A stretch of 64,000 nucleotides of DNA from an uncultured Selenomonadales bacterium (GTDB lineage Bacteria; Bacillota; Negativicutes; Acidaminococcales; Acidaminococcaceae), in the NCBI GenBank assembly GCA_900316935.1, contig ONEW01000004.1, positions 62,001 to 126,000 of the forward strand, written 5' to 3'. Position numbers and translations under genes: made by a program. Shown one piece after another: positions 1 to 64,000 of this stretch. Each line of letters starts with the position of its first letter. Within the stretch, counting starts at the first letter, position 1. Under the pieces are notes generated by a model. The model was not told the DNA's origin, did no database searches, and worked only from the letters and a program-made list of their open reading frames with translations.

Positions 1-1114
1 CCGTCCGTTCGACACGGCGCGACAGGTTCTCCCGGATACACTGGCCCGAACGCAGCAGGCCGGCCACCAGGTCGACAGCCGTGGAAACGGTTCCTTTGCT
101 GTATTCGTAGCCGCCAACAAAGGAGACTTTGCGGAAATCCGGACGCCAGCGTTTGTCCAGGGCCGGCGCATGCCCGGCCGCCAGATAGGCGTCGGCCTCG
201 GCCTCCAGGCGGTCCCCGTCGGCATCGATGGCGCTGAAGGTGTTGAGCAGGTCGTAATTGACGAGATCGATGAGTTTCCGTGCCGAATTGTTGTTCAGCC
301 AGAAATCAATCTTCCCGGTCCGGACAAGGATCAGGCTACGTTCCTTCCAGGCTCCGATCTTGCGGCGCACATTGGCCCGGTAGATGGCAGGCACCCGTTT
401 GCGGATATCGTCGGCCAGGCTGTATGACGCTGCCGTCAGTATTTCGGAACGGCCCGAGCGGGTAATGGGATCCCCCGCCAGAGTCTGCCCTGCCACGGAT
501 ACGGCAGGAATCACGGGGGTCTCGGCACCGCCCGGCACGGCCTGCGCCAGCTTTTCCTTCAGATAGGCCTGCATGCCTTCAATCTTTTCCTTTTTGCGGA
601 ATCCGTCTTCGGCGTTGGTCAGGACGACAATGACTTTGCTGCCCATCTTCAGGAGGGGCGCGATGACCTCATCGACTTCCACGTCCTCAATGCGGGCCGA
701 ATTAGCGGAAAAGCAGTAATAGATGGCGTGGAACCATTCGTTCATGCGGGGCGACGTATTGCGCTTCCCGGCCAGAGCCAGGACCTCTTTGCGCCACTCC
801 GGCAGGGAGTCGGCCTCCAGGCCCCAGGAGTCAAAAATATGATAGATGACGCCTTCGCGGACGAAGGTGGTTTCATGAATGCCCTTGCCCGTTTTCGGCA
901 GGCCCGCCCCAACCGGCAGTTCCAAGCCGTACAGGTAGTTCAGGAGCGATGTCTTGCCCGCGCCGGTCTTGCCGAGGGCGAGGATGTTGCGCACCAGATC
1001 CCCTTCGCGCCGGGGCTGCGGGATTGTCTTGATGCCCGCTTCAGTCCCTCTTCCCGGTTCCGCGGAACCGCGGCGGTTCCACGCTGCCTTGCGGGCCCAG
1101 CTGTTGTTCCTCAT
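1..1114 (-). CDS. GTPase-domain protein, partial (C-terminus beyond left edge)
   Basis: The frame stays open from an ATG at 1114 to the window edge (371 codons), so the C-terminus is missing. My translation shows a P-loop GKTGAGKT at about residue 49, a DxxG-type G3 (DSWG, about residue 95) and a G4-like TNAED (about residue 170), which marks a TRAFAC-class GTPase. The start has GGAG about 9 nt upstream. It lies 64 bp downstream of a second GTPase gene in the same direction, so the two are probably co-transcribed. The P-loop is similar to the neighbour's (GATGAGKS) but the rest is clearly different, so it is a distant relative rather than a recent duplicate. Cellular role unknown. Confidence 0.7.
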   Translation of the reverse strand, partial: MRNNSWARKAAWNRRGSAEPGRGTEAGIKTIPQPRREGDLVRNILALGKTGAGKTSLLNYLYGLELPVGAGLPKTGKGIHETTFVREGVIYHIFDSWGLEADSLPEWRKEVLALAGKRNTSPRMNEWFHAIYYCFSANSARIEDVEVDEVIAPLLKMGSKVIVVLTNAEDGFRKKEKIEGMQAYLKEKLAQAVPGGAETPVIPAVSVAGQTLAGDPITRSGRSEILTAASYSLADDIRKRVPAIYRANVRRKIGAWKERSLILVRTGKIDFWLNNNSARKLIDLVNYDLLNTFSAIDADGDRLEAEADAYLAAGHAPALDKRWRPDFRKVSFVGGYEYSKGTVSTAVDLVAGLLRSGQCIRENLSRRVERT

Positions 1115-1178
1115 ACGATTATTCTCCGAATATTGCCCTGAATTTGCGTCCGCGGCGGAACGATACATCGTCCGCGCC

Positions 1179-2318
1179 TTAGTCGGACTTGCGTTTCATA
1201 TACTTGTCGACGAGTTTCATAAGCACATCGACAGCAAAGGCCGACGTGAAGTCGACCTTATCCCCTCCAGCCAGCTTGGTCGCAGCCTTGTAGCAGACTT
1301 CGTTGACGGCACGGCCGAAGGCGTAGGTGAAACTCGTCGCGACGCCGCTGTTGATGACGGCTGACGCCATGGTGCCGGCGCCGGGGATGATCTTCAGCAG
1401 CGACCGGGAGAAGACGCGTCCCGTGTTGGCGATGACGACGTTGACGAAGATGTCCTTGATCTTGTCCGTGCCGCGGTCGATGCCCCAGAAATTGAAGAGG
1501 TGCGTGGCCATGGTCGTCTGGATGGCGACAAGGACGGCCGAATCGGTCATGGGCAGCGGGCAGACGACGGCACCGGCCGCCGCGATGACGTAGCGGTGGA
1601 CCAGTTTGTCTGCCTGCATCCGCTTAATGCGCAGTTCCTTGCCCAGAGCCTGGGCGAGGGCCATCTGCATACCGCTTTCCAGGTTGTCCATGGACCAGTC
1701 GAGCAACTCGTCCCATTCCAGGGACTGTTCCGGCACACGCGGGTCGATGGAGACGGCGAAGGCCGGCATGTCCGGCAGTTTTTTCGTGATGGTGTCGCGC
1801 ATCTCCTTCAGCTCCACGACCGTCGCCGTGTCGATCTGCGTAAGGACGATGCAGACTCTGGCCAGGCCCTGCAGCGACGCGATGATGTCCAAATCCATGG
1901 GGGTCACGCGTTTGTTGGCTGCGGAAATGCAGTACCAGACCAGATGGATGTGTTTTTTGACATCCTTCGACTCATCGGCTTCTTTCACGTAGCCGACGAC
2001 TTCCTTGTAGAACTGCTGCGCCTTTTCGTCGCCGATTTCGTAGCCCCGCGTATCGTAAAGCACCACGTCGGCCTGTTCCGGCTCGTAGCGGGTCACATGT
2101 TCCGTAACGGGCTTGCCGCTGCCTTCCGCGGCGACTTCCATGCCGAACAGGTGATTGATCAGGCTCGATTTGCCGGCGCCGGTCGCGCCGGCCACCAGGA
2201 TGCCCGGTTTTTTGACGGTCTTGCGGATACGGTTCAGCACCTTGTCATAATCGAAATACTGCAGTTTGTCTATCAGGTTCAGAACGGCTTCCTGTTTCAC
2301 TTTATCCGTAATCATCAT
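1179..2318 (-). CDS. GTPase with DUF697-like C-terminal region
   Basis: 379 aa. It shows G1 GATGAGKSS (about residue 43), G3 DTRGYE (about 90) and G4 TQID (about 160), i.e. an Era/YeeP-like GTPase domain. The C-terminal 170 residues are rich in Ala and Gly with hydrophobic stretches (AAAGAVVCPLPMTDSAVLVA and a glycine-rich segment near residue 310) typical of DUF697-type membrane-associated tails. Members of this family are commonly annotated as 50S-ribosome-binding or YcjX-like GTPases, but the function is not established. Two Met codons open the frame (2318 and 2315). The partial GTPase at 1-1114 follows it, and the pair probably acts together. Confidence 0.75.
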   Translation of the reverse strand: MMITDKVKQEAVLNLIDKLQYFDYDKVLNRIRKTVKKPGILVAGATGAGKSSLINHLFGMEVAAEGSGKPVTEHVTRYEPEQADVVLYDTRGYEIGDEKAQQFYKEVVGYVKEADESKDVKKHIHLVWYCISAANKRVTPMDLDIIASLQGLARVCIVLTQIDTATVVELKEMRDTITKKLPDMPAFAVSIDPRVPEQSLEWDELLDWSMDNLESGMQMALAQALGKELRIKRMQADKLVHRYVIAAAGAVVCPLPMTDSAVLVAIQTTMATHLFNFWGIDRGTDKIKDIFVNVVIANTGRVFSRSLLKIIPGAGTMASAVINSGVATSFTYAFGRAVNEVCYKAATKLAGGDKVDFTSAFAVDVLMKLVDKYMKRKSD

Positions 2319-2481
2319 TCCACCCCACCAGCGGTACTGGCGGCCTTTACGCGGCGGCCGCGGCCGGTTGCGGCGGAAAATGCCGCCACTTCCATAAATT
2401 CATTATAACACGGTTCGGGGGTTTCGTTCATCTTCTGACCAGGGAACTCCAGGCGGTTGCGTCATGACGTCATTTTGATGC

Positions 2482-2985
2482 TCAGAGGGAAAAGGTTCCG
2501 AAGACCAGGAAGAAGACCAGGATGCCGTTGAGCACGGAAAACAGTCCGGCGAGACGTACGGAAACGGAACGGGACCGCACCAGGAGCAGAAGTCCGGCCA
2601 GCGCCTGGGCTGCCGCACAGGCCAGGTAATCCCGCCCCATGGTGAAAGGCAGGGTCCCGTCGAGGACCACATAACATACCGCGGCGGCCAGGGCGGCCGC
2701 CAGGGACACAGGGTTCGCATGGAACGCCGGCGTCCTGCGGATGTCCTGTTCCCGCCGGACCTGGATCAGGAACAGCAGGAACGGTTCCAGGAAGACGAGC
2801 ACCAGGGCAGCGCCCATCCAGGGGAAAATATCCAGGGATGCCAGGTCCTGCGGTGCACGGAAGAACACACAGTTCCAGAACAGGCATACCACTTGGAAGA
2901 CGTAGGCGTACAGCATCTTTTGGGGTGTCACGGCGCGGGTCTGCGCTAAAACCGCCACCATCCATAAAATCAAGAGATATTCCAT
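2482..2985 (-). CDS. Small HyfE-like membrane protein
   Basis: 167 aa, almost entirely hydrophobic, with about five to six membrane helices. The order of features resembles hydrogenase-4 component E (HyfE): a helix followed by YAYVFQ (compare the RLYALQ region of the family), and a late GLFSVLNGILVFF that matches the family's GxLxxENGIF signature with Glu replaced by Leu. E. coli HyfE is about 216 aa, so this one is short at the C-terminus. It is the last gene of a coupled set after the HyfC-like and NuoN/HyfB-like genes. HyfE-type subunits sit in the membrane arm of group 4 hydrogenase/NDH complexes; no hydrogenase large or small subunit is nearby. Family assignment comes from motif reading only. 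Confidence 0.5.
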   Translation of the reverse strand: MEYLLILWMVAVLAQTRAVTPQKMLYAYVFQVVCLFWNCVFFRAPQDLASLDIFPWMGAALVLVFLEPFLLFLIQVRREQDIRRTPAFHANPVSLAAALAAAVCYVVLDGTLPFTMGRDYLACAAAQALAGLLLLVRSRSVSVRLAGLFSVLNGILVFFLVFGTFSL

Positions 2986-3040
2986 TGCAACTCCTCATTC
3001 AAGCATTCCGCCCCCTGGCGGATTTTTGGGACAGCCGGTC

Positions 3041-3847
3041 TCACTGGGCCAGGATGGACAGGAACAGCAGCACCGGCGCAGCTGTCAGCAGGATGCGGCG
3101 GGCGTATAGCCGGAAATGTCCCAGGACGGCCAGGGCCACGGCGAGCAGGACGGCCGTCACAAGGGCCCGCGGCCCTGAGGGCAGCGGCACAGGGAAAAAG
3201 AGTTCCGCACACAGCATGAGAAGAACTACGGTCCGCAGCAGGCGGGCCAGGGCTCCCCAGAAGGTCATGGCGTCTGCCCGGGTGCCCGTAAAGTAACGCA
3301 GGGCGCCCTCCCCTTCTGCCGCCAGCAGGCTGAAAAAGCCGAGGACGGCCAGTTCCGTGTCCCCCGTCAGGTAAGTGCCGCGAAACTGGAACGCCGCGTC
3401 GGGCAGCATGGTTGACATGGCGTGGAAGCCACGGCACGCGATGGAGAGGAACAGGGCCGCGCAGAACAGGCCTGCTTCAAACAGCCCCTGCTTCTGCGGC
3501 ACACCGCTGCCGCCATCCCCCTCCCCGTACAGGGCGGCTGTCAGGGCAGCCATGCCCAGCAGGGCCGTCAGCAGGGTGAAATCACCGAAGGTGATTTTCG
3601 CTCCCAGGAAACCCGGCAGCATGGACGCCGCCAAAAAGACGCAGACGAATTCCGCCGTCGGTCCGAGGGACAGGTCATGGAAGCGTGCCGCCCCCAGCCG
3701 TCCGTACAGGAACAGCAGGCCGTCAGCCGGTCCGGAGCGGCCGATCCGGGCCAGACGGAACACGATGCCCAGAAGGAGCGGTGCCGCCAGGGTCAGAGCC
3801 AGGGCCTGCACCAGGCCGACGCCAATATTGATCATCAGGAACTTCAT
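3041..3847 (-). CDS. HyfC/NuoH-like membrane protein, shortened
   Basis: 268 aa from ATG 3847, whose ATGA overlaps the stop of the upstream gene; the open frame reaches further upstream but has no good start there. The N-terminus (helix, then ARIGRSGP) parallels the HyfC RARxxxRRGP loop. GALRYFTG followed by a helix (about residue 195) parallels the GPLTEYSG segment. The acidic IPFDVAEAEQELxEG block that precedes it in HyfC/NuoH is replaced by a neutral, shorter stretch. HyfC is about 315 aa. In known complexes this subunit forms the interface between the catalytic arm and the proton channels, so loss of that block suggests a changed or non-redox role. Confidence 0.45.
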   Translation of the reverse strand: MKFLMINIGVGLVQALALTLAAPLLLGIVFRLARIGRSGPADGLLFLYGRLGAARFHDLSLGPTAEFVCVFLAASMLPGFLGAKITFGDFTLLTALLGMAALTAALYGEGDGGSGVPQKQGLFEAGLFCAALFLSIACRGFHAMSTMLPDAAFQFRGTYLTGDTELAVLGFFSLLAAEGEGALRYFTGTRADAMTFWGALARLLRTVVLLMLCAELFFPVPLPSGPRALVTAVLLAVALAVLGHFRLYARRILLTAAPVLLFLSILAQ

Positions 3848-4689
3848 GATGCAGCCCCCCTTCTGCCGGACACAGCATCCAGGACGGCCAGCAGCACGAA
3901 AAAGAGCAGGGCCAGGATGAGGGGGCTGTAGATGGCGTAACGTCCCGTACCGCCCCAGATGAGCCCCATATAGTCTCCCACAGGGAAGGGCAGCCGGGCA
4001 CTCAGCAGCACCTGTTCCGCCTGTGCCACCAGCAGGATCGGGAACAGACCCAGGACAAAGTTCAGTACGGGGGCAAGGGCTTCGGCCAGGCGGAACCGGG
4101 ATTCCCCGCGCGCCGCCCCGGCCGACACGGATCGGTAATACATACCGCAGGCACCGAGCCGCAGCCCCCAAGTCAGCCCGAGGAGTGCGAACACCACGGC
4201 CAGGAGCGGTTTCACCCAGGCCGCGGCTTCCGCCATGGGCAGGCTCAGTGTCCCCTGGCAGAGCTGCCAGAGGCCTGCGAAGCCCAAGGTCATGGGTACC
4301 CCGGCCACGCAGAACAGGGCCAGGCGGTACCCCGTCCGGGAGGTCGCGATGACGACACCGCTCAGGGCGAAGACCAGCTGGGCCAGGAAGAGGGCCGCAG
4401 CGGAAAAACAGACGAAGGGCAGGGCGGCGTTGGGATACTGGAGCAGCAGGCAGCCAAGGCCTGCCGCGGTCACCGCGTAGCCGGCCTCCTGCAGGGCCGC
4501 GGAGCCGCTGAACCCTTTATCGTCGCCGCGGCAGCCTGCCTGCCAGAGGAACCGTGCCGCCAGCAGCGTTTCCAGCAGCCCGCAGGCCGTCAGGGCCAGG
4601 CTGCCCCGGAAGGTGAAGGCCCAGCCCGTCAGGAACAAAAGACAGGCGCCCACCAGAAGCACGATGGGCGCCGCATAAAACCGTTTCAT
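3844..4689 (-). CDS. NuoN/HyfB-like half-length membrane protein
   Basis: 281 aa, with about eight hydrophobic helices. The start is ATG 4689, which overlaps the amidohydrolase stop in a TGATG arrangement. AGVPMTLGF (about residue 125) resembles the GLPPTxGF signature of proton-translocating antiporter-type subunits (NuoL/M/N, MrpA/D, HyfB/F), though the second Pro is absent. Family members are normally 450-650 aa, so this would be only part of the fold. It is translationally coupled to the genes on both sides. I infer an accessory membrane-arm protein; it could equally be an unrelated polytopic protein. Confidence 0.4.
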   Translation of the reverse strand: MKRFYAAPIVLLVGACLLFLTGWAFTFRGSLALTACGLLETLLAARFLWQAGCRGDDKGFSGSAALQEAGYAVTAAGLGCLLLQYPNAALPFVCFSAAALFLAQLVFALSGVVIATSRTGYRLALFCVAGVPMTLGFAGLWQLCQGTLSLPMAEAAAWVKPLLAVVFALLGLTWGLRLGACGMYYRSVSAGAARGESRFRLAEALAPVLNFVLGLFPILLVAQAEQVLLSARLPFPVGDYMGLIWGGTGRYAIYSPLILALLFFVLLAVLDAVSGRRGAAS

Positions 4690-5573
4690 CAAAGCAAATC
4701 TCCAATGCGCCCGTATACGCGGAGCGCGTTCTGATAATAAAATTCTTCCCAATGCTTCTCCGGCACAATGCGGCCGAGATTGCGGATATTGTCGGGAATG
4801 TTGATCAGGGGCCAGTCACTGCCGTAGAGGATGCGGTCCCAGATGCCCTGGTACTCCAGCCACATGCGGATGTACTTCTGGAAGGCTTCCAGGGACTGCT
4901 CCCGGGCCGGCGTAAGATGGTATTCCCAAAGGCCGGAAAAATCGATGGCGACGTTTTCGTTCTTCGCCGCCACCTCGATGGCATCGGGAATCCAGGGATT
5001 GCCGACATGGCAGATGACGAACTGTACGTCCGGATGGCGGCTGGCGGCTTCGTCCACCGTCAACGGGTGGGCGTAGCGCAAGCGGCCATGGTGGTTCGCC
5101 GTCTCGCCGGAATGCATGGCCACAGGCACATGGAAGGCCTTCGCCAGTTCGAAAAGCGGTTCGTGCCGCTCGTCATGCAGGTAGACGTTCTCATAGCCCA
5201 TGTAGAACTTGATGCCCAGGCAATGGGGGTCGCGCTCCAGGTACCATTCGAATTCCCGGGCCGTCTTTTCCGCGTTTTCCGGCGTGATCTGCTCGCTTTC
5301 CACGCCCAGGCAGTACCCCACGTTGGGCGCCTGGTTGTACGGTTCGCAGGAAAAAGGCCGCCCCGCAGAGCCCAGGTCAATCAGCCGCGGCGGCACGCCG
5401 CCGAAACGGGCCGGTGCGTCGTAGCTGTTCCCCATGGCCACGGAGAAGACGATGTTGTTTTCTTCGCAGATCTGTTGCCAGCCCGCGCGGGAATTTTCAT
5501 GTCCCGACAGGGCTGCCAGCTGGTCAAACCCTTCGACCTTGAAATAATGCATATGCGCGTCTATTATCTTCAT
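4689..5573 (-). CDS. Amidohydrolase 2 family metal-dependent hydrolase
   Basis: 294 aa from the Met of MKIIDAHMH (an upstream Met at 5588 is also possible). Metal-binding signatures of the COG2159 TIM-barrel amidohydrolases are visible: DAHMH at the N-terminus, HSGE near residue 160, HVGN near 195 and GSDWP near 260. The family includes decarboxylases and lactonases of the ACMSD type; the substrate cannot be read from the sequence. It begins about 33 nt after the pheT stop and its own stop overlaps the start of the next membrane gene, so it links pheST and the membrane genes in one transcription unit. Confidence 0.8.
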   Translation of the reverse strand: MKIIDAHMHYFKVEGFDQLAALSGHENSRAGWQQICEENNIVFSVAMGNSYDAPARFGGVPPRLIDLGSAGRPFSCEPYNQAPNVGYCLGVESEQITPENAEKTAREFEWYLERDPHCLGIKFYMGYENVYLHDERHEPLFELAKAFHVPVAMHSGETANHHGRLRYAHPLTVDEAASRHPDVQFVICHVGNPWIPDAIEVAAKNENVAIDFSGLWEYHLTPAREQSLEAFQKYIRMWLEYQGIWDRILYGSDWPLINIPDNIRNLGRIVPEKHWEEFYYQNALRVYGRIGDLL

Positions 5574-5606
5574 GTGCGCCTCTGTCAATCACAAACTGAT
5601 TTTTAT

Positions 5607-8042
5607 TTATTTGCGCAGCTGTGCCTTATAGGTCTCCTGCACATTGTTCACAACGGTCTTCATGATGGCGTCGATTTCCGCATCGGTCAGCGTGCGGTCG
5701 TCGGCCCGGAAAGTCAGGTTGAAGGCGACGGACTTGCTGCCCTTGCCAACCTGCCTGCCCGTGTATACGTCGAAGACACGGACCTGCCGCAGCAGGCCGC
5801 CCGCATTGGCGCGGATGACGCCTTCCAGTTCCTTCATGGACACCGTATCCGGCACGACGACGGCGATATCGCGGCTCATGCCGGGGAACTTGGCCAGGTG
5901 CGTGTACTGCGGCACCGTCCCGGCGGCTTTCACCAGCGGGGCCAGTTCCATCTCCAGCACATAAGTCTCTTCCCCGACGTTGAAGTTGGCGGCTGCCGTC
6001 GGATGCAGGCAGCCGAAACAGCCGATGACCTTGCCGTCCACACGGACTGCGCAGCTCTTGCCGGGATGCATGTAGGGTTCCGTGCAGGGTACCAGTCCGT
6101 ACCCCGTCAGGTGTACCGATTCCAGCAGGCCTTCCACAACGCCCTTCATATCGAAAAAGTCGACGTCGTCCTTGCCGTTCGTCCAGTTCAGGTCGTAACG
6201 GCGCCCCGTCATAACGGCCCCGATCATCTGCCGTTCTTCCGGATGTTCCGTCAGCGGCAGGCTCTTGGGCAGGTAGACGCGGCCCGTTTCAAAGATCTTG
6301 ACGCTTTCCGCCTGGCGCGCCAGGTTATAGGCCGCCGTGGCCAGCATGCCCGGCAGCATGGTCGTGCGCATGGTGCTGAATTCATCACTGATGGGGTTCA
6401 TCAGGCGGATGACCTTGCGGCGCACGTCGTCGGACGGCAGCATCATCTTATCCATGAAGGACGGATGGATGAAGGTGTAGTTCTGGACTTCGTCCAGGCC
6501 GGCCGACGCCAGGTAATCCTGCACGCCGTCCTTAACCGTCTCCATGGGGTCTTCCCGGCCTTCCTTCATGGCCAGCATCGGGTTATGGGATTCGATTTTA
6601 TCGTAAGAATGCAGGCGGGCGATTTCTTCGGAAATATCTGCGTCGCAGGTCACGTCGCTGCGCCAGGAAGGCACGGTGACCTTCAGGCTGCCGTCCGCCT
6701 CTTCTTCCACTTCGAATTCCAGGCTCCGCAAGATGGAAACCATTTCCGCGACGGGAATTTCCACGCCGATGCGGGTGTTCATGGCGGCCGGCGAAATGGA
6801 CAGCACCGTCGGCACGAACGGTACGGGACAGGATTCACAGATACCTTTGACGCTCTTGCAGGCGCCCATTTCTTCCAACAGGTGGACGGCGCGATCCAGG
6901 GCATACCACGTATGGCCCGTGTCGACGCCGCGTTCGAAGCGCATGGAGGCTTCGCTGCGCAGGCCCAGCGCCTTGGAGGTATGGCGGATGGAGGGGCCGT
7001 TGAAGGTAGCCGCTTCCAGGATGACGGTCTGCGTCTTGTCCGTGACCTCCGTCTGCAGGCCGCCCATGACGCCGCCCAATCCGACGGCTTTTTCCGTGTC
7101 GGCGATGACGATCATGTCGGGCGTCAGGTCCCGTTCCTTCCCGTCCAGGGTAGTGAGCTTTTCCCCGGCCTTGGCGCGGCGGACGATGAGGGTATGGTCT
7201 TTCAGCGTATCATAATCATAAGCGTGCATGGGCTGGCCCAGCTCCATCATGACATAGTTCGTCACGTCGACGACGTTGTTGATGGGGCGGATGCTGACTG
7301 CACGCAGTTCATTCTGCATCCATTCCGGCGAAGGCATGATCTTGATGTCTGTGATGATGCGGTTCGCAAAGCGGCTGCACAAGTCAGGCGCTTCAATCCC
7401 GTTCTTCATCATGCCGGCGATGTCGCGGCCGTCGTTTTCTTTGACGGCCATGTCGGGCAGCTGCATCTTCTTCCCTAATACGGCCGCTGCCTCGCGGGCA
7501 ACGCCGGTCATGCAGAAGCAGTCCTGCTTGTTGGCCGTCAGGTCGATGTCCAGCACCGTATCGGTAAGGCCCAGCACTTCGCGGATATCTTTGCCGACCG
7601 GCGTATCCGGCGGCAGGATGAGGATGCCTTCGCGCTGTTCCGGCAGGAGCAGTTTGGAGTCAATGCCCAGTTCCTGGGCGCTGCAGAGCATGCCGTAGGA
7701 ATCGAGGCCCGCCATTTTCACGGGATTCAGCTTCATGCCGTTGGGCAGGGTGGCACCGACGGTTGCCACAGGTACCATATCGCCCAGTTTGACATTCTGG
7801 GCGCCAGTCTGGATCTGGACGATTTCGCCGGAACCATAGTCCATCTGGCAGACCCACAGATGATCCGATTTCGGATTCCGCCCGATGGCTGTCACTTTGC
7901 CGGTCAGGACACCGGAAATCCCCGCTCCCAGATGGATGACGCTTTCCACTTCGAGGCCGACGTGGGTCAGTTTATCGGCCAGTTCTTCGGGAGTGATGTC
8001 GAAATCGACATATTTCTTCAACCATTCTATCGATACTAACAT
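5607..8042 (-). CDS. pheT: Phenylalanine--tRNA ligase beta subunit
   Basis: 811 aa, the usual bacterial length. The N-terminus MLVSIEWLKKYVDFDITPEEL leads into an EMAP-like tRNA-binding domain (about residues 40-150, containing GKVTAIGRNPKSDHLW). Then come the B3/B4 editing domain, B5, the catalytic-like core with MRTTMLPGML (about residue 545), and a C-terminal FDX-ACB domain (KFPGMSRDIAVVVPD, about residue 720 onward). It forms the alpha2beta2 synthetase with PheS and carries tRNA binding and misacyl-tRNA editing. It lies 14 nt after pheS under the same T-box. Confidence 0.98.
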   Translation of the reverse strand: MLVSIEWLKKYVDFDITPEELADKLTHVGLEVESVIHLGAGISGVLTGKVTAIGRNPKSDHLWVCQMDYGSGEIVQIQTGAQNVKLGDMVPVATVGATLPNGMKLNPVKMAGLDSYGMLCSAQELGIDSKLLLPEQREGILILPPDTPVGKDIREVLGLTDTVLDIDLTANKQDCFCMTGVAREAAAVLGKKMQLPDMAVKENDGRDIAGMMKNGIEAPDLCSRFANRIITDIKIMPSPEWMQNELRAVSIRPINNVVDVTNYVMMELGQPMHAYDYDTLKDHTLIVRRAKAGEKLTTLDGKERDLTPDMIVIADTEKAVGLGGVMGGLQTEVTDKTQTVILEAATFNGPSIRHTSKALGLRSEASMRFERGVDTGHTWYALDRAVHLLEEMGACKSVKGICESCPVPFVPTVLSISPAAMNTRIGVEIPVAEMVSILRSLEFEVEEEADGSLKVTVPSWRSDVTCDADISEEIARLHSYDKIESHNPMLAMKEGREDPMETVKDGVQDYLASAGLDEVQNYTFIHPSFMDKMMLPSDDVRRKVIRLMNPISDEFSTMRTTMLPGMLATAAYNLARQAESVKIFETGRVYLPKSLPLTEHPEERQMIGAVMTGRRYDLNWTNGKDDVDFFDMKGVVEGLLESVHLTGYGLVPCTEPYMHPGKSCAVRVDGKVIGCFGCLHPTAAANFNVGEETYVLEMELAPLVKAAGTVPQYTHLAKFPGMSRDIAVVVPDTVSMKELEGVIRANAGGLLRQVRVFDVYTGRQVGKGSKSVAFNLTFRADDRTLTDAEIDAIMKTVVNNVQETYKAQLRK

Positions 8043-8056
8043 TTTCCAATCCTCCC

Positions 8057-9088
8057 TTATCTGAACTGACGGATGAAACGCAGGTCGTTCTCAAAGAACA
8101 GGCGCAGGTCATCGATGCCGTATTTCAGCATAGCGATGCGTTCGATGCCCATGCCGAAGGCATATCCATTCATAATGGAGGGGTCGTAGCCGCTCATCTT
8201 CAGCACGTTCGGGTGCACTTCACCGGCACCGAGGATTTCCAACCAACCCGAATGTTTGCAGACGTTGCAGCCCTTGCCGCCGCAGATGACGCAGGAAATA
8301 TCGACTTCGCACGAAGGTTCCGTGAAAGGGAAATAGCTCGGACGCAGACGGATCTTGACATCGTCGCCGAACATTTCGCGGCAGAACAGTTCCAGCGTAC
8401 CCTTCAGGTCAGCCAGGCTGATGTCGCGGTCCACTACGAGGCCTTCGACCTGGTGGAACATGGGCGAATGGGTGGCGTCGTAGTCATTGCGGTACACAGC
8501 GCCGGGGGAAATCATGCGGATCGGCGTATTCGGCTCATGGGCCTGCATGGTGCGGGCCTGGACACCGGATGTCTGCGTCCGCAGCAGGTAATTGTCCGTA
8601 ATGTAGAACGTGTCCTGCATATCGCGGGCCGGATGATCCTTGGGCAGGTTCAGGGCCTCAAAATTGAAGTAGTCGTTGTCGATTTCCGGCCCTTCGATGA
8701 CGTCGAAGCCCATGTGTATGAAGATGCGCTTGATCTCGCGGGCCGTCAGTGTCAGCGGATGCAGATGGCCACAGGCCGGTTTGCGGCCTGGCAGGGTGAT
8801 GTCCACCTTTTCGTTTGCGATTTTGGCCTTCAGGGCTTCCTCTTTCAGGATTTCCGCCCGGTCCCTGATGGTCTGTTCCAGCGTCTGTTTGACCTGGTTC
8901 ACCACTTCGCCGATCTTCGGCCGGTCCGCTGCCGGCACTTTGCCCATGCCGCGCAGAATTTCCGTCATCGGGCCCTTGCGGCCCAGATATTTGACTTTCA
9001 GGTCCTGCAGTTCCTGGGAGTCTTTTGCTGCCTGCAGGTCCTGCAGCGCCTTTTCGCGCAGTTCGAGCAGCATGTCCTTCATACCCAT
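8057..9088 (-). CDS. pheS: Phenylalanine--tRNA ligase alpha subunit
   Basis: 343 aa. I chose ATG 9088 (MGMKDMLLELREKAL), which has AGGAGG about 7 nt upstream; the longer open frame runs into the T-box terminator. There is an N-terminal helical arm (residues 1-80), then the class II catalytic core: motif 2 around FHQVEGLVVD and motif 3 GMGIERIAMLKYG near the C-terminus. A four-cysteine cluster CVICGGKGCNVC is present. The protein charges tRNA-Phe together with PheT. Confidence 0.97.
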   Translation of the reverse strand: MGMKDMLLELREKALQDLQAAKDSQELQDLKVKYLGRKGPMTEILRGMGKVPAADRPKIGEVVNQVKQTLEQTIRDRAEILKEEALKAKIANEKVDITLPGRKPACGHLHPLTLTAREIKRIFIHMGFDVIEGPEIDNDYFNFEALNLPKDHPARDMQDTFYITDNYLLRTQTSGVQARTMQAHEPNTPIRMISPGAVYRNDYDATHSPMFHQVEGLVVDRDISLADLKGTLELFCREMFGDDVKIRLRPSYFPFTEPSCEVDISCVICGGKGCNVCKHSGWLEILGAGEVHPNVLKMSGYDPSIMNGYAFGMGIERIAMLKYGIDDLRLFFENDLRFIRQFR

Positions 9089-9106
9089 GACATTACCTCC
9101 TAAAAT

Positions 9107-9363
9107 AGCAAAAAACTTTCGTCCCTGCCAAGGGGCGAAAGCAATATTCCGCGGTACCACCCTAATTTGTACTCTTCCGCTTTAACGCAGCGTTACGCCC
9201 GGCCTACTGCTCTTTCAGCCGGAACACTCCCGGGTGAACTTCACGGTTGCCGCACTGTCCGCATCCCACCGTCCGCAGACTCTCTGAAAAGCGTCCTCAC
9301 CGCTACTCTCCCGTTCCTTGTGCCACTTTACTTGCTTCAGGGACGTATTCAGTTAACTTAGAT
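9107..9363 (-). ncRNA. T-box leader of pheST
   Basis: Read on the minus strand, the conserved T-box AGGGTGGTACCGCGG lies at 9163-9149. It is followed by an intrinsic terminator (stem CTTTCGCCCCTTG/CAGGGACGAAAG, then six T, about 9141-9107) just before the pheS ribosome binding site. Upstream, Stem-I-like elements (GGGAGAGTAGCGG; GTGAAGTTCACC) offer UUC at 9238-9236 as a specifier for tRNA-Phe. Uncharged tRNA-Phe would pair with UUC and with the T-box and prevent termination. Confidence 0.92.
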
Positions 9364-9392
9364 ATTATAGCACCCTTTTGCCGAAACAGCAA
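9364..9392 (-). promoter_or_regulatory. Promoter of the pheST T-box transcript
   Basis: On the minus strand a TTGCTG -35 (9392-9387) and a TATAAT -10 (9369-9364) are 17 bp apart, placing the start just before the T-box leader. The -35 directly follows the terminator hairpin of the lpd operon. Confidence 0.7.
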
Positions 9393-9393
9393 G

Positions 9394-9417
9394 AAGGCCG
9401 GCCTTTCGGCCGGCCTT
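9394..9417 (-). terminator. Terminator after lpd (end of gcv operon)
   Basis: A perfect 10-bp stem AAGGCCGGCC/GGCCGGCCTT with a 4-nt loop, followed on the minus strand by a T-rich tract (CTTGCTGTTT). It separates the glycine cleavage operon from the pheST promoter. Confidence 0.75.
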
Positions 9418-9463
9418 CCCGAAACTTTTTTGGATGGATTTCACAATTTGTTCCGCTTTTGTT

Positions 9464-10756
9464 TTATTCGAACAGTTCATTCAGTGCTTCCACATACGTA
9501 GGATGAGGGCGGATGACCTTGCCCATATCCGCCAGGGTGAGACCGTTGGCAATAGCCACAGTGAATTCGTCAATCATGTCGGAGGCCCGGTCACACAGGA
9601 TCTGCGCGCCCAGGACCCTCCCCGAATCCGCATCGGCGACCACCTTGACGAACCCCCGGCCCGAACCGGACATGAGGGTCCGGGGATTGGTGTTCAGGGC
9701 GGCCTTCTTCACGACCACCTGGCGCCCGGCCTTGCGGGCCCCGTCGGCATCCAGGCCGACAGTGGCCACTTCGGGATCCGTAAAGACGCAGGCCGGCACC
9801 AGGGACAGGTCTTTTACCGGCGGGAGGCCGCAGATGGCGCGGACACATCCGGTTCCTTCCGCCATAGCCTTATGGGCAAGCTGTACCCCGGTGGCGCAGT
9901 CGCCGACGGCATACAGTCCGGGCACGCTGGTCCGGCACGCCGCGCCGGTCACGGCGGCGCCACGCTCCGTCTTCAGTTCAAAGCCCAGTTCCGGCAGCAC
10001 GGCACGCCGGCCCGTGGCAATCAGGACAAGGTCGCCGCGGCACGCCGCTTCCTTGCCGTTTTCCGTATAGGTGACGACGGCCTTGCCTTCCTCTTCCGCA
10101 ATCTTCCGCACGGCCGCGCCGGCATGGCAGGCCACCCCGCAGCGCCGCAGATTCAGGGCCACGCTCTGGGACAGTTCACGATCCATGTTCGCCAGAATCC
10201 GGGGCAAGGCCTCGAGTACGGTCACCTTGCGGCCGGCTTTGACGCAGGCTGTGGCAAATTCCAGGCCGATGGCGCCGCCGCCGATGATGATGACTTCCGC
10301 CGGCAGGGTGGCGAACCCTGCAAGGAACTTGTCTGAATCAACAGCCACGGCCAGATCCGCCCCTTCAATGGGTGGAATGGACGGCCGGGAACCCGTCGCC
10401 AGGATGATGTGGTCCGCTGTGAAGCGCGTGCCATCGGAACAGACGACCATACCCGGTTCCGGCACGGATGCGCGGGCACGCACCAAGGGCACTTTGCACT
10501 GCTGCAGCATGCCTTCGGCCCCGGTGCGGAGCATGGTGACGATCTGATCCGCCTTGTCCCGGGCCGCCGCCGTATCCAGGCCCGCGCCGAGACTGCGCAG
10601 CAGGGCCTTCGTGGGAATGCAGCCGCGGTTGAGGCACGTGCCGCCAATCTGGCTATCTTCCACCAGGACGACGGAGAGTCCGTTGTGCAAGGCCTCCTTC
10701 ACGGCGTTCATGCCGCCGGGACCGCCGCCGAGGACGGCTATCTGATAATGTTCCAT
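9464..10756 (-). CDS. lpd: Dihydrolipoyl dehydrogenase (L-protein)
   Basis: 430 aa flavoprotein. FAD-binding GGGPGGM lies at about residue 10 and the redox-active disulfide motif GGTCLNRGCIPTK at about 40. An NAD-binding GGGAIGLEFA is near 175, and the C-terminal dimerisation domain ends in the catalytic HPTYVEALNE. It reoxidises the dihydrolipoyl group of GcvH with NAD+. The ATG at 10756 is 9 nt after AAAGGAG; a TTG one codon upstream is an alternative. As the last gene of the gcv operon it most likely serves glycine cleavage. Confidence 0.95.
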   Translation of the reverse strand: MEHYQIAVLGGGPGGMNAVKEALHNGLSVVLVEDSQIGGTCLNRGCIPTKALLRSLGAGLDTAAARDKADQIVTMLRTGAEGMLQQCKVPLVRARASVPEPGMVVCSDGTRFTADHIILATGSRPSIPPIEGADLAVAVDSDKFLAGFATLPAEVIIIGGGAIGLEFATACVKAGRKVTVLEALPRILANMDRELSQSVALNLRRCGVACHAGAAVRKIAEEEGKAVVTYTENGKEAACRGDLVLIATGRRAVLPELGFELKTERGAAVTGAACRTSVPGLYAVGDCATGVQLAHKAMAEGTGCVRAICGLPPVKDLSLVPACVFTDPEVATVGLDADGARKAGRQVVVKKAALNTNPRTLMSGSGRGFVKVVADADSGRVLGAQILCDRASDMIDEFTVAIANGLTLADMGKVIRPHPTYVEALNELFE

Positions 10757-10777
10757 CAATGGTTGCTCCTTTCCCGG

Positions 10778-11746
10778 TCAGTCCTGCGTACAGGCCAGAC
10801 CGGCCATATCTTTTGCAAAGGCGTCCCCGCCGGCCCTCCTGGCCGCTTCAACCAGACGTCCAGGCAGGCAGGGCTCGCCGATCAGGGCCGCGGCAAAAGC
10901 GTGGGGAATGCTGCTGTCCAGCATATCCGTCACGGCCCTGGCGTCGCGGATAAGGCCCTGCTGCACCACCAGGTGCAGTTCGAAGTGCCCCCAGGGGAAG
11001 GAACCTTTCCAGGTCTGCGTCGCCGGAATCCGGCGGCCGTATATCCAGTCGTCGGACCGGAGCAGGGCCGCACAGGCCTCCACCCGTTCCCGGTCCGGCA
11101 GGCGCCCCGTTTCCGCCGGTCCGTACTCTGCCTCAAAGGCCTCTTGCAGGGCGGCACTCAAACGCGGGATGGTGACGCCCGGCACCAGGTCGGCCAGATT
11201 GACGACACGGGACCGCACGGAAGAAACGGCATGCTTCTTCAGCTTTTCCGGAGACACCGTCAGGTATTCCCCAAGGCGGGACATGTTGCAATGGACAAGA
11301 AGGGTGCCATGCTGGCAGTGGCCGCCGGGAACCTGGTAGTAGGCATTGCCCGAGAATTTGCAGCCCGCTGCCTCCAAATCATTCCGTCCCGTGCGGACGG
11401 CGTCGATGCCGACTTTGCGGCAGGCCCGCAGCACCACGTCGGTCTGGCGGTCCACGTCGTAGTCCGCGTCATGGCAGCAGAACGAGAAGTTCACATTGCC
11501 CAGATCGTGCCACACGGCACCGCCGCCGGAAAAGCGGCGCATGAGGAAGATGCCCTCGGCCCGCATGCTGTCCACCTTGCATTCGGCACGGCAGTCCTGG
11601 TTGAGACCGATTACGACCGTATCCGTGTTGCTCCATAGAAAGAGGGCCGGTGCGCCAGGCTGTGCCTGTTCCGTCAAAATCCGTTCCGTCGCCAGGTTCC
11701 AATAGGGGTTATGGCTTGTGCTCTCCAGAAAGAGGGGGCGGTTCAT
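10778..11746 (-). CDS. lplA: Lipoate--protein ligase
   Basis: 322 aa. The LplA/BPL fold is recognisable from RRFSGGGAVWHDLGNVNFS (about residue 70, lipoyl-AMP site) and KFSGNAYYQ (about residue 130), with a C-terminal accessory domain. The enzyme attaches lipoate to the GcvH lysine. Its ATG overlaps the gcvPB stop (ATGA), so translation is coupled, and lpd follows. The placement shows that the operon brings its own lipoylation step and probably relies on scavenged lipoate. Confidence 0.94.
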   Translation of the reverse strand: MNRPLFLESTSHNPYWNLATERILTEQAQPGAPALFLWSNTDTVVIGLNQDCRAECKVDSMRAEGIFLMRRFSGGGAVWHDLGNVNFSFCCHDADYDVDRQTDVVLRACRKVGIDAVRTGRNDLEAAGCKFSGNAYYQVPGGHCQHGTLLVHCNMSRLGEYLTVSPEKLKKHAVSSVRSRVVNLADLVPGVTIPRLSAALQEAFEAEYGPAETGRLPDRERVEACAALLRSDDWIYGRRIPATQTWKGSFPWGHFELHLVVQQGLIRDARAVTDMLDSSIPHAFAAALIGEPCLPGRLVEAARRAGGDAFAKDMAGLACTQD

Positions 11747-13185
11747 GATTCCCCTCCGCCGAAATCATACTTCAGGACCAGGTGACGGGCCGCCAGTACC
11801 TCGTCCGGCCGCCCGATGGGCGACGTATACGGTGCGCCGTGCAGCCCGGACCCGTCTTTTTCCGCCGCGTCATACAGTTGGCAGAGGGCGTCGATACAGT
11901 AGTCCAGCGTCTCCCGTCCCTCTGTTTCCGTCGGTTCTATCATGAGCGCTTCGTGTACAATAAGCGGGAAATACATGGTCGGCGGATGGATGCCGAAATC
12001 GATGAGCCCTTTGGCGATGTCCATGGCGGTCACGCCCAGGGCATGTTTTTCATGTTCCAGGGTCAGGACGAACTCATGCATGCACGTGTGGTCATAGGCC
12101 ATCTGATAGCGTTTCGCCAGTTTGACGCGCATATAGTTGGCATTGAGGACGGCGTTTTCCGAAGCTTCGGGAATGCCTTCCTTCCCCAGTTCGAGGATAT
12201 AGGCGTAAGCCCGTACCAGGACGAGGAAATTGCCCCAGAAGGACCGCACGGCACCGATGGAATGGACCGGCACAGCAAAATGCACGCCCTCCGGGCCAGC
12301 TTCCACCACGGGGGCCGGCAGGAACTGCCGCAGGAACTCCTTGCAGCCGACAGGACCGGAACCTGGGCCGCCGCCGCCGTGCGGCGTGGAAAAGGTCTTG
12401 TGCAGGTTCAGGTGCATGCAGTCGAAGCCCATGTCGCCGGGACGCACGATGCCGGCAACGGCGTTCAGGTTGGCACCGTCGTAGTAGCACAGCCCGCCTG
12501 CCTCATGGACGATCTTCGTAATTTCCAGGATGTTATGGTCGAAAATACCAACCGTGTTCGGGTTCGTAAGCATAAGGCCCGCCGTATCGGGGCCGCAGGC
12601 CGCTTTCAGGGCCTCCAGGTCGATGCAGCCGTTAGCATCGGACTTGATGTTGACCACATCGTAGCCCGCCATGTGGGCCGAAGCCGGGTTGGTCCCGTGA
12701 GCCGAATCGGGTACGATGATCTTCGTCCGCGCCGTATCGCCCCGTGACGTGTGCCAGGCCTTGATCAGGAGCAGGCCGGTGAATTCGCCGTGGGCGCCAG
12801 CCGAAGGCTGGAGGGTCATGGCGTCCATACCGGTGATGGCGCAGAGGCTCTCCTGCAGGGCCTGCATAAGCTCCAGCGCACCCGGTACCGTCGCCTCGGG
12901 CTGCAGGGGATGCAGATTGGTGAAGCCTGGCAGGGCTGCCGCTTCGTCGTTGATTTTAGGGTTGTATTTCATGGTGCAGGAGCCCAGCGGATAAAATCCG
13001 TCATTGACACCTGTCGTCTGTTTGGCCAGTTCCGTATAATGCCGGCTGATGCCTGTTTCAGACATTTCCGGCAGGTGCGGCGGAGCTTTCCTGAGGTCCG
13101 CCTGGAGCGTATATGCGGGGACATCGCAGGGCGGCAGCAGCGTCAGTTTCCGCCCCGGACGGGATAATTCAAAAATCAGCTTCAT
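11743..13185 (-). CDS. gcvPB: Glycine dehydrogenase (decarboxylating) subunit 2
   Basis: 480 aa from ATG 13185, which overlaps the gcvPA stop (TGATG) and has GGAGGTGGG upstream. The PLP lysine lies in NLHKTFSTPHGGGGPGSGP (about residue 265), the standard P-protein motif. With GcvPA it decarboxylates glycine and transfers aminomethyl to lipoyl-GcvH. Length matches the split type found in Firmicutes, rather than the single ~950-aa P-protein of E. coli. Confidence 0.97.
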   Translation of the reverse strand: MKLIFELSRPGRKLTLLPPCDVPAYTLQADLRKAPPHLPEMSETGISRHYTELAKQTTGVNDGFYPLGSCTMKYNPKINDEAAALPGFTNLHPLQPEATVPGALELMQALQESLCAITGMDAMTLQPSAGAHGEFTGLLLIKAWHTSRGDTARTKIIVPDSAHGTNPASAHMAGYDVVNIKSDANGCIDLEALKAACGPDTAGLMLTNPNTVGIFDHNILEITKIVHEAGGLCYYDGANLNAVAGIVRPGDMGFDCMHLNLHKTFSTPHGGGGPGSGPVGCKEFLRQFLPAPVVEAGPEGVHFAVPVHSIGAVRSFWGNFLVLVRAYAYILELGKEGIPEASENAVLNANYMRVKLAKRYQMAYDHTCMHEFVLTLEHEKHALGVTAMDIAKGLIDFGIHPPTMYFPLIVHEALMIEPTETEGRETLDYCIDALCQLYDAAEKDGSGLHGAPYTSPIGRPDEVLAARHLVLKYDFGGGES

Positions 13186-14507
13186 CAGCGCCCACCTCCC
13201 TGTACAGTGCGGACGATGGCCGCGGCCTTGTCCATATCTTCCTTCGCGCACAGCTCCGTGCAGCACCACAGGATTTCGTCGCCCGCCAGGGGCAGTCCGC
13301 CGAGGATGCCTTCGGCATCGAGGGCCGCCAGAATCTTGTCCGCGTCACCGCCTTTTGTGACGAACTCATGAAAGAACTCACCGGCGTACTTGCGCGCCAG
13401 GCCGGCCTTCTCCAGCTCCGCCTGCAAGTAGTGCGCCTTGGCGGTGCACTGGCTTGCGACCTCCTTCAGTCCGTCCGGTCCGACGGCGCTCAGGTAGGCC
13501 GATACCATAAGGGTGCACAGGGACTGGTTCGTGCAGATGTTGGACGACGCCTTCTCACGGCGGATATGCTGTTCCCGGGCCTGCAGCGTCAGAACGAAAG
13601 CCCGGTGTCCCGCCGCGTCGTGGGTCTGCCCGACGATGCGGCCCGGCAGTTTGCGCATCATGGCCTGCGTCGCCGCCATATAGCCCACGTACGGGCCGCC
13701 GAACGACAGGGGCAGGCCGAGGGGCTGTCCCTCGCCGACCGCCACGTCGGCGCCGCATTCTCCGGGCGCAGCCAGCAGGGCCAGGGCGGTCGGGTTGCAA
13801 TTCATGACGAATTTCGCGCCCGCCCCATGGGCGATGCTGCCCAGGGCCGCCGCCGGTTCAATCAGGCCGAAATAATTGGGCTGCTGCATGATGAAGCACG
13901 CCGTTGTGTCTGTCAACGCCTGCTGCAGGGCTTCGGCATCCGTGAGGCCGTCCCGGGCGGGCACCACGGTGACTTCGCGGCCGCTGCCGAAGCAGTACGT
14001 GCGCACCACTTCCAGAACCTGAGGTGCGACGGTGGCCGAGACGAGTACCTTCGTCCGCTTCCGGTCAATGCACATGGGAATGGCTTCCGCCGTCGCCGTG
14101 GCGCCGTCATACACTGACGCATTGGCCACAGGCAGGGCTGTCAGTTCGCAGATCATGGTCTGGAACTCGAAAATGGACTGCAGCACGCCCTGGCTGATTT
14201 CCGGCTGATAGGGCGTATAGGCCGTGATGAATTCCTCTTTTGCGGCCACGTTCCTGACAATGGCAGGAATATAGTGATTGTACGCGCCGGCGCCGCGGAA
14301 GATGGTGCCGTAGACCTTGTTCCGGCCTGCCAGACGCCCCAGCTCCTTCCGGACCGCCAGTTCACTCTTTCCGGAAGGGATGGCCGGTCCGTCCGGCAGC
14401 AGTACGCCGGGCGGCACATCGGCATAGAGTTCCGCAAAACTGCCGTACCCCGCTTCCCGGAGCATGGCTTCCCGCTCGGCGCGGGTGTTCGGAATATAGG
14501 ATCCCAT
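13185..14507 (-). CDS. gcvPA: Glycine dehydrogenase (decarboxylating) subunit 1
   Basis: 440 aa, starting MGSYIPNTRAEREAMLREAG. It is homologous to the N-terminal half of long P-proteins (GAGAYNHYIPAIVR, YTPYQPEISQGVLQ, SVYDGATATAEA). It lacks the PLP lysine, as expected for subunit 1. It lies 2 nt after the gcvH stop and overlaps gcvPB by one base, so stoichiometric production by coupling is likely. Confidence 0.97.
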   Translation of the reverse strand: MGSYIPNTRAEREAMLREAGYGSFAELYADVPPGVLLPDGPAIPSGKSELAVRKELGRLAGRNKVYGTIFRGAGAYNHYIPAIVRNVAAKEEFITAYTPYQPEISQGVLQSIFEFQTMICELTALPVANASVYDGATATAEAIPMCIDRKRTKVLVSATVAPQVLEVVRTYCFGSGREVTVVPARDGLTDAEALQQALTDTTACFIMQQPNYFGLIEPAAALGSIAHGAGAKFVMNCNPTALALLAAPGECGADVAVGEGQPLGLPLSFGGPYVGYMAATQAMMRKLPGRIVGQTHDAAGHRAFVLTLQAREQHIRREKASSNICTNQSLCTLMVSAYLSAVGPDGLKEVASQCTAKAHYLQAELEKAGLARKYAGEFFHEFVTKGGDADKILAALDAEGILGGLPLAGDEILWCCTELCAKEDMDKAAAIVRTVQGGGR

Positions 14508-14509
14508 GA

Positions 14510-14899
14510 TTACTGCTCCTTTGCCTTCTCCTCTTCCACGAAAGCTTCATACGCTGCCGCGTCGAGCAGCTCGTCCGTATCGGTCACATCGCTGACCTTG
14601 ATGAACCAGGCCTCGTCCGGATCGCTGTTGACCCGTTCCGGATGATCCAGCAAGGTTTCGTTGATGGCCGCCACCGTACCCGTCACGGGACTGATGATGT
14701 CCGAAACGGCTTTGACGGATTCCACGTCGCCCAGCGGTTCCCCCGCCGTGACGGAATCCCCTTCCATGGGCAGATTGACGAAAACCAGGGCACCCAGCTG
14801 TTCCTGGGCGTAGTCCGTGATACCGACGGCGGCCGTACCGCCCTCCGTCTTTACCCATTCATGCGTCTTCGTGTACTTCCGGTCTGTTGCATATGCCAT
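14510..14899 (-). CDS. gcvH: Glycine cleavage system H protein
   Basis: 129 aa, normal length. The lipoyl-accepting lysine is in ESVKAVSDIISPVTG (about residue 63). It shuttles the aminomethyl group between P, T and L proteins. It sits between gcvT (22 nt upstream) and gcvPA. Confidence 0.97.
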   Translation of the reverse strand: MAYATDRKYTKTHEWVKTEGGTAAVGITDYAQEQLGALVFVNLPMEGDSVTAGEPLGDVESVKAVSDIISPVTGTVAAINETLLDHPERVNSDPDEAWFIKVSDVTDTDELLDAAAYEAFVEEEKAKEQ

Positions 14900-14921
14900 G
14901 ATGTTTCCTCCTTATCTTCCT

Positions 14922-16007
14922 TCATTTCTTCCTTGTGTAAAACGGCAGAGGCTCTGTCTCGACTGCCACGCGGCGGCCGCGCACATCGACTTCCAGCGGC
15001 GTTCCCGCCGCGGCATGGTCCCGGTCCACCAGAGCCATGGCGATGGGGCGTTTCACATAGGGGCAGTACGTCCCCGACGTGGTATGTCCTACAAGCTTTC
15101 CCGCGGCCCAGACATCCATGTGCTCCCGCACGATGCCGCGGCCCGTCACTTTCAGGCCCACGCGCACCCGTTGCGGTTCGCCCGCCGCCACCAGGGCCGC
15201 CTTGCCGATAAAGTCGGGCTTCGTCAGTTTCACGAACCGGTCCAGGCCTGCCTCCAGCGGCGTAATGTCATCGGACATCTCCTGTCCGTACAGGGGCATG
15301 GCGGCTTCCATGCGCAGCGTATCCCGGGCGCCCAGGCCGCAGGGCTGGATGCCGTACGGACGGCCCGTCTCCAGGAGCAGGTTCCAGACCTTTTCCGCGT
15401 CCGGCACGGCGAAATACAGCTCAAACCCGTCTTCGCCCGTATACCCTGTGCGCGAAACAACCGTATCCGTCCCCTGCAGGTCCACATGGAACTTCGCCGT
15501 ATAGGGCTTCTTCGGGATTGCTTCGTCCGGCAGCAGCCTGCGCAGCACATCCTCCGCCTTCGGCCCCTGCAGGGCCAGCTGGATGTACTGGTCCGACACG
15601 TCCGCCAACCGGCAGTCCCCGTGGACGTGGGCCTGCATCCAGGCATAATCCTTGTCCTTCGTCGCAGCGTTGACCACGATGAAGTAGTCCTCGTCCGCCA
15701 CCTTGTAGACGATGAGGTCGTCCACAATGCCGCCCTTGTCGTTGCACATGGGGCTGTAGCGGGCTGATCCGGTCTTCAGCGAAGTGTAGTCGTTCGTCAG
15801 CACGCGGTTCAGGAAGGCCAGGGCATCTTTGCCCCGGCAGGTGATTTCGCCCATGTGGGAAACATCAAAGAGGCCGACAGCCGTGCGGACCGCCATATGC
15901 TCCTCCATGATTCCCTTGAACTGGACCGGCAGCAGATAGCCGCCGAACGAGATGATTTTGCCGCCATACTTGCCATAGACATCGTACAGCGGTGTCTTTT
16001 TTTCCAT
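14922..16007 (-). CDS. gcvT: Aminomethyltransferase (T-protein)
   Basis: 361 aa from ATG 16007 (MEKKTPLYDVYGKYGGKI), preceded by GAGGAGGGGG; the frame is open further upstream into the riboswitch but without a suitable start. It has GcvT fold signatures FDVSHMGEI (about residue 50), SRTGYTGEDGFEL (about 190) and LGARDTLRMEAAMPLYGQE (about 235). It transfers the methylene group to tetrahydrofolate and releases ammonia. It is the first gene of the riboswitch-controlled operon gcvT-H-PA-PB-lplA-lpd. Confidence 0.97.
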   Translation of the reverse strand: MEKKTPLYDVYGKYGGKIISFGGYLLPVQFKGIMEEHMAVRTAVGLFDVSHMGEITCRGKDALAFLNRVLTNDYTSLKTGSARYSPMCNDKGGIVDDLIVYKVADEDYFIVVNAATKDKDYAWMQAHVHGDCRLADVSDQYIQLALQGPKAEDVLRRLLPDEAIPKKPYTAKFHVDLQGTDTVVSRTGYTGEDGFELYFAVPDAEKVWNLLLETGRPYGIQPCGLGARDTLRMEAAMPLYGQEMSDDITPLEAGLDRFVKLTKPDFIGKAALVAAGEPQRVRVGLKVTGRGIVREHMDVWAAGKLVGHTTSGTYCPYVKRPIAMALVDRDHAAAGTPLEVDVRGRRVAVETEPLPFYTRKK

Positions 16008-16061
16008 AAATGTCCCCCTCCTCTCGCAACGCAGCAAAACACAACACAAAACAACATATAA

Positions 16062-16096
16062 AACAAAAAGCGTGGAAAACATAACGTTTTCCACGC
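16062..16096 (-). terminator. Riboswitch expression-platform terminator
   Basis: A perfect 11-bp stem GCGTGGAAAAC/GTTTTCCACGC with a 5-nt loop, followed on the minus strand by TTTTTGTT. It lies between the glycine aptamer and the gcvT ribosome binding site, so it is the probable OFF-state structure. Confidence 0.88.
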
Positions 16097-16137
16097 CTCT
16101 GTTTACGAAGATCTCCCGGCCAAAGCCGGGGAATGGT

Positions 16138-16240
16138 ATATCCAGAGTTTCGTCCGGATCCGGTCCTGAAACCTGAGAGTTTACGCGATTACCCCTTCGG
16201 CGCCGCCAGGCGGCTCTCCCGGATCCTTCATGCGAACTAT
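16138..16240 (-). ncRNA. Glycine riboswitch (single aptamer)
   Basis: On the minus strand the conserved glycine-aptamer elements appear in order: GGGAGAG, CGCCGAAGGGG, ACTCTCAGG, CAGGACCGG and the closing GGACGAAACTCTGGA (16155-16141). Only one aptamer is visible; the tandem second copy common in Bacillus is absent. It lies upstream of gcvT, and glycine binding would relieve the terminator at 16062-16096 and switch on glycine degradation. Confidence 0.92.
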
Positions 16241-16401
16241 GAAGTTCTGATCCTTATGACTGCATTATAGCAGGGAACACGGAAGACAGCAAACAAAACA
16301 CCGCGAAAATGGGAAATCCCAGATTCGTTGTATCATTTGTTACAATGCATCTCCCGGACCAGCCATTCAGTATACACTGTTACGCACTACCCATCCAGGT
16401 T

Positions 16402-17211
16402 TTACATGCGGCCGTACCGGCGCCGGCGCAGGGCTTCAAAGAGGATGATGCCTGCCGCCATGGCGACGTTCATGGATTCCGCCTTGCCGGGCATAGGGAT
16501 ATAGACCCTTTCTGCGGCAGCCTGCTGCAGGGCCGGTGTCACACCGTTGGCCTCATTGCCGAGAAGAAAGGCCTGTTTGCCCGAAAGGTCTGCCCGGTAC
16601 AGGTCGCTGGCGCCTTCCAGACAGGTTGCCACTGTGCGGAATCCTTGCCGGCTGCACCAGGACAGGACTTCTTCCGCAGCCAGGTGCTGCACCAGCGGCA
16701 GGTGGAACAGGGACCCCATGGTGGCCCGCACCACTTTGGGACTGTAGGCGTCCACGCAGCCTTCGAGGAGCAGGACGGCCAGCACACCGGCTGCATCGGC
16801 CGTGCGGATGATGGTGCCCAGATTGCCCGGATCCTGGATGCGGTCCAGGACGACGACGGGCGCGTCGGGATCCGGCAGACCGGGACGCAGGTCCGCCAGG
16901 CCGGTTCGAGGCATGGCAGCTACGGCCAGCACGCCCTGGGGGGTCTTGGTATCGCTCAGCCGGGCCATGACCTTTCCGTCGACGCGGTACAGGCGGGCAC
17001 CCCGGGACACCGCCTTGTCCAGCCAGTCTCCCAGGCGTTCCGCCTCGTCATCGGTCACAAAAAGGCTTTCCACCCGCCCATAGGCGATAGCCTCGCGGAC
17101 GGCCCGCAGACCTTCGGCGACGAAGGTGCCGGTCTCCGCCCGGAACTTTTTGTTTTTCAGGTTTGCCGCAGCTTTGACCTGCGGATTGTTCACGCTCGTA
17201 ATGGATTCCAT
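16402..17211 (-). CDS. TrmH/SpoU-family RNA 2'-O-methyltransferase
   Basis: 269 aa. An N-terminal L30e-like substrate-binding domain (FVAEGLRAVREAI, about residue 30) precedes a SPOUT knot domain. The knot shows motif 1 DRIQDPGNLGTIIRTADAAG (about 143), motif 2 LLGNEANGV (about 217) and motif 3 IPMPGKAESMNVAMAAGIILFE near the C-terminus. It probably methylates 23S rRNA (RlmB/TsnR-like). The exact target cannot be told from sequence. It follows rplT after a terminator and has no obvious promoter of its own. Confidence 0.92.
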   Translation of the reverse strand: MESITSVNNPQVKAAANLKNKKFRAETGTFVAEGLRAVREAIAYGRVESLFVTDDEAERLGDWLDKAVSRGARLYRVDGKVMARLSDTKTPQGVLAVAAMPRTGLADLRPGLPDPDAPVVVLDRIQDPGNLGTIIRTADAAGVLAVLLLEGCVDAYSPKVVRATMGSLFHLPLVQHLAAEEVLSWCSRQGFRTVATCLEGASDLYRADLSGKQAFLLGNEANGVTPALQQAAAERVYIPMPGKAESMNVAMAAGIILFEALRRRRYGRM

Positions 17212-17255
17212 GATTTCCCCCGTCCCATGCCGGTACAGTTACCGGCACAGGATAC

Positions 17256-17285
17256 AAAAAGAACCCGAACACAAGGTCCGGGTTC
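17256..17285 (-). terminator. Terminator after rplT
   Basis: On the minus strand GAACCCG/CGGGTTC (7 bp, 11-nt loop) is followed by TTTTTG. It lies 12 nt after the rplT stop and before the methyltransferase gene. Confidence 0.8.
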
Positions 17286-17296
17286 GATGGATCTGG

Positions 17297-17650
17297 TTAC
17301 AGGGCAGCCTTGGCGGTTTCCACCAGTTTGGTGAAAGCGGCGGCGTCGTTGATGGCCATATCGGCCAGAACCTTGCGGTTCAGTTCGATGCCGGCTTTGG
17401 TCAGACCGCAGATGAAACGGCTGTAGGACATGCCGTTGGCGCGGGTTGCGGCGTTGATACGGGCAATCCACAGGTTGCGGAATTCGCGTTTCTTGGCACG
17501 GCGGTCACGACGGGCATACATGAGGCCCTTCATCACGGTCTCATTAGCCTTCTTGAACTGCAGGTGCTTGGCTCCGCGATAGCCCTTGGCCAGCTTTAAG
17601 ATATGTTTATGACGACGATGTGCGGTTACACCAACTTTGATTCTAGTCAT
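17297..17650 (-). CDS. rplT: 50S ribosomal protein L20
   Basis: 117 aa, the standard length. The start [26 protein letters not shown] is the invariant L20 signature. L20 helps early 23S rRNA assembly and in many bacteria represses its own operon by binding the leader. Last gene of infC-rpmI-rplT. Confidence 0.98.
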
Positions 17651-17678
17651 CTTTCAAATCTCCTCTCTCTCGTAAGTC

Positions 17679-17876
17679 TTATGCGTACGGTAACATCTTG
17701 GCTACATGCTCGTGGTCGGTCTTGGCTACGAGGGCGGCTTTACGCAGGTTTCTCTTACGGGCCGGGGATTTATGTTCCAGGATGTGGCTGCGGAAAGCAT
17801 GGCCACGTTTGAATTCTCCAGTACCGGTTACTTTGAAGCGTTTTGCGGCGCTTCTGCGGGTTTTCATCTTAGGCAT
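17679..17876 (-). CDS. rpmI: 50S ribosomal protein L35
   Basis: 65 aa, starting [20 protein letters not shown] and containing [16 protein letters not shown], both diagnostic for L35. It lies between infC (18-nt gap) and rplT (28-nt gap). Confidence 0.98.
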
Positions 17877-17894
17877 TCTAAATTCCTCCTCAGG

Positions 17895-18410
17895 TTATTT
17901 TTGCTTGGGCGCAACGACCATGGTCATATTGCGGCCTTCGATTTTCGGCTTCTTTTCTACAACGGCAGCATCGCCGAGCTGTTCCGCCATCTTGTTGAGC
18001 AGTGCCTCGCCCAACTCCGGATGGCTCATTTCACGGCCACGGAACATGATCGTGACCTTGACCTTGTTGCCGTCCTGCAGAAAGCGGGCTGCATTCTTGA
18101 ACTTAACGCCAAAGTCATGGTCTTCAATACCGGGGCGCAGCTTGACTTCTTTAATTTCAAAGACTTTTTGTTTCTTACGGGCTTCTTTTTCCCGTTTCTG
18201 CTGCTCGTAACGATATTTGCCATAATCCAATATCTTGCATACAGGCGGACGTGCCTGCGGCGAGATCTCCACCAGGTCCAGGTGGTGTTCCATGGCCACG
18301 TGGACGGCGTCACGGCTGGACATGATACCCAGCTGCTGTCCGTCCTCGTCGATGACGCGGACCTCTCTCGCACGGATATCGTCATTGATGCGCAAGTCTC
18401 CTCTGCTTAT
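17895..18410 (-). CDS. infC: Translation initiation factor IF-3, probable AUA start
   Basis: 171 aa if it starts at the ATA codon at 18410 (reads I/M-SRGDLRINDDIRAREVRVI). IF-3 signatures: INDDIRAREVRVIDEDGQQLG at the N-terminus, ICKILDYGKYRYEQQKR around residue 75, and a C-terminal domain with KVTIMFRGREM. An in-frame TGA at 18419-18417 leaves only ATA 18410 or TTG 18395 as plausible starts. ATA has GGAGGT 8 nt upstream; TTG has only a GGAG 2 nt away. Rare starts that IF-3 itself discriminates against (AUU in many species) are known for infC autoregulation, so ATA is favoured. thrS is not upstream here; it lies elsewhere with its own T-box. Confidence 0.93.
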   Translation of the reverse strand: MSRGDLRINDDIRAREVRVIDEDGQQLGIMSSRDAVHVAMEHHLDLVEISPQARPPVCKILDYGKYRYEQQKREKEARKKQKVFEIKEVKLRPGIEDHDFGVKFKNAARFLQDGNKVKVTIMFRGREMSHPELGEALLNKMAEQLGDAAVVEKKPKIEGRNMTMVVAPKQK

Positions 18411-18532
18411 AGTGGTTCACCTCCAGATTCTCACACGGAAATGGAACGGGTGCGGCCCCGTCCTTCCGCCATTCTCCTGTAACAAAACAGGTAAACGAAA
18501 ACGCGGGCAGAAAACTTCCACCCGCGCAAAAT
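18411..18532 (-). promoter_or_regulatory. infC-rpmI-rplT leader with attenuator-like hairpin
   Basis: The untranslated leader on the minus strand carries CGCGGG/CCCGCG (18526-18502) followed by TTTTCGTTT, a terminator-like structure about 90 nt before infC. Such leaders are regulated by L20 or IF-3 in other bacteria. The exact mechanism here is inferred. Confidence 0.55.
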
Positions 18533-18539
18533 GATTGCC

Positions 18540-18632
18540 TTATTCAACCCTGTCGAGCTTGGCCGCAAGGTGAGAAGCGGATGGCTTCTGCTTTGTTACT
18601 CGAGTGTCAACCGTTGGTTTACCCTTTTCCAT
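18540..18632 (-). CDS. Possible 30-aa leader peptide upstream of infC
   Basis: ATG 18632 opens MEKGKPTVDTRVTKQKPSASHLAAKLDRVE, a highly charged 30-residue frame that ends just before the attenuator-like hairpin of the infC leader. Only a weak GGGTG Shine-Dalgarno precedes it. It could be a leader peptide, a degraded gene end or chance; nothing else supports it. Confidence 0.2.
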   Translation of the reverse strand: MEKGKPTVDTRVTKQKPSASHLAAKLDRVE

Positions 18633-18735
18633 TGAAATCTGTTTCACCCTTTCTTTTCCCTGTTGTTTTGAGGTAAAATAAAAATACATCCTATGTAAGT
18701 TTCCAGCAACTAAATGAGTTTGATGTATTGATATC

Positions 18736-20028
18736 ATGTGGACATTACAGCTAATCTTTTCTTCCTTTATTGTATGGTGCATCCTCGTCTGCTGCGCCGG
18801 CCTGCTGCAACGCCTGCGGCGGCGTCGGAAAGCACGCAGCCCGGAGCGCATCACGCCAGGGCCCTATGCGGACCAGGATCCGCAGGCACCAGCCGCAATC
18901 GGCACGGATACGGCAGCGAAACAGGCCGTACAGACCGCTGCAGCCGCCCATCCTGTGAAGTTTGCCATCGTCATCTGCGCCCATAACGAGGAACAGGTCC
19001 TGGGGCATATCCTGCAGGACCTGCAGGATATGCATTATCCGGCAGACCGGTACCATACCTTCGTCTTCGCGGACCACTGCACCGATGGTACGGTGGCACT
19101 GGCCCGCCGTTTTCCGGGCGTCACCGTATGGGAACACACGGAAGGCGGACGGAGCAGCAAGGGCAAAGTGCTGAACGACTTCATGCCGCGCCTTCTGTCC
19201 CTGCCGGAACCATTCGACTGCATCACCATCTTCGATGCCGACAACCAGGTCGGACCGGGCTTCCTGGCGAAATTCAACGAGGCCTTCACAGCCGGCGCCG
19301 CCATCGTTACGGGGCGCCGGCTGGCCCAGAATCCTTACGACTCCCTCGTCACGCAATGGTACACCATGTACTGGGCCATGGTCAATTCCATGTACAACCT
19401 GCCCCGCTATGAATTAGGCTTGTCGGCCATGGTCTCGGGGACGGGGTTCGCCTTCCGCAAAGATCTGCTGCAAAACGGCTGGTACTCGTGCAGCGTGTCC
19501 GAAGACGTGGAATTCACCTTCCAGCAGAATCTGGCCGGTCACCGCGTGGTCTACGTGGACAGCGCCTTCTTCTACGACGAACAGCCGGCCCGTTTTTCCG
19601 TCATGTGGTCCCAGCTGCGGCGCTGGTGTACGGGAGGCATCCAGGTCTGCACCAATTATGCCTGGGACTGGTTCAGCACCTTCACAGCCCGGCCCTCATG
19701 GCGTCTCTTCGACATTTTCGCCGGTGTCTACCTGACGGGCCTGTTCGGCCTGACAGCCATCTGTTTCGTGCTGAATGCCTGCATCATGCTCCGCGACGGT
19801 CAGTACCTGCTCTTCTTCGTACCCACCCTGGCGGGCTATCTGGCCACCATCCTCACGGGCTACTTGGCTGCGCGCCTTTCCGGCCGGCCGGCCCGCAAAC
19901 TGGCAGCCGGCATCCTGACCATGCCCATCTTCTATTCCCTTCTCTCCTATATTTCCCTCATTTCCATGTTCAACCACCAAAAGACATGGGTCAAAATCGA
20001 ACACAAAAGCAGCCGCCGCAAATTCTGA
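18736..20028 (+). CDS. Family 2 glycosyltransferase, membrane-anchored
   Basis: 430 aa. There is one N-terminal helix (residues 5-25), a basic/Ala-rich linker, then a GT-A catalytic domain: CAHNEE (about residue 82), FADHCTDGT (about 111), the DxD site IFDADNQ (about 168), SEDVEF (about 256) and the processive signature QLRRWCTGG (about 294). Three to four C-terminal helices follow. This arrangement (D,D,D,QxxRW) is that of hyaluronan/chitin/cellulose-type synthases, so it probably extrudes or primes a surface polysaccharide. No other polysaccharide genes are adjacent. It is divergent from the infC operon. The ATG has a poor ribosome binding site. Confidence 0.85.
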   Translation: MWTLQLIFSSFIVWCILVCCAGLLQRLRRRRKARSPERITPGPYADQDPQAPAAIGTDTAAKQAVQTAAAAHPVKFAIVICAHNEEQVLGHILQDLQDMHYPADRYHTFVFADHCTDGTVALARRFPGVTVWEHTEGGRSSKGKVLNDFMPRLLSLPEPFDCITIFDADNQVGPGFLAKFNEAFTAGAAIVTGRRLAQNPYDSLVTQWYTMYWAMVNSMYNLPRYELGLSAMVSGTGFAFRKDLLQNGWYSCSVSEDVEFTFQQNLAGHRVVYVDSAFFYDEQPARFSVMWSQLRRWCTGGIQVCTNYAWDWFSTFTARPSWRLFDIFAGVYLTGLFGLTAICFVLNACIMLRDGQYLLFFVPTLAGYLATILTGYLAARLSGRPARKLAAGILTMPIFYSLLSYISLISMFNHQKTWVKIEHKSSRRKF

Positions 20029-20057
20029 ACCCTTGCGAAGGCTGCTTCCTTTTTTTA
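20007..20057 (+). terminator. Terminator overlapping the glycosyltransferase stop codon
   Basis: AAGCAGCC/GGCTGCTT with an inner GCAA/TTGC extension, followed by CCTTTTTTT. The TGA stop (20026-20028) lies in the loop region. Confidence 0.7.
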
Positions 20058-20102
20058 TATGTTGTCCTCTTCTCCCCGATTGAAGAGACAAGGGGGGATC
20101 CG

Positions 20103-20891
20103 TCAGCGCCGGAACATGTCCTGCAGGCTGATATCCGGATGGTGGTAGCGGGTCTCTTTCGGGATAACGCGGCCATGGACGGCTATGCCGCCGTGGGGAC
20201 ACCAGTGGGCACAGGCCAGGCACTGGGTACAGTGGCTGCCCAGTACGATCCGCCCTTCCCGTTCCGTAATGTTGTGATTCGGACACACCCGCACGCAGAT
20301 ACCGCAATGGACGCAGGCAGACGGGTTAACCGACGGCTGCAGGAAGCCCTTCATCAGGGCCCGGCTCAGGGAGGAGCCCATGACGGTGGCAGTGAGGGAA
20401 CGGCGGAGGGCCGACCGGTCCGTCGTACGGCTCCGCACGGCGGCCGCCATATTCCGGGCTTCGCGCCGGGCCGTTTCCAGCCGGCCATAGTCATACGTGA
20501 CCTGCCGTTTCCACGTCGCCGTGGAATTGGCAATCATGAAGAACGGCCTGCCATAGGAAAGGCGGCAGCCCCGGCGCTGCAGGATGCGGTCCAGGTTGGA
20601 CAGGGTGTTGCCGGCCGACCCGCCGCAGGTGACGGCTGCATAAATATAGGAAGACGGATCGAAGCGGACCTTGTCCAGGAACTCCTTGACGGCGTCCGGT
20701 ACGTCATTATAATAGACCGGGAATACCAGGCCGATGACTCTGGCAGGCATCATGACCGGAGCTTCGCCCGTGCCAGGGTTGCCGGCCGGAGGCAATGCAT
20801 CGGCCATATGGCAGAGACTGTCGCCCGTTTCTTCAGCCAGAGTGCGGGCCACACTCAGGGAATTGCCCGTGCCGGAAAAATACAGGATCAT
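20103..20891 (-). CDS. EFR1-type flavodoxin-ferredoxin fusion protein
   Basis: 262 aa. The N-terminal flavodoxin-like domain opens MILYFSGTGNSLSVAR, the FMN phosphate loop. A C-terminal 2[4Fe-4S] ferredoxin domain has CVHCGICVRVCP (about residue 194) and CTQCLACAHWCP (about 222). It would carry electrons by FMN and Fe-S clusters in the cytoplasm of an anaerobe; the partner is unknown. It lies 27 nt downstream of the chromate-transporter pair and is probably co-transcribed. Confidence 0.88.
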   Translation of the reverse strand: MILYFSGTGNSLSVARTLAEETGDSLCHMADALPPAGNPGTGEAPVMMPARVIGLVFPVYYNDVPDAVKEFLDKVRFDPSSYIYAAVTCGGSAGNTLSNLDRILQRRGCRLSYGRPFFMIANSTATWKRQVTYDYGRLETARREARNMAAAVRSRTTDRSALRRSLTATVMGSSLSRALMKGFLQPSVNPSACVHCGICVRVCPNHNITEREGRIVLGSHCTQCLACAHWCPHGGIAVHGRVIPKETRYHHPDISLQDMFRR

Positions 20892-20917
20892 GAAACATCG
20901 CTCCTTTACAAAGGGAA

Positions 20918-21496
20918 TCAGGGCGGCGTAATGCCCAGGGCCAGGAACAGGATGAGTGCCAGGACGCCGGATGCCGCCAGGGTCTTGATGGTACCGAACT
21001 TACAGCGGATGGCCGCGAGAGACACGACGAAGATGAAGACGCCGGGCCAGTCGGTCTGGGCCAGGCTGACAGGCGCCTCTTCGCAGTTCCACAAGGCCAG
21101 GAGCAGGATGCCGATACCGGCGTTGGCGATAAGGGCGACCACGGCGGGCCGCAGGGCGTTCAGAACGCCGCGGATGGGACCCACACTGCCGTAACGGTAG
21201 TACAGGTACCCCAGCAGCAGGACGATGACCACCGAGGGGAACACAAAACCGGCTGTAGCCGCGACGGAGCCGGGAATGCCGGCCACCTTGCTGCCGACGA
21301 AGGTCGCCGCGTTGATACCGATGGGACCGGGCGTCATCTGGGAAATGGTGAAGATGTCGACGAACTCGTTCATGGACATCCAGGCGAAGCGGGTCACCAC
21401 TTCCTCCTGGATGAGGGGCAGGGACGCATAGCCTCCGCCGATGCAGAACAAGCCTACTTTGGCGAAACTCAGGAATAATTGCAGAATCAGTTCCAT
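20918..21496 (-). CDS. Chromate transporter family protein (second half-size subunit)
   Basis: 192 aa from ATG 21496, with GAGGAGG 7 nt upstream. The CHR-domain signature FCIGGGYASLPLIQEEVV is at about residue 17 and SQMTPGPIGINAATFVG at about 55, with five to six helices. Half-size CHR proteins work as paired antiparallel subunits. Chromate export is documented for long members; physiological substrates of short pairs in anaerobes are unclear. Confidence 0.88.
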   Translation of the reverse strand: MELILQLFLSFAKVGLFCIGGGYASLPLIQEEVVTRFAWMSMNEFVDIFTISQMTPGPIGINAATFVGSKVAGIPGSVAATAGFVFPSVVIVLLLGYLYYRYGSVGPIRGVLNALRPAVVALIANAGIGILLLALWNCEEAPVSLAQTDWPGVFIFVVSLAAIRCKFGTIKTLAASGVLALILFLALGITPP

Positions 21497-21507
21497 GGCG
21501 CGCCTCC

Positions 21508-22089
21508 TCAATTGTACACGGGGTCGCGCATCAGGAGCAGCCCGATAACGGCGTCGGCCAGGATGATTTCCATGACGTTGACGTGGAAGAAGACGGAGGC
21601 GGTGAACGACCCGGCCATGATGACGAGCGGCAGGACGAGCCGCTTCTTCACCTGCCTGGCAACCAGCCCCAGAAGCACGTTGACCAGGACCGCCGACACA
21701 CCGCACTGCATGCCTTTTAAAAGTATACGCACGTAGAGGTTGGTTTTGAAGGCTTCGTAAAAATAGGAAATGATGGTCAGGGTGATGAGGGGCGGCAGCA
21801 CGGTGGCGAAAAGGGCTACGGCGGTACCGCGGAACCCGCCCATGCGGTACCCCAGGATAATGGCCGCATTGGCTGCCACCACGCCTGGTGCGGACTGGGC
21901 GATGGCCACGAGGTCCAGGGCCTCGTCGTCCCCGATCCAGCCGTATTCATCGACGAATTTCGACTTCAGGAGCGGCACAATCACGAAGCCGCCGCCGACC
22001 GTGAAGGTACTGATGATGAAGGTCGACACGAAAAGCTTCCAATAACTGAACGGCGTTTTCGGGGCGCCCGGCTCTTGCACAGGATTCAC
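21508..22089 (-). CDS. Chromate transporter family protein (first half-size subunit)
   Basis: 193 aa, with a GTG start 7 nt after GGAAGGGAG. STFTVGGGFVIVPLLKSKFV (about residue 28) and AIAQSAPGVVAANAAIILGYR (about 62) are the CHR motifs. It pairs with the next gene 11 nt away; the two share the fold but differ in sequence, as usual for split CHR transporters. Confidence 0.88.
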   Translation of the reverse strand: MNPVQEPGAPKTPFSYWKLFVSTFIISTFTVGGGFVIVPLLKSKFVDEYGWIGDDEALDLVAIAQSAPGVVAANAAIILGYRMGGFRGTAVALFATVLPPLITLTIISYFYEAFKTNLYVRILLKGMQCGVSAVLVNVLLGLVARQVKKRLVLPLVIMAGSFTASVFFHVNVMEIILADAVIGLLLMRDPVYN

Positions 22090-22199
22090 AGGAATACTCC
22101 CTTCCTCGGTTCTGTAATGAGTTACTTGGATGATATATATTCATTGTACTCCAGAACGGGGGAAAAAGGAAAGCCTGGACACGGAAAAGCCGTTCCGGC

Positions 22200-22227
22200 T
22201 TGACATCACCCCTTAAAGTGTTATAAT
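22200..22227 (+). promoter_or_regulatory. Promoter of the thrS T-box transcript
   Basis: TTGACA (22200-22205) and TATAAT (22222-22227) with a 16-bp spacer, both perfect consensus hexamers, immediately upstream of the T-box leader. Confidence 0.85.
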
Positions 22228-22233
22228 CTAGCC

Positions 22234-22489
22234 ATAGTGAAAAATGCGAACAGTGATGCGAAGGAAACAGGAGCTGCACCAGCTTTACAGAAAAGGCCGT
22301 GTATGTTGAGAGCGGCCGGGCCAGGACATCTTCCCAACCCCCTTCAAACTGCCTTCGGAAAAGCGGAAACCCGCCCAGTATGAAGCGCCGCTTGAACAGC
22401 GTTATCATTCAGAAAGCGGACTGCACAGCAGTCAATTTGGGTGGAACCGCGAGCAACCTCGTCCCGATGTCGGGTACGGGGTTTTTTTA
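22234..22489 (+). ncRNA. T-box leader of thrS
   Basis: The T-box sequence GGGTGGAACCGCG is at 22439-22451. It is followed by a terminator CCTCGTCCCGA/TCGGGTACGGGG with a long T run (to 22488). The T-box sequence lies about 110 bp before the thrS start. I could not fix the specifier codon with confidence. Uncharged tRNA-Thr would be the ligand by context. Confidence 0.9.
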
Positions 22490-22547
22490 TTTCCCATGTT
22501 TTCTCAATCATTTTTCCATATAGCATAAGTTTTAGGAGGAACAAACA

Positions 22548-24464
22548 ATGGCTGACTGCAAAGTAACGTTGAAAGATGGCAGCGTACGGGAATATCCCGC
22601 AGGCACCACTTATCTGGACATCGCCAGGGACCTGAACCAGAAGTTGGGCAAACAGGCCCTGCTGGCTGTTGTAAACGGTGAAAACAAGGACCTGGGCGAC
22701 AAACTGGAAAAGGACGCCGAGATCGAATTCGTAACGCCGGACACGAAGGAAGGCCTCCATGCCATCCGCCATACGGCGTCCCACGTCATGGCCCAGGCTA
22801 TCCAGCACCTGTTCCCGGGGGTGAAGTTCGCCATCGGCCCGGCCATCGACAACGGCTTCTATTATGACCTGGACAGCGACCATGTCTTCACGCCCGATGA
22901 CCTGCGCGCCATTGAGAAGGAAATGGCCAAAATCGTCAAACAGAACATCCCCTTGGTCCGCAGCGAAGTGTCCCGCGAAGAAGCGCTGGAACGTTTTGCT
23001 GCTGAAAACGAGATCTACAAGGTGGAACTGATCAACGACCTCCCGAAGGACGCCGTCATCAGCCTCTACACCCAGGGCGATTTCACCGACCTGTGTGCCG
23101 GTCCGCACTGCCCCTCCACGGGCCGTGTCAAAGCCTTCAGACTGATGAGCATCGCCGGTGCCTACTGGCGCGGCAATGAAAAGAACAAGATGCTGCAGCG
23201 CATCTACGGCACAGCGTTTGCCAGCAAGGAAGACCTGGAGGCCTACCTGCATATGCTGGAAGAGGCTGAAAAACGCGATCACCGCAAACTGGGCAAAGAA
23301 CTGGACATCTTCAGCCTGCACGACGAAGGCCCGGGCTTCCCGTTCTTCCATCCCAACGGCATGCTGCTGCGCAATGCCCTGTTGGAATACTGGCATCAGG
23401 TACATCGCAAATACCATTATGATGAAGTCATGACCCCTCTGATCATGAACCGCGAACTGTGGATCCGTTCCGGTCACTGGGACCATTACCGTGAAAACAT
23501 GTACTTCACCAAGATCGACGGCGAAGACTACGCCATCAAACCCATGAACTGCCCCGGCGGCATGCTGGTCTACAACACCCGCCCCCATTCCTACAAGGAG
23601 CTGCCCCTGCGTTACGCCGAACTGGGCCTGGTACACCGCCATGAACTTTCCGGCGCGCTGCACGGCCTGTTCCGTGTCCGTTGCTTCACCCAGGACGACG
23701 CCCATATCTTCATGACGCCGGAACAGATCCAGCCGGAAATCACGAACGTCATCAAACTGTTCAATGAAGTGTACGCCACCTTCGGCCTCAAGTATCATGC
23801 AGAACTGTCCACCCGTCCTGAAAATTCCCTGGGCACCGACGAATCCTGGGAAATCGCGACGGAAGGCCTGCGCAAGGCCCTGGAAAACAATCATCTGCCT
23901 TACGTGGTCAACGAAGGCGATGGCGCCTTCTACGGCCCCAAGATCGACTTCCATCTGGAAGACTCCCTGGGACGCACCTGGCAGTGCGGCACAATCCAGC
24001 TGGATATGCTGCTGCCGGAAAAATTCAACTGCGAGTACACCGGCGAAGACGGGCAGAAGCACCGTCCCATCATGATTCACCGCGTCGTGTACGGTTCCAT
24101 CGAACGCTTCATCGGCATCCTGATCGAACATTACGCCGGTGCCTTCCCCGTCTGGATGGCTCCGAACCAGGTCCGCGTACTGCCCATTACGGACAAGCAG
24201 CAGGGCTATGCGAAGAAGGTCTATGACGAGCTGTTCGAACTGGGCTTCCGCGTCACCCTGGACGACCGGTCCGAAAAGATCGGGAAAAAGATCCGCGAAG
24301 CACAGGTCCAGAAGGTCCCCTACATGCTGGTCATCGGCGCCAAGGAAGAGGAAGACGGCACCGTCGCCGTCCGCAAACGCCATGGCGGCGACCTGGGGGC
24401 CATGAAGCTCGATGCCTTCATCGCCCGCCTGCAGCAGGAAATCGACGACAAGGTGCAGGATTGA
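22548..24464 (+). CDS. thrS: Threonine--tRNA ligase
   Basis: 638 aa, full length, with AGGAGG 8 nt upstream. It has a TGS domain (residues 1-62), then a second additional-domain editing site with HTASHVMAQAIQHLFPG (about residue 70) and CAGPHCPSTGRV (about 184). The class II core contains MNCPGGMLVY (about 334) and YGPKIDFHLEDSLGRTWQCGTIQLD (about 463). The C-terminal anticodon-binding domain starts near residue 540. Confidence 0.98.
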   Translation: MADCKVTLKDGSVREYPAGTTYLDIARDLNQKLGKQALLAVVNGENKDLGDKLEKDAEIEFVTPDTKEGLHAIRHTASHVMAQAIQHLFPGVKFAIGPAIDNGFYYDLDSDHVFTPDDLRAIEKEMAKIVKQNIPLVRSEVSREEALERFAAENEIYKVELINDLPKDAVISLYTQGDFTDLCAGPHCPSTGRVKAFRLMSIAGAYWRGNEKNKMLQRIYGTAFASKEDLEAYLHMLEEAEKRDHRKLGKELDIFSLHDEGPGFPFFHPNGMLLRNALLEYWHQVHRKYHYDEVMTPLIMNRELWIRSGHWDHYRENMYFTKIDGEDYAIKPMNCPGGMLVYNTRPHSYKELPLRYAELGLVHRHELSGALHGLFRVRCFTQDDAHIFMTPEQIQPEITNVIKLFNEVYATFGLKYHAELSTRPENSLGTDESWEIATEGLRKALENNHLPYVVNEGDGAFYGPKIDFHLEDSLGRTWQCGTIQLDMLLPEKFNCEYTGEDGQKHRPIMIHRVVYGSIERFIGILIEHYAGAFPVWMAPNQVRVLPITDKQQGYAKKVYDELFELGFRVTLDDRSEKIGKKIREAQVQKVPYMLVIGAKEEEDGTVAVRKRHGGDLGAMKLDAFIARLQQEIDDKVQD

Positions 24465-24504
24465 CAAGCCCTTCCATAATCACAGATACAGACATGCTTA
24501 CTCT

Positions 24505-24531
24505 GGCCGGCTCCTGCGGGGCCGGCCTTTT
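24505..24531 (+). terminator. Terminator after thrS
   Basis: GGCCGGC/GCCGGCC with a 9-nt loop followed by TTTT, about 40 nt after the thrS stop. Confidence 0.8.
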
Positions 24532-24679
24532 CATATGACGGGAACCATTGTGCCGCCCCTTTTCTTTCTTTGCGTTATGCGTTATAATTATTTGATAGCA
24601 GCCTTTTTCCCGACGCCTGCCGCACCCCGGCAGCAGCGGCAAAAGGTAAAGCTTCCCAAGGAAAGAAGAGGACCGATTC

Positions 24680-26320
24680 ATGATGAGGCATTCCCTATAC
24701 CGTTTTCTGGCAGCCCTGCTGGCCCTGGCCACATTCCTGGCTCCGGCCGCCGCGCAGGCCAAACAGAAAACGTCCTTCATCTTCATCCCCCTGGATAACC
24801 GCCCTGTCTGTTACGATTACCCGGTCCGGGTCATGGAAGCGGCAGGTTACAAGATCTATACGCCACCGGCCAAACTCCTGGCCACCCGTACGGCCCCGGC
24901 CGATACGGAAAAGCTGTGGGACTGGCTGGAACACCGGGCGGAAAAAGTGGACGGCGCCGTCATCTCGACGGATGCCCTGATTTACGGCGGCCTGGTCGCC
25001 TCCCGGACGCACAACATCCCGCTGGATGCGCTGCAGGCACGCGTGACGCGGCTCAAGAACCTGAAGATGGACACAAACATCCGCTTCTACGGATTTTCGA
25101 CGCTCATGCGGACGCCACGCGAAAGTTACGGCAATGTGGAACCGGCCTATTACAGCGACGTCGGGCCGGCCATCTTCAAATATTCGCAGTTGGCGGACAA
25201 ATCCGATGTCCATGCCGCATCCCTGCTCGAGGATTTTGAATCGGGTACGCTGGAACGCAACATGGCCAAGAGTCATCTGAAGGACTGGCTGGACCGGCGC
25301 AGCAAAAACATGGAGATCAACCGGGAACTGGCTATGCTCGCCCGCATGGGCCGTTTTGACTACTTTGCCGTAGGCAAGGACGACAATGCCCCCTACTCGC
25401 ACACCCATATGGAGGCGCGCCATCTTGCCCTGAGCAATGCCGACGTTGCGGCGTCGGAATTCCAGATCCTGCCTGGTGTTGACCAGCTGGGTCTGCTGCT
25501 GCTCACCCGTGCCGCCAATGAACAGGCCGGCCGCGTGCCGAAAGTGTACCAGATGTACGTGGAAGGTGTCGGGGCCAAAACGATACCACAGTATTCAGAC
25601 CTGCCCCTGGGCACGTCCGTTCCGGAACAGATCCTCGCTGCCGGCGGGTCCCTTGTAAACGACCCGGCCCATGCGGATGTCGTGCTGGCTATCAACACAC
25701 CGGCTGACGGCATCACCCGCGATTCGACAGACCTTTCCAATCAATATTTCGCTTCGCCGTCCAATAAACGGTACATTACGAACCTGGGCCACATGCTGGA
25801 CCAGGGCCGCAACATCTCCCTGGCCGATGTCGCCTTCTCCAACGGCGGAGACAACGGGTTCATGAACGAAATGTCCCTGCGCGGGTTTACGGAACGCCTG
25901 AGTGCCTACAACGGCTGGAACACGGCGGACAACGCCATCGGGTTCGCCATCGCCCAGGGCATGCTTGCCGAAACCACGCCGAAGGAAAACCAGGATGCGC
26001 TCCTGCGGGAGCGCATCCTGGACGACTGGTACTACCAGTCCAATGCGCGCCGCATCATCTCCACGGATCTGGAAAAGAAGAAGGAAAACGCCCTGAAATA
26101 CAATCTGGGCGCTCATCGTCCGGAAATCCGGAATATCGCCCAGCAGGACATGGAGCGGCTCTCCAAGAATTATGTCATTACAGTCGGAACGACCTTCCAG
26201 GTCGATTTCCCGTGGGACCGCCTGTTCGAGGTCAGCATCGAAAACCTCAAGACCAGCCGGAGTCTGCGCAACGCCGCGTCCCTGCGGCTTCTTCCGGATG
26301 TCCCTGTTTTTAAGGAATAA
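24680..26320 (+). CDS. DUF4127 family secreted protein
   Basis: 546 aa with a signal peptide (MMRHSLYRFLAALLALATFLAPAAAQA, cleavage near residue 27). The mature protein begins with FIFIPLDNRPVCYDYPV and carries ALIYGGLVASRTHN (about residue 100) and YFAVGKDDNAPYSHTHMEARHL (about 230), the conserved features of DUF4127. The family is uncharacterised; its D/N/H-rich motifs suggest a metal-dependent hydrolase-like fold, but that is inference. Transcribed with the small membrane protein that follows 11 nt later. Confidence 0.85.
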   Translation: MMRHSLYRFLAALLALATFLAPAAAQAKQKTSFIFIPLDNRPVCYDYPVRVMEAAGYKIYTPPAKLLATRTAPADTEKLWDWLEHRAEKVDGAVISTDALIYGGLVASRTHNIPLDALQARVTRLKNLKMDTNIRFYGFSTLMRTPRESYGNVEPAYYSDVGPAIFKYSQLADKSDVHAASLLEDFESGTLERNMAKSHLKDWLDRRSKNMEINRELAMLARMGRFDYFAVGKDDNAPYSHTHMEARHLALSNADVAASEFQILPGVDQLGLLLLTRAANEQAGRVPKVYQMYVEGVGAKTIPQYSDLPLGTSVPEQILAAGGSLVNDPAHADVVLAINTPADGITRDSTDLSNQYFASPSNKRYITNLGHMLDQGRNISLADVAFSNGGDNGFMNEMSLRGFTERLSAYNGWNTADNAIGFAIAQGMLAETTPKENQDALLRERILDDWYYQSNARRIISTDLEKKKENALKYNLGAHRPEIRNIAQQDMERLSKNYVITVGTTFQVDFPWDRLFEVSIENLKTSRSLRNAASLRLLPDVPVFKE

Positions 26321-26331
26321 GGAGTTACATC

Positions 26332-26556
26332 ATGCAGGAATCCTATTTCAACTCTTTGTTGGAAGCCGGACCATTCGGCATCAGCTATTTCAACTGGATC
26401 TTATCCCTCTCGCTGGCCTACTTTGTACATAACGACGCCCGCAACCACAATGTGCCCCATGCCGCCTGGTGGGCCCTGGGGACCTTCCTTGCGTGGATCA
26501 TCTTCTTACCGCTCTATCTTTTCAGCCATGTACGCGGCAGAAAAGGGAAGGAATAA
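26332..26556 (+). CDS. Small two-helix membrane protein
   Basis: 74 aa. It has two hydrophobic segments (about residues 18-33 and 45-65) separated by HNDARNHNVPHAA, and a basic tail HVRGRKGKE that predicts a cytoplasmic C-terminus. No family recognised. It follows the DUF4127 gene by 11 nt with AAGGAG before its ATG, so it is probably expressed and functionally linked. Confidence 0.6.
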   Translation: MQESYFNSLLEAGPFGISYFNWILSLSLAYFVHNDARNHNVPHAAWWALGTFLAWIIFLPLYLFSHVRGRKGKE

Positions 26557-26580
26557 GGCAAAGGACATAAAAGGCAGAGA

Positions 26581-26625
26581 AAATCTCCGTTCCCGGTCAC
26601 ACCCTGTGTCCGGGGACGGAGATTT
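26581..26625 (+). terminator. Long hairpin between convergent genes
   Basis: A 16-bp stem (26581-26596 with 26610-26625) enclosing a 13-nt loop. The single non-Watson-Crick position is a U-G pair in plus-strand RNA but A-C in minus-strand RNA, so it is better formed after 26556 than after uxaA. It is followed by only a weak T-rich tract. Confidence 0.6.
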
Positions 26626-26675
26626 CTGTATCTTGGAAAAGCCGGTTCCATCCTTACACTGTGCGGCAGGCATCG

Positions 26676-28160
26676 TTACAGGCTCACGCCATCCTTGAAG
26701 ATGGCGATGCCCCGGTATCCGTTCAGCTCGTTCTTCGAACGGTTGCCGCCGGCGGTTTCCAGTACCAGCTGCAGCAGCCGCCGTCCGGCCTGGTCCAGTG
26801 TTTCGCCTTCCGCCACGGTACCGGCGTTGAAATCGATCCAACCGGGCTTGTATTCCGCCAGTTCCGAATTGGACGCAATCTTCAGCGTCGGGACAGGTGT
26901 CCCGAAGGGAGTACCGCGGCCCGTGGTGAACAGGATCAGCTGGGCCCCGGCGGCGGCCAGGGCCGTACTGGAAATCAGGTCGTTGCCCGGCCCGTAGAGC
27001 AGGGAAAGCCCCGGCGTCCGGACGCGTTCCCCGTATCCGAGCACATCGGACACCGGTGCCGTACCGCCCTTCTGCACACAGCCGCAGCTCTTGTCTTCGA
27101 GGGTCGAAATGCCGCCGGCCTTGTTGCCGGGGCTGGGGTTTTCGTATACCACCGTATGGTGGGACAGGAAATAGTCCTTGAACCCATTCAGCATGGCGGC
27201 CGCCTTCTGAAATACTTCCGGTGATACGCAGCGGTCCAGCAGCATCGATTCGGCGCCGAACATTTCCGGCACTTCCGTCAGGATTGTGCTGCCGCCTTCC
27301 GCCAGAAGCAGGTCACTGAACCGGCCGACAGCAGGGTTCGCCGTAATGCCCGACAAACCGTCGGAACCACCGCACTTAAGGCCCACGACGAGTTTGGAAG
27401 CCGGCAGAGGCTGCCGCCGGAACTGCCCTGCAAAGGCCACGCATTCCTGCAGCAGCTTCCGCCCGGCAGAAAACTCGTCGTCGACCTGCTGGCATGTCAG
27501 GAAACGTACCCGTTCCGGGTCGTAATCCCCCAGTTCCTCCACGAACTGCCCGTGCGTCAGGTTTTCGCAGCCGAGATGCAGCACCAGCACGGCGCCGGCA
27601 TTGGGATGCCGGGTCAGGGCGGCCAGCAGTCTGCGTGTCTGCGCATGGTCGGCTCCGCTCTGGCTGCAGCCATAGGGGTGGGTAAACGCATAGATGCCGT
27701 CCACCGCGGTCCCCTGCAGCAGGTCCTGATTGTCCGCCGCCAGCCTGCGGGCCACATCGTTCACGCAGCCGACGGTGGGAAGGATCCAGACCTCGTTGCG
27801 GATGCCCGCCTGTCCGTCCTTGCGCAAAAAGCCCTGGAACGTTTCCGCCGGACGCGGCGTCAGGCGGCAGTCTGCGGGGCGGTAAGTATATTCCTCTTCC
27901 CCCGACAGGTTCGTCTGCATATTGTGCGTATGTACGTGGGCGCCGGCAGGAATGTCCCGCACGGCATGGCCGATGGCGACGCCGTACTTGCGGACCGCCT
28001 CGCCCTTTGTGATGGGCCGCAGCGCAATCTTATGCCCCCGCGGGATATCTTCGAGAACTGTCACGGAAACGGTTCCCGCCGTCACGGCTTCTCCTTTGCG
28101 AAGCTGCCGCAGGGCCACGGCCACGGAATCGTTGGGATGAATCTGAATTACGTCGTTCAT
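26676..28160 (-). CDS. uxaA: Altronate dehydratase
   Basis: 494 aa, single-chain type. An N-terminal SAF domain (residues 1-90, ending GAHVHTHNMQTNL) is followed by the UxaA catalytic domain with THPYGCSQSG (about 164), ECVAFAGQFRRQ and VVGLKCGGSDGLSGITANPAVG (about 262). It dehydrates D-altronate to 2-keto-3-deoxygluconate (KDG). It lies 13 nt after uxaB. Conserved Cys residues fit the iron/Mn-dependent enzyme family. Confidence 0.95.
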   Translation of the reverse strand: MNDVIQIHPNDSVAVALRQLRKGEAVTAGTVSVTVLEDIPRGHKIALRPITKGEAVRKYGVAIGHAVRDIPAGAHVHTHNMQTNLSGEEEYTYRPADCRLTPRPAETFQGFLRKDGQAGIRNEVWILPTVGCVNDVARRLAADNQDLLQGTAVDGIYAFTHPYGCSQSGADHAQTRRLLAALTRHPNAGAVLVLHLGCENLTHGQFVEELGDYDPERVRFLTCQQVDDEFSAGRKLLQECVAFAGQFRRQPLPASKLVVGLKCGGSDGLSGITANPAVGRFSDLLLAEGGSTILTEVPEMFGAESMLLDRCVSPEVFQKAAAMLNGFKDYFLSHHTVVYENPSPGNKAGGISTLEDKSCGCVQKGGTAPVSDVLGYGERVRTPGLSLLYGPGNDLISSTALAAAGAQLILFTTGRGTPFGTPVPTLKIASNSELAEYKPGWIDFNAGTVAEGETLDQAGRRLLQLVLETAGGNRSKNELNGYRGIAIFKDGVSL

Positions 28161-28173
28161 AAGGCTGCTCCTC

Positions 28174-29670
28174 TCAGAGGCAGGACGCGAACGCCTTTTC
28201 CGCCCCGTCCGTGCGGATGCATTTCAAATCACGGACCACGGCTTCTTCCAGTCCGGCCGTACGCGTCAGGTCTTCGCCCCACATCGTTTCGTTCGCCAGG
28301 ACGGCATGGACCAGGTCTTCCGGCGTATCCGCCCGGTGTGCGGAATAGAAATCCAGGACCCAGGCGTCGTCCTGCACCTTGTACTCGTTGCCATTGGGGC
28401 GCCGGCAGATGAGGCCGTCCCTTTCACGGCGCTGCACGTCGCAGCTGTAGAACGCGATATACGCCGCCAGGGACATGGTCAGGCAGACCGGCAGTCTGCC
28501 CTGGGCCGCCACGTAATCTTTGAAGGACGGCATGTTGCGGGTCCGCCATTTCGATGTCGAATTCAGGGAAATACTCAGCAATTGATGGTCGACGAAGGGG
28601 TTGTTGAACCGGTCCGCCACGGCAGCGGCAAAATCCTGCAGATCCTGTTTGTCCAGCGGCAGGGTCGGAATGACTTCCTCATAGAGCATCTTGTTCATGA
28701 ACCCCTTGATGGTCTCATTGTGCATGCAGTCGCGCACGATGTCCTGCCCGGCCAGGTAGGAACCCAGGACGAAGCCAGTGTGGGCACCGTTCAGGATGCG
28801 TACTTTGCGTTTCTTGTACGGGGCGACATCGGGTACGACCTGGACGAACTTGTCCAGTCCGGCCTTATGGAACGGCAGCCGGTCATTCAGCGAAGCGTCG
28901 CCTTCGATAATCCAGATGCCGAAGCATTCACCGACGTCCTTCAAGGCGTCTGTATAGCCGTTGGCCGCGTCCATGGCGGCGCTTTCAGCTTCGTCCCTGG
29001 CCCCGCCGGGGACGATGCGGTCCACCAGGGTGCTGCAGAACGTGTTTTCTTCATTCACATACTGCTTAAACGCGTCCCCCAGCTTCCAGTCATCGATGTG
29101 GTGATTGACGCATTTCAACAATTCCTTGCCGTTGTTGTCAATCAACTCGCAGCTCAGGATGAGGAGGCCCGGCAAGCCCTTTTGGAACCGCGCATACAAA
29201 GCCTGGGTCAGTTTGCCCGGAAAGCTCAGGCAGGGCCTGTCTTCCAGCTTCATGGCCGGGTCGTAGGCAATGCCCGCTTCCGTCGTATTGGACGTGATGA
29301 TCTCCAAATCCTTCCCGCAGGCCGCCTCGATGAATCCGCCGTAGTCCCGGTAAGGGTTGATGCAGCGGCTCACGGACGAGATGACGCGCTTTTCATCCAC
29401 CTTGCGGCCGTTTTCGCTGCCCCGCAGATACAGAGTGTACAGCCCGTCCTGGGCGTTGATGGCATCGGTCTTGCGGCCCCGCGGCGTCGGCTGCACGATG
29501 GCCACTTTGCCGTTCCAGTCCGCCTTTTCATTGGCCTGGTCCAGAAAGTCCTCCACAAAGGCGCGCAGGAAATTTCCTTCGCCGAACTGGAGCACCTTTT
29601 CCGGGGCCTTCTTCTTCAAATAGCCCTTGTAACCGAGCTTTGCCAGCGTCTTGAAGCTTAACTGATCCAT
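28174..29670 (-). CDS. uxaB: Tagaturonate reductase (altronate oxidoreductase)
   Basis: 498 aa, of the polyol-specific long-chain dehydrogenase family. N-terminal NAD-binding region with VLQFGEGNFLRAFVEDFLD; the catalytic block KVRILNGAHTGFVLGSYLAG (about residue 287) contains the family Lys-x3-Asn-x2-His. Its N-terminal pattern (FGEGNFLRAF) is that of UxaB rather than UxuB (FGPGNIFRAF, as at 36818). It reduces D-tagaturonate to D-altronate with NADH. A perfect terminator-like hairpin lies just upstream (29718-29755). Confidence 0.93.
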   Translation of the reverse strand: MDQLSFKTLAKLGYKGYLKKKAPEKVLQFGEGNFLRAFVEDFLDQANEKADWNGKVAIVQPTPRGRKTDAINAQDGLYTLYLRGSENGRKVDEKRVISSVSRCINPYRDYGGFIEAACGKDLEIITSNTTEAGIAYDPAMKLEDRPCLSFPGKLTQALYARFQKGLPGLLILSCELIDNNGKELLKCVNHHIDDWKLGDAFKQYVNEENTFCSTLVDRIVPGGARDEAESAAMDAANGYTDALKDVGECFGIWIIEGDASLNDRLPFHKAGLDKFVQVVPDVAPYKKRKVRILNGAHTGFVLGSYLAGQDIVRDCMHNETIKGFMNKMLYEEVIPTLPLDKQDLQDFAAAVADRFNNPFVDHQLLSISLNSTSKWRTRNMPSFKDYVAAQGRLPVCLTMSLAAYIAFYSCDVQRRERDGLICRRPNGNEYKVQDDAWVLDFYSAHRADTPEDLVHAVLANETMWGEDLTRTAGLEEAVVRDLKCIRTDGAEKAFASCL

Positions 29671-29717
29671 CTCATCATCCTTTCCGACAGGCCGATGTCC
29701 TGTCCCTCTTTCCAGTC

Positions 29718-29755
29718 AAAAAGCCTGCCGGCCGGATGATATCCTGCCGGCAGGC
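29718..29755 (-). terminator. Intrinsic terminator between the dehydrogenase and uxaB
   Basis: On the minus strand GCCTGCCGGC/GCCGGCAGGC, a perfect 10-bp stem with a 13-nt loop, is followed by TTTTTGAC. It lies 30 nt after the dehydrogenase stop and 47 nt before the uxaB start. Confidence 0.82.
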
Positions 29756-29784
29756 GGAATGACGCACTTACCAGTTCTGTTGGA

Positions 29785-30810
29785 TTACCGGCTGAAGTCG
29801 ATGCGCACCTTCAGCATTTCGCCCGCATGGGCGGAGAAATCGGCAAACGCCTTGGGGGCTTCGCTGAAGCCATATTCGTCCGTGACCACCTTGTCCAGGG
29901 GCACCGTGCCCGTCCTGACCAGGTCGATCAGTTCCAGGAAGTCCTTCTTCAGGGCGTTGCGGGACCCGCACACGTTCAACTCCTTCTTCTGCAGGAGCGT
30001 GAAGTTGAAGTCCAGATTCTTCTTGCCTACGCCGATAAGCACCATATGGGCACCGAAGGCGGCCGCGTCGATGCAGTTCTGGAACGTGGAAGGCAGGCCG
30101 ACGGCCTCGATGGTCACATCGAACCCGTTGCCGCCGGTGATTTCATTGCAGGCCTTGGCAAAGGCTTCCTCGGAAGAGTTCAGGATGGTGCCCGCCACGC
30201 CGAAATACTTTTTGGCGTAATCCAGTTTCGGCTGCGCCACGTCGGCGATGTAGACTTCGCCGCCTTTGGCCTTGGCGGAAATGGCGGCCAGCACGCCGAT
30301 GGTGCCGGCCCCGACGATCAGCACCTTGTCCCCCTTCCTGATGTGGGCGCGGGACACGCCGTGCCAGCTGATGCAGAACGGTTCAATGGCGCACAGCAGG
30401 TTGGCCGGCAGGCCTTTGCCGTCGTAAATGCGTTCGATGGGCATGGTGATGTATTCGCAGAAGGCGCCGTCACGCTGGCAGCCCATGGTCTCGTTGCTCG
30501 TGCAGGCATTGACGATGCCGCGCTGGCAGGAGTAGCAGTGGCCGCAATTGAAATAGGGGTTGCAAGTGACGACCATGCCCGGTTTCAGGCCCTGGTCGTT
30601 GTCGTCAATCTCCACGATTTCCGCGGAAAACTCATGGCCCGGAATACGGGGGTAAGCGAAATAGGCGAAGGTGCCCCGGTAGGAACTCAGGTCGCTGCCG
30701 CAGATGCCGCCGTACAGCACCTTCAGCAGGGCTTCGCCGGGTTTGCGGACCGGCTTCGGGATATCACGGAACGTGACTTTGCCCGGTTCTTCGATATAGA
30801 TTGCTTTCAT
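29785..30810 (-). CDS. Zinc-dependent alcohol dehydrogenase, possible L-galactonate/L-gulonate 5-dehydrogenase
   Basis: 341 aa MDR family. Catalytic zinc ligands lie in GGICGSDL (about residue 35) and GHEFSAEIVE (about 58); the structural zinc loop is CNPYFNCGHCYSCQRGIVNAC (about 83-103). The Rossmann motif VGAGTIGVLAA is at about 168. Family neighbours include LgoD/YjjN (L-galactonate to D-tagaturonate), L-idonate and L-gulonate 5-dehydrogenases. It lies between TRAP transporter 1 and uxaBA, so an oxidation that produces tagaturonate or fructuronate is the best guess. Substrate not proved by sequence. Confidence 0.8.
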   Translation of the reverse strand: MKAIYIEEPGKVTFRDIPKPVRKPGEALLKVLYGGICGSDLSSYRGTFAYFAYPRIPGHEFSAEIVEIDDNDQGLKPGMVVTCNPYFNCGHCYSCQRGIVNACTSNETMGCQRDGAFCEYITMPIERIYDGKGLPANLLCAIEPFCISWHGVSRAHIRKGDKVLIVGAGTIGVLAAISAKAKGGEVYIADVAQPKLDYAKKYFGVAGTILNSSEEAFAKACNEITGGNGFDVTIEAVGLPSTFQNCIDAAAFGAHMVLIGVGKKNLDFNFTLLQKKELNVCGSRNALKKDFLELIDLVRTGTVPLDKVVTDEYGFSEAPKAFADFSAHAGEMLKVRIDFSR

Positions 30811-30838
30811 AATATGGAACTTGCCTCCTCACATTCTA

Positions 30839-32125
30839 TCAGTAAATCAGGTTGACCAGGAACAGTGTCAGGGGTTCGAAATAGGTGATTAGAATCAGGT
30901 CGACCACCAGCATGATGTAAAACGGGATGCCTTCCTTGATGAAGTCCGCCGTCGGACACTTCGAAATGGAGCACGTGACAAACATCAGGGTACCCATCGG
31001 AGGCGACAGGGCGCCGATGGCGTTATTGAAGATGTAGATCATGGCGAACTGGATTTCGTTGATGCCGTACTGCGCCGCAATGGGGGCCAGCAGCGGTACC
31101 AGAATGATCATGGAGGCATTGCCTTCGATGAACATGCCGACAATCAGCAGGAAGATGTTGACGGCAATGAGGAACACGAACTTGTTATCGATGGTCTGGA
31201 GCATCCATTCCGTCAGGGTCTGGGGCACGCGTTCGCGCGTGAGGATCCACGAATAGACGGAAGCCGCCGATACAATCAGCATGATGGACGATGTGGAAGC
31301 GACCGTCTCTTTAAGGCTCGCCACCAGGTCCTGCAGCTTCATGTCACGGTACAGGAAACCCAGGAGGATGGCGTAGATGATGGCGACGGCACCGGCTTCG
31401 GTCGCCGTGAAGGCTCCGATACGGATACCGCCGATGATGATGATTGGCAGAAGCAGCGGCAGGATGGCCGGTTTCAGGGCCTTCTTGACGCGTTCACCTG
31501 TCAGTTTTTCCGTCGTCAGCTTGCCGTAATTGCGCTTTTTCGAAATGACCCCGACGAGGATCATCATGGAGATGCACAACAGGCCGCCGACACCGATGCC
31601 GGACACGAACAGTTTGCCGATGGAGACATTGGCAATGCAGCCGTACAGGATCATCGCGATGCCCGGGGGAATCAGGGGCGTGATCATGGACGAAGCAGCC
31701 GTCACGACGCTTGAGAACGACAGGGAGAAGCCTTTGCGCGTCATTTCGGGAATCAACATCTTCGCTTCCATAGCCGCATCAGCCAGGTTAGACCCCGACA
31801 GGCCGCCCATGACCGTGGACAGCAGGACGTTGACCTGTGCCAGGCCGCCGGGCAGGTGTGCTGTCACGACTTCACAGAAGTCCATGATGCGTTTTGTCAC
31901 GCCTGTATAGTTCATGACGATGCCGGCGCAAACGAAGAACGGGATGGCCAGCAGGGAAATCTTTTCCGTGCCCAGGATCATCTGTTGGGCGAAAATGACG
32001 GAGTTGATATCGGGGTTCAGCAGGAAGTAGACCAGGGAACCACCAAGTACGGAAATGAACACAGGTACTTTTAAAAACAAAAGGACCAGCATGATGACAG
32101 AGGATAAAAGCAATACGTCACTCAC
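30839..32125 (-). CDS. dctM: TRAP transporter large membrane subunit (system 1)
   Basis: 428 aa with about twelve helices. DctM features: LAIPFFVCAGIVMNYTGVTKRIMDF, GGLSGSNLADAAMEAKMLIPEM and PPGIAMILYGCIANVSIGKLF. It overlaps the DctQ stop by 8 nt. It forms the Na+-coupled translocation unit with DctQ; substrate is delivered by the DctP lipoprotein at 32759-33796. Confidence 0.95.
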   Translation of the reverse strand: MSDVLLLSSVIMLVLLFLKVPVFISVLGGSLVYFLLNPDINSVIFAQQMILGTEKISLLAIPFFVCAGIVMNYTGVTKRIMDFCEVVTAHLPGGLAQVNVLLSTVMGGLSGSNLADAAMEAKMLIPEMTRKGFSLSFSSVVTAASSMITPLIPPGIAMILYGCIANVSIGKLFVSGIGVGGLLCISMMILVGVISKKRNYGKLTTEKLTGERVKKALKPAILPLLLPIIIIGGIRIGAFTATEAGAVAIIYAILLGFLYRDMKLQDLVASLKETVASTSSIMLIVSAASVYSWILTRERVPQTLTEWMLQTIDNKFVFLIAVNIFLLIVGMFIEGNASMIILVPLLAPIAAQYGINEIQFAMIYIFNNAIGALSPPMGTLMFVTCSISKCPTADFIKEGIPFYIMLVVDLILITYFEPLTLFLVNLIY

Positions 32126-32627
32126 CGCTCGATGCCGCCTCCTTTGCTTCGCTCTTCACGCCTTTGATGACGCTGTAGAAATAGCTGACGACCATATCGA
32201 CATAGGCCGGGATGGCGATCCCATAAATCAGCCAGTAGGGAATCTTCATGATGCTCGTGGAACGGCCCGTGCGGAAGAACACTTCGACGAATCCGACGGT
32301 GTTGTACAGCAGATAACCCAGGACAACGACCACAATAACCGAAATAAGGACCTGTACAATCTTCTGCAGGAAGCGCGGCAGCAGGTCGACGATCATTTCG
32401 ATGGCCACATGGTTGCCCAGACGGAACGCGGCACCGGCGGCCGCAAAAACGATCCAGACCATGCAGGCCAGCTGCACTTCTTCCAGCCAGACAAACGGCT
32501 TCGATAAGAAGTAACGCCAGATTACGCCCGCAAATGTCAGTATAATCAGGATGGCCAGCACAATTCCGGCAATGACGAGGTCCAGATTGCTAAGACAACG
32601 TTTCAGGCTGAACTGATTTTCTTTCAT
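32118..32627 (-). CDS. dctQ: TRAP transporter small membrane subunit (system 1)
   Basis: 169 aa from ATG 32627 (MKENQFSLKRCL), preceded by AGGAG. Four helices; the tryptophan-rich second helix WRYFLSKPFVWLEEVQLACMVW is characteristic of DctQ. An in-frame upstream extension lacks a good start. Confidence 0.92.
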   Translation of the reverse strand: MKENQFSLKRCLSNLDLVIAGIVLAILIILTFAGVIWRYFLSKPFVWLEEVQLACMVWIVFAAAGAAFRLGNHVAIEMIVDLLPRFLQKIVQVLISVIVVVVLGYLLYNTVGFVEVFFRTGRSTSIMKIPYWLIYGIAIPAYVDMVVSYFYSVIKGVKSEAKEAASSGE

Positions 32628-32758
32628 TTCTAAAAGCTCCTCTTGTTGGTTGTGACGGGGCTGAAAGCGCAGGATTGCGATGCCCGCGTCGGCGGGCACC
32701 GCAATGAGGATTTTCCATGGAACTGTCCCTTACGCTTCAGCAGCCGCGGGAACCCGGA

Positions 32759-33796
32759 TTACTGCATGGCTTTGCGGACGGTTTCGTACAAACCGTCGGA
32801 CCAGCCGAAATCTTTGCCCTTGGCATAGAATGCTTTGGATTTTTCCTTGAAGCCGGCCAGGACTTCCGGAGTCGGATCGACGACTTTGACGCCTTCCTTC
32901 TTCATCTTTTCCAGGTAATCCTTTTCGGTCTTCTGCTGGATCTCGTTGTTGATCTTACCAGCCTCTTCCGCGGTTTCCAACAGCCACTGCTGCTGTTCCT
33001 TGGTCAGGCCGGAGAACCATTTCTCGGAAACGACCCAGGTCGTGAAGTTCTTGACATGGCCGTCCAGGATCAGGTACTTGGCTACTTCCTGCAGTTTTCT
33101 GCCGTACAGGGTGCCTAGCGGATTTTCAGCACCTTCGATGGTGCCGCTCTGCAAGGCCTGGTAAACATCGCCCAGAGGCATGCCCGTTGCCGTGGCACCC
33201 AGTGCGTTGAAGCCTTCAGTCTGGATCTTGTTGCCCGGCACACGGATCTTCATGCCTTTCAGGTCCTCCACCTTGTTGACCGGTTTCGTGGTCAGGGTGT
33301 GGCGTTCGCCGTAAATCCAGTTCGAGGCCAGAAGTTTCAGGCCCTTCTTTTCCAGTTTGCCTTCCTGGTCCTTATACCACTGGGACTTGGTCAGCTTCCA
33401 GCACTGATCCCAGTTGTCGAACAGGAACGGCCCGAAGACGATGCCGAAGTCCGGCACGCCATAGTCGGCATAGAAGGCACCGTCGGCCAGGGTGCAGACG
33501 TTTTCGCCCATCAGCATGGAGTCGATGAGGGCGGACTTCTTGCCCAGCTGGGAATCCGGATAGGTTACGATTTCCATGGTGCCGTTGGATTTCTTGTTCA
33601 GGATTTCCTTAGCTTTTTCCCAGGCGACACCGACCGGTTCGGTCTTGCTGTTTTCGTAAGCGACGCGCAGGACGATCTTTTTACCGTCTTTGGCAGGTGC
33701 GGACTTCCCGTCCGTCTTCTTGTCGCCGCCGCAGCCCGCCAGGGCCAATGCCAGCAAACTGCCTGCCACACCGATTGCCAATGCCTTCTTGTTCAT
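32759..33796 (-). CDS. dctP: TRAP transporter substrate-binding lipoprotein (system 1)
   Basis: 345 aa. It has a lipoprotein signal with lipobox LALAGC (Cys22), so it is tethered to the membrane. DctP family features: IVTYPDSQLGKKSALIDSMLMGE, and the conserved RVPGNKIQTEGFNALGATATGMPLGDVYQALQSGTIEGAENP (about residues 180-222), whose Arg/Asn usually bind the substrate carboxylate. The neighbouring uxa genes point to a hexuronate or aldonate. It lies 95 nt downstream of the GntR gene and 131 nt upstream of dctQ. Confidence 0.94.
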   Translation of the reverse strand: MNKKALAIGVAGSLLALALAGCGGDKKTDGKSAPAKDGKKIVLRVAYENSKTEPVGVAWEKAKEILNKKSNGTMEIVTYPDSQLGKKSALIDSMLMGENVCTLADGAFYADYGVPDFGIVFGPFLFDNWDQCWKLTKSQWYKDQEGKLEKKGLKLLASNWIYGERHTLTTKPVNKVEDLKGMKIRVPGNKIQTEGFNALGATATGMPLGDVYQALQSGTIEGAENPLGTLYGRKLQEVAKYLILDGHVKNFTTWVVSEKWFSGLTKEQQQWLLETAEEAGKINNEIQQKTEKDYLEKMKKEGVKVVDPTPEVLAGFKEKSKAFYAKGKDFGWSDGLYETVRKAMQ

Positions 33797-33891
33797 TATG
33801 AAATTCCTCCTTTGATGATCTTTTGCATCCTGTGTTATAAAAGCGCGGGTGCTGCGCCAATCTGCCTTCCTTATTGCCGTCCCGCGGCGCG

Positions 33892-34563
33892 TCAGCCGTT
33901 GCCGGCTGCCCTTCCCCAGGACCGTACATCCGTCGTCATGAGAGTCACGGCCGCTTCCCGGGAGTGTTCCAAGTGAATCCGCATCGCCTCTTCCGCCGCG
34001 GTGTAGTCCTTTTTCAGGAGCTCCTCGAGGATGGCCTCGTGTTCGCGCACCGTCGCTTGCAGCCTATATTCCAGCCGTTCGCCGGACAGGATGCGCACCC
34101 GGTGGTTTTGTGCGAAGATGCGCTGCATCAGTTCCATCAGGTACGTATTGCCACAGGTTTCGATGAACAAGTTGTGCAGCTCGCTGTCCAGGTCGTACTC
34201 GTTCAAATCGTGTTCCAGCGCGGCACTGGCATTGTTCTTCAGGAGCATCTCCTCCAGTTTGGCATCCGAAATGAGATGTCCGTATTTACGCACGACAGGC
34301 GGCTCCACGAGGAACCGTACTTCGTAAATGGCGTTGATGTCCGCCAGCGTGATGTCGTTCACCAGGATGCCCCGTTTCGGCAGGATCGTGATCAGCCGGT
34401 CCTGCTCCAGTTTGTTCAGAGCCTCCCGGATGGGCGTGCGGCTGGCGTCGATGGCCCTGATCAGCTCCGCTTCCACCAGGAACTGTCCCGGCAGGAACTC
34501 GCAGCGGATGATCCGCTCCTTGATGTAGTTGTAGGCTTTGTCCTTCAGGTTTCTTTCCACCAT
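33892..34563 (-). CDS. GntR-family regulator, FCD type (uronate regulon, first copy)
   Basis: 223 aa from ATG 34563 (MVERNLKDKAYNYIKERI), with a GGAG upstream; the open frame extends to 34692 but across the promoter. Winged helix at residues 1-75 (IDASRTPIREALNKLEQDRLI) and FCD effector domain from about 85 (AIYEVRFLVEPPVVRKY, H-rich sites DLNEYDLDSELHNLFIETCGN, HRVR, EHEAILEEL). FadR-type FCD proteins usually bind a metal and a sugar acid. It is the first gene of the TRAP-1 transcript and faces kdgAK, so it likely controls both. Confidence 0.92.
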   Translation of the reverse strand: MVERNLKDKAYNYIKERIIRCEFLPGQFLVEAELIRAIDASRTPIREALNKLEQDRLITILPKRGILVNDITLADINAIYEVRFLVEPPVVRKYGHLISDAKLEEMLLKNNASAALEHDLNEYDLDSELHNLFIETCGNTYLMELMQRIFAQNHRVRILSGERLEYRLQATVREHEAILEELLKKDYTAAEEAMRIHLEHSREAAVTLMTTDVRSWGRAAGNG

Positions 34564-34639
34564 TTCCACGCTCCGCCCCTTGCCAGGAATCCGTAAAATA
34601 CGGAGGAATGGATTCGGGACATTTCCGTTCCCGTTCCGT

Positions 34640-34692
34640 CTTGCATACATCTTGTATACATTAAGCATAACAGGTGAAAACCCTGCTTGCAA
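34640..34692 (-). promoter_or_regulatory. Promoter and tandem operator of the GntR/TRAP-1 operon
   Basis: On the minus strand TTGCAA (34692-34687), a 17-bp spacer and TATGCT (34669-34664) form a promoter. Just downstream lie two tandem 11-bp copies, CTTGCATACAT (34640-34650) and CTTGTATACAT (34651-34661) as read on the plus strand. The second contains the palindrome TGTATACA typical of FCD-GntR operators. The position over the start site suggests autorepression. Confidence 0.6.
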
Positions 34693-34717
34693 GGGCTTAC
34701 CCGCAATTGTCTGATAT

Positions 34718-34747
34718 TTGTATCAATTGTTTTTGAAATAGATACAA
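34718..34747. promoter_or_regulatory. Inverted repeat in the kdgA/gntR divergent region
   Basis: TTGTATC (34718-34724) and GATACAA (34741-34747) are perfect inverted repeats 16 bp apart, resembling split halves of the GntR operator at 34651-34661. They lie between the two divergent promoters. Confidence 0.4.
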
Positions 34748-34818
34748 CAGTCCCATTGGGACTAAATATGTCCCTTCATTTTTATGTAAAACTTTATATT
34801 TCTGCACGGTGTGTTTTT

Positions 34819-34890
34819 TTGACTTTTACAGGGTGCATGATATAATTTATTTGAAAAACCGTCCAGCGGGCCGCCTGCGGTCCGCTGGAC
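34819..34890 (+). promoter_or_regulatory. kdgA promoter and leader hairpin
   Basis: TTGACT (34819-34824) and TATAAT (34841-34846), 16 bp apart. The leader begins with a strong hairpin GTCCAGCGG/CCGCTGGAC (34861-34890), at the extreme 5' end of the predicted mRNA. It lacks a T run, so it is more likely a stabiliser than a terminator. kdgA has AAAGGAGG further on. Confidence 0.7.
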
Positions 34891-34940
34891 CCCGATGATA
34901 ACCGATATCCTGTTCCCTGACAATTAAAGGAGGTATCTTT

Positions 34941-35579
34941 ATGACGGATGTATTGCAGAAATTTCATGAACTTGGCGTAGTGCCCGTCGTCGTACTGGAC
35001 GACGCCAAGGACGCCGAAGCCCTGGGCAAGGCGCTGTGTGACGGCGGCCTGCCGGTGGCGGAAGTGACGTTCCGTACCGCCGCCGCGGAAGAATCCATCC
35101 GCATCATGGCGTCCAAATTCCCGGACATGCTCGTAGGTGCCGGTACGGTCCTGACCGTGGACCAGGCCAAACGCGCCGTCGCCGCCGGTGCCAAATTCAT
35201 CGTCAGTCCCGGCTTCAACGCCAAGGTCGTCAAATACTGCGTGGATAACGGGATTCCCGTTACACCCGGCATCCAGACCCCGACGGAAATCGAAATGGCC
35301 CTGGAATTCGGCCTGAAGGTCGTCAAGTTCTTCCCGGCGGAAGCGGCGGGCGGCCTCAAGATGATCAAGGCCCTGGCCGGCCCTTATGTGAACACGTACT
35401 TCATGCCGACGGGCGGCATCAGCCTGAAAAACGCCCCGGACTACCTGTCTTATGAAAAGATTTGGGCTGTCGGCGGCAGCTGGATTGCCAAAAAGGACGA
35501 CATCAGCGCCGGCAACTTTGAAAAGATCAAACTGAACGCCGAAGAGGCCGTGGCGCTTGTCAAAGCAATCCGCCCCTGA
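34941..35579 (+). CDS. kdgA: 2-dehydro-3-deoxy-phosphogluconate aldolase
   Basis: 212 aa class I aldolase. GAGTVLTVDQAKRAVAAGAKFIVSPG (about residues 70-95) and the Schiff-base lysine in VVKFFPAE (about residue 132) are diagnostic; the C-terminal MPTGGIS is the phosphate site. It cleaves KDPG to pyruvate and glyceraldehyde-3-phosphate, the last step for the uxa and uxu branches. First gene of kdgA-kdgK. Confidence 0.96.
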   Translation: MTDVLQKFHELGVVPVVVLDDAKDAEALGKALCDGGLPVAEVTFRTAAAEESIRIMASKFPDMLVGAGTVLTVDQAKRAVAAGAKFIVSPGFNAKVVKYCVDNGIPVTPGIQTPTEIEMALEFGLKVVKFFPAEAAGGLKMIKALAGPYVNTYFMPTGGISLKNAPDYLSYEKIWAVGGSWIAKKDDISAGNFEKIKLNAEEAVALVKAIRP

Positions 35580-35621
35580 CGCAGGGCCATACATCACATC
35601 ATCATAAAGGAGTCAGCTATT

Positions 35622-36719
35622 ATGGATTTGAAACTGAGACCTGCAGAAGAATGCCGTTATGACGCCGTAAGCCTGGGCGAAATCATGCTCCGCCTGGATC
35701 CCGGCGAAGGCCGTATCCGTACGGCCCGTTCCTTCCGTGCCTGGGAAGGCGGCGGCGAATACAACGTCGTGCGCGGCCTGCGCAAATGCTTCGGCATGCG
35801 TACTGCCGCCATTACGGCATTTGCAGACAACGAAGTCGGCCGCCTCATGGAAGACTTCATCTGCCAGGGCGGTGTCGACACGTCGCTCATCAAATGGTGC
35901 AAGACCGATGGTATCGGCCGCATCTGCCGCAACGGCCTGAACTTTACGGAGCGCGGCTTCGGCATCCGTGGTGCTGTCGGCTGCTCCGACCGTGCCAACA
36001 CGGCCATTTCCAAAATGACGCCGCAGGATGTTGACTTTGACTACATCTTCGGCGAACTGGGCGTACGCTGGTTCCATACGGGCGGCATCTACGCGGCCCT
36101 GTCCGAACAATCCAGCGAAACCGTCGTAGCAGCCATCAAAACCGCCAAGAAATACGGCACCATCGTATCCTACGACCTCAACTACCGTCCTTCCATGTGG
36201 AGCGCCATCGGCGGCCAGGCCAAGGCCCAGGAAGTCAACAAGGAGATTGCGAAGTACGTCGATGTCATGATAGGCAATGAGGAAGACTTCACGGCCTGCC
36301 TGGGCTTCAAGATTGAAGGCAACGACGCCAGCCTGAAGAAGCTGAACGTCGAAGGCTATAAGAAGATGATCAACGAAGCCGCCAAGACCTACCCGAACTT
36401 CAAGGTCGTCGCCACGACCCTGCGCACTGTCAAGACCGCCACGGTCAATGACTGGAGCGCCCTGTGCTGGGCTGACGGGGAAATCTACAAAGCCAGGGAC
36501 TACAACGGCCTGGAAATCATGGACCGCGTCGGCGGCGGCGATTCCTTCGCATCGGGCCTCATCTACGGCCTCATGACCACCGGGGATGCCGAAAAGGCCG
36601 TCAACTACGGTGCCGCACACGGTGCCCTGGCCATGACGACACCTGGTGACACCTCCATGGCAAGCGTCGACGAAGTCGAAGCCATCATGGGCGGCGCCGG
36701 TGCCCGCGTGAAACGGTAA
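35622..36719 (+). CDS. kdgK: 2-dehydro-3-deoxygluconate kinase (PfkB family)
   Basis: 365 aa ribokinase-fold kinase. N-terminal SLGEIMLRLDPGEGRIRTARSF, the sugar-binding region with WEGGGEYNVVRGLRKCFG, and the C-terminal catalytic DRVGGGDSFASGLIYGL (Asp at about 309). It phosphorylates KDG to KDPG. It lies 42 nt after kdgA with AAAGGAG before its ATG. It is somewhat longer than typical KdgK (about 310-340 aa). Confidence 0.93.
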   Translation: MDLKLRPAEECRYDAVSLGEIMLRLDPGEGRIRTARSFRAWEGGGEYNVVRGLRKCFGMRTAAITAFADNEVGRLMEDFICQGGVDTSLIKWCKTDGIGRICRNGLNFTERGFGIRGAVGCSDRANTAISKMTPQDVDFDYIFGELGVRWFHTGGIYAALSEQSSETVVAAIKTAKKYGTIVSYDLNYRPSMWSAIGGQAKAQEVNKEIAKYVDVMIGNEEDFTACLGFKIEGNDASLKKLNVEGYKKMINEAAKTYPNFKVVATTLRTVKTATVNDWSALCWADGEIYKARDYNGLEIMDRVGGGDSFASGLIYGLMTTGDAEKAVNYGAAHGALAMTTPGDTSMASVDEVEAIMGGAGARVKR

Positions 36720-36779
36720 GTCCCTCGGACCATACTGTGCGACAATATATGTCTCCCCTTGAACCCCAAACGAAGAAGG

Positions 36780-36805
36780 ACCTGACATCGCTGTCAGGTC
36801 TTTTT
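36780..36805 (+). terminator. Terminator after kdgK
   Basis: ACCTGACA/TGTCAGGT, a perfect 8-bp stem with TCGC loop, followed by CTTTTTC. Lies between convergent kdgK and uxuB. Confidence 0.85.
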
Positions 36806-36817
36806 CATTTTCCTTCT

Positions 36818-38413
36818 TCATTTGTCCTTCGTCACGTATTTCTTCAGGGTCGCGCGCACCGCGCCGGATCCCGCAACCAACTCTCTGAAATAGGCTTCCA
36901 CCGTTTCCGCCAGCTCCGTGTCGTACAGGTTGCTGCCGAAGATGGCCGCATTGCTTAAAATCCCCTGCAGCGCAGCATGTACATCCGTCGGAGCTCCCAA
37001 TTCCACGCCGGACATCTGTTTGCGCAGCTGGTCGAGCAGCGGGTCCGGGCTCAGTTCAAACCGGCGCCCGGTGTCATCCACGCCCAGCAGATAACGGCAC
37101 CAGCCGGCAATGGCGAGCGGAATAAAACGCAGCTGCCCGGCCTCTTTGCCATAAGCCTTGATGGTTTCACCGTACCGGATACCGACTTTCTGCGAAGTAT
37201 CACAGGCGATGCGCTGCGGCGTGTCGGGAATGGCGGGATTCGGGAACCGGACTTCGAGGCATTGTTGCAGGAAGGCCTGCGGGGAAAGCACGCCCGGATT
37301 CGTAACCACCTTCATCCCTTCCTGGCCGATGTGCCGTACCAGGCCGGCCAGTTCGGGATCCTTCATTTCGTCGGCAATCAACGTATATCCCAGCAGGCAA
37401 CCGTACACCGCCAGTGCCGTGTGCAGCGGGTTCAGGCAGGTACAGACCTTCATGCGCTCCACTTTTTCCACCGTAGCGCGATCCGTAAAGATGACACCGG
37501 CTTCCTCCAGCGGCGGCCGGCCGTTTGCGAAGCTGTCCTCCACCACCAGGTATTCCGTCTTTTCCGCGTTGACGAAGGGTGCGAAAAAGCCGCCGTGGTC
37601 GTTCCGGATGATCCCCATCTCCTCCAGGCCCTGTTTTTCCAGCATCGCCTGGATGGCAGGAGAAGGACGGGGCGTTATCTTGTCGATCATGGACCAGGGG
37701 CAGGTGACGTCCTTCTCCATATAATCGGCGAAGGCTCCGGTCACCTCCCCTTTCTTTTCCCAATAGCGGATCATTTCCCGCACCGAAGCCTGTACCACGG
37801 CGCCGTTGTGGGAGCAGTTGTCGAGGCTCAGCAGCGTGACCGGCAGACGGCCGGCCTGAAACCGTTCCAGCAGCAGGGCGGCCAGTTTCCCGATGAAGGT
37901 GGAAGGCCTTGCCGGCCCGCCTTCCAGATCCTGCAGCGCCGCGTCCGTGTAAGAGCCGTCCGGCTTATGCAGCTGGTATCCTTTTTCCGTGACCGTGAAG
38001 CTCACAATGGCCAGCCCCGTGTTACGGAAAATGGCCTGGAGCCGCTGCCAGTCGTCCGTTTTCGGATCGCTGCCCAGCGCTTCCCCGACGCTGCCGATGA
38101 CCGCCTCGTCCACACTCTGGTCGGGATTCATGGTCATGAGCATGTTCAGGTTGTCATGCTTTTTATAAACCTTTTCAATCAGGTCGGCAAAATTCGTTTC
38201 CACCGCCGTAATGCCGTAAGGCACCAGGCCCTTATCCAGCAGCCGCTGCTGCAGGGCGGCAATGAAGGCGCGGAAAATGTTGCCGGGGCCGAAGTGGACC
38301 CAGCGGGGATGGCGGTGTGTCTCCTCCATCATGGCCGCGTGGTCGAAAGCGGGAACGGCAATCCCATGTTCTTTCCAAAACGGATCCTGAAGGTTCTTTT
38401 CCAATAACTTCAT
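36818..38413 (-). CDS. uxuB: Fructuronate reductase (mannonate oxidoreductase)
   Basis: 531 aa from ATG 38413 (MKLLEKNLQDPFW). Long-chain polyol dehydrogenase family: WVHFGPGNIFRAFIAALQQ (NAD site, about residue 39) and the catalytic KVCTCLNPLHTALAVYGCLLGY (about residue 330; Lys-x3-Asn-x2-His). It reduces D-fructuronate to D-mannonate. Last gene of the TRAP-2 operon, 36 nt after uxuA. UxuB rather than mannitol dehydrogenase is chosen because of its neighbour uxuA. Confidence 0.9.
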   Translation of the reverse strand: MKLLEKNLQDPFWKEHGIAVPAFDHAAMMEETHRHPRWVHFGPGNIFRAFIAALQQRLLDKGLVPYGITAVETNFADLIEKVYKKHDNLNMLMTMNPDQSVDEAVIGSVGEALGSDPKTDDWQRLQAIFRNTGLAIVSFTVTEKGYQLHKPDGSYTDAALQDLEGGPARPSTFIGKLAALLLERFQAGRLPVTLLSLDNCSHNGAVVQASVREMIRYWEKKGEVTGAFADYMEKDVTCPWSMIDKITPRPSPAIQAMLEKQGLEEMGIIRNDHGGFFAPFVNAEKTEYLVVEDSFANGRPPLEEAGVIFTDRATVEKVERMKVCTCLNPLHTALAVYGCLLGYTLIADEMKDPELAGLVRHIGQEGMKVVTNPGVLSPQAFLQQCLEVRFPNPAIPDTPQRIACDTSQKVGIRYGETIKAYGKEAGQLRFIPLAIAGWCRYLLGVDDTGRRFELSPDPLLDQLRKQMSGVELGAPTDVHAALQGILSNAAIFGSNLYDTELAETVEAYFRELVAGSGAVRATLKKYVTKDK

Positions 38414-38449
38414 GAAGCACGCTTCCTTCCTCAATGACGGAGTCCCGCC

Positions 38450-39526
38450 TTACTGGCTGTTTTCGCGGCAGATGGCATCCCACAGACCGCACAGGTAGTT
38501 GGCTCCGAGGGCACGGTCGAACAGCCCGTAGCCGGGACGGCCCTTTTCATCCCAGATCATGCGGCCATGGTCCGGACGGACGGGTCCTTCGTATCCGACT
38601 TCCCACAGGGCGCGCATGATGTCGTAGATATCCAGGGAGCCGAATTTCGACTTATGGGCCACTTCGTTGAACACCCACGGTTCGTGCACCTGGATGTTGC
38701 GGACGTGCATGAAGCCGATGCGGTCCATGCGCCCGAACTTGCGGACGATATGGGGAATATCGTTGTCCCTGTTGGAACCAAGGGACCCCGTGCAGATGCA
38801 GAGGCTGTTGGACGGGCTGTCGGCCAGCTTCACAATCTTGTCCAGGTCCCGTTCGTTTTTGACGATGCGAGGCAGGCCGAAAACGCTGCGCGGCGGATCG
38901 TCGGGGTGGATGGTCATGCGGATGCCAAGCTCTTCACAGGCCGGGATGACAGCCTTCAGGAAATAGCCCAGATTGCTCCGCAGGTCCTCCTCCCCCATTC
39001 CTTCGTACGCATCGAACAGGCGTCCCAATTCGCCCAGACGCTCCGGCTCCCAGCCCGGCAGCACGTAGCCGTTGCTGTGGCTCAGAATCTCATCCGCCAT
39101 CTGGCGGGGCGACTTGCCTGCAATGACATGATAGTCGAAGGCCAGGGCGGTCGAACCGTCGTAAAGCGGTTTCGCCAGATCCGTCCGGGTCCAGTCGAAG
39201 ATGGGCATAAAGTTGTAGCAGACGACGTTGACGCCGCATTTGGCCGCATTCTTCAGGGACTTTATGTAGTTTTCTATGTAGCGGTCCCGCGTGGGCAGCC
39301 CCAGCTTGATATCCTCGTGGACGTTGATGCTTTCCACTGTTTCGTAGGAGAGTCCCGCCGCCCGGGCTGCATCGGCCTGGGCCGCGATTTCCTCCAAGGG
39401 CCACACCTCCCCGACCGGGACATCGTACAGGGCACCTACGACGCCGTCCATACCGGGAATCTGCTTGATCTGCCTCAAGGTAATGGTATCGTCTTTTTCG
39501 CCATACCAGCGAAAGGTCATCTTCAT
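38450..39526 (-). CDS. uxuA: Mannonate dehydratase
   Basis: 358 aa TIM-barrel enzyme: MTFRWYGEKDDTITLRQIKQIPG at the N-terminus, NVVCYNFMPIFDWTRTDL (about residue 100), MTIHPDDPPRSVFGLPRI (about 205) and RPDHGRMIWDEKGRPGYGLFDRALG (about 317), all diagnostic for UxuA. It dehydrates D-mannonate to KDG. It follows the second GntR gene by 18 nt. Confidence 0.97.
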   Translation of the reverse strand: MKMTFRWYGEKDDTITLRQIKQIPGMDGVVGALYDVPVGEVWPLEEIAAQADAARAAGLSYETVESINVHEDIKLGLPTRDRYIENYIKSLKNAAKCGVNVVCYNFMPIFDWTRTDLAKPLYDGSTALAFDYHVIAGKSPRQMADEILSHSNGYVLPGWEPERLGELGRLFDAYEGMGEEDLRSNLGYFLKAVIPACEELGIRMTIHPDDPPRSVFGLPRIVKNERDLDKIVKLADSPSNSLCICTGSLGSNRDNDIPHIVRKFGRMDRIGFMHVRNIQVHEPWVFNEVAHKSKFGSLDIYDIMRALWEVGYEGPVRPDHGRMIWDEKGRPGYGLFDRALGANYLCGLWDAICRENSQ

Positions 39527-39544
39527 AATCGTTAAGCTCCTCTC

Positions 39545-40312
39545 TCAGCCTTTCTGGCCGCCGTAGACGGCACGCAGGAAGTCCACGCCCAGATGCTGCG
39601 CGGAGGCCCGGATCTGCGTTCCCTTGAACATGTAGGGATATTTCTCCTGCAGTTCCTTCTCCTCATAGTCCAGCTTCTGGAGGTGATTGGACAAGGCCCT
39701 GGCCACCCCATCCGCATCGCCGGTACGCACAGCCTGCAGAATGAGGCCGTGCTGTTCCAGGTTCAGGGACATTTGCTGGACCTGGCAGCACAACAGACGC
39801 ATGCGGCGGTAGAATCCGCCGCTCTGCTGCATGGTCCGGAAGCAGAAGTCCTGTCCCATAGCCACATAAAAGTATTCGTGGAACGCGTCATCCAGATCCA
39901 GGAACGAACGATAATCTCCCTCGCCGTGCTGCAGCCAGTCCACCTGCTGCTGCAGCAGCCGTTCGGCTTCCCGCAGCTGGTCCGTCGTATGGCGGACGGC
40001 AAAGTCCCTCGTCACTGCTGTTTCCACGGCCAGCCGCATATACCGTTCCTGCGCCTCGATATCCAGGTCGATCAAGGAGACCATGATGCCGCGCTGCGGA
40101 AGAATCGTTACCAAACCCTCCTGCTGCAGCCGCATGACCGCGTCCCGCACAGGGGACCGGCCTGCATGGTAGTACTCGCACAGGTTGCGGATGCTGAGCT
40201 CCGTCCCCGGGCAGACATACAGGTCCAGAATGGCTTTGCGCAGCACCGGATAGATTTCCATGCTGTCCAGCTGCCGCTCTTTGGCCTGTTCCGTCAGGTT
40301 TGCTTCCATCAT
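39545..40312 (-). CDS. GntR-family regulator, FCD-like (second copy)
   Basis: 255 aa. N-terminal winged helix (YYHAGRSPVRDAVMRLQQEGLVTILPQRGIMVSLI, about residues 48-82) and an all-helical C-terminal effector domain (residues 90-235) with DDAFHEYFYVAMG. Only moderately similar to the first GntR regulator, so probably a different effector. It is embedded in the operon (1-nt gap from the cupin gene before it), between the isomerase-like gene and uxuA. Confidence 0.88.
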   Translation of the reverse strand: MMEANLTEQAKERQLDSMEIYPVLRKAILDLYVCPGTELSIRNLCEYYHAGRSPVRDAVMRLQQEGLVTILPQRGIMVSLIDLDIEAQERYMRLAVETAVTRDFAVRHTTDQLREAERLLQQQVDWLQHGEGDYRSFLDLDDAFHEYFYVAMGQDFCFRTMQQSGGFYRRMRLLCCQVQQMSLNLEQHGLILQAVRTGDADGVARALSNHLQKLDYEEKELQEKYPYMFKGTQIRASAQHLGVDFLRAVYGGQKG

Positions 40313-40313
40313 C

Positions 40314-41402
40314 CTATTCCTTCCTCATACTTTCTCCCGATTGTACCGTCACAATGGTGACCGGTCCGCCGTCAGGAACGACGCGGCAGGATTGCGCCGC
40401 CGCAGCCAGGGCAAAACTGTCGCCCTGCCCCAGCCGGATGTTTTCCATCCCGGACCACATATGGCAATCGCCCTGGCAGACGACGCCCAGCGTGAAGGCC
40501 TTATTGTGCCGTATGGTGACGGGTTCCGTCACCGTATGTTTATCCACACGGAAACATGATGTCAATTTGCTGTCTATCAGACGCACTACCTCGTACCCTG
40601 GCAAGCGGACCGGTTCCGGCGGCGTCACGCGGCACTTTGCCGTGATTTCCGCCACGGACCAGGTATGGTAATCAAAGATTTCGAGGCAGAAATCGAGCCC
40701 GCGCTGCATGAAACGTGCTTCCGGAGGTACAATGATGCCTTCGCGCCCGTATTCACAGCGGACCACCAGATCCGAGGGCTCCATGATTTCCAGCATGGTG
40801 ATTCCTTCCCCGATGGCATGCGGCATGCCGCCGGGAATGTACCAGACTTCGCCGGGCCGCACGGGTACCGGTTCAAAGCAGGCATCCATGGCTGCCAGAT
40901 CCTGCCGTTCAATGATCCGTTTCCACGCCTCTTTGGTCGGGGCGTGTTGGAATCCCAGCCGGATATAGGGGTGTGGAACGCGGGCCGCCAAGATATAGTA
41001 ACATTCCAGTTTTCCGTAAGGCTTGTGCAATACCCGGCGGGCAAATTCCGTCGTCGGATGCACCTGGACATGGAGACGCATGGCCGAATCGAGTATCTTG
41101 AACAGGAAACCCGGCTGCCATGTACCGTCCCGGTGCAGGAAACCGCCCAGGTAAAATGCCGGATCGTCCTGAATGACGTCCTTCAAAAACCGGGGGCCTA
41201 TTTCCGTTTCCACCGTGGCCAGTCCTTCGTGGGAAATGGGCGGCAGGCCCGGATTCACGGCCTCCGTCATCGATCCGATCCATTCCTCCGGCCGATCCGT
41301 GTCAACGCAGCGGGACAGCCTGTGCAGCCGGTCTATGCCGGCGCCGCCGCGGTAATTCCGGCGGACCCGGTTTGGAGGCAGTCGGAAAAGTACTTTCTTC
41401 AT
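40314..41402 (-). CDS. Class I mannose-6-phosphate isomerase-like cupin
   Basis: 362 aa. Type I PMI zinc-site motifs: LHVQVHPTTEFA (about residue 110, Gln-x-His), KLECYYILAA (Glu, about 131) and YIPGGMPHAIGEGITMLEIMEPSDLVVR (about 207, His then Arg). The C-terminal cupin (about 260-350) is present. Length and motifs fit ManA, but its place between TRAP-2 and uxuA suggests an aldose-ketose isomerisation of the imported sugar acid rather than mannose-6-phosphate. Substrate unknown. Confidence 0.75.
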   Translation of the reverse strand: MKKVLFRLPPNRVRRNYRGGAGIDRLHRLSRCVDTDRPEEWIGSMTEAVNPGLPPISHEGLATVETEIGPRFLKDVIQDDPAFYLGGFLHRDGTWQPGFLFKILDSAMRLHVQVHPTTEFARRVLHKPYGKLECYYILAARVPHPYIRLGFQHAPTKEAWKRIIERQDLAAMDACFEPVPVRPGEVWYIPGGMPHAIGEGITMLEIMEPSDLVVRCEYGREGIIVPPEARFMQRGLDFCLEIFDYHTWSVAEITAKCRVTPPEPVRLPGYEVVRLIDSKLTSCFRVDKHTVTEPVTIRHNKAFTLGVVCQGDCHMWSGMENIRLGQGDSFALAAAAQSCRVVPDGGPVTIVTVQSGESMRKE

Positions 41403-41432
41403 AGTAACACCCCGTACAGGTGGCTACACCTG

Positions 41433-42722
41433 CTACATGCTCGTGCCGTACACCAGGTTCGGAAGGAACAGGACCGCATCGGGAAAGAACACCATGACGA
41501 GTACCGTCGCCGCAATGGCGATGAACAGCGGAATGGCGTATTTCGTGGTCTCTTCCACTTTGCAGTGCATGATGTCGGAACACGTGTAAAGCGCAACGCC
41601 GACAGGCGGTGTCGAGCAGCCCATCGTAACGATGGTCATCATGATGATGCCGAAATGGACCGGGTCAATGCCATAGCGGGTGATGACTGGAACCAGGATC
41701 GGTGTGACGATGAGGGTGATGACCGTCGTTTCCATAAACATGCCGAACACGGTCAGCATGAGGATCAGCAGGAACAACAGCGCGTACTTGCTGTCCGTCA
41801 TGGCAATCAGGGCGTTGGTCAGCGTCCGGGGCAGCTGGTCGAATACGACGCCATAGCTGAAGATGCCGGAAAAGGCCAGGATCATGGTGATGACCGACAG
41901 GTCTTTGACGCTGTCCACGACGCATTTGCGGAACTTCTCCATGTTCATTTCCTTGTAGATGAAGACGCCTACGAAGAGCGCGTAGAACACAGCGAAGGCA
42001 CCGGATTCGGAAGGCGTCATGACGCCGAAGCGGATCAGGACGATCAGCAGAATCGGGAACATAAGGGCCCAGATACTGTCAATACAAGCCTTCACAATCG
42101 TCTTCAGGGGATACGGATGGGCATGGTCCGGTACGTAACCGTAATGATGGGCCGACCAGGAAGTGGCAACCATCATCAGGATACACATGACGATGCCGGG
42201 CATGATGCCGGCCACAAACAGACGGCCGATGGACACTTCGCCGATGGTGCCGTACAGGATCAGCCCCATGGACGGGGGAATCGTAGCCACAATCAGGCCG
42301 GTCAGGCAGTTGATGGCGGCAGCCCAGCCGGGGGCGTAGCCGCGTTTCGTCATTTCCGGGCCGAGGATACGGCATTCCATCGCCGCATCGGCGACGGCCG
42401 AACCGGAAACGCCGCCCATCAGGGTGGACAGGACGACGGATACCTGCCCGATGGACCCCCACATATGGCCCGTCAGGACGTTGGAAAGTTTGACCAGGCG
42501 TGCCGTCACGCCTGTATTGTTCATCAGGTTGCCTGCGAAAATGAAGAGCGGAATCGCAAGCATCGTAAAGGACTGTGTCGTGGATAACGACTTCTGGACC
42601 AGGATGGTCCAGGGAATTTCAGGCCGCATCAGGAAAAACGAGAATCCCGATGTGGCAATAGCGAAAGCTACCGGCATTCCCAGGAACAGGAGCACCAGGA
42701 AGAACGCAATCGAATATAACAT
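41433..42722 (-). CDS. dctM: TRAP transporter large membrane subunit (system 2)
   Basis: 429 aa, about twelve helices. LAIPLFIFAGNLMNNTGVTARLVKL, GGVSGSAVADAAMECRILGPEM and PPSMGLILYGTIGEVSIGRLF are DctM motifs. Clearly a paralogue of the 30839-32125 gene but diverged throughout, so the two systems probably have different or partly overlapping substrates. Confidence 0.95.
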   Translation of the reverse strand: MLYSIAFFLVLLFLGMPVAFAIATSGFSFFLMRPEIPWTILVQKSLSTTQSFTMLAIPLFIFAGNLMNNTGVTARLVKLSNVLTGHMWGSIGQVSVVLSTLMGGVSGSAVADAAMECRILGPEMTKRGYAPGWAAAINCLTGLIVATIPPSMGLILYGTIGEVSIGRLFVAGIMPGIVMCILMMVATSWSAHHYGYVPDHAHPYPLKTIVKACIDSIWALMFPILLIVLIRFGVMTPSESGAFAVFYALFVGVFIYKEMNMEKFRKCVVDSVKDLSVITMILAFSGIFSYGVVFDQLPRTLTNALIAMTDSKYALLFLLILMLTVFGMFMETTVITLIVTPILVPVITRYGIDPVHFGIIMMTIVTMGCSTPPVGVALYTCSDIMHCKVEETTKYAIPLFIAIAATVLVMVFFPDAVLFLPNLVYGTSM

Positions 42723-42781
42723 GTTGATCTCCTCTCACAAAACCGGCGCCGGGCGTTCTGTCCGAACCCCGTGCCGCACCT

Positions 42782-43255
42782 TCATTCAGCGTCTGCCGTG
42801 CCGCGGATGTCCCCGATGAATTTCTCAATCAGGCTCTGCAGCATCAGGACGGACCCCGTAGGAACCGCCAGCGTGCACCAGGCATAACTGATGGACAGCG
42901 TGTTGAATGAACGGTGCCAGCTTTGCGAAACCAGCTTGAATCCGTACACGACGAGGAGCAGGATGAATAAGACCATGAAGATGTCGAAAAGGATGGTCAG
43001 GGCTTTGCGCAGCCCTTTCGGAAGTTTTTGCTCGATAATGTCGATACGGATCAGATGTCTGTGGCGGATGATGACGTCGGAACCCAGAAAAGTCAGCCAG
43101 CCGAACGCCAAGAGGGACGCGTCCCCCGCCCAGTTGATGGGATGACCTGCCGTCCGCGCGATTGCAGAAATGAAGATCAATGTCGCAATCACGCACAACA
43201 AGGCGGCCGCTATGTTTTCTTCCACCCGTAAGATGACTGCCGATATTTTATGCAT
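42782..43255 (-). CDS. dctQ: TRAP transporter small membrane subunit (system 2)
   Basis: 157 aa from ATG 43255 (MHKISAVILRVEENIAA), with AAGGGA upstream; a TTG eight codons earlier is less likely. Four helices, with WAGDASLLAFGWLTFLGSDVIIRHRHLIRIDI as the DctQ core. Confidence 0.9.
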   Translation of the reverse strand: MHKISAVILRVEENIAAALLCVIATLIFISAIARTAGHPINWAGDASLLAFGWLTFLGSDVIIRHRHLIRIDIIEQKLPKGLRKALTILFDIFMVLFILLLVVYGFKLVSQSWHRSFNTLSISYAWCTLAVPTGSVLMLQSLIEKFIGDIRGTADAE

Positions 43256-43313
43256 CGTGATATCCCTTCTTGAAACCAATTCCCTGCGGATAAAAGCTGC
43301 CTATATAAGAACG

Positions 43314-43380
43314 GGATATAGCCTGCTGACAGGCTATATCCGCATTTTTGAGCCCGAAATCCCGCGCAGGTATGCGGGAT
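43314..43380 (-). repeat. Two intercistronic hairpins between dctP and dctQ (system 2)
   Basis: GGATATAGCCTG/CAGGCTATATCC (43314-43341), a perfect 12-bp stem with 4-nt loop, and ATCCCGC/GCGGGAT (43359-43380). Neither is followed by a T run on the minus strand. They may protect the dctP mRNA end and raise binding protein over membrane subunits. Confidence 0.7.
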
Positions 43381-43406
43381 GGGAGGCTATTACGCTTCCG
43401 GCCCGA

Positions 43407-44432
43407 TTATTTCGTTTTGCCGATTTCCTTGTAGAGTTCTGCACGCAGTTTGGTGTAGCCCAGTTCGTCGTAAACAGGATCCACGGATTTTTTAAAGGCA
43501 GCCAGATCGGTCGGTACGGAAACCTTCAGGCCGGCTTTGACCATCTTCTCTTCGTCGGCGTTTGCTTCCTTGATGACGTCTTTTGCGGTTTCACGGCCGA
43601 TTTCGTCTGCGGTTTCAACCAACAGCTTCTGCAGGTCGGCCGGCAAGGTGTTGAACCATTTGCTGCCGCAGATCAGGCCCTGCATCAGCTGGAAATGTTC
43701 AGTCTTGGTCATGTATTTTGCCACTTCGAAAGTCTTGGACGGATAGGCGGACGTATTCTGCACTTCACAGCCGTCGATGGCCTTGGACTGGATCCCGTTA
43801 TAGACTTCGCCCCAGGACATGGAGACCGGAGTGGCGCCCATGGCCGCTACGGACTTGGTTGTGACGGCCTGTCCGATGGTGCGGATACGCTGGCCTTTCA
43901 GGTCGGCCGGGCTGTTGATCGGTTTGTTTGTGAAGAAGCTGCGCGGACCGTCATAGTAAGCGAAGGACAATACCTTGACGCCGTGTTCCTTATCCAATTT
44001 GTCGAGCCAGCTCTTGAAGGTCTTCGTCTGCATCACTTTGTAGCACTCGTCGTAGTTGTCCGCAAAGTACCCCATCATGAGGATGGAGAAGTCCTTGACA
44101 TACTGCCCCATGCGGGAAGCATCGGTGTTGACTGCCACGTTGGCTCCCTGGATACCCTGTTCCAGCATGTCCTCGTCACTGCCCAGCTGTCCGGCCGGAT
44201 AAACCGTGACTTTCAGCCTGCCCTTGGAGCGCTTGTTCAGCTCGTCCGCCAGTTTCTGGTAGTTGCGGGTGATCAGCGCCTGTTCCGTCTGGGACGTGCC
44301 GATTTTCAGTTCGTAAACCTTGCCGTCTCCGCCGGCAGCCTTGGTGTCCTTTTTGTCACCGCCGCCACAACCGCCTGCCAGAGCAGCCATCAGACCGAGA
44401 CATGCAGCAGCCATCATCCATTTTTTTGCCAT
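43407..44432 (-). CDS. dctP: TRAP transporter substrate-binding lipoprotein (system 2)
   Basis: 341 aa from ATG 44432 (MAKKWMMAAACLGLMAAL). Lipobox LAGGC with Cys22, then GGGDKKDTKAAGG linker. DctP features: LKVTVYPAGQLGSDEDMLEQGIQGANVAVNT and KGQRIRTIGQAVTTKSVAAMGATPVSMSWGEVYNGIQSKAIDGCE (about residues 160-205). First gene of the operon dctP-dctQ-dctM-cupin-gntR-uxuA-uxuB. Confidence 0.94.
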   Translation of the reverse strand: MAKKWMMAAACLGLMAALAGGCGGGDKKDTKAAGGDGKVYELKIGTSQTEQALITRNYQKLADELNKRSKGRLKVTVYPAGQLGSDEDMLEQGIQGANVAVNTDASRMGQYVKDFSILMMGYFADNYDECYKVMQTKTFKSWLDKLDKEHGVKVLSFAYYDGPRSFFTNKPINSPADLKGQRIRTIGQAVTTKSVAAMGATPVSMSWGEVYNGIQSKAIDGCEVQNTSAYPSKTFEVAKYMTKTEHFQLMQGLICGSKWFNTLPADLQKLLVETADEIGRETAKDVIKEANADEEKMVKAGLKVSVPTDLAAFKKSVDPVYDELGYTKLRAELYKEIGKTK

Positions 44433-44536
44433 TTCCTTCACACTCCTGTTTTCAATTTGCGGATAGGGAAAACACTCTTCCTGCCGCATCCGGCAGACTT
44501 TTCGTAAGAACCTCCGCAACGTTCTTTGTTGCTAAT

Positions 44537-44565
44537 ATATTAAACTAATATATTAGTTTAGACAA
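44537..44565 (-). promoter_or_regulatory. Promoter with 20-bp palindromic operator upstream of TRAP-2 dctP
   Basis: On the minus strand TTGTCT (44565-44560), 17 bp, TAATAT (44542-44537). A perfect 20-bp palindrome TAAACTAATATATTAGTTTA (44541-44560) fills the whole spacer, the classic place for a repressor. Part of it (CTAATATATTA) recurs directly at 44532-44542. Confidence 0.65.
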
Positions 44566-44719
44566 GACTTAAACTTAATTTAATTCAGAATAGTTCATCT
44601 TGTAAAAGTGCAGTTTCTGTTTCATAATGAAATGAGCAATGGCCTTTTAAAGAGCAAGATGCAAATAAATCGGACCGTACTGCAAAAAGCACTTATAATT
44701 GCCATGAAAATGACACATA

Positions 44720-44748
44720 TTGCAAGTATATTAAGTTTACAGTAGATA
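44720..44748 (+). promoter_or_regulatory. Promoter of the small secreted peptide gene
   Basis: TTGCAA (44720-44725) and TAGATA (44743-44748) with a 17-bp spacer, in a strongly AT-rich region unlike the rest of the window, followed by AAAGGAGG. Confidence 0.55.
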
Positions 44749-44775
44749 TTTTGTATTTTAAAGGAGGTAATCCCC

Positions 44776-44982
44776 ATGAAAAAGTTATTGGCATTGATTG
44801 CAGCAGCCGTTATGGCTGTCGGCTTCTCCGCAGCTGCCTCTGCAAGTGAAATTCCCGGCGATCATCCGGCTGTCGTAAAGAGCCAGGACCAGGTCGTGAC
44901 TTCCACGGAAGAATCCGACGCTTCCGTACAGTCACAGGGCCAGGCCTACAACGACAAATACGAAGCGGAACATGCAAAGTAA
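44776..44982 (+). CDS. Small secreted/periplasmic peptide, unknown
   Basis: 68 aa. A typical signal peptide MKKLLALIAAAVMAVGFSAAASAS (cleavage about residue 22-24) is followed by a 44-residue acidic, Ser/Gln-rich mature part EIPGDHPAVVKSQDQVVTST... ending YNDKYEAEHAK, with no Cys and no membrane segment. It has a near-perfect ribosome binding site AAAGGAGGTAAT, its own promoter and its own terminator, so it is a free-standing gene. No family recognised; possibly an envelope stress or surface peptide. Confidence 0.7.
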   Translation: MKKLLALIAAAVMAVGFSAAASASEIPGDHPAVVKSQDQVVTSTEESDASVQSQGQAYNDKYEAEHAK

Positions 44983-44996
44983 GCAAGTCTCCATCA

Positions 44997-45026
44997 AAAC
45001 CGGAAGCCACGCTTCCGGTTTTTTGT
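44997..45026 (+). terminator. Terminator after the small secreted peptide gene
   Basis: AAAACCGGAAGC/GCTTCCGGTTTT, 12 bp with 3-nt loop, followed by TTGTTC. Confidence 0.88.
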
Positions 45027-45061
45027 TCTCCCCTCCGTCTGCGCCCGCAGGCCCGGCATAC

Positions 45062-45102
45062 AAAAACCTCATGCCGGCAAAATATATGTCGTCATGAGGC
45101 TT
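45062..45102 (-). terminator. Terminator after glmS
   Basis: On the minus strand GCCTCATG/CATGAGG closes a hairpin around 45102-45067 and is followed by TTTTTG. It lies about 35 nt after the glmS stop. Confidence 0.65.
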
Positions 45103-45133
45103 CCTTATCATGTTGATGTCGTTTTTCCGACCC

Positions 45134-46963
45134 TTATTCGACCGTCACGGACTTAGCCAGGTTTCTGGGTTTGTCGACGTCGCAGCCGCGCGTCAGGGCT
45201 GCGTAGTAGGCCAGCAGCTGCAGCGGCAGTACGGCAAGGATCGGAGCCAGGAACTTGTCCGTCTTGGGAATGTAGATGACGTGGTCCGCCACCTTGTCGA
45301 TTTCCCGATCCCCTTCCTGGGCGATGGCGATGACCGTCGCCTCACGGGCCTTGACCTCCTTCAGGTTGCTGATGGTCTTGGGATAGACATCGGCCTGGGT
45401 GGCGAGGACGATGACGGGAATGCCTTCCACAATCAGGGCCAGGGTACCGTGTTTCAATTCGCCGGCCGCATAGGCCTCGGCGTGGATGTAGGAAATCTCC
45501 TTCAGTTTCAGGGCGCCTTCCAGGGCTACGCAGTAATCCAGACTGCGCCCCAGGAAGAAGGCATCTTCGCAGGACCCGTAACGTTTGGCGAAGACCTTGA
45601 TCTGTTCCGTATCTTCCAACATGGCATGAATCTGCTCCGGGATTTCCCGCATGTCGTGCGTCAGGGTCCGTGCCAGTTCATCGGAGAGCCGGCCGCGCAG
45701 ACGGCCGACATAGATGCCCAGCATGAGCATGACGATGAGCTGCGTCGTATAGGCTTTAGTGGAGGCTACAGCGATTTCCGGGCCGGCATAAGTGTAAATC
45801 ACCTGGTCGGATTCGCGGGCGATGGAGGACCCGACGACGTTGGTCACGGCCAGCGTGCGGGCGCCCAGGCGTTTCGCCTCGCGCAGGGCGGCCAGGGTGT
45901 CGCTCGTTTCGCCGGACTGGCTGATGACGATCATCAGGCAGCTGGAATCAATCAGCGGGTCGCGATAGCGGAATTCGCTGGCAATGTCCGTTTCCACGGG
46001 GATGCGGGCAAACTTTTCCAGGTAATACTTGCCTACGAGGCCGGCATGATACGCCGTGCCGCAGGCGACGATGAAGATCTTCCTGATACCGCGCAGGTCG
46101 GCCTTCGTCCAGTTCAGCTCCGGGAAAGTGATTTCCCCGTCTTCCTTACCCAGACGGCCGCGCATGGTTTCACGGACAGCCTTCGGCTGTTCGTAGATCT
46201 CCTTCAGCATGAAATGCGCGAAGCCGCCCTTTTCGGCCGCTTCCGCATTCCAGGTGACATTGTAGACCTTCTTGTTGATGGGGTTCCCGTCCAGGTCCTC
46301 GACCTTGACGGAATCCTTCGTGACGATGGCGATTTCACCGTCACTCATGATGTACGTGCGGCGCGTATGCCGGATGATGGCCGGAATATCGGAGGCGATG
46401 AAGTTTTCTCCGTCGCCGAGGCCGATGACCAGCGGATTATCCTTCTTGGTGCAGATCAGTTTGTCCGGTTCGTCGGCACACATGAACACCAGCGAATAGG
46501 AGCCGTCGATCTGGCGCAGGACCTTCTTGACAGTACTCAGGAAATCGCCGTCGTATTGATCCGCCATCAGGTGTGCCACGATTTCCGTATCCGTGTCAGA
46601 CGCGAACTTGTGGCCCTTCTTGACCAGGTACTCCTTTAATTCCAGATAGTTTTCAATGATGCCGTTGTGGACGATGACGAACTTGCCCGACTCGTCCGCA
46701 TGGGGATGGGCGTTGCGGTCCGACGGTCTGCCGTGGGTCGCCCAACGGGTATGCCCGATGCCGACCGTACCCCGGGGCTCCTGTCCCTGAATCTTGATGC
46801 GCAGGGACTGCAGACGGCCCACGCATTTGTCGATGTTGATCTTCTGGCCGTCAAAAACGGCGATGCCGGCGGAATCATATCCGCGGTATTCCAATTTGCT
46901 CATCCCGTCGAGCAGGATAGGGCAAGCCTGTTTCGTACCAATATAACCTACAATACCACACAT
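45134..46963 (-). CDS. glmS: Glutamine--fructose-6-phosphate aminotransferase
   Basis: 609 aa, full length. Processed Met exposes Cys1 (MCGIVGYIG) for the N-terminal glutaminase domain (to about 240); two SIS domains follow (ACGTAYHAGLVGKYYLE about 304; SQSGETSDTLAALR about 352), with the C-terminus AYYAALTRGCDVDKPRNLAKSVTVE. It makes glucosamine-6-phosphate for cell-wall precursors. Its leader carries a glmS ribozyme. Confidence 0.98.
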   Translation of the reverse strand: MCGIVGYIGTKQACPILLDGMSKLEYRGYDSAGIAVFDGQKINIDKCVGRLQSLRIKIQGQEPRGTVGIGHTRWATHGRPSDRNAHPHADESGKFVIVHNGIIENYLELKEYLVKKGHKFASDTDTEIVAHLMADQYDGDFLSTVKKVLRQIDGSYSLVFMCADEPDKLICTKKDNPLVIGLGDGENFIASDIPAIIRHTRRTYIMSDGEIAIVTKDSVKVEDLDGNPINKKVYNVTWNAEAAEKGGFAHFMLKEIYEQPKAVRETMRGRLGKEDGEITFPELNWTKADLRGIRKIFIVACGTAYHAGLVGKYYLEKFARIPVETDIASEFRYRDPLIDSSCLMIVISQSGETSDTLAALREAKRLGARTLAVTNVVGSSIARESDQVIYTYAGPEIAVASTKAYTTQLIVMLMLGIYVGRLRGRLSDELARTLTHDMREIPEQIHAMLEDTEQIKVFAKRYGSCEDAFFLGRSLDYCVALEGALKLKEISYIHAEAYAAGELKHGTLALIVEGIPVIVLATQADVYPKTISNLKEVKAREATVIAIAQEGDREIDKVADHVIYIPKTDKFLAPILAVLPLQLLAYYAALTRGCDVDKPRNLAKSVTVE

Positions 46964-47034
46964 AGTGGACCTCCTGTAAAAACACTGATGCTGACAGGGT
47001 CCGGCAATCCGGATCCGTTCCGTACCAGGTTCCG

Positions 47035-47215
47035 CCTGTCCGAAGTTTTCCCTCCGGCATCACTGCCGGGCTTTGTGATCGGACTTATGGCCTGCGGCCG
47101 GCCAGGAGACACCCGCTGACTGATCGATAAGTCTCCGCCTCGTCTGCCCCTGCGCATCCCGCGTTCCGCCCGTGGCGGCACCTGTTCTGCAGCAGTGGCA
47201 CTTGCGCTCCTCTAT
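47035..47215 (-). ncRNA. glmS ribozyme
   Basis: On the minus strand, starting at the cleavage A/GCGC (47208/47207): GCGCAAGTGCC, then GGGCAGACGAGGCGGAG, TTATCGA and GTCAGCGGGTGTCTCC, which match the conserved core of glmS ribozymes (GCGCC..., GACGAGG, UAUCGA, CGGCGGAUG...CUCC), followed by P3/P4-like pairings. It lies directly before glmS. Glucosamine-6-phosphate would trigger self-cleavage and mRNA decay. Confidence 0.9.
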
Positions 47216-47246
47216 GCTGTTTTGACGATCCTCCCTTACATAAAGT

Positions 47247-47282
47247 GATACCGTGCAGGCCCGGTACAACCCACACGGTATC
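47247..47282 (-). repeat. Hairpin between glmM and the glmS ribozyme
   Basis: GATACCGTG/CACGGTATC, a perfect 9-bp stem with an 18-nt loop, 25-40 nt before the ribozyme on the glmS transcript. There is no T run after it. Confidence 0.6.
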
Positions 47283-47358
47283 CAGCTTACCTTATTTTAC
47301 TACATACATGCCGATTGGTCAAATGACCGGCCCCGGCGGGACCCGGTGCGGCCGGCGT

Positions 47359-48699
47359 TCACGCGAGTTCCGCACGGACGACCTTGGCGATGGCTTCGGC
47401 AATGGTTTCCAGTACCAACTGGTTGGGTCCTTCGGCCATGATGCGGATAAGCGGTTCCGTGCCGGAAGCACGGACCAGGATCTGACCGTTGTCACCCATC
47501 TCTTCCGTATATTTCTTCACGACGGCCTTGATGGCTTCGTTCTCTTCCCAGCCGTTTTTGTCCTTGACGCGGACATTGACGAGGGTCTGGGGGTAGCGCG
47601 TCATGAGTTTCGCCATTTCGGAAAGGCGTTGGTTGTTGCGCACCATGGTGCACAGCAGCTGTACCGCCGTCAGGATGCCGTCACCGGTCTTGGCGAACTC
47701 GGAGAAGATGATGTGACCCGACTGTTCGCCGCCCAGGCCGTACCCGTGTTTCAGCATCTCTTCCAGCACGTAGCGGTCACCGACCTTGGTCTTGCAGGTC
47801 CGGCCGCCGATTTCATGGAAGGCTTTGTGCAGGCCGATGTTGCTCATGACCGTGACGACGAGCATGTTGTCCTTCAGTTTTTTGCGGCGCATGAGTTCCT
47901 GGCCCAGGATCATCATGATCTGGTCGCCGTCCAGGTCCTGGCCTTTCTCATCGACGGCCAGGCAGCGGTCGGCATCCCCGTCGTTGGCGATGCCTGCGTT
48001 GGCCCCGTATTCGATGACCTTCATGCGCAAGGCATCGAGGTGCGTGGACCCGCAGCCGTTGTTGATGTTGATACCGTTCGGCTCATTGAAGACAGGGATG
48101 ACCTCGGCCCCCAGCAGGCGCAGGATGGTCGGGGCCACCCGGCTGTTGGCGCCGTTGGCGCAGTCTATGACGACCTTCAGGCCGTTCAACTTGCACGGTG
48201 CCGTGCTCAGGATATGGCGGATATACATTTCCTCCAGTCCCGTTTCCCGCACAATGCGGCCCAGGGAAGAACCGCTCGGTGCCTGCGCATAGTCGATGGG
48301 TTTGCGGACGATGGCTTCAATCTCATCTTCCACCATGTCGGGCAGCTTGTAGCCGTTGTGGGCAAAGAACTTGATCCCGTTGTCCTCAAAGGGATTGTGC
48401 GACGCAGAAATGACGACGCCGGCGTTCGCATGAACCTGTTCCGTCAGATAGGAGACGGCCGGTGTGCAGATGACGCCAAGCATGTGGGCGTCACCGCCGG
48501 CGCTGCAGACACCTGCCGCCAGGGCATACGCCAGCATGTCGCCCGACAGGCGCGTGTCCTGTCCGATGATGATCTTCGGTCTGGCGACCTCACGGCCGAA
48601 ATACTGGGCAGCCGCACGCCCCAGTTTATAAGCCAGTTCCGGCGTCAATTCCGTGTTTGCCGTGCCACGAACGCCGTCCGTTCCGAATAAACGAGCCAT
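47359..48699 (-). CDS. glmM: Phosphoglucosamine mutase
   Basis: 446 aa. MARLFGTDGVRGTAN start, phosphoserine loop VISASHNPFEDNGIKFF (about residue 100), metal loop DGDADRCLAVDEKG (about 240), sugar loop GGEQSGHIIF (about 323) and C-terminal VRASGTEPLIRIM. It interconverts glucosamine-6-P and glucosamine-1-P, the step after GlmS. The cdaA-cdaR genes that often accompany it lie 9 kb away here. Confidence 0.98.
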   Translation of the reverse strand: MARLFGTDGVRGTANTELTPELAYKLGRAAAQYFGREVARPKIIIGQDTRLSGDMLAYALAAGVCSAGGDAHMLGVICTPAVSYLTEQVHANAGVVISASHNPFEDNGIKFFAHNGYKLPDMVEDEIEAIVRKPIDYAQAPSGSSLGRIVRETGLEEMYIRHILSTAPCKLNGLKVVIDCANGANSRVAPTILRLLGAEVIPVFNEPNGININNGCGSTHLDALRMKVIEYGANAGIANDGDADRCLAVDEKGQDLDGDQIMMILGQELMRRKKLKDNMLVVTVMSNIGLHKAFHEIGGRTCKTKVGDRYVLEEMLKHGYGLGGEQSGHIIFSEFAKTGDGILTAVQLLCTMVRNNQRLSEMAKLMTRYPQTLVNVRVKDKNGWEENEAIKAVVKKYTEEMGDNGQILVRASGTEPLIRIMAEGPNQLVLETIAEAIAKVVRAELA

Positions 48700-48826
48700 T
48701 TGCTTCCTCCTGAATATTACATCTGATACTGAATCGCAATAATTATACCCTCTGCGGGCATTGAATGCAAGTGGACGGCATGTTACGCAGGTATCAGCAG
48801 GTCCCCCGTAAGACCTCCTCCGTCTG

Positions 48827-50086
48827 TCAAAAAATCACCCCGAACGTAATGACCCCGTCTTTGTATTCCACCTGAATCCTGCCTCCCAGGAGCCGGGCCG
48901 CGTCCTCTGCCATGGAAAGGCCGATGCCGTAGCCGGCTTTTCGGCTGTTGTGGCTTTCATCGCCCCGGTAGAACCGTTCGAAAAAGTGGGTATAATCCGC
49001 CCCGGCCCCGTTTTTGTAATCATTGGAGACAAAGGCCCGGAACCCCTTCTGCCCGCGGGCTTCCAGATGCGCCCGGATGGTCCCGCCGTCATCGCAGTAC
49101 TTGGCGGCATTGTCCATCAGGATGGTGAAGATTTCATACAGGTATTTGGAATCCGTTTCTTCCAGGATATCCGGCTGGATTTCCGTGACCAGCTGTTTCT
49201 TTTCCCCTTCCACCACCGGTGCAAAGGACCGGACCACTTCTGCAAAGGTGTGGCTGACGTCCACCGTTTCCCTTTCCAGCTCCCGCTGATCCTTTTCCCC
49301 TATCTTGGCCAGCATGATCAGCTCATTGATCAGCCTGGTCACCCGTTTTACCTGGAACAGGATGTTGTCCGTCCACTGGCTTTTCCCGCTGATCAGCTCC
49401 AGCGCTTCCGCATTGGCGGAAATAATGGCAATGGGGGTCTTCAATTCGTGACCCGCATTGGTGATGAACCGTTTCTGACTGGCCACATTCTCCACAAAGG
49501 GACGGATGGCATAATTGCTCAGGAACATCAGGACCAGCATATACAGCAGCACACAGACCAGCCCGAACCGGACGGAATAACGCATAAAGCCCTCCACGGC
49601 CCCCACGTCCCGGGTGCAGTCCATGACCACCACCAGCTTGCCCCCGCCGGCCCGGTCCGTTACACTGAAGCAGTAGCTGGCCCGGTTGTTCTTGAACAGG
49701 CCCCGGGTCTGGGAGCCATCTGCCAGGGACCGGGCAATTTCCTGGGCCTGGCGTTCGTCAAAGGCGGCAATGTTGGACAGGTTCAGACGGCTGACTTTGT
49801 TACCGTTATCCAGGACGGCACTGAAATACCGGGTCTGATGGGCGAATTCCGGAGTATCATTGTACCATTCCGGATCACCGAGCCAGCTTTCCGTACTGGT
49901 TCCCGGATGATGGGAAGGCATGATTCCATCGTTCTGGACAATGGCCGACAGCAGGGTGTTCACTTCCGCCCGCATTTTCATATAGGTAATGCCGTTAATC
50001 AGGCCCAACGCTCCAGCCAGGATCAGGATCACGGCCGCAAAGGCCAGGATCAGGAATTTTCGGCGCAGCCGATGAATCATATCCAT
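48827..50086 (-). CDS. Sensor histidine kinase
   Basis: 419 aa. An N-terminal helix (about 12-32), an extracytoplasmic loop of about 130 residues, a second helix (about 165-190), then HisKA with KRFITNAGHELKTPIAI (phospho-His at about 213). The HATPase_c domain follows, with DNAAKYC (N box, about 325) and GYGIGLSMAED (G box, about 384); the protein ends soon after. No HAMP domain is obvious. Overlaps the response-regulator stop by up to 10 nt (ATG at 50086 or 50080). Stimulus unknown. Confidence 0.92.
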   Translation of the reverse strand: MDMIHRLRRKFLILAFAAVILILAGALGLINGITYMKMRAEVNTLLSAIVQNDGIMPSHHPGTSTESWLGDPEWYNDTPEFAHQTRYFSAVLDNGNKVSRLNLSNIAAFDERQAQEIARSLADGSQTRGLFKNNRASYCFSVTDRAGGGKLVVVMDCTRDVGAVEGFMRYSVRFGLVCVLLYMLVLMFLSNYAIRPFVENVASQKRFITNAGHELKTPIAIISANAEALELISGKSQWTDNILFQVKRVTRLINELIMLAKIGEKDQRELERETVDVSHTFAEVVRSFAPVVEGEKKQLVTEIQPDILEETDSKYLYEIFTILMDNAAKYCDDGGTIRAHLEARGQKGFRAFVSNDYKNGAGADYTHFFERFYRGDESHNSRKAGYGIGLSMAEDAARLLGGRIQVEYKDGVITFGVIF

Positions 50087-50778
50087 GGCGGATTCCTCTT
50101 AACTGCCATAGCCGGTGCCTGGAGGACAAACGCCCCGTCCCGGCGTCCGTCGATGGTCAGGTTGCCCCCGATGGCTTTCAGCTTTTCCCGCAGGTAGGAT
50201 ACGTAGATCCACACAATACCCCGGTCTTCCTGCTGTTCATCCTGCCAGATCCGGTCGAAGAGCATCTTGGTTTCGCAGGGTTTGCCGGGATGCTGCATGA
50301 AATACTTCATCAGCTGGATTTCCTTGGGGGACAGCCGTACGCTGCTCTTGCTGGACAACTCTCCTTCTGCACAGTTCAGGGTTACGGTACCGGCCTGGAG
50401 GGTATCCCGGTTGAATTCCTCCTGCCGCCGGGTCAGGCTCCGGATCCGGGCCAGCATCTCCCCCATGGCAAAGGGTTTCGTGAGGTAGTCGTCGGCTCCG
50501 GCATCGAGCCCGGTAATCCGGTCGTCCACTTCCGCCTTGGCCGTGAGCATGATTGCCGGCGTCCGGTCCCCTTCCTTCCGCAGTTCCGTCAGGGCAGCGA
50601 TTCCGTCCTTCACCGGCATCATAATATCAAAAATCATGGCATCATAGACATTCCGGCGGGCCTGGTCCACGGCAGCCTGTCCGTCGTACACCGCATCCAC
50701 TTCATAGCCGGAATGTTCCAGCACGGCGCACAGTGCCATGGACATGGCTTTTTCATCTTCTGCAAGTAAAATCTTCAT
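50077..50778 (-). CDS. OmpR-family response regulator
   Basis: 233 aa from ATG 50778 (MKILLAEDEKAMSMAL). The receiver domain has acidic pocket EDE and phospho-Asp in YDAMIFDIMMPVKDG (about residue 51), Lys in YLTKPF (about 102). A C-terminal winged helix follows (LSPKEIQLMKYFMQHPGKPCETKMLFDRIW). Begins inside the end of the alarmone synthetase gene (26-nt overlap) and is followed by its kinase. Confidence 0.94.
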   Translation of the reverse strand: MKILLAEDEKAMSMALCAVLEHSGYEVDAVYDGQAAVDQARRNVYDAMIFDIMMPVKDGIAALTELRKEGDRTPAIMLTAKAEVDDRITGLDAGADDYLTKPFAMGEMLARIRSLTRRQEEFNRDTLQAGTVTLNCAEGELSSKSSVRLSPKEIQLMKYFMQHPGKPCETKMLFDRIWQDEQQEDRGIVWIYVSYLREKLKAIGGNLTIDGRRDGAFVLQAPAMAVKRNPPWI

Positions 50779-51433
50779 GGGTTCCTGACTCCTTTCCCGG
50801 GTCAACCGTTCCGCTTTCCCGGATCAGTTTCCGGATGGTTTCCATGGACAAATCGCAGGCTGCCAGTTCGTCGGCGCACCGCTTCAGTTCCTGTCCGATC
50901 AGTTCCGGATTCCGGATGTTCCGTTTGTACTTCAGTTCGTGTTCCAGGCTGGCCCAGGAATCCATGGCGATAGTCCGGAGCTGGACCTCGGCATAGAAGA
51001 TCCCCGGGTCGTTCCCCTCCACATCGGGGAAGGGTTCCTCCAGCCGGAGGATCAGGTGGTAGGACCGATAGCCGTTGGGTTTGACATTGCGGACATAGTC
51101 TTTTTCCTGGATGACGGTGCAACCGGGGATGGCCCGGAGCAGCCGGAGATTCCGGTCGATGTCGCTGAGAAAGCGGCAGACGATCCGCAGGCCGATGGCA
51201 TCGCGGATGGCATGGAGGGCCGAGCGGGCATTGAACGGAAGCCCCTTCCTCCGGCATTTCTCCTTCATGCTGGCAGTACCCTTGATTCGGTAAAGCAGAT
51301 GCTCGTAAGCATTTTCTCCGTGGGTTTCCATTTCTTTCCGGTTGTAGGCCTGGATATGCCGGACCAGCTGATCCCGGACCTTTTCCAGCACCGGCCGCCA
51401 GTCTTCATAGCGGCTGTCCCTAGGTTGGTTCAA
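50753..51433 (-). CDS. Small alarmone synthetase (RelA/SpoT synthetase domain, RelQ-like)
   Basis: 226 aa if read from TTG 51433 (LNQPRDSRYEDWRPVLEKV), which has AAAGGAGG 7 nt upstream; no ATG fits. Synthetase motifs: YRIKGTASMKEKCRRKG (about residue 47), RDAIGLRIVCRF (about 78), DYVRNVKPNGYRSYHLILRLEEP (about 110) and AEVQLRTIAMDSWASLEHELKYK (about 146). No HD hydrolase, TGS or ACT domain, so it is a stand-alone (p)ppGpp synthetase. First gene of an operon with an OmpR-type two-component system. Confidence 0.92.
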   Translation of the reverse strand: MNQPRDSRYEDWRPVLEKVRDQLVRHIQAYNRKEMETHGENAYEHLLYRIKGTASMKEKCRRKGLPFNARSALHAIRDAIGLRIVCRFLSDIDRNLRLLRAIPGCTVIQEKDYVRNVKPNGYRSYHLILRLEEPFPDVEGNDPGIFYAEVQLRTIAMDSWASLEHELKYKRNIRNPELIGQELKRCADELAACDLSMETIRKLIRESGTVDPGKESGTHEDFTCRR

Positions 51434-51600
51434 TGGAATTCCTCCTTTGTGCAGAGCCCCTGACAAATTCGATTATATATTGATTGTATCACAGGAATAT
51501 GGAATTTGTATGAAGAAAGTCGGAATCCCATGTGTCAACAGGTTCCCGGTGAACGCTGCATCATTATATAGCACTATATAGCGCTGCAAGCAGGTTTATT

Positions 51601-51653
51601 CATTTTACCGGGAATCATTTTACCCTAAGTCCTGTTCCATGATGTGGTATAAT
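51601..51653 (+). promoter_or_regulatory. Putative lytS promoter with direct repeats
   Basis: TATAAT at 51648-51653 without a good -35. Upstream are two copies of CATTTTACC (51601-51609 and 51616-51624), period 15 bp. The interval from 51434 to 51742 also contains two ATATAGC copies (about 51567-51582) and no gene. Confidence 0.4.
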
Positions 51654-51742
51654 TATTAGTAAAAACAATCCGTTACGATGTATCCATAGACGGGCCCGTC
51701 AAGGACATGTCCTGTCCAGGCGGCCGGGAGGAGGGAAATCCT

Positions 51743-53422
51743 ATGCGTTTATTGTTCATGCTCCTCGGCAACGTGTGCATCTCCGCCATGGTAGCCTACC
51801 TGCTGGGACGTAACAAGCGCTTCCGGCAATATATCATGGCGCCCCTGAACCTGCAGTCGGCCGGCGTGTTCACCGTCGTCTGTTCCCTGCTGGCCATCAT
51901 CTCGTCCTATTATGGCACCCGTATCAACGGGGCCCTGGCCAGCACGCGCATCGTCGGCGTCCTCATGGGCGGCATCATCGGCGGTCCCTGGGTCGGTATG
52001 GCCACGGGCATCATCGGCGGCCTGCACCGCTATTCCCTGGGGGGATTCACGGCGTTCAGCTGCGGTCTCGCCACTTTCTTGGCCGGCATCATGGCCGGAC
52101 TGGTCCGAAGCCGTTACCCCTTCGATAAAATGAACTGGAAGATTGCCGCCGGCATCGCCCTCCTCGCCGAAATCATCCAGAAAAGCCTGACGCTCATTCT
52201 GGCGAAGCCTTTCGAACAGGCCCTGGCCTTTGAGAAAGCGGCAGCCCTGCCGACGACGGCGGTCACCATCATCGGCACGGTGCTCTTCGTCCTGATCCTC
52301 CAGGACATGGAGAAGCAGTATGAAATGGCCGGTGCCTCGGCAGCCCAGATTGCCATGCGTATCGCTAACGAAACCATGCCGTACCTGCGCAAGGGCCTCG
52401 ACATGGAATCGGCCCGGAAGGCGGCGGACATCATCGTGTCCCTGGCCGACGTCGACGCCGTCGCCATCACGAACGAGCATAAGTCCCTCGCCTATGCCGG
52501 CATCCCCACCAAATCCCATAAACCGGGCAATCCCCTGTACTTTCCCGACACGGAGGAAGTCTTCAAGACCGGCAAGACGGTCGTCGTCACAGGGGCTCAC
52601 GGCTGCGGCGACCCGGACTGCCCACTCTACTACGGCATCGTCGTACCCCTCATGGTACACGGGAAACCGGCCGGCGTCTTCCGCTTCTACCAGACGCGCA
52701 AGAAAGGCCTGTCCCAGGTCGACATCGAGCTGGCCGAAGGCGTGGCCCGGCTGCTTTCCACCCAGGTGGAACTGGCGGACTACGAGGAACAGCAGGTCCT
52801 GCGCGAGCAGGCCGAGTTCAAAGCCCTGCAGTCCCAGATCAACCCCCATTTCCTGTTCAACACCCTGTCCATCATCATCTCCCTGTGCCGCAACCATCCG
52901 GAAACGGCGCGGGAGCTGCTCATCAATCTGGCAGACATGCTGCATTTCACCTTCGCACAGCACGAACCGCTCATTCCCCTGGAAGAGGAACTGCACAACG
53001 CGGAAGCGTACCTGAACATCGTCAAGGCCCGTTTCGGAAGCCGGCTGACCACGGAAATCATCCTGCCAGAGGACACGGACGTACGCGACGACTTCGTCCC
53101 GGCCTTCATGCTCCAGCCTCTGGCGGAAAACGCCATCACCCACGGCCTCTTCCAAAAAACGGAAGACTGCCGCCTGGCCATCCGGGTAGCCTTGGACGGG
53201 GCCGGGAACCATCTGATCATCCGCGTCATCGACAATGGCGTCGGCATGTCGCCGGAAACGCTGCAAAAGCTGAAGAACCTGGAATCCAAGGGCATCGGCA
53301 CGGCCAATGTCATCAAACGCATCGACCGCATCTACCAGGGCCGGGGAGACATCACGTTCCAAAGCCGCGAAGGCGAAGGAACGACTGTCACCATCACCCT
53401 GCCCATTCGTCAGGAGGCGTAA
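51743..53422 (+). CDS. LytS-type sensor histidine kinase
   Basis: 559 aa from ATG 51743, with GGAGGAGGG upstream. It has a 5TMR-LYT membrane sensor (residues 1-195; NLQSAGVFTVVCSLLAIISSYYGTRINGA, GGPWVGMATGIIGGLHRYSLGGFTA), then a GAF-like domain (about 220-350), His-kinase motif QSQINPHFLFNTLSIIISL (phospho-His at about 372) and HATPase_c with LQPLAENAITHGL and GTANVIKRI. Partner of the LytTR regulator that follows 4 nt later. In other bacteria LytS homologues (BtsS, YpdA, LytS) sense pyruvate or similar metabolites; that is the likely role here. Confidence 0.93.
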   Translation: MRLLFMLLGNVCISAMVAYLLGRNKRFRQYIMAPLNLQSAGVFTVVCSLLAIISSYYGTRINGALASTRIVGVLMGGIIGGPWVGMATGIIGGLHRYSLGGFTAFSCGLATFLAGIMAGLVRSRYPFDKMNWKIAAGIALLAEIIQKSLTLILAKPFEQALAFEKAAALPTTAVTIIGTVLFVLILQDMEKQYEMAGASAAQIAMRIANETMPYLRKGLDMESARKAADIIVSLADVDAVAITNEHKSLAYAGIPTKSHKPGNPLYFPDTEEVFKTGKTVVVTGAHGCGDPDCPLYYGIVVPLMVHGKPAGVFRFYQTRKKGLSQVDIELAEGVARLLSTQVELADYEEQQVLREQAEFKALQSQINPHFLFNTLSIIISLCRNHPETARELLINLADMLHFTFAQHEPLIPLEEELHNAEAYLNIVKARFGSRLTTEIILPEDTDVRDDFVPAFMLQPLAENAITHGLFQKTEDCRLAIRVALDGAGNHLIIRVIDNGVGMSPETLQKLKNLESKGIGTANVIKRIDRIYQGRGDITFQSREGEGTTVTITLPIRQEA

Positions 53423-53426
53423 CATC

Positions 53427-54203
53427 ATGTCTTATAAAACCGTCATCGTCGACGATGAAATGCCCATTTGCGAAGAGCTGGAATACCTGCTGGAGTCCCA
53501 TCCGGACTTCCAGGTCGCGGCCAAGTTCAATTCTGCCCAGAAGGCGCTGGCCTATCTGTCCGCCAATCCCACCGACCTGGTCCTGCTGGACATCAACATG
53601 CCCGGCATGAACGGTCTGGAATTCGCCCGCTGCGTCGGTGAAATGCAGTTGAGGACCTTCATCGTCTTTGTCACGGCATACGAAAAGTACGCCGTAGACG
53701 CTTTCAGCACGCCCGCCATCGGCTATATCACGAAACCCGTGTCGCAGCTCTCCCTGAGCCGCACTCTGCGCAAAGTCCGGGGCCTGCTGGACGCCCTGCA
53801 CAAACCGGGCACGCCGGAAGGAGGGGCCGGCAAAGGGCCGCTGGGACACTCTGAAGCCACTGTCAGGGGCAACAAAATCACCGTGTCCCGGGACGGTAAA
53901 CTCTATCCTGTCACCAAATCCGAAATCACCCTTGCCTACGTGCGGAATAAGGAAGTCTTCGTGCGCACAGCCCGGGGCGATTACTACGCCCAGCTCAATA
54001 TGCAGGAAATGGCGGCCTTTTTGTCCGGCCCCCCGTTCCTGCAGGTACACCGGCAGTACATCGTGAACCTCGACTACGTGGAAGAGATCGTCCCCTGGTT
54101 CAACGGGGCCTACATGCTCCACATGAAAGGAAACAGCTCGACGGACATCCCCATCAGCCGGAACCATATCCAGGAAGTCAAACAGCGCCTGGGCTTCCGG
54201 TAA
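53427..54203 (+). CDS. LytTR-family response regulator
   Basis: 258 aa from ATG 53427, with AGGAGG upstream. Receiver domain with VDDEMPICEE and phospho-Asp in LVLLDINMPGMNG (about residue 53), Lys in YITKPVS (about 104). A C-terminal LytTR DNA-binding domain follows (about 145-255; KITVSRDGKLYPVTKSEITLAYVRNKEVFV...FLQVHRQYIVNLDYVEEI). It faces an SLC13 transporter whose promoter contains paired AlgR-like sites. Confidence 0.95.
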   Translation: MSYKTVIVDDEMPICEELEYLLESHPDFQVAAKFNSAQKALAYLSANPTDLVLLDINMPGMNGLEFARCVGEMQLRTFIVFVTAYEKYAVDAFSTPAIGYITKPVSQLSLSRTLRKVRGLLDALHKPGTPEGGAGKGPLGHSEATVRGNKITVSRDGKLYPVTKSEITLAYVRNKEVFVRTARGDYYAQLNMQEMAAFLSGPPFLQVHRQYIVNLDYVEEIVPWFNGAYMLHMKGNSSTDIPISRNHIQEVKQRLGFR

Positions 54204-54215
54204 CGGAACCAGCAC

Positions 54216-54262
54216 AAAAAAGCCGCTCCCCGACGTTTGCCGACGCCGGGGAGCGGCTTTTT
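54216..54262. terminator. Bidirectional terminator between convergent lytR-like and transporter genes
   Basis: AAAAAAGCCGCTCCCCG/CGGGGAGCGGCTTTTTT around a short loop, with A and T runs on opposite sides, serving both strands. Confidence 0.9.
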
Positions 54263-54272
54263 TAGGAGAAGA

Positions 54273-55802
54273 TCAGAGAATGCCTAAAAATCTCCAATAG
54301 GTCTGCGCGAAGACCAGCAGCAGGATGTAGCCGATGATGGTAATGGGGATGCCGACCTTCATGCAGTCTTTGGCTGTAAAGGTTTCCGTCGCGAATGCCA
54401 GGATGCCCTGCGGGGAGTTGACCGGCAGGATGAAACCGAAGCTTACGACGAACTGCAGCAGCATGGTGATATCGATCATGTTCAGACCCGGGATGTTCAG
54501 GCTCTTCAACACGGCAATCATGATGGGGATCATGGAAGATGCCACTGCCGTCGCACTGGCGAAGCCCAGATGGACCACAATCAGGAAGGCCGCCAGGATG
54601 GCGAATACGGCGAACACGCCCATGGCTGCCAGACCGAGGGTTGTCACGAGCTGGGTAGCCAGCCACATGGCCGCCTTCGTACTAAGCAGGGCGGAACCCA
54701 GGCTGATGCCGATACCGAAGAGCACCAGGGTGCCCCAGGATACGCGGGACTGTGCTTCCTTCCAGGTCATGATGTCGATGCCCGGCAGGAACATGATGGT
54801 GATGGCGATGACCGTGGAGGCCGTCGTGGAAACCGGATGCAGAACCTTTTCCGTGACCCATGCGGCGAGCAGGAGGACGGAGATGACCAGCAACTTCTTT
54901 TCTTTCGGATGCATCGGTCCCAGTTCTTCCATGGACTTTTTGACGGTCTCGTCGCCGCCTTCGACTTCATCCATTTCAGCCGGCAGCAGCTTCATGCAGA
55001 CGAAATAGAGGACGACGGACATGATGGCCGCATAGGGAGCGGCCGCTACAAACCAGTGCAGCCACGTGATGGTGCCGCCCAGTTCCCTTTCAATGAAGCC
55101 CAGGGCAACCATGTTCTGGGCTGCCGCGGTCTTGATCCCGATGTTCCAGATGGAGGCCGCGTGTACCGTGACGACCATCAGCAGCGCGGCGAAACGGCTC
55201 TGATTGGACAGGCCGAACGCAGCAATGATACCGAGGACGATCGGGATGATGCAGCCGACACGGGCGGTCGTGCTCGGTACGAAGAAGGCCAGCACGAAGC
55301 CTACGAAAATCATGCCTGCCACAATGCGGCTCGTCTTCGACCCGACTTTGGACAGGATGGTGAGGGCAATGCGTTTATCCAGACCGGTATTGGTCATGGC
55401 CGCCGCCAGGAACATGGCGGCACCGACCAGTACCGTGCCGCCGGCACTGATGCCGTTGAATGTCATCGTGACGGCCTTCCCGAACCCGATGACCTTGCCG
55501 GCCGCTGCCTGAGCCGGTACCAGGGAAGGCGCCGTGCCTAACAGGACCAGCATCAGGGACGCGATCAGGGTGGCACTGACAGGATACGTGACGGCCTCCG
55601 TGATCCAGGTCACTACGGCGAAGCACAAAACGCCCAGCATACGCTGCCCTGCGATAGACAAGCCTTTCGGCGTGGGCAGCGCCAATACGATTACCAGCAC
55701 GATCAATGCGAGGATGAGACCGTATTTTTTAGCGAAGCTGGTACGCATGGGCGGTGTCCCCTCCAACGCCTTCTTTTCCAACCCTTGTTCTTTCTCAGCC
55801 AT
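54273..55802 (-). CDS. SLC13/DASS-family sodium:dicarboxylate or related anion transporter
   Basis: 509 aa from ATG 55802 (MAEKEQGLEKKALEG), with GAGGAGGG upstream. About twelve helices; ITEAVTYPVSATLIASLMLVLLG near the N-terminus, FFVPSTTARVGCIIPIVLGI (about 180) and FGFILPVNSPQGILAFATE (about 460) contain the SNT/SPT-like Na+-carboxylate sites of the family. Substrate could be succinate, malate, citrate or sulfate. Divergent LytTR-like repeats upstream suggest induction by the LytS/LytTR pair. Confidence 0.92.
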   Translation of the reverse strand: MAEKEQGLEKKALEGTPPMRTSFAKKYGLILALIVLVIVLALPTPKGLSIAGQRMLGVLCFAVVTWITEAVTYPVSATLIASLMLVLLGTAPSLVPAQAAAGKVIGFGKAVTMTFNGISAGGTVLVGAAMFLAAAMTNTGLDKRIALTILSKVGSKTSRIVAGMIFVGFVLAFFVPSTTARVGCIIPIVLGIIAAFGLSNQSRFAALLMVVTVHAASIWNIGIKTAAAQNMVALGFIERELGGTITWLHWFVAAAPYAAIMSVVLYFVCMKLLPAEMDEVEGGDETVKKSMEELGPMHPKEKKLLVISVLLLAAWVTEKVLHPVSTTASTVIAITIMFLPGIDIMTWKEAQSRVSWGTLVLFGIGISLGSALLSTKAAMWLATQLVTTLGLAAMGVFAVFAILAAFLIVVHLGFASATAVASSMIPIMIAVLKSLNIPGLNMIDITMLLQFVVSFGFILPVNSPQGILAFATETFTAKDCMKVGIPITIIGYILLLVFAQTYWRFLGIL

Positions 55803-55912
55803 TTTTGAATCCCTCCTCAATAACCCAACAGAAATAAAATGATGATGAATGATGATTGCGGAACCCCGTATGATTCCACGGTTTCAACTGTCTTCCCGGG
55901 TCCCCTGTCCTT

Positions 55913-55988
55913 ATTATAGGAAGAAGCGGGCATGAAAAAAAGCTGATTCGCCCGAACGGTCGAAACTGCAAACCGAATGGTCGAAATC
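55913..55988 (-). promoter_or_regulatory. Transporter promoter with two AlgR/LytTR-like direct repeats
   Basis: On the minus strand the repeats read TTTCGACCATTCGG (in 55988-55973) and TTTCGACCGTTCGG (in 55967-55952), period 21 bp, i.e. the same DNA face. They lie 34-70 bp upstream of TATAAT (55918-55913), which has only a poor -35. ACCGTTCG matches the known AlgR (LytTR-family) core CCGTTCGTC. This is an activator-dependent layout. Confidence 0.75.
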
Positions 55989-56031
55989 AGCTGAATTTTT
56001 CAAACTCTTTTTGAAATTGTATCGCTGCGGT

Positions 56032-57633
56032 TTAAAAAGGCCTCCAGACACTCATGATGGCCCGTGCCACATGATAGCCGTCCAGTGCGGCGCTCATGAT
56101 GCCGCCGGCATAGCCGCACCCTTCCCCGCAGGGATAGAGGCCGCCGTGTGTCACGGACTGATAGTCCTGGCCGCGCAGAATGCGCAGCGGCGCCGATGTA
56201 CGGGTCTCCACGCCCGTCAACATGCCTTCCGGCCCGTCGAAGCCCTGGATGCGCCGTCCGAACCAGGCAATGCCCTGTTTCAGCGTCGCAGCAGCAAACG
56301 GAGGCAAGACCTCGTCCAACCGTACCGCCGTCACACCGGGACGGTAGCTGTACGTACCGGCCAGGGCCGGCGCCGTTCCCTGCAGGAAGGTTTCCACACT
56401 CTGCGCAGGAGCCCGGTAGTTCCGGCCGCCGGCTGCAAATGCCAGTCGTTCATAACGGCGCTGGAACGCGATGCCCGCCAAGGGATCCGCACCGAAGTCC
56501 GCCGGCGTCACATTGACGACCAGGGCGCTGTTGGCGATACCTGAATCGCGCCCATACAGGCTCATGCCGTTAACGACGACGCCGCCTTCCTCGGAGGCTG
56601 CCGCCACGACCTGCCCGCCCGGACACATGCAGAAGGAATAGGCCGTACGGCTCCGGTCCGGCGTATGGTACACGAGGGCGTAATCCGCGGGACCAAGCCG
56701 CGGATGCCCGGCAAACCCGCCGTACTGCGCCCGGTCGATCAAGGCCTGGGGATGCTCGATACGCAACCCTACGGAAAAAGCCTTGCCCTCCATGCCGACG
56801 CCGTGCGAAGCCAGGACGGCGTAGGTGTCACGGGCACTGTGCCCGCAGGCCAGGATGGCCGTCTCCGCCGGCAGCACTTCGCCGCCGTTCAATACCAGGC
56901 CGGTCAGCCGTCCATTACGGAAACGGAAATCCGTCACCTGGGTTTCGCAGCGGATTTCCCCGCCCAGACGCCCTATTTCCGCGGCCAGGCCCTGCACCAT
57001 GGCACGCAGCCTGTCCGTTCCCACATGGGGTTTATGCTCCGTCAGGATTTCCGGCGGCGCGCCTGCCGCCACAAAGGCCTGCAGGATATCCGCCATGACC
57101 GGGTCATTGACGCGGGTCGTCAGCTTCCCGTCGGAAAACGTACCGGCGCCGCCCATGCCGAACTGGACATTGGACACCGGATTGAATTTTCCCGTACGCC
57201 AGAAAGCCTCTACATCTTCCACGCGGCGCGACAGGGCCCGGCCCCGCTCCACCAGGATGGGACGGTACCCGTAGCGGGCCAGTTCCAAAGCCGCCACAAG
57301 CCCCCCCGGGCCGGCGCCGATGACGACGGGCCGTTCCGTCAGGGGAACCGTTCCCAGCTGCGGTGCAGCCGGCACGGCCTTTGCGTAAGGGGTAACGCCG
57401 TTCCTGCCCAGCAGCTTCCGGGCGAAGCCGGACGGGACATCCACCTCGGCGGCCACATGGTACAGCAGGCACACGTTGTCCTTATGCCGCGCGTCGACGG
57501 CACGGTGCAGCACCGTGCATTGCGTAATGGCACCCGGCCGGATGCCGAGTTTCTTCGCCACACATTCCCGCAGGGTCTTTTCCTGCTTCAAGGATAGCTT
57601 CACATCGTTTACGCGAAGCGTCAGTTTTGCCAT
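56032..57633 (-). CDS. NAD(P)/FAD-dependent dehydrogenase, COG2509 type
   Basis: 533 aa. An N-terminal 90-residue domain of unknown role (RVNDVKLSLKQEKTLRECVAKKLG), then FAD-binding VVIGAGPGGLVAALELARYG (about residue 102), the family block NPVSNVQFGMGGAGTFSDGKLTTRV (about 155) and the C-terminal GLYPCGEGCGYAGGIMSAALDGYHVA (about 500). Uncharacterised conserved flavoprotein. It begins 11 nt after cdaR and is probably co-transcribed with cdaA-cdaR. Confidence 0.9.
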   Translation of the reverse strand: MAKLTLRVNDVKLSLKQEKTLRECVAKKLGIRPGAITQCTVLHRAVDARHKDNVCLLYHVAAEVDVPSGFARKLLGRNGVTPYAKAVPAAPQLGTVPLTERPVVIGAGPGGLVAALELARYGYRPILVERGRALSRRVEDVEAFWRTGKFNPVSNVQFGMGGAGTFSDGKLTTRVNDPVMADILQAFVAAGAPPEILTEHKPHVGTDRLRAMVQGLAAEIGRLGGEIRCETQVTDFRFRNGRLTGLVLNGGEVLPAETAILACGHSARDTYAVLASHGVGMEGKAFSVGLRIEHPQALIDRAQYGGFAGHPRLGPADYALVYHTPDRSRTAYSFCMCPGGQVVAAASEEGGVVVNGMSLYGRDSGIANSALVVNVTPADFGADPLAGIAFQRRYERLAFAAGGRNYRAPAQSVETFLQGTAPALAGTYSYRPGVTAVRLDEVLPPFAAATLKQGIAWFGRRIQGFDGPEGMLTGVETRTSAPLRILRGQDYQSVTHGGLYPCGEGCGYAGGIMSAALDGYHVARAIMSVWRPF

Positions 57634-57644
57634 ATCGGTAATCC

Positions 57645-58583
57645 CTACTTTTCACTGGAAATGGTGAAATCCACTGTCACGACCCGGTTGTCGGCCCGCA
57701 CGTTGTCCGGCAGGCTGAGATTGATTCGGACGGACCTCTCGTTGCCGTGCGAAGCCAGGTCGATGTCATCCGTCTTGACGTCCGTCATGGTCTTCACGAC
57801 GGACGGCGGCCCGGACACGGTGACTTTGTACGGGGTTACCGTGGAGCTCGTCATCTTCATGCCATCCGGCAGCGTGCCTGTAAAGCTGGCCTTGACAGGC
57901 ACTTCCTTCGTCATCGTTTCATGCACCAGGGTAGTGCGGACATCCACTTTCTGCGGCTCGAAAGAGAGGTCCTCCATGTCGACGCCGTCCCGTCCCACGG
58001 CGACAGGCGCAGCTGTCGTCTGGAAGGATTCGCTGCGGTCGCTCACGTCCACCGGGACTTCAATCTTGGAAATGGCTTCCAGGCGCGTCGCGGCGCCGGT
58101 CACCTTGACTTCGGAAGGAATCAGCATCGTCTTGCTGATGGCGATGTCCTGCGCCGGCTTACCCAGCACCCGCGCCGTCAGCGGCATGATCTTTTCCCGC
58201 TGGACGTCGACGAAGAGGGAAACCATGCGCGGGCTGATGTCCACGACCTCGCCCTGGGGGAAGAACGCGTTGACCAGCACCGTATGCGGTCCGACCGACA
58301 ATTTGGCCAAGTTCACGTAGGCCGTGATCTGCGATTCCGACAGGTTGGCAAGGACCGTGCGGGGACCGCGGACGCGGACGCTGATCTTATCCGGCTTATT
58401 GAAGACCACCATGTTGGAGCCCAGGTTGCGCTGGCCCAGAGCCACCACGAAATCGCGTTCCGTGATGGGGTTCTGTTCGCCCATGACATAAATCCACAGC
58501 AGGACGGCCAGCAGCAGGCAGATGATACGGGGAATCCAGTTGCTGCCGCCGGATTCCCGTTTACGTTCCATGAAATCGTTCAT
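57645..58583 (-). CDS. cdaR: CdaR-like YbbR-domain protein
   Basis: 312 aa. One N-terminal membrane helix (IPRIICLLLAVLLWIYVMG, about residues 18-36) and an extracytoplasmic region made of YbbR repeats (recurring VRVRGP / VTGA / VTVSGP blocks at about 70, 160 and 245). It binds and modulates CdaA. Its ATG overlaps the cdaA stop by 4 nt. Confidence 0.93.
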   Translation of the reverse strand: MNDFMERKRESGGSNWIPRIICLLLAVLLWIYVMGEQNPITERDFVVALGQRNLGSNMVVFNKPDKISVRVRGPRTVLANLSESQITAYVNLAKLSVGPHTVLVNAFFPQGEVVDISPRMVSLFVDVQREKIMPLTARVLGKPAQDIAISKTMLIPSEVKVTGAATRLEAISKIEVPVDVSDRSESFQTTAAPVAVGRDGVDMEDLSFEPQKVDVRTTLVHETMTKEVPVKASFTGTLPDGMKMTSSTVTPYKVTVSGPPSVVKTMTDVKTDDIDLASHGNERSVRINLSLPDNVRADNRVVTVDFTISSEK

Positions 58584-59515
58584 TTGCTTTTTGCCTCCGC
58601 CTGTTCCGCCTTTCTTTTGCCGCGGCGCAAGCTCAGGACCTTTTCCTTCACAAGATCCATGAGCGTCGTCTGCGTACGGACGACGATGGCGCCGCGGAGC
58701 ATGTCTTTGACGTCATCGGCCTGCAGGTAGCGGAAGATTTCGCCGTTCCGGGCGATGGAGATGGTGCCTGTTTCTTCACTGACGACGAGCACCAGGGCGT
58801 CGGACTGTTCGGAGAGACCGATGGCGGCACGGTGCCGCGTGCCCAGTTCCTGGCTCAGGTTGCGCTGCTCCGTCAGGGGCAGCAGGCACGAAGCCGCCAC
58901 GATGCGGTTGCCGCGGATGATGACGGCCCCGTCGTGAAGCGGCGTGTTTTTTTCAAAAATATTCAGGAGCAGGCTGTCTGTCACGAGGCCGTCAATCTTG
59001 ACCCCTGTCTCGATGCGTTCTTCCAGACCGATGGCCCGTTCGAAGACGATGAGGGCGCCCACCTTGCGGCGTGCCATAATGGATGCGGCACTCGCCACCG
59101 CGTCAATCATGTCGTTCAATTCGTCCTCGTCGATTTCCTGGGCTTTGCGGAACAGGCGTCCGCGGCCGATCTGCTCCAGGGCACGGCGCAGTTCCGGCTG
59201 GAAGACGATAGGCAGGGCGACCAGGACCATGGTCATGGCCTTTTCCAGCAGCCAGTTGATGACGTGCAGATTCAGCCATTTGCTGACCAGCATGATGAAA
59301 GCCAGTACAATCAGGCCTTTCACCAGCGCTGCCGCCCTGGTGTTCTTCAGCATCGTATAGATCTTATAAAGGAAATAAGCGACCACACCGATGTCCACAA
59401 AATCGAGGACCCCGATGGTGCGGCTCAGTCCCTGCAACTGTTCGAGCAAAAAAACCACCTTTACTTTCCATTCTGTTTCAGGCTGTAACAAGCTGTTTTG
59501 CGCACATTTGCGCAT
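58580..59515 (-). CDS. cdaA: Diadenylate cyclase
   Basis: Up to 311 aa. Three N-terminal helices, then the DAC domain with FEKNTPLHDGAVII (DGA motif, about residue 200) and ELGTRHRAAIGLSE (RHR motif, about 235). It makes c-di-AMP. The ATG at 59515 has no ribosome binding site; a GTG or TTG around 59460 preceded by AAAGG gives a more typical ~290 residues, so the true start is probably there. Confidence 0.95.
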   Translation of the reverse strand: MRKCAQNSLLQPETEWKVKVVFLLEQLQGLSRTIGVLDFVDIGVVAYFLYKIYTMLKNTRAAALVKGLIVLAFIMLVSKWLNLHVINWLLEKAMTMVLVALPIVFQPELRRALEQIGRGRLFRKAQEIDEDELNDMIDAVASAASIMARRKVGALIVFERAIGLEERIETGVKIDGLVTDSLLLNIFEKNTPLHDGAVIIRGNRIVAASCLLPLTEQRNLSQELGTRHRAAIGLSEQSDALVLVVSEETGTISIARNGEIFRYLQADDVKDMLRGAIVVRTQTTLMDLVKEKVLSLRRGKRKAEQAEAKSK

Positions 59516-59571
59516 ATTATGGAATCATTATAACACAGCCCTGTATCATTATGCTATCAAATATTTGTGAC

Positions 59572-59606
59572 AAAAAAAGGCACCCGCAGCCGAAGCTGCG
59601 GATGCC
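59572..59606 (-). terminator. Terminator after argH (UUCG tetraloop)
   Basis: On the minus strand GGCATCCGCAGC-TTCG-GCTGCGGGTGCC followed by seven T. The C(UUCG)G loop makes it very stable. Lies 32 nt after the argH stop. Confidence 0.92.
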
Positions 59607-59637
59607 AAAAGCATAAGGGCTGGTTCAGTGCTTCGGA

Positions 59638-61050
59638 TCAGAGCCTCTCATCCAAAGCTTCGCGGGCGGTTTCCTGGTCTGCCAGGACTTTGTCACAGAC
59701 GGCGAACTGCTTGTCGTTCTCGACATAGCTCGGTCCGCCGTAGGAGACACGGGCGTTGACGCAGTGTTCCGGATCCAGGGCCTGCATCAGATCCGGCTCG
59801 AACAAAGCCGAGAACTGCTTGTATTCCGCCAGCGTCATATCGAGGAGGAACTTGCCCTCCTTGATGGCGTAGGCCACGCACTTGCCGACCACGGCGTGGG
59901 CCTTGCGGAATGGCAGGCCTTTACGCACCAGGTAGTCGGCCAGATCCGTCGCGTTCGAGAAATCGTGGGAAACGGCCCATTTCATACGGTCTGTCCTGAC
60001 CTGCATGGTGAGGATCATGTCGCGGTAGACCTGCAAGGTGAACTTCACCGTGTCTATGGCGTCGAACAGGCCTTCCTTGTCTTCCTGCAGATCTTTGTTA
60101 TAGGTCAGCGGCAGGCCTTTCAGGGTCGTCATCATGGCAATCATTTCCCCATAGACACGGCCTGTCTTGCCACGGACCAGTTCGGAAATGTCGGGATTCT
60201 TCTTCTGCGGCATCATGGACGACCCCGTCGCGAAGGCGTCGTCCAGCTCGATGAAACCGAATTCCGTGCTGCTCCAGAGACACAGTTCCTCCGACAGACG
60301 GCTCATGTGCATCATCAAGATCGATGCGAAAGACAGGAACTCCAGGATGTAGTCCCGGTCACTGACAGCATCCATGCTGTTCGGGTAGACTTTGCTGAAA
60401 TGCAGCTGCTCCGCCACGAAAAAACGGTCGATGGGGAACGTGGTACCGGCAATGGCGCCAGCCCCCAAGGGCATGATATCCGCCCGGTCGAACACACCGA
60501 GCAGGCGGTCAAAATCGCGGCGCAGCATGTTGAAGTAGGCCAGCAGATGATGGGCGAACGTAATCGGCTGCGCGCGCTGCAAGTGCGTGTAGCCAGGCAT
60601 GAGCGTCTTGTCATGCTTTTTGGCCGCCGTCAGCAGCGCCTCTTCGAAACGGATCAGCAGCGCCGCGATTTCCGCCGCTTCGCGTTTCACATACATATGC
60701 ATATCCAGGGCGACCTGGTCGTTCCGGCTGCGCGCCGTGTGGAGGCGGGCCCCGGCATCGCCGATGCGCTCGGTCAGGCGCGCCTCGATGTTCATGTGGA
60801 TGTCTTCCAGTTCCACACTGAAATCGAATTGGCCGGCCTCGATATCCGCCAGGATATCCTTCAGGCCCCGGACAATCTTATCCTTGTCTTCCACGGAAAT
60901 GATACCCTGCTTCGCCAGCATTGTGGCGTGGGCGATGCTGCCCCGGATATCTTCCCAGTATAACCGCTTGTCATAATTAATGGACGCATTGAATGCGTCC
61001 ACTAATTCGTCTGTATTTTTGTTGAAGCGGCCTCCCCAAAGTTTAGCCAT
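59638..61050 (-). CDS. argH: Argininosuccinate lyase
   Basis: 470 aa from ATG 61050 ([24 protein letters not shown]); the argG TAA and this ATG overlap by one base (TAATG), so translation is coupled. Fumarase/aspartase superfamily: [17 protein letters not shown] (about residue 110) and the signature [16 protein letters not shown] (about 280). It releases arginine and fumarate. Confidence 0.98.
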
Positions 61051-62279
61051 TATTTCAACGTCCCTTTCTTCATCATAGCCCTTACTGCCAGCGGCAGACC
61101 GAAGAGGTTGATGAAGCCCGTGGCATCGCTCTGGTCGTATACCTCGTCTTCGCCGAAGGTCACATATTCCTGGCTGTACAGGGAATAGGGGGACTTGGCG
61201 CCGGCGGAGATGATGTTGCCTTTGTACAGCTTCAAGCGAACCGTACCGGTGACGGTCTTCTGGGTTTCGTTGACGAAGGCATCCATGGCTTCCCGCAGAG
61301 CGCAGAACCATTTGCCGTCGTACACCAGCTCGGCATACTTGATGGCCAGGCCTTCTTTATAATGGTACGTGTCTTTGTCCAGGCACAGGTTTTCCAGCTC
61401 GTTGTGGGCATAGTAGATAATGGAGCCCGCCGGGGTTTCGTATACGCCGCGGCTCTTCATACCGACGAGACGGTTTTCCACGATATCGCTGATGCCGACA
61501 CCGTTGCGGATGCCGATCTCATTCAGCTTTTCCACAATCTTGGCAGGGCTCAGTTTTTCGCCGTTGACAGCGACGGGAACGCCTTCCACAAATTCGAGTT
61601 CCACGTATTCGTCCTTGTCCGGTGCAGCTTCCGGCGTGCAGGTCACTTTGAACATCTTATCCTGCGGCGCGTTCCACGGGTCTTCCAGGTCGGAACCTTC
61701 GTGGGAGAGATGCCACATATTGCGGTCCATGGAGTAGTCATCGGAATGGGATACGGGGATGGGGATGTTGTGGGCGGCGGCATAATCTATTTCCTGATCG
61801 CGGGATTTCAGTTCCCATTCACGCCAGGGAGCGATGATGGCGATGTCCGGATCCAGGGCCTTGACGCCCAGTTCGAAACGGACCTGGTCGTTGCCCTTGC
61901 CCGTCGCACCGTGGGCGATGGCATCGGCGCCTTCCTTGTGGGCGATGTCGACCAGATGTTTTGCAATCAGCGGACGCGCGAAGGACGTGCCCAGCAGATA
62001 TTTCTTTTCATAGACGGCACCAGCCTTGACGCAGGGCCATACGTAATTTTCGATGAAGTCTTCCTTCAGGTCGAGGATGTAGCACTTGGAAGCGCCGGAC
62101 TTCAGCGCCTTGTCATGAACCGGATCCAGTTCGTCGCCCTGGCCCAGGTCCGCCGTGACGCAGATGACTTCACAGTCGTTGTAATGGTCTTTCAACCACG
62201 GGATGATGACGGAAGTATCCAGGCCGCCGCTGTATGCCAATACAACCTTCTTGATGTTTTCCTTTTTCGCTTTTGCCAT
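61050..62279 (-). CDS. argG: Argininosuccinate synthase
   Basis: 409 aa. ATP-binding [21 protein letters not shown] (about residue 13), [17 protein letters not shown] (about 120) and [26 protein letters not shown] (about 180) are diagnostic. It joins citrulline and aspartate. First gene of argG-argH, preceded by a 311-bp region with ARG-box-like repeats. Confidence 0.98.
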
Positions 62280-62427
62280 TTGAAAGGCCTCCCTTATGCT
62301 TTTTCTAATGTCTGGGTCTCGCAGCCTGCTCTCTTTCTATGCAGGCCTGAAAATCTGAACAGCTTCATTGTAGCACAACCGAAAGATAATGCAAGGGGAT
62401 TTTTAATATTTTTTCAAGTTTTTCTGT

Positions 62428-62478
62428 TTATTTATGCATTCTAGGGTTATTTATGCAGTTATACGGCCCTCTATGCAT
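62428..62478. promoter_or_regulatory. ARG-box-like repeats upstream of argG
   Basis: TTATTTATGCA occurs at 62428-62438 and again at 62447-62457 (period 19 bp), and TATGCAT a third time at 62472-62478. On the minus strand they read TGCATAAATAA, similar to AhrC/ArgR half-sites (TGAATAAATA type). They lie 150-200 bp upstream of the argG start within the argF-argG gap, which holds no gene. Confidence 0.55.
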
Positions 62479-62481
62479 TTT

Positions 62482-62522
62482 CAGGGCAGCCATCCGTTCC
62501 GGAAGAAAGGATGACCGCCCTG
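62482..62522 (-). repeat. Intercistronic hairpin between argF and argG
   Basis: A 14-bp stem (62522-62509 with 62495-62482) that is fully paired only in minus-strand RNA, where two positions are G-U pairs; in plus-strand RNA they are A-C mismatches. No T run follows, so it is a weak terminator or a processing/stability element on the argF transcript. Confidence 0.6.
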
Positions 62523-62590
62523 GAATGACGTCGTCACGATAGCCGTATTGTGACAGATTCCGTATTCTTATTTATGCTGCCGCCGGCTCG

Positions 62591-63532
62591 TCAGATTGCC
62601 GCATCGCTCATGAGCAGCGCCATGATGGCCTTTTGCGTGTGCAAACGGTTTTCCGCCTCGTCGAAGACCACGGACTGCGGTCCTTCCAGGACTTCTTCCG
62701 TGATTTCCTCGCCGCGGTGGGCCGGGAGGCAGTGCAGGACGATGGCACCGTCGCGGGCTTCCTTCAGCAGTTCAGCGTTGATCTGGTAATCGTGCAGGGC
62801 CTGTTTGCGGACCTCGCATTCCGCTTCTTCGCCCATGCTGGTCCAGACGTCCGTATAGAGGACATCGGCGCCTTTTGCAGCTTTCCGGACATCTTCCTCC
62901 ACCGTGATGGTGCAGCCCGTCAGCCTGGCGTCTTCCTGCGCCTCTTTGACGATGACCGGATCCGGCTGGTAGCCCTTCGGGCTGGCGCAGACCATGTTCA
63001 TGCCCACCTTCGCGCAGGCGAACATGAGGGAATGGGCCATGTTGTTGCCGTCGCCCACATAGACCAGTTTGCGTCCCTTCAGGATCTTCTGGTGTTCCTC
63101 AATGGTCAGCAGGTCCGTCAGCGCCTGGCAGGGATGCAGCAGGTCCGTCAGACCGTTGATGACCGGTACGGAAGCGTACTTGGCCAGTTCGATGACCGAA
63201 TCATGGGAGAACGTGCGGATCATGATGCCGTCCACCATACGGGACAGGACACGGGCCGTGTCACGGATCGGTTCGCCGCGGCCGATCTGCGAATCCTTGT
63301 CGCTCAGGTAGATGGAATGGCCGCCCAGCTGGTGGAATCCGGTCTCGAAGGAAACGCGGGTGCGCGTCGAAGCTTTCGAGAACAGCATGGCCAGGGTCTT
63401 GCCTTTGCAGTATTCGTGGGGCACGCCGTTTTTCTGCATGGATTTCAGCTTTTTCGCCACATCCAGGATGGTAGCCACTTCGCCAACGGACAGGTCATGA
63501 ATCGAAAGCAGGTCTTTATGCTTTAATCCCAT
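62591..63532 (-). CDS. argF: Ornithine carbamoyltransferase
   Basis: 313 aa. Carbamoyl-phosphate site SKASTRTRVSFETGFHQLGG (about residue 53), HPCQALTDLLTI (about 132) and ornithine-binding HCLPAHRGEEI (about 268) are clear. It makes citrulline. It lies 20 nt after argB. Biosynthetic use is favoured by the argB/argG/argH neighbours. Confidence 0.97.
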   Translation of the reverse strand: MGLKHKDLLSIHDLSVGEVATILDVAKKLKSMQKNGVPHEYCKGKTLAMLFSKASTRTRVSFETGFHQLGGHSIYLSDKDSQIGRGEPIRDTARVLSRMVDGIMIRTFSHDSVIELAKYASVPVINGLTDLLHPCQALTDLLTIEEHQKILKGRKLVYVGDGNNMAHSLMFACAKVGMNMVCASPKGYQPDPVIVKEAQEDARLTGCTITVEEDVRKAAKGADVLYTDVWTSMGEEAECEVRKQALHDYQINAELLKEARDGAIVLHCLPAHRGEEITEEVLEGPQSVVFDEAENRLHTQKAIMALLMSDAAI

Positions 63533-63552
63533 TCGAACTCACACCTCTCCCC

Positions 63553-64000
63553 TTACGCCCTGACGACTTCCGTGCCGATACCTTCGTCGCTGAAGATTTC
63601 AGCCAGGATGGCATGATCTACACGGCCGTCCACGATATGGGCTTTTCTGGCACCGCCGGACAGGGCCGTGATGCAGGCCTTCACCTTCGGAATCATACCG
63701 CCGTCGATGCTGCCGCGGATGATCAGTTCCTGCGCTTTTTCGAAGCTCAGGGTGGACAGGAAGCTGTTTTCGTCGTGATAATCTTCGTAGATGCCCTTGA
63801 CATCGGTCAGGACGATCAGTTTTTCCGCCTTCAGGGCGCCGGCGATCTTGCCAGCCGCACTGTCTGCGTTGATGTTGTACGATTCTCCCTGCTGGCCGAC
63901 GCCTGTCGGGGCGATGACCGGGATGCAGCCGGCATCGAGGAGGACATTCAGAAGTTCCGTGTTGACGGATTCCACGCTGCCCACAAACCCGATATCGACC
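63553..64000 (-). CDS. argB: Acetylglutamate kinase, partial (N-terminus beyond right edge)
   Basis: The C-terminal 148 residues are present, running in frame to the window edge (VDIGFVGSVESVNTELL...). Amino-acid-kinase features: YNINADSAAGKIAGALKAEKLIVLTDVKGIY, GGMIPKVKACITALSGGARKAHIVDGRVDHAILAEIFSDEGIGTEV. It phosphorylates N-acetylglutamate in ornithine synthesis. Other early genes (argC, argJ) would be expected beyond the edge. Confidence 0.96.
   Translation of the reverse strand, partial: VDIGFVGSVESVNTELLNVLLDAGCIPVIAPTGVGQQGESYNINADSAAGKIAGALKAEKLIVLTDVKGIYEDYHDENSFLSTLSFEKAQELIIRGSIDGGMIPKVKACITALSGGARKAHIVDGRVDHAILAEIFSDEGIGTEVVRA

Follow-up and report, generated by a model that had tools for sequence, protein, structure and literature searches.

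A predicted LytS/LytTR switch linking a DASS-family transporter and a 2-oxoacid oxidoreductase in an uncultured Selenomonadales bacterium

Introduction

Few ligands of LytS-type sensor kinases are known, and pyruvate is the one for which we found direct binding evidence. What might such a kinase sense when the gene facing it encodes not a known pyruvate carrier but a DASS/SLC13 permease? The question is raised by a locus in a 64,000-nucleotide stretch of an uncultured Selenomonadales bacterium, here called the window, whose initial annotation proposed that AlgR-like sites connect a LytS/LytTR pair to the transporter, with pyruvate as a possible signal. We analysed the window, the rest of its draft genome (G000) and related genomes, which are given G numbers where they need to be told apart.

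Results

The locus consists of a sensor and regulator on one strand and a transporter gene convergent with them:

51743..53422, + strand: LytS-type sensor histidine kinase, 559 aa, with a 5TM-5TMR_LYT membrane sensor, GAF, His_kinase and HATPase_c domains
53427..54203, + strand: LytTR response regulator, 258 aa, with a receiver and a LytTR DNA-binding domain
54216..54263, no strand assigned: hairpin AAAAAAGCCGCTCCCCG...CGGGGAGCGGCTTTTTT between the convergent genes, flanked by A and T tracts, read from the sequence; probably a bidirectional terminator
54273..55802, - strand: DASS/SLC13-family permease (dass), predicted dicarboxylate exchanger, of the 2-oxoglutarate:succinate antiporter type

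These identities and this layout agree with the initial annotation. The kinase matches Pfam 5TM-5TMR_LYT (2.3e-41), His_kinase (2.5e-24) and HATPase_c (1.9e-13) as well as GAF, and its phospho-acceptor motif INPHFLF (the H-box) aligns with H382 of BtsS. The regulator matches LytTR (1.5e-23) and Response_reg (2.3e-21). With Pfam scores far above the cut-offs and a kinase adjacent to a receiver-LytTR regulator, the pair belongs by its domains to the LytS/LytTR systems. The regulator does not pass the BtsR equivalog model, its top NCBIfam matches, BtsR (131.5 bits, cut-off 246) and LytR (130.8 bits, cut-off 375), both lying under their cut-offs. The permease passes PF00939 (3.2e-107, 359.9 bits against a cut-off of 27) and TIGR00785 (237 bits against 198.6). 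Its start codon is probably the ATG at 55802, behind GGAGGG, rather than the mechanically called TTG at 55820.

The region upstream of dass contains the following features:

55913..55918, - strand: -10 box (TATAAT) of the dass promoter; the proximal site lies 33 bp upstream, a distance of 33-36 bp in relatives from two families
55952..55965, - strand: promoter-proximal LytTR-type site TTTCGACCGTTCGG, 33 bp from the -10 box
55973..55986, - strand: distal LytTR-type site TTTCGACCATTCGG, 21 bp upstream of the proximal site
55935..55992, - strand: inverted repeat AGCTGATTTCG...CGAATCAGCT followed by T7, enclosing both sites, with an RNA fold of about -24 kcal/mol over 90 nt; probably the terminator of the upstream FAD-oxidoreductase gene
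56032-57633, - strand: upstream FAD-oxidoreductase gene

Both 14-mers fit TTTCGACCrTTCGG exactly and lie 21 bp apart, start to start, upstream of the transporter promoter, just as first described. Calling that promoter weak was fair: the -10 box is a perfect TATAAT, but the -35 position at 17-bp spacing is only TTTTTT. The ten further matches to the 14-mer in the window have two or three mismatches each, which is the chance level, and in a motif model built from the genus the pair scores 30 while no other window pair exceeds 16. When the 1.95 Mb draft genome was searched for pairs with up to three mismatches, the window pair was the only match with fewer than three; the four three-mismatch pairs were no more than the backwards control gave. 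LytTR operators are reported to comprise a pair of repeats, each about 9-11 bp long and 11-13 bp apart, near the target promoter (PMC4847170), and a direct repeat of 21-bp period 33 bp upstream of the -10 box has this spacing.

The AlgR label fits less well. The proximal site contains the AlgR core CCGTTCG unchanged; the distal one, with CCATTCG, differs from it at one position. Sharing just these 7 bp with the AlgR consensus CCGTTCGTC, and exactly in one site of the two, the sites do not read as members of an AlgR regulon and are better described as a LytTR-type direct repeat, close to that of BtsR.

The paired dass sites are kept in all three LytSR-bearing congeners. Both are present in G008 and G009, in G009 amid sequence much of which has diverged. 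A degenerate form occurs in G033, which belongs to another genus. Two further congeners, G007 and G013, have the transporter but not this LytSR, and their dass promoters lack the sites. In four genomes of another family (G072, G089, G098, G105), korDABC and dass form an operon next to lytSR, and the genus motif model found a 21-bp pair immediately before it. Three kor-dass operons that have no lytSR beside them (G103, G067, G077) show no such pair. A de novo repeat search gave no convincing 21-bp pair upstream of dass in G101, G113 or G119. G100 has a BtsR-like variant upstream of dass, TACCTCTCAG-21-TACCCTTCAG, that the genus model missed, and in G060, G064, G074 and G084 the operon promoter is hidden by contig ends.

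Among the 22 genomes with an ortholog of the regulator, lytSR adjoins dass in 16, from eight families and mostly convergently, and in a seventeenth korC is convergent with lytSR. In G094 and G115, of the same class as the window genome, LytSR is convergent with an MFS gene bearing a YpdB-like repeat, and the sensors have lost R99 and C110 (BtsS numbering).

Could the repeats have arisen by chance, or simply form the terminator arms of the gene upstream, with no part in dass regulation? Both sites do lie inside the inverted repeat that precedes T7. However, they persist in G033 and at kor promoters without the same hairpin, their distance to TATAAT is fixed, and they follow the presence of LytSR. 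We reject this reading as highly improbable. A second LytTR protein of the window genome (contig C16, 34.6 bits) was also set aside as the binder, as the sites track LytSR. The proposed link between LytSR, the repeats and dass is thus strengthened by the co-occurrence of sites and LytSR, the constant 33-36 bp to the -10 box and a second, functionally related promoter with the same pattern, and we have little doubt that LytSR regulates dass.

The second promoter is that of korDABC (contig C35 of G000, within 34300-34380), the genes for a predicted 2-oxoglutarate-type ferredoxin oxidoreductase (KOR). Across whole genomes the pattern ACCRKTCRG-N33..36-TATAAT has exactly two matches each in G000, G008 and G009, every time the dass and kor promoters, against four matches summed over 11 congeners without this LytSR. 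The pattern was composed after the kor sites were known, and is a description with a control rather than a blind prediction. At the kor promoter a single good site has a weak partner 21 bp upstream, and the pair search with up to three mismatches could not detect this promoter; for the window genome, pattern and family searches are the basis of the genome-wide claims.

The kor genes of the window genome lie on another contig than dass, and sucD is seen just as a contig-end fragment. Across the class, dass adjoins kor genes. G007 and G013 have the gene order dass-sucC-sucD-korA, with korB additionally seen in G013; KorA and KorB of the window genome are 86% and 84% identical to their G013 counterparts. 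The KorA of relatives matches the general 2-oxoacid model NF006412 above its cut-off, and their KorB is nearest to the 2-oxoglutarate model, yet below that model's cut-off. We consider korDABC a likely second target of LytSR. The SLC13 gene singled out by the initial annotation would then be one of two targets.

What does the transporter carry? In DASS exchangers, Arg and His take the positions of the Na1 and Na2 ions (Arg159 and His392 of LaINDY); these Na+-surrogate residues are reported to be conserved in exchangers and absent from cotransporters (PMC7553777). Alignment places the equivalents of both in the window permease and its relatives. The equivalents of LaINDY Glu146 and His401 are not conserved in the window permease, and the residue test is good but incomplete. 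The exchanger-type Arg (PSxxAR) is shared with LaINDY, E. coli CitT and TtdT and plastid DiT, and the His with LaINDY and CitT; the PSTTAR and FASATA motifs of the window permease differ from those of CitT and TtdT. By sequence the nearest solved relatives are DiT2.1, VcINDY and LaINDY, with about 80 bits at most to any solved structure. A Na+-coupled symporter is what the name of TIGR00785, 'sodium-coupled anion symporter', would imply, and the permease passes that model's cut-off; with Arg and His at the surrogate positions, and allowing for the two residues not conserved, we think this improbable. Because the exchanger Arg and His are present, we predict a 2-oxoglutarate:succinate-type antiporter, an assignment that the sucCD and kor genes beside close orthologs also favour, and hold it with moderate confidence.

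The same switch might instead sense or transport another di- or tricarboxylate, such as succinate, malate, fumarate or citrate. Exchange of succinate for other dicarboxylates is typical of DASS exchangers (PMC7553777), and CitT and TtdT have the exchanger residues too, TtdT with Arg in place of His. The conserved neighbours of dass are, however, kor, with sucCD in congeners, and in the loci read we recognised neither citrate lyase nor fumarase nor tartrate dehydratase next to dass. Such a substrate or signal appears unlikely.

Three of the four pyruvate-site residues of BtsS are present in the window LytS (R72, R99 and C110, which are R69, R96 and C107 in the window protein), including both arginines that modelling has placed at the keto and carboxyl oxygens of pyruvate; S113 is replaced by Ala and, outside this set, R192 by Leu. 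Lys147 is Met in both BtsS (Met155) and YpdA. It is invariant in 16 DASS-linked kinases and also occurs in four others, whose neighbours are kor, TRAP or unresolved.

Discussion

The initial annotation took its signal from BtsS and YpdA, which both respond to pyruvate. In a strict equivalent of those systems, LytS would sense extracellular pyruvate and induce the transporter and KOR in a pyruvate or overflow response. The retained residues are those that bind pyruvate in BtsS, and BtsS is not induced by alpha-ketoglutarate (PMC5431176). The changes at S113 and R192, the invariant Lys147 and a predicted regulon of a DASS exchanger and a 2-oxoglutarate-type oxidoreductase, with no pyruvate carrier, all point the other way. 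Pyruvate is not our first choice, because the transporter looks like a 2-oxoglutarate/succinate exchanger, and we rate the pyruvate response as rather unlikely. 2-Oxoglutarate is our leading candidate for the ligand of LytS, if a tentative one.

In the model that we favour, the switch serves to take up and oxidise a 2-oxo dicarboxylate from outside the cell. LytS would bind an extracellular 2-oxo acid through its membrane sensor, with 2-oxoglutarate the most likely one, and phosphorylate the LytTR regulator. Two molecules of the regulator would bind the 21-bp direct repeat, which lies immediately before the weak -35 region, and attract RNA polymerase to dass; the same regulator would act on the korDABC promoter elsewhere in the genome. 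The DASS protein would export a C4 dicarboxylate, for instance succinate, as it takes in 2-oxoglutarate, which KOR would turn into succinyl-CoA, reduced ferredoxin and CO2. Binding, activation as opposed to repression, the ligand and the transported pair are what we infer from the computed sites, linkage and residues. Taken as a whole, LytSR sensing an extracellular 2-oxo acid and activating dass and kor seems reasonably likely. A bolder version is speculative but possible: LytS would be a receptor for extracellular 2-oxoglutarate that is widespread in the class, with an additional conserved lysine, Lys147, for the second carboxylate, and would drive both the 2-oxoglutarate:succinate exchange and the ferredoxin-linked oxidation from two promoters.

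The same sensor frame, tied through conserved operators to a different class of transporter and one catabolic enzyme, points to a specific new ligand. If the model is true, rumen-type bacteria would have a route for cross-feeding or fermentation of 2-oxoglutarate, and a clade of DASS proteins that is automatically annotated as sodium symporters would gain a function.

Comparison with known LytTR systems

In open-access literature, which here included few subscription papers, we found no LytS/LytTR system that had been connected with 2-oxoglutarate or with DASS transporters. AlgZ/AlgR of Pseudomonas aeruginosa shares the LytTR type of regulator and the core CCGTTCG of the proximal window site. 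Its physiology is unrelated, and AlgR sites are often single, distant or inverted, not 21-bp tandem pairs (PMC4064291).

The two E. coli systems named in the initial annotation are the better parallel, and in architecture it holds. YpdA/YpdB-yhjX (PyrS/PyrR) has a LytS/LytTR pair with pyruvate-type sensor residues, and YpdB binds tandem 10-bp sites with an 11-bp spacer, the 21-bp period of the window (PMC4847170); the site sequence GGCATTTCAT and the MFS transporter target differ. BtsS/BtsR-btsT (formerly YehU/YehT-yjiY) likewise combines a 5TMR_LYT LytS kinase and a LytTR regulator with very few targets, and we read in the btsT promoter ACC-containing direct repeats of 21-bp period upstream of a carboxylate transporter gene, as at dass. 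In E. coli btsT lies apart from btsSR and encodes a CstA-family pyruvate:H+ symporter, whereas in the window the transporter gene is convergent with lytSR and the predicted targets are a DASS exchanger and kor.

The putative operator pair of the transporter gene

The initial annotation had described a LytS/LytTR pair convergent with a DASS transporter gene, and two 14-bp AlgR-like copies at a 21-bp interval upstream of that gene's weak promoter; both are present in the sequence.

Features of the LytSR-DASS locus in the window
51743-53422, plus strand: lytS, kinase
53427-54203, plus strand: LytTR regulator gene
54273-55802, minus strand: dass, DASS/SLC13 permease
55952-55965, minus strand: proximal site TTTCGACCGTTCGG
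55973-55986, minus strand: distal site TTTCGACCATTCGG

LytS (559 residues) has a 5TM-5TMR_LYT sensor, a GAF domain and a His_kinase/HATPase_c core. The regulator (258 residues; receiver and LytTR domains) is encoded after a 4-bp gap; the closest named relative, the uncultured Selenomonadales bacterium isolate RUG113, has a regulator 92% identical to it. Between the regulator and transporter genes is a hairpin flanked by A and T tracts. At 50753-51466 on the minus strand, divergent from lytS, lies a gene for a small (p)ppGpp synthetase of the RelA/SpoT type; it is YjbM-like, with a score below the NCBIfam cut-off. Another LytTR protein of this genome, a divergent one, is encoded on contig C16 (951-1190; loci L007/L203), next to an obg-like GTPase gene.

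Read along the minus strand, the dass promoter has the distal site and, after 7 bp, the proximal site; a further 33 bp lead to TATAAT, and the -35 position at 17-bp spacing holds only TTTTTT. We infer that this poor -35 element, with a repeat immediately upstream, is the typical appearance of an activated promoter. All other matches to the 14-mer in the window carry 2-3 mismatches, and shuffled sequence yields them just as often. Across the entire draft genome (46 contigs, 92.5% complete) no second site pair rises above background.

Conservation of the linkage and of the sites

We mapped regulator and DASS orthologs among 120 relatives and fetched their regions. A regulator ortholog occurs in 22 genomes; dass adjoins lytSR in 16 of them, across eight families and mostly convergently. 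In one further genome, G083, the convergent neighbour is korC, a gene for a predicted 2-oxoglutarate-type ferredoxin oxidoreductase. Both sites lie upstream of dass with the 21-bp period of the window in the congeners G008 and G009 and in G033, where the pair is degenerate and its score by itself would not stand out. The dass genes of two congeners lacking this LytSR (G007 and G013; transporter 82-83% identical) have no such pair.

In the family of G072, G089, G098 and G105 a korDABC-dass operon is followed by lytSR, and upstream of the operon stands a pair, GACTGTTCGG and, at 21 bp, GACCTTTCAG or TACCGTTCAG. A motif model built from the window genus alone scores this pair at 21-23 bits and nothing else in the loci above 17.5 bits. 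The proximal site and the -10 box are 33 bp apart in the window genome and G033, 34 bp in G008 and G009, and 36 bp in each of G089, G098 and G105; G072 has no clear TATAAT at that place. Three DASS-linked loci have no recognised site pair.

In the G072 family the pair is preceded, 20 bp further upstream, by another copy of the repeat, AACCGTTCAG, so that three sites stand in tandem. In the window genus the hairpin that probably terminates the upstream gene encloses the LytTR repeats, and in the G072 family one copy overlaps a terminator-like hairpin; operator and terminator thus share DNA in two families.

Third repeat copies and operator/terminator overlaps
L166, about 579: third repeat copy, upstream of korD
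L169, about 542: third repeat copy, upstream of korD
Window, 55935-55992, minus strand: overlap
L156, about 4500-4550: overlap
L169, about 535-600: overlap

korDABC as a second candidate target

The window genome's korDABC is on a different contig from dass, and its promoter reads AACCGTTCAG, 34 bp, TATAAT. The site is kept in G008 as AACCGGTCAG and in G009 as GACCGGTCGG, where AACCGGCAGG stands 21 bp further upstream as its partner. Whole-genome searches with ACCRKTCRG-N33..36-TATAAT gave exactly two matches each in the window genome, G008 and G009, dass and kor every time, and no matches to the backwards control. Eleven congeners without this LytSR gave four matches in total against five for the control; two of the four were antisense in coding sequence and none was at kor or dass. 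As the pattern was written once the sites had been seen, the weight rests on the control genomes and not on the pattern itself.

A predicted role for the transporter

Relatives of dass are placed with kor genes in G084, G072, G089, G098, G105, G103, G067, G077, G026, G007 and G013, and with korC fragments at contig ends in G060 and G074. The order in the congeners G007 and G013 is dass, sucC, sucD, korA, and G013 additionally shows korB and part of korC; what is seen of sucD in the draft assembly of the window genome is a fragment at a contig end. The Kor subunits match 2-oxoacid oxidoreductase models, KorB best matching the 2-oxoglutarate type, below that model's cut-off. The window DASS protein carries the Arg and His residues which in the exchanger LaINDY occupy the Na+ sites; both are also present in E. 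coli CitT, and TtdT has Arg at both positions.

The carrier is therefore predicted to be a 2-oxoglutarate:succinate-type antiporter. It would import 2-oxoglutarate, which would be oxidised to succinyl-CoA; SucCD would form ATP, and succinate would leave through the same carrier. Together these steps would make a complete short pathway.

The sensor and its candidate ligand

BtsS binds pyruvate via R72, R99, C110 and S113; the published model has its keto and carboxyl groups contacted by R72 and R99 (PMC10653868). R72, R99 and C110 are kept in the window LytS and 15 other DASS-linked kinases, and S113 is Ala in 15 of these 16. Given those contacts, a 2-oxo acid is a natural guess for the ligand. 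Lys147 of the window LytS occurs without exception in the DASS-linked kinases and also in four others, whose neighbours are kor, TRAP or unresolved; BtsS and YpdA have Met there. This lysine could bind a second carboxylate. BtsS does not respond to alpha-ketoglutarate (PMC5431176), so the pocket has changed if the window sensor does.

In both L170 (G115, 2207-6899) and L173 (G094, 2055-6840) a related LytSR pair converges on a gene for an MFS transporter, which has a similar 21-bp repeat upstream, a layout resembling YpdAB-YhjX. Their sensors have lost the R99 and C110 equivalents, and a different ligand is likely; at the Lys147 position they have Ile or Leu. Read by eye, LytSR relatives in L172 (G081) and L171 (G111) adjoin TRAP transporter-like and altronate dehydratase-like genes, which suggests that LytSR pairs control a broader range of carboxylate uptake genes in the class, presumably Negativicutes.

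Comparison with known LytTR systems

The open-access literature yielded no LytS/LytTR system linked to 2-oxoglutarate or to a DASS carrier. The likeness of the sites to those of AlgR holds for the core and goes no further. By NCBI's model the window pair is not a member of BtsSR, and its target differs from that of BtsSR. LytTR sites in general consist of a pair of 9-11 bp repeats separated by 11-13 bp (PMC4847170), and the E. coli btsT promoter (MG1655 sequence) has GACCGCTTAC and AACCACTCAG, 21 bp apart. By analogy with this layout, the window locus would work like BtsSR-BtsT.
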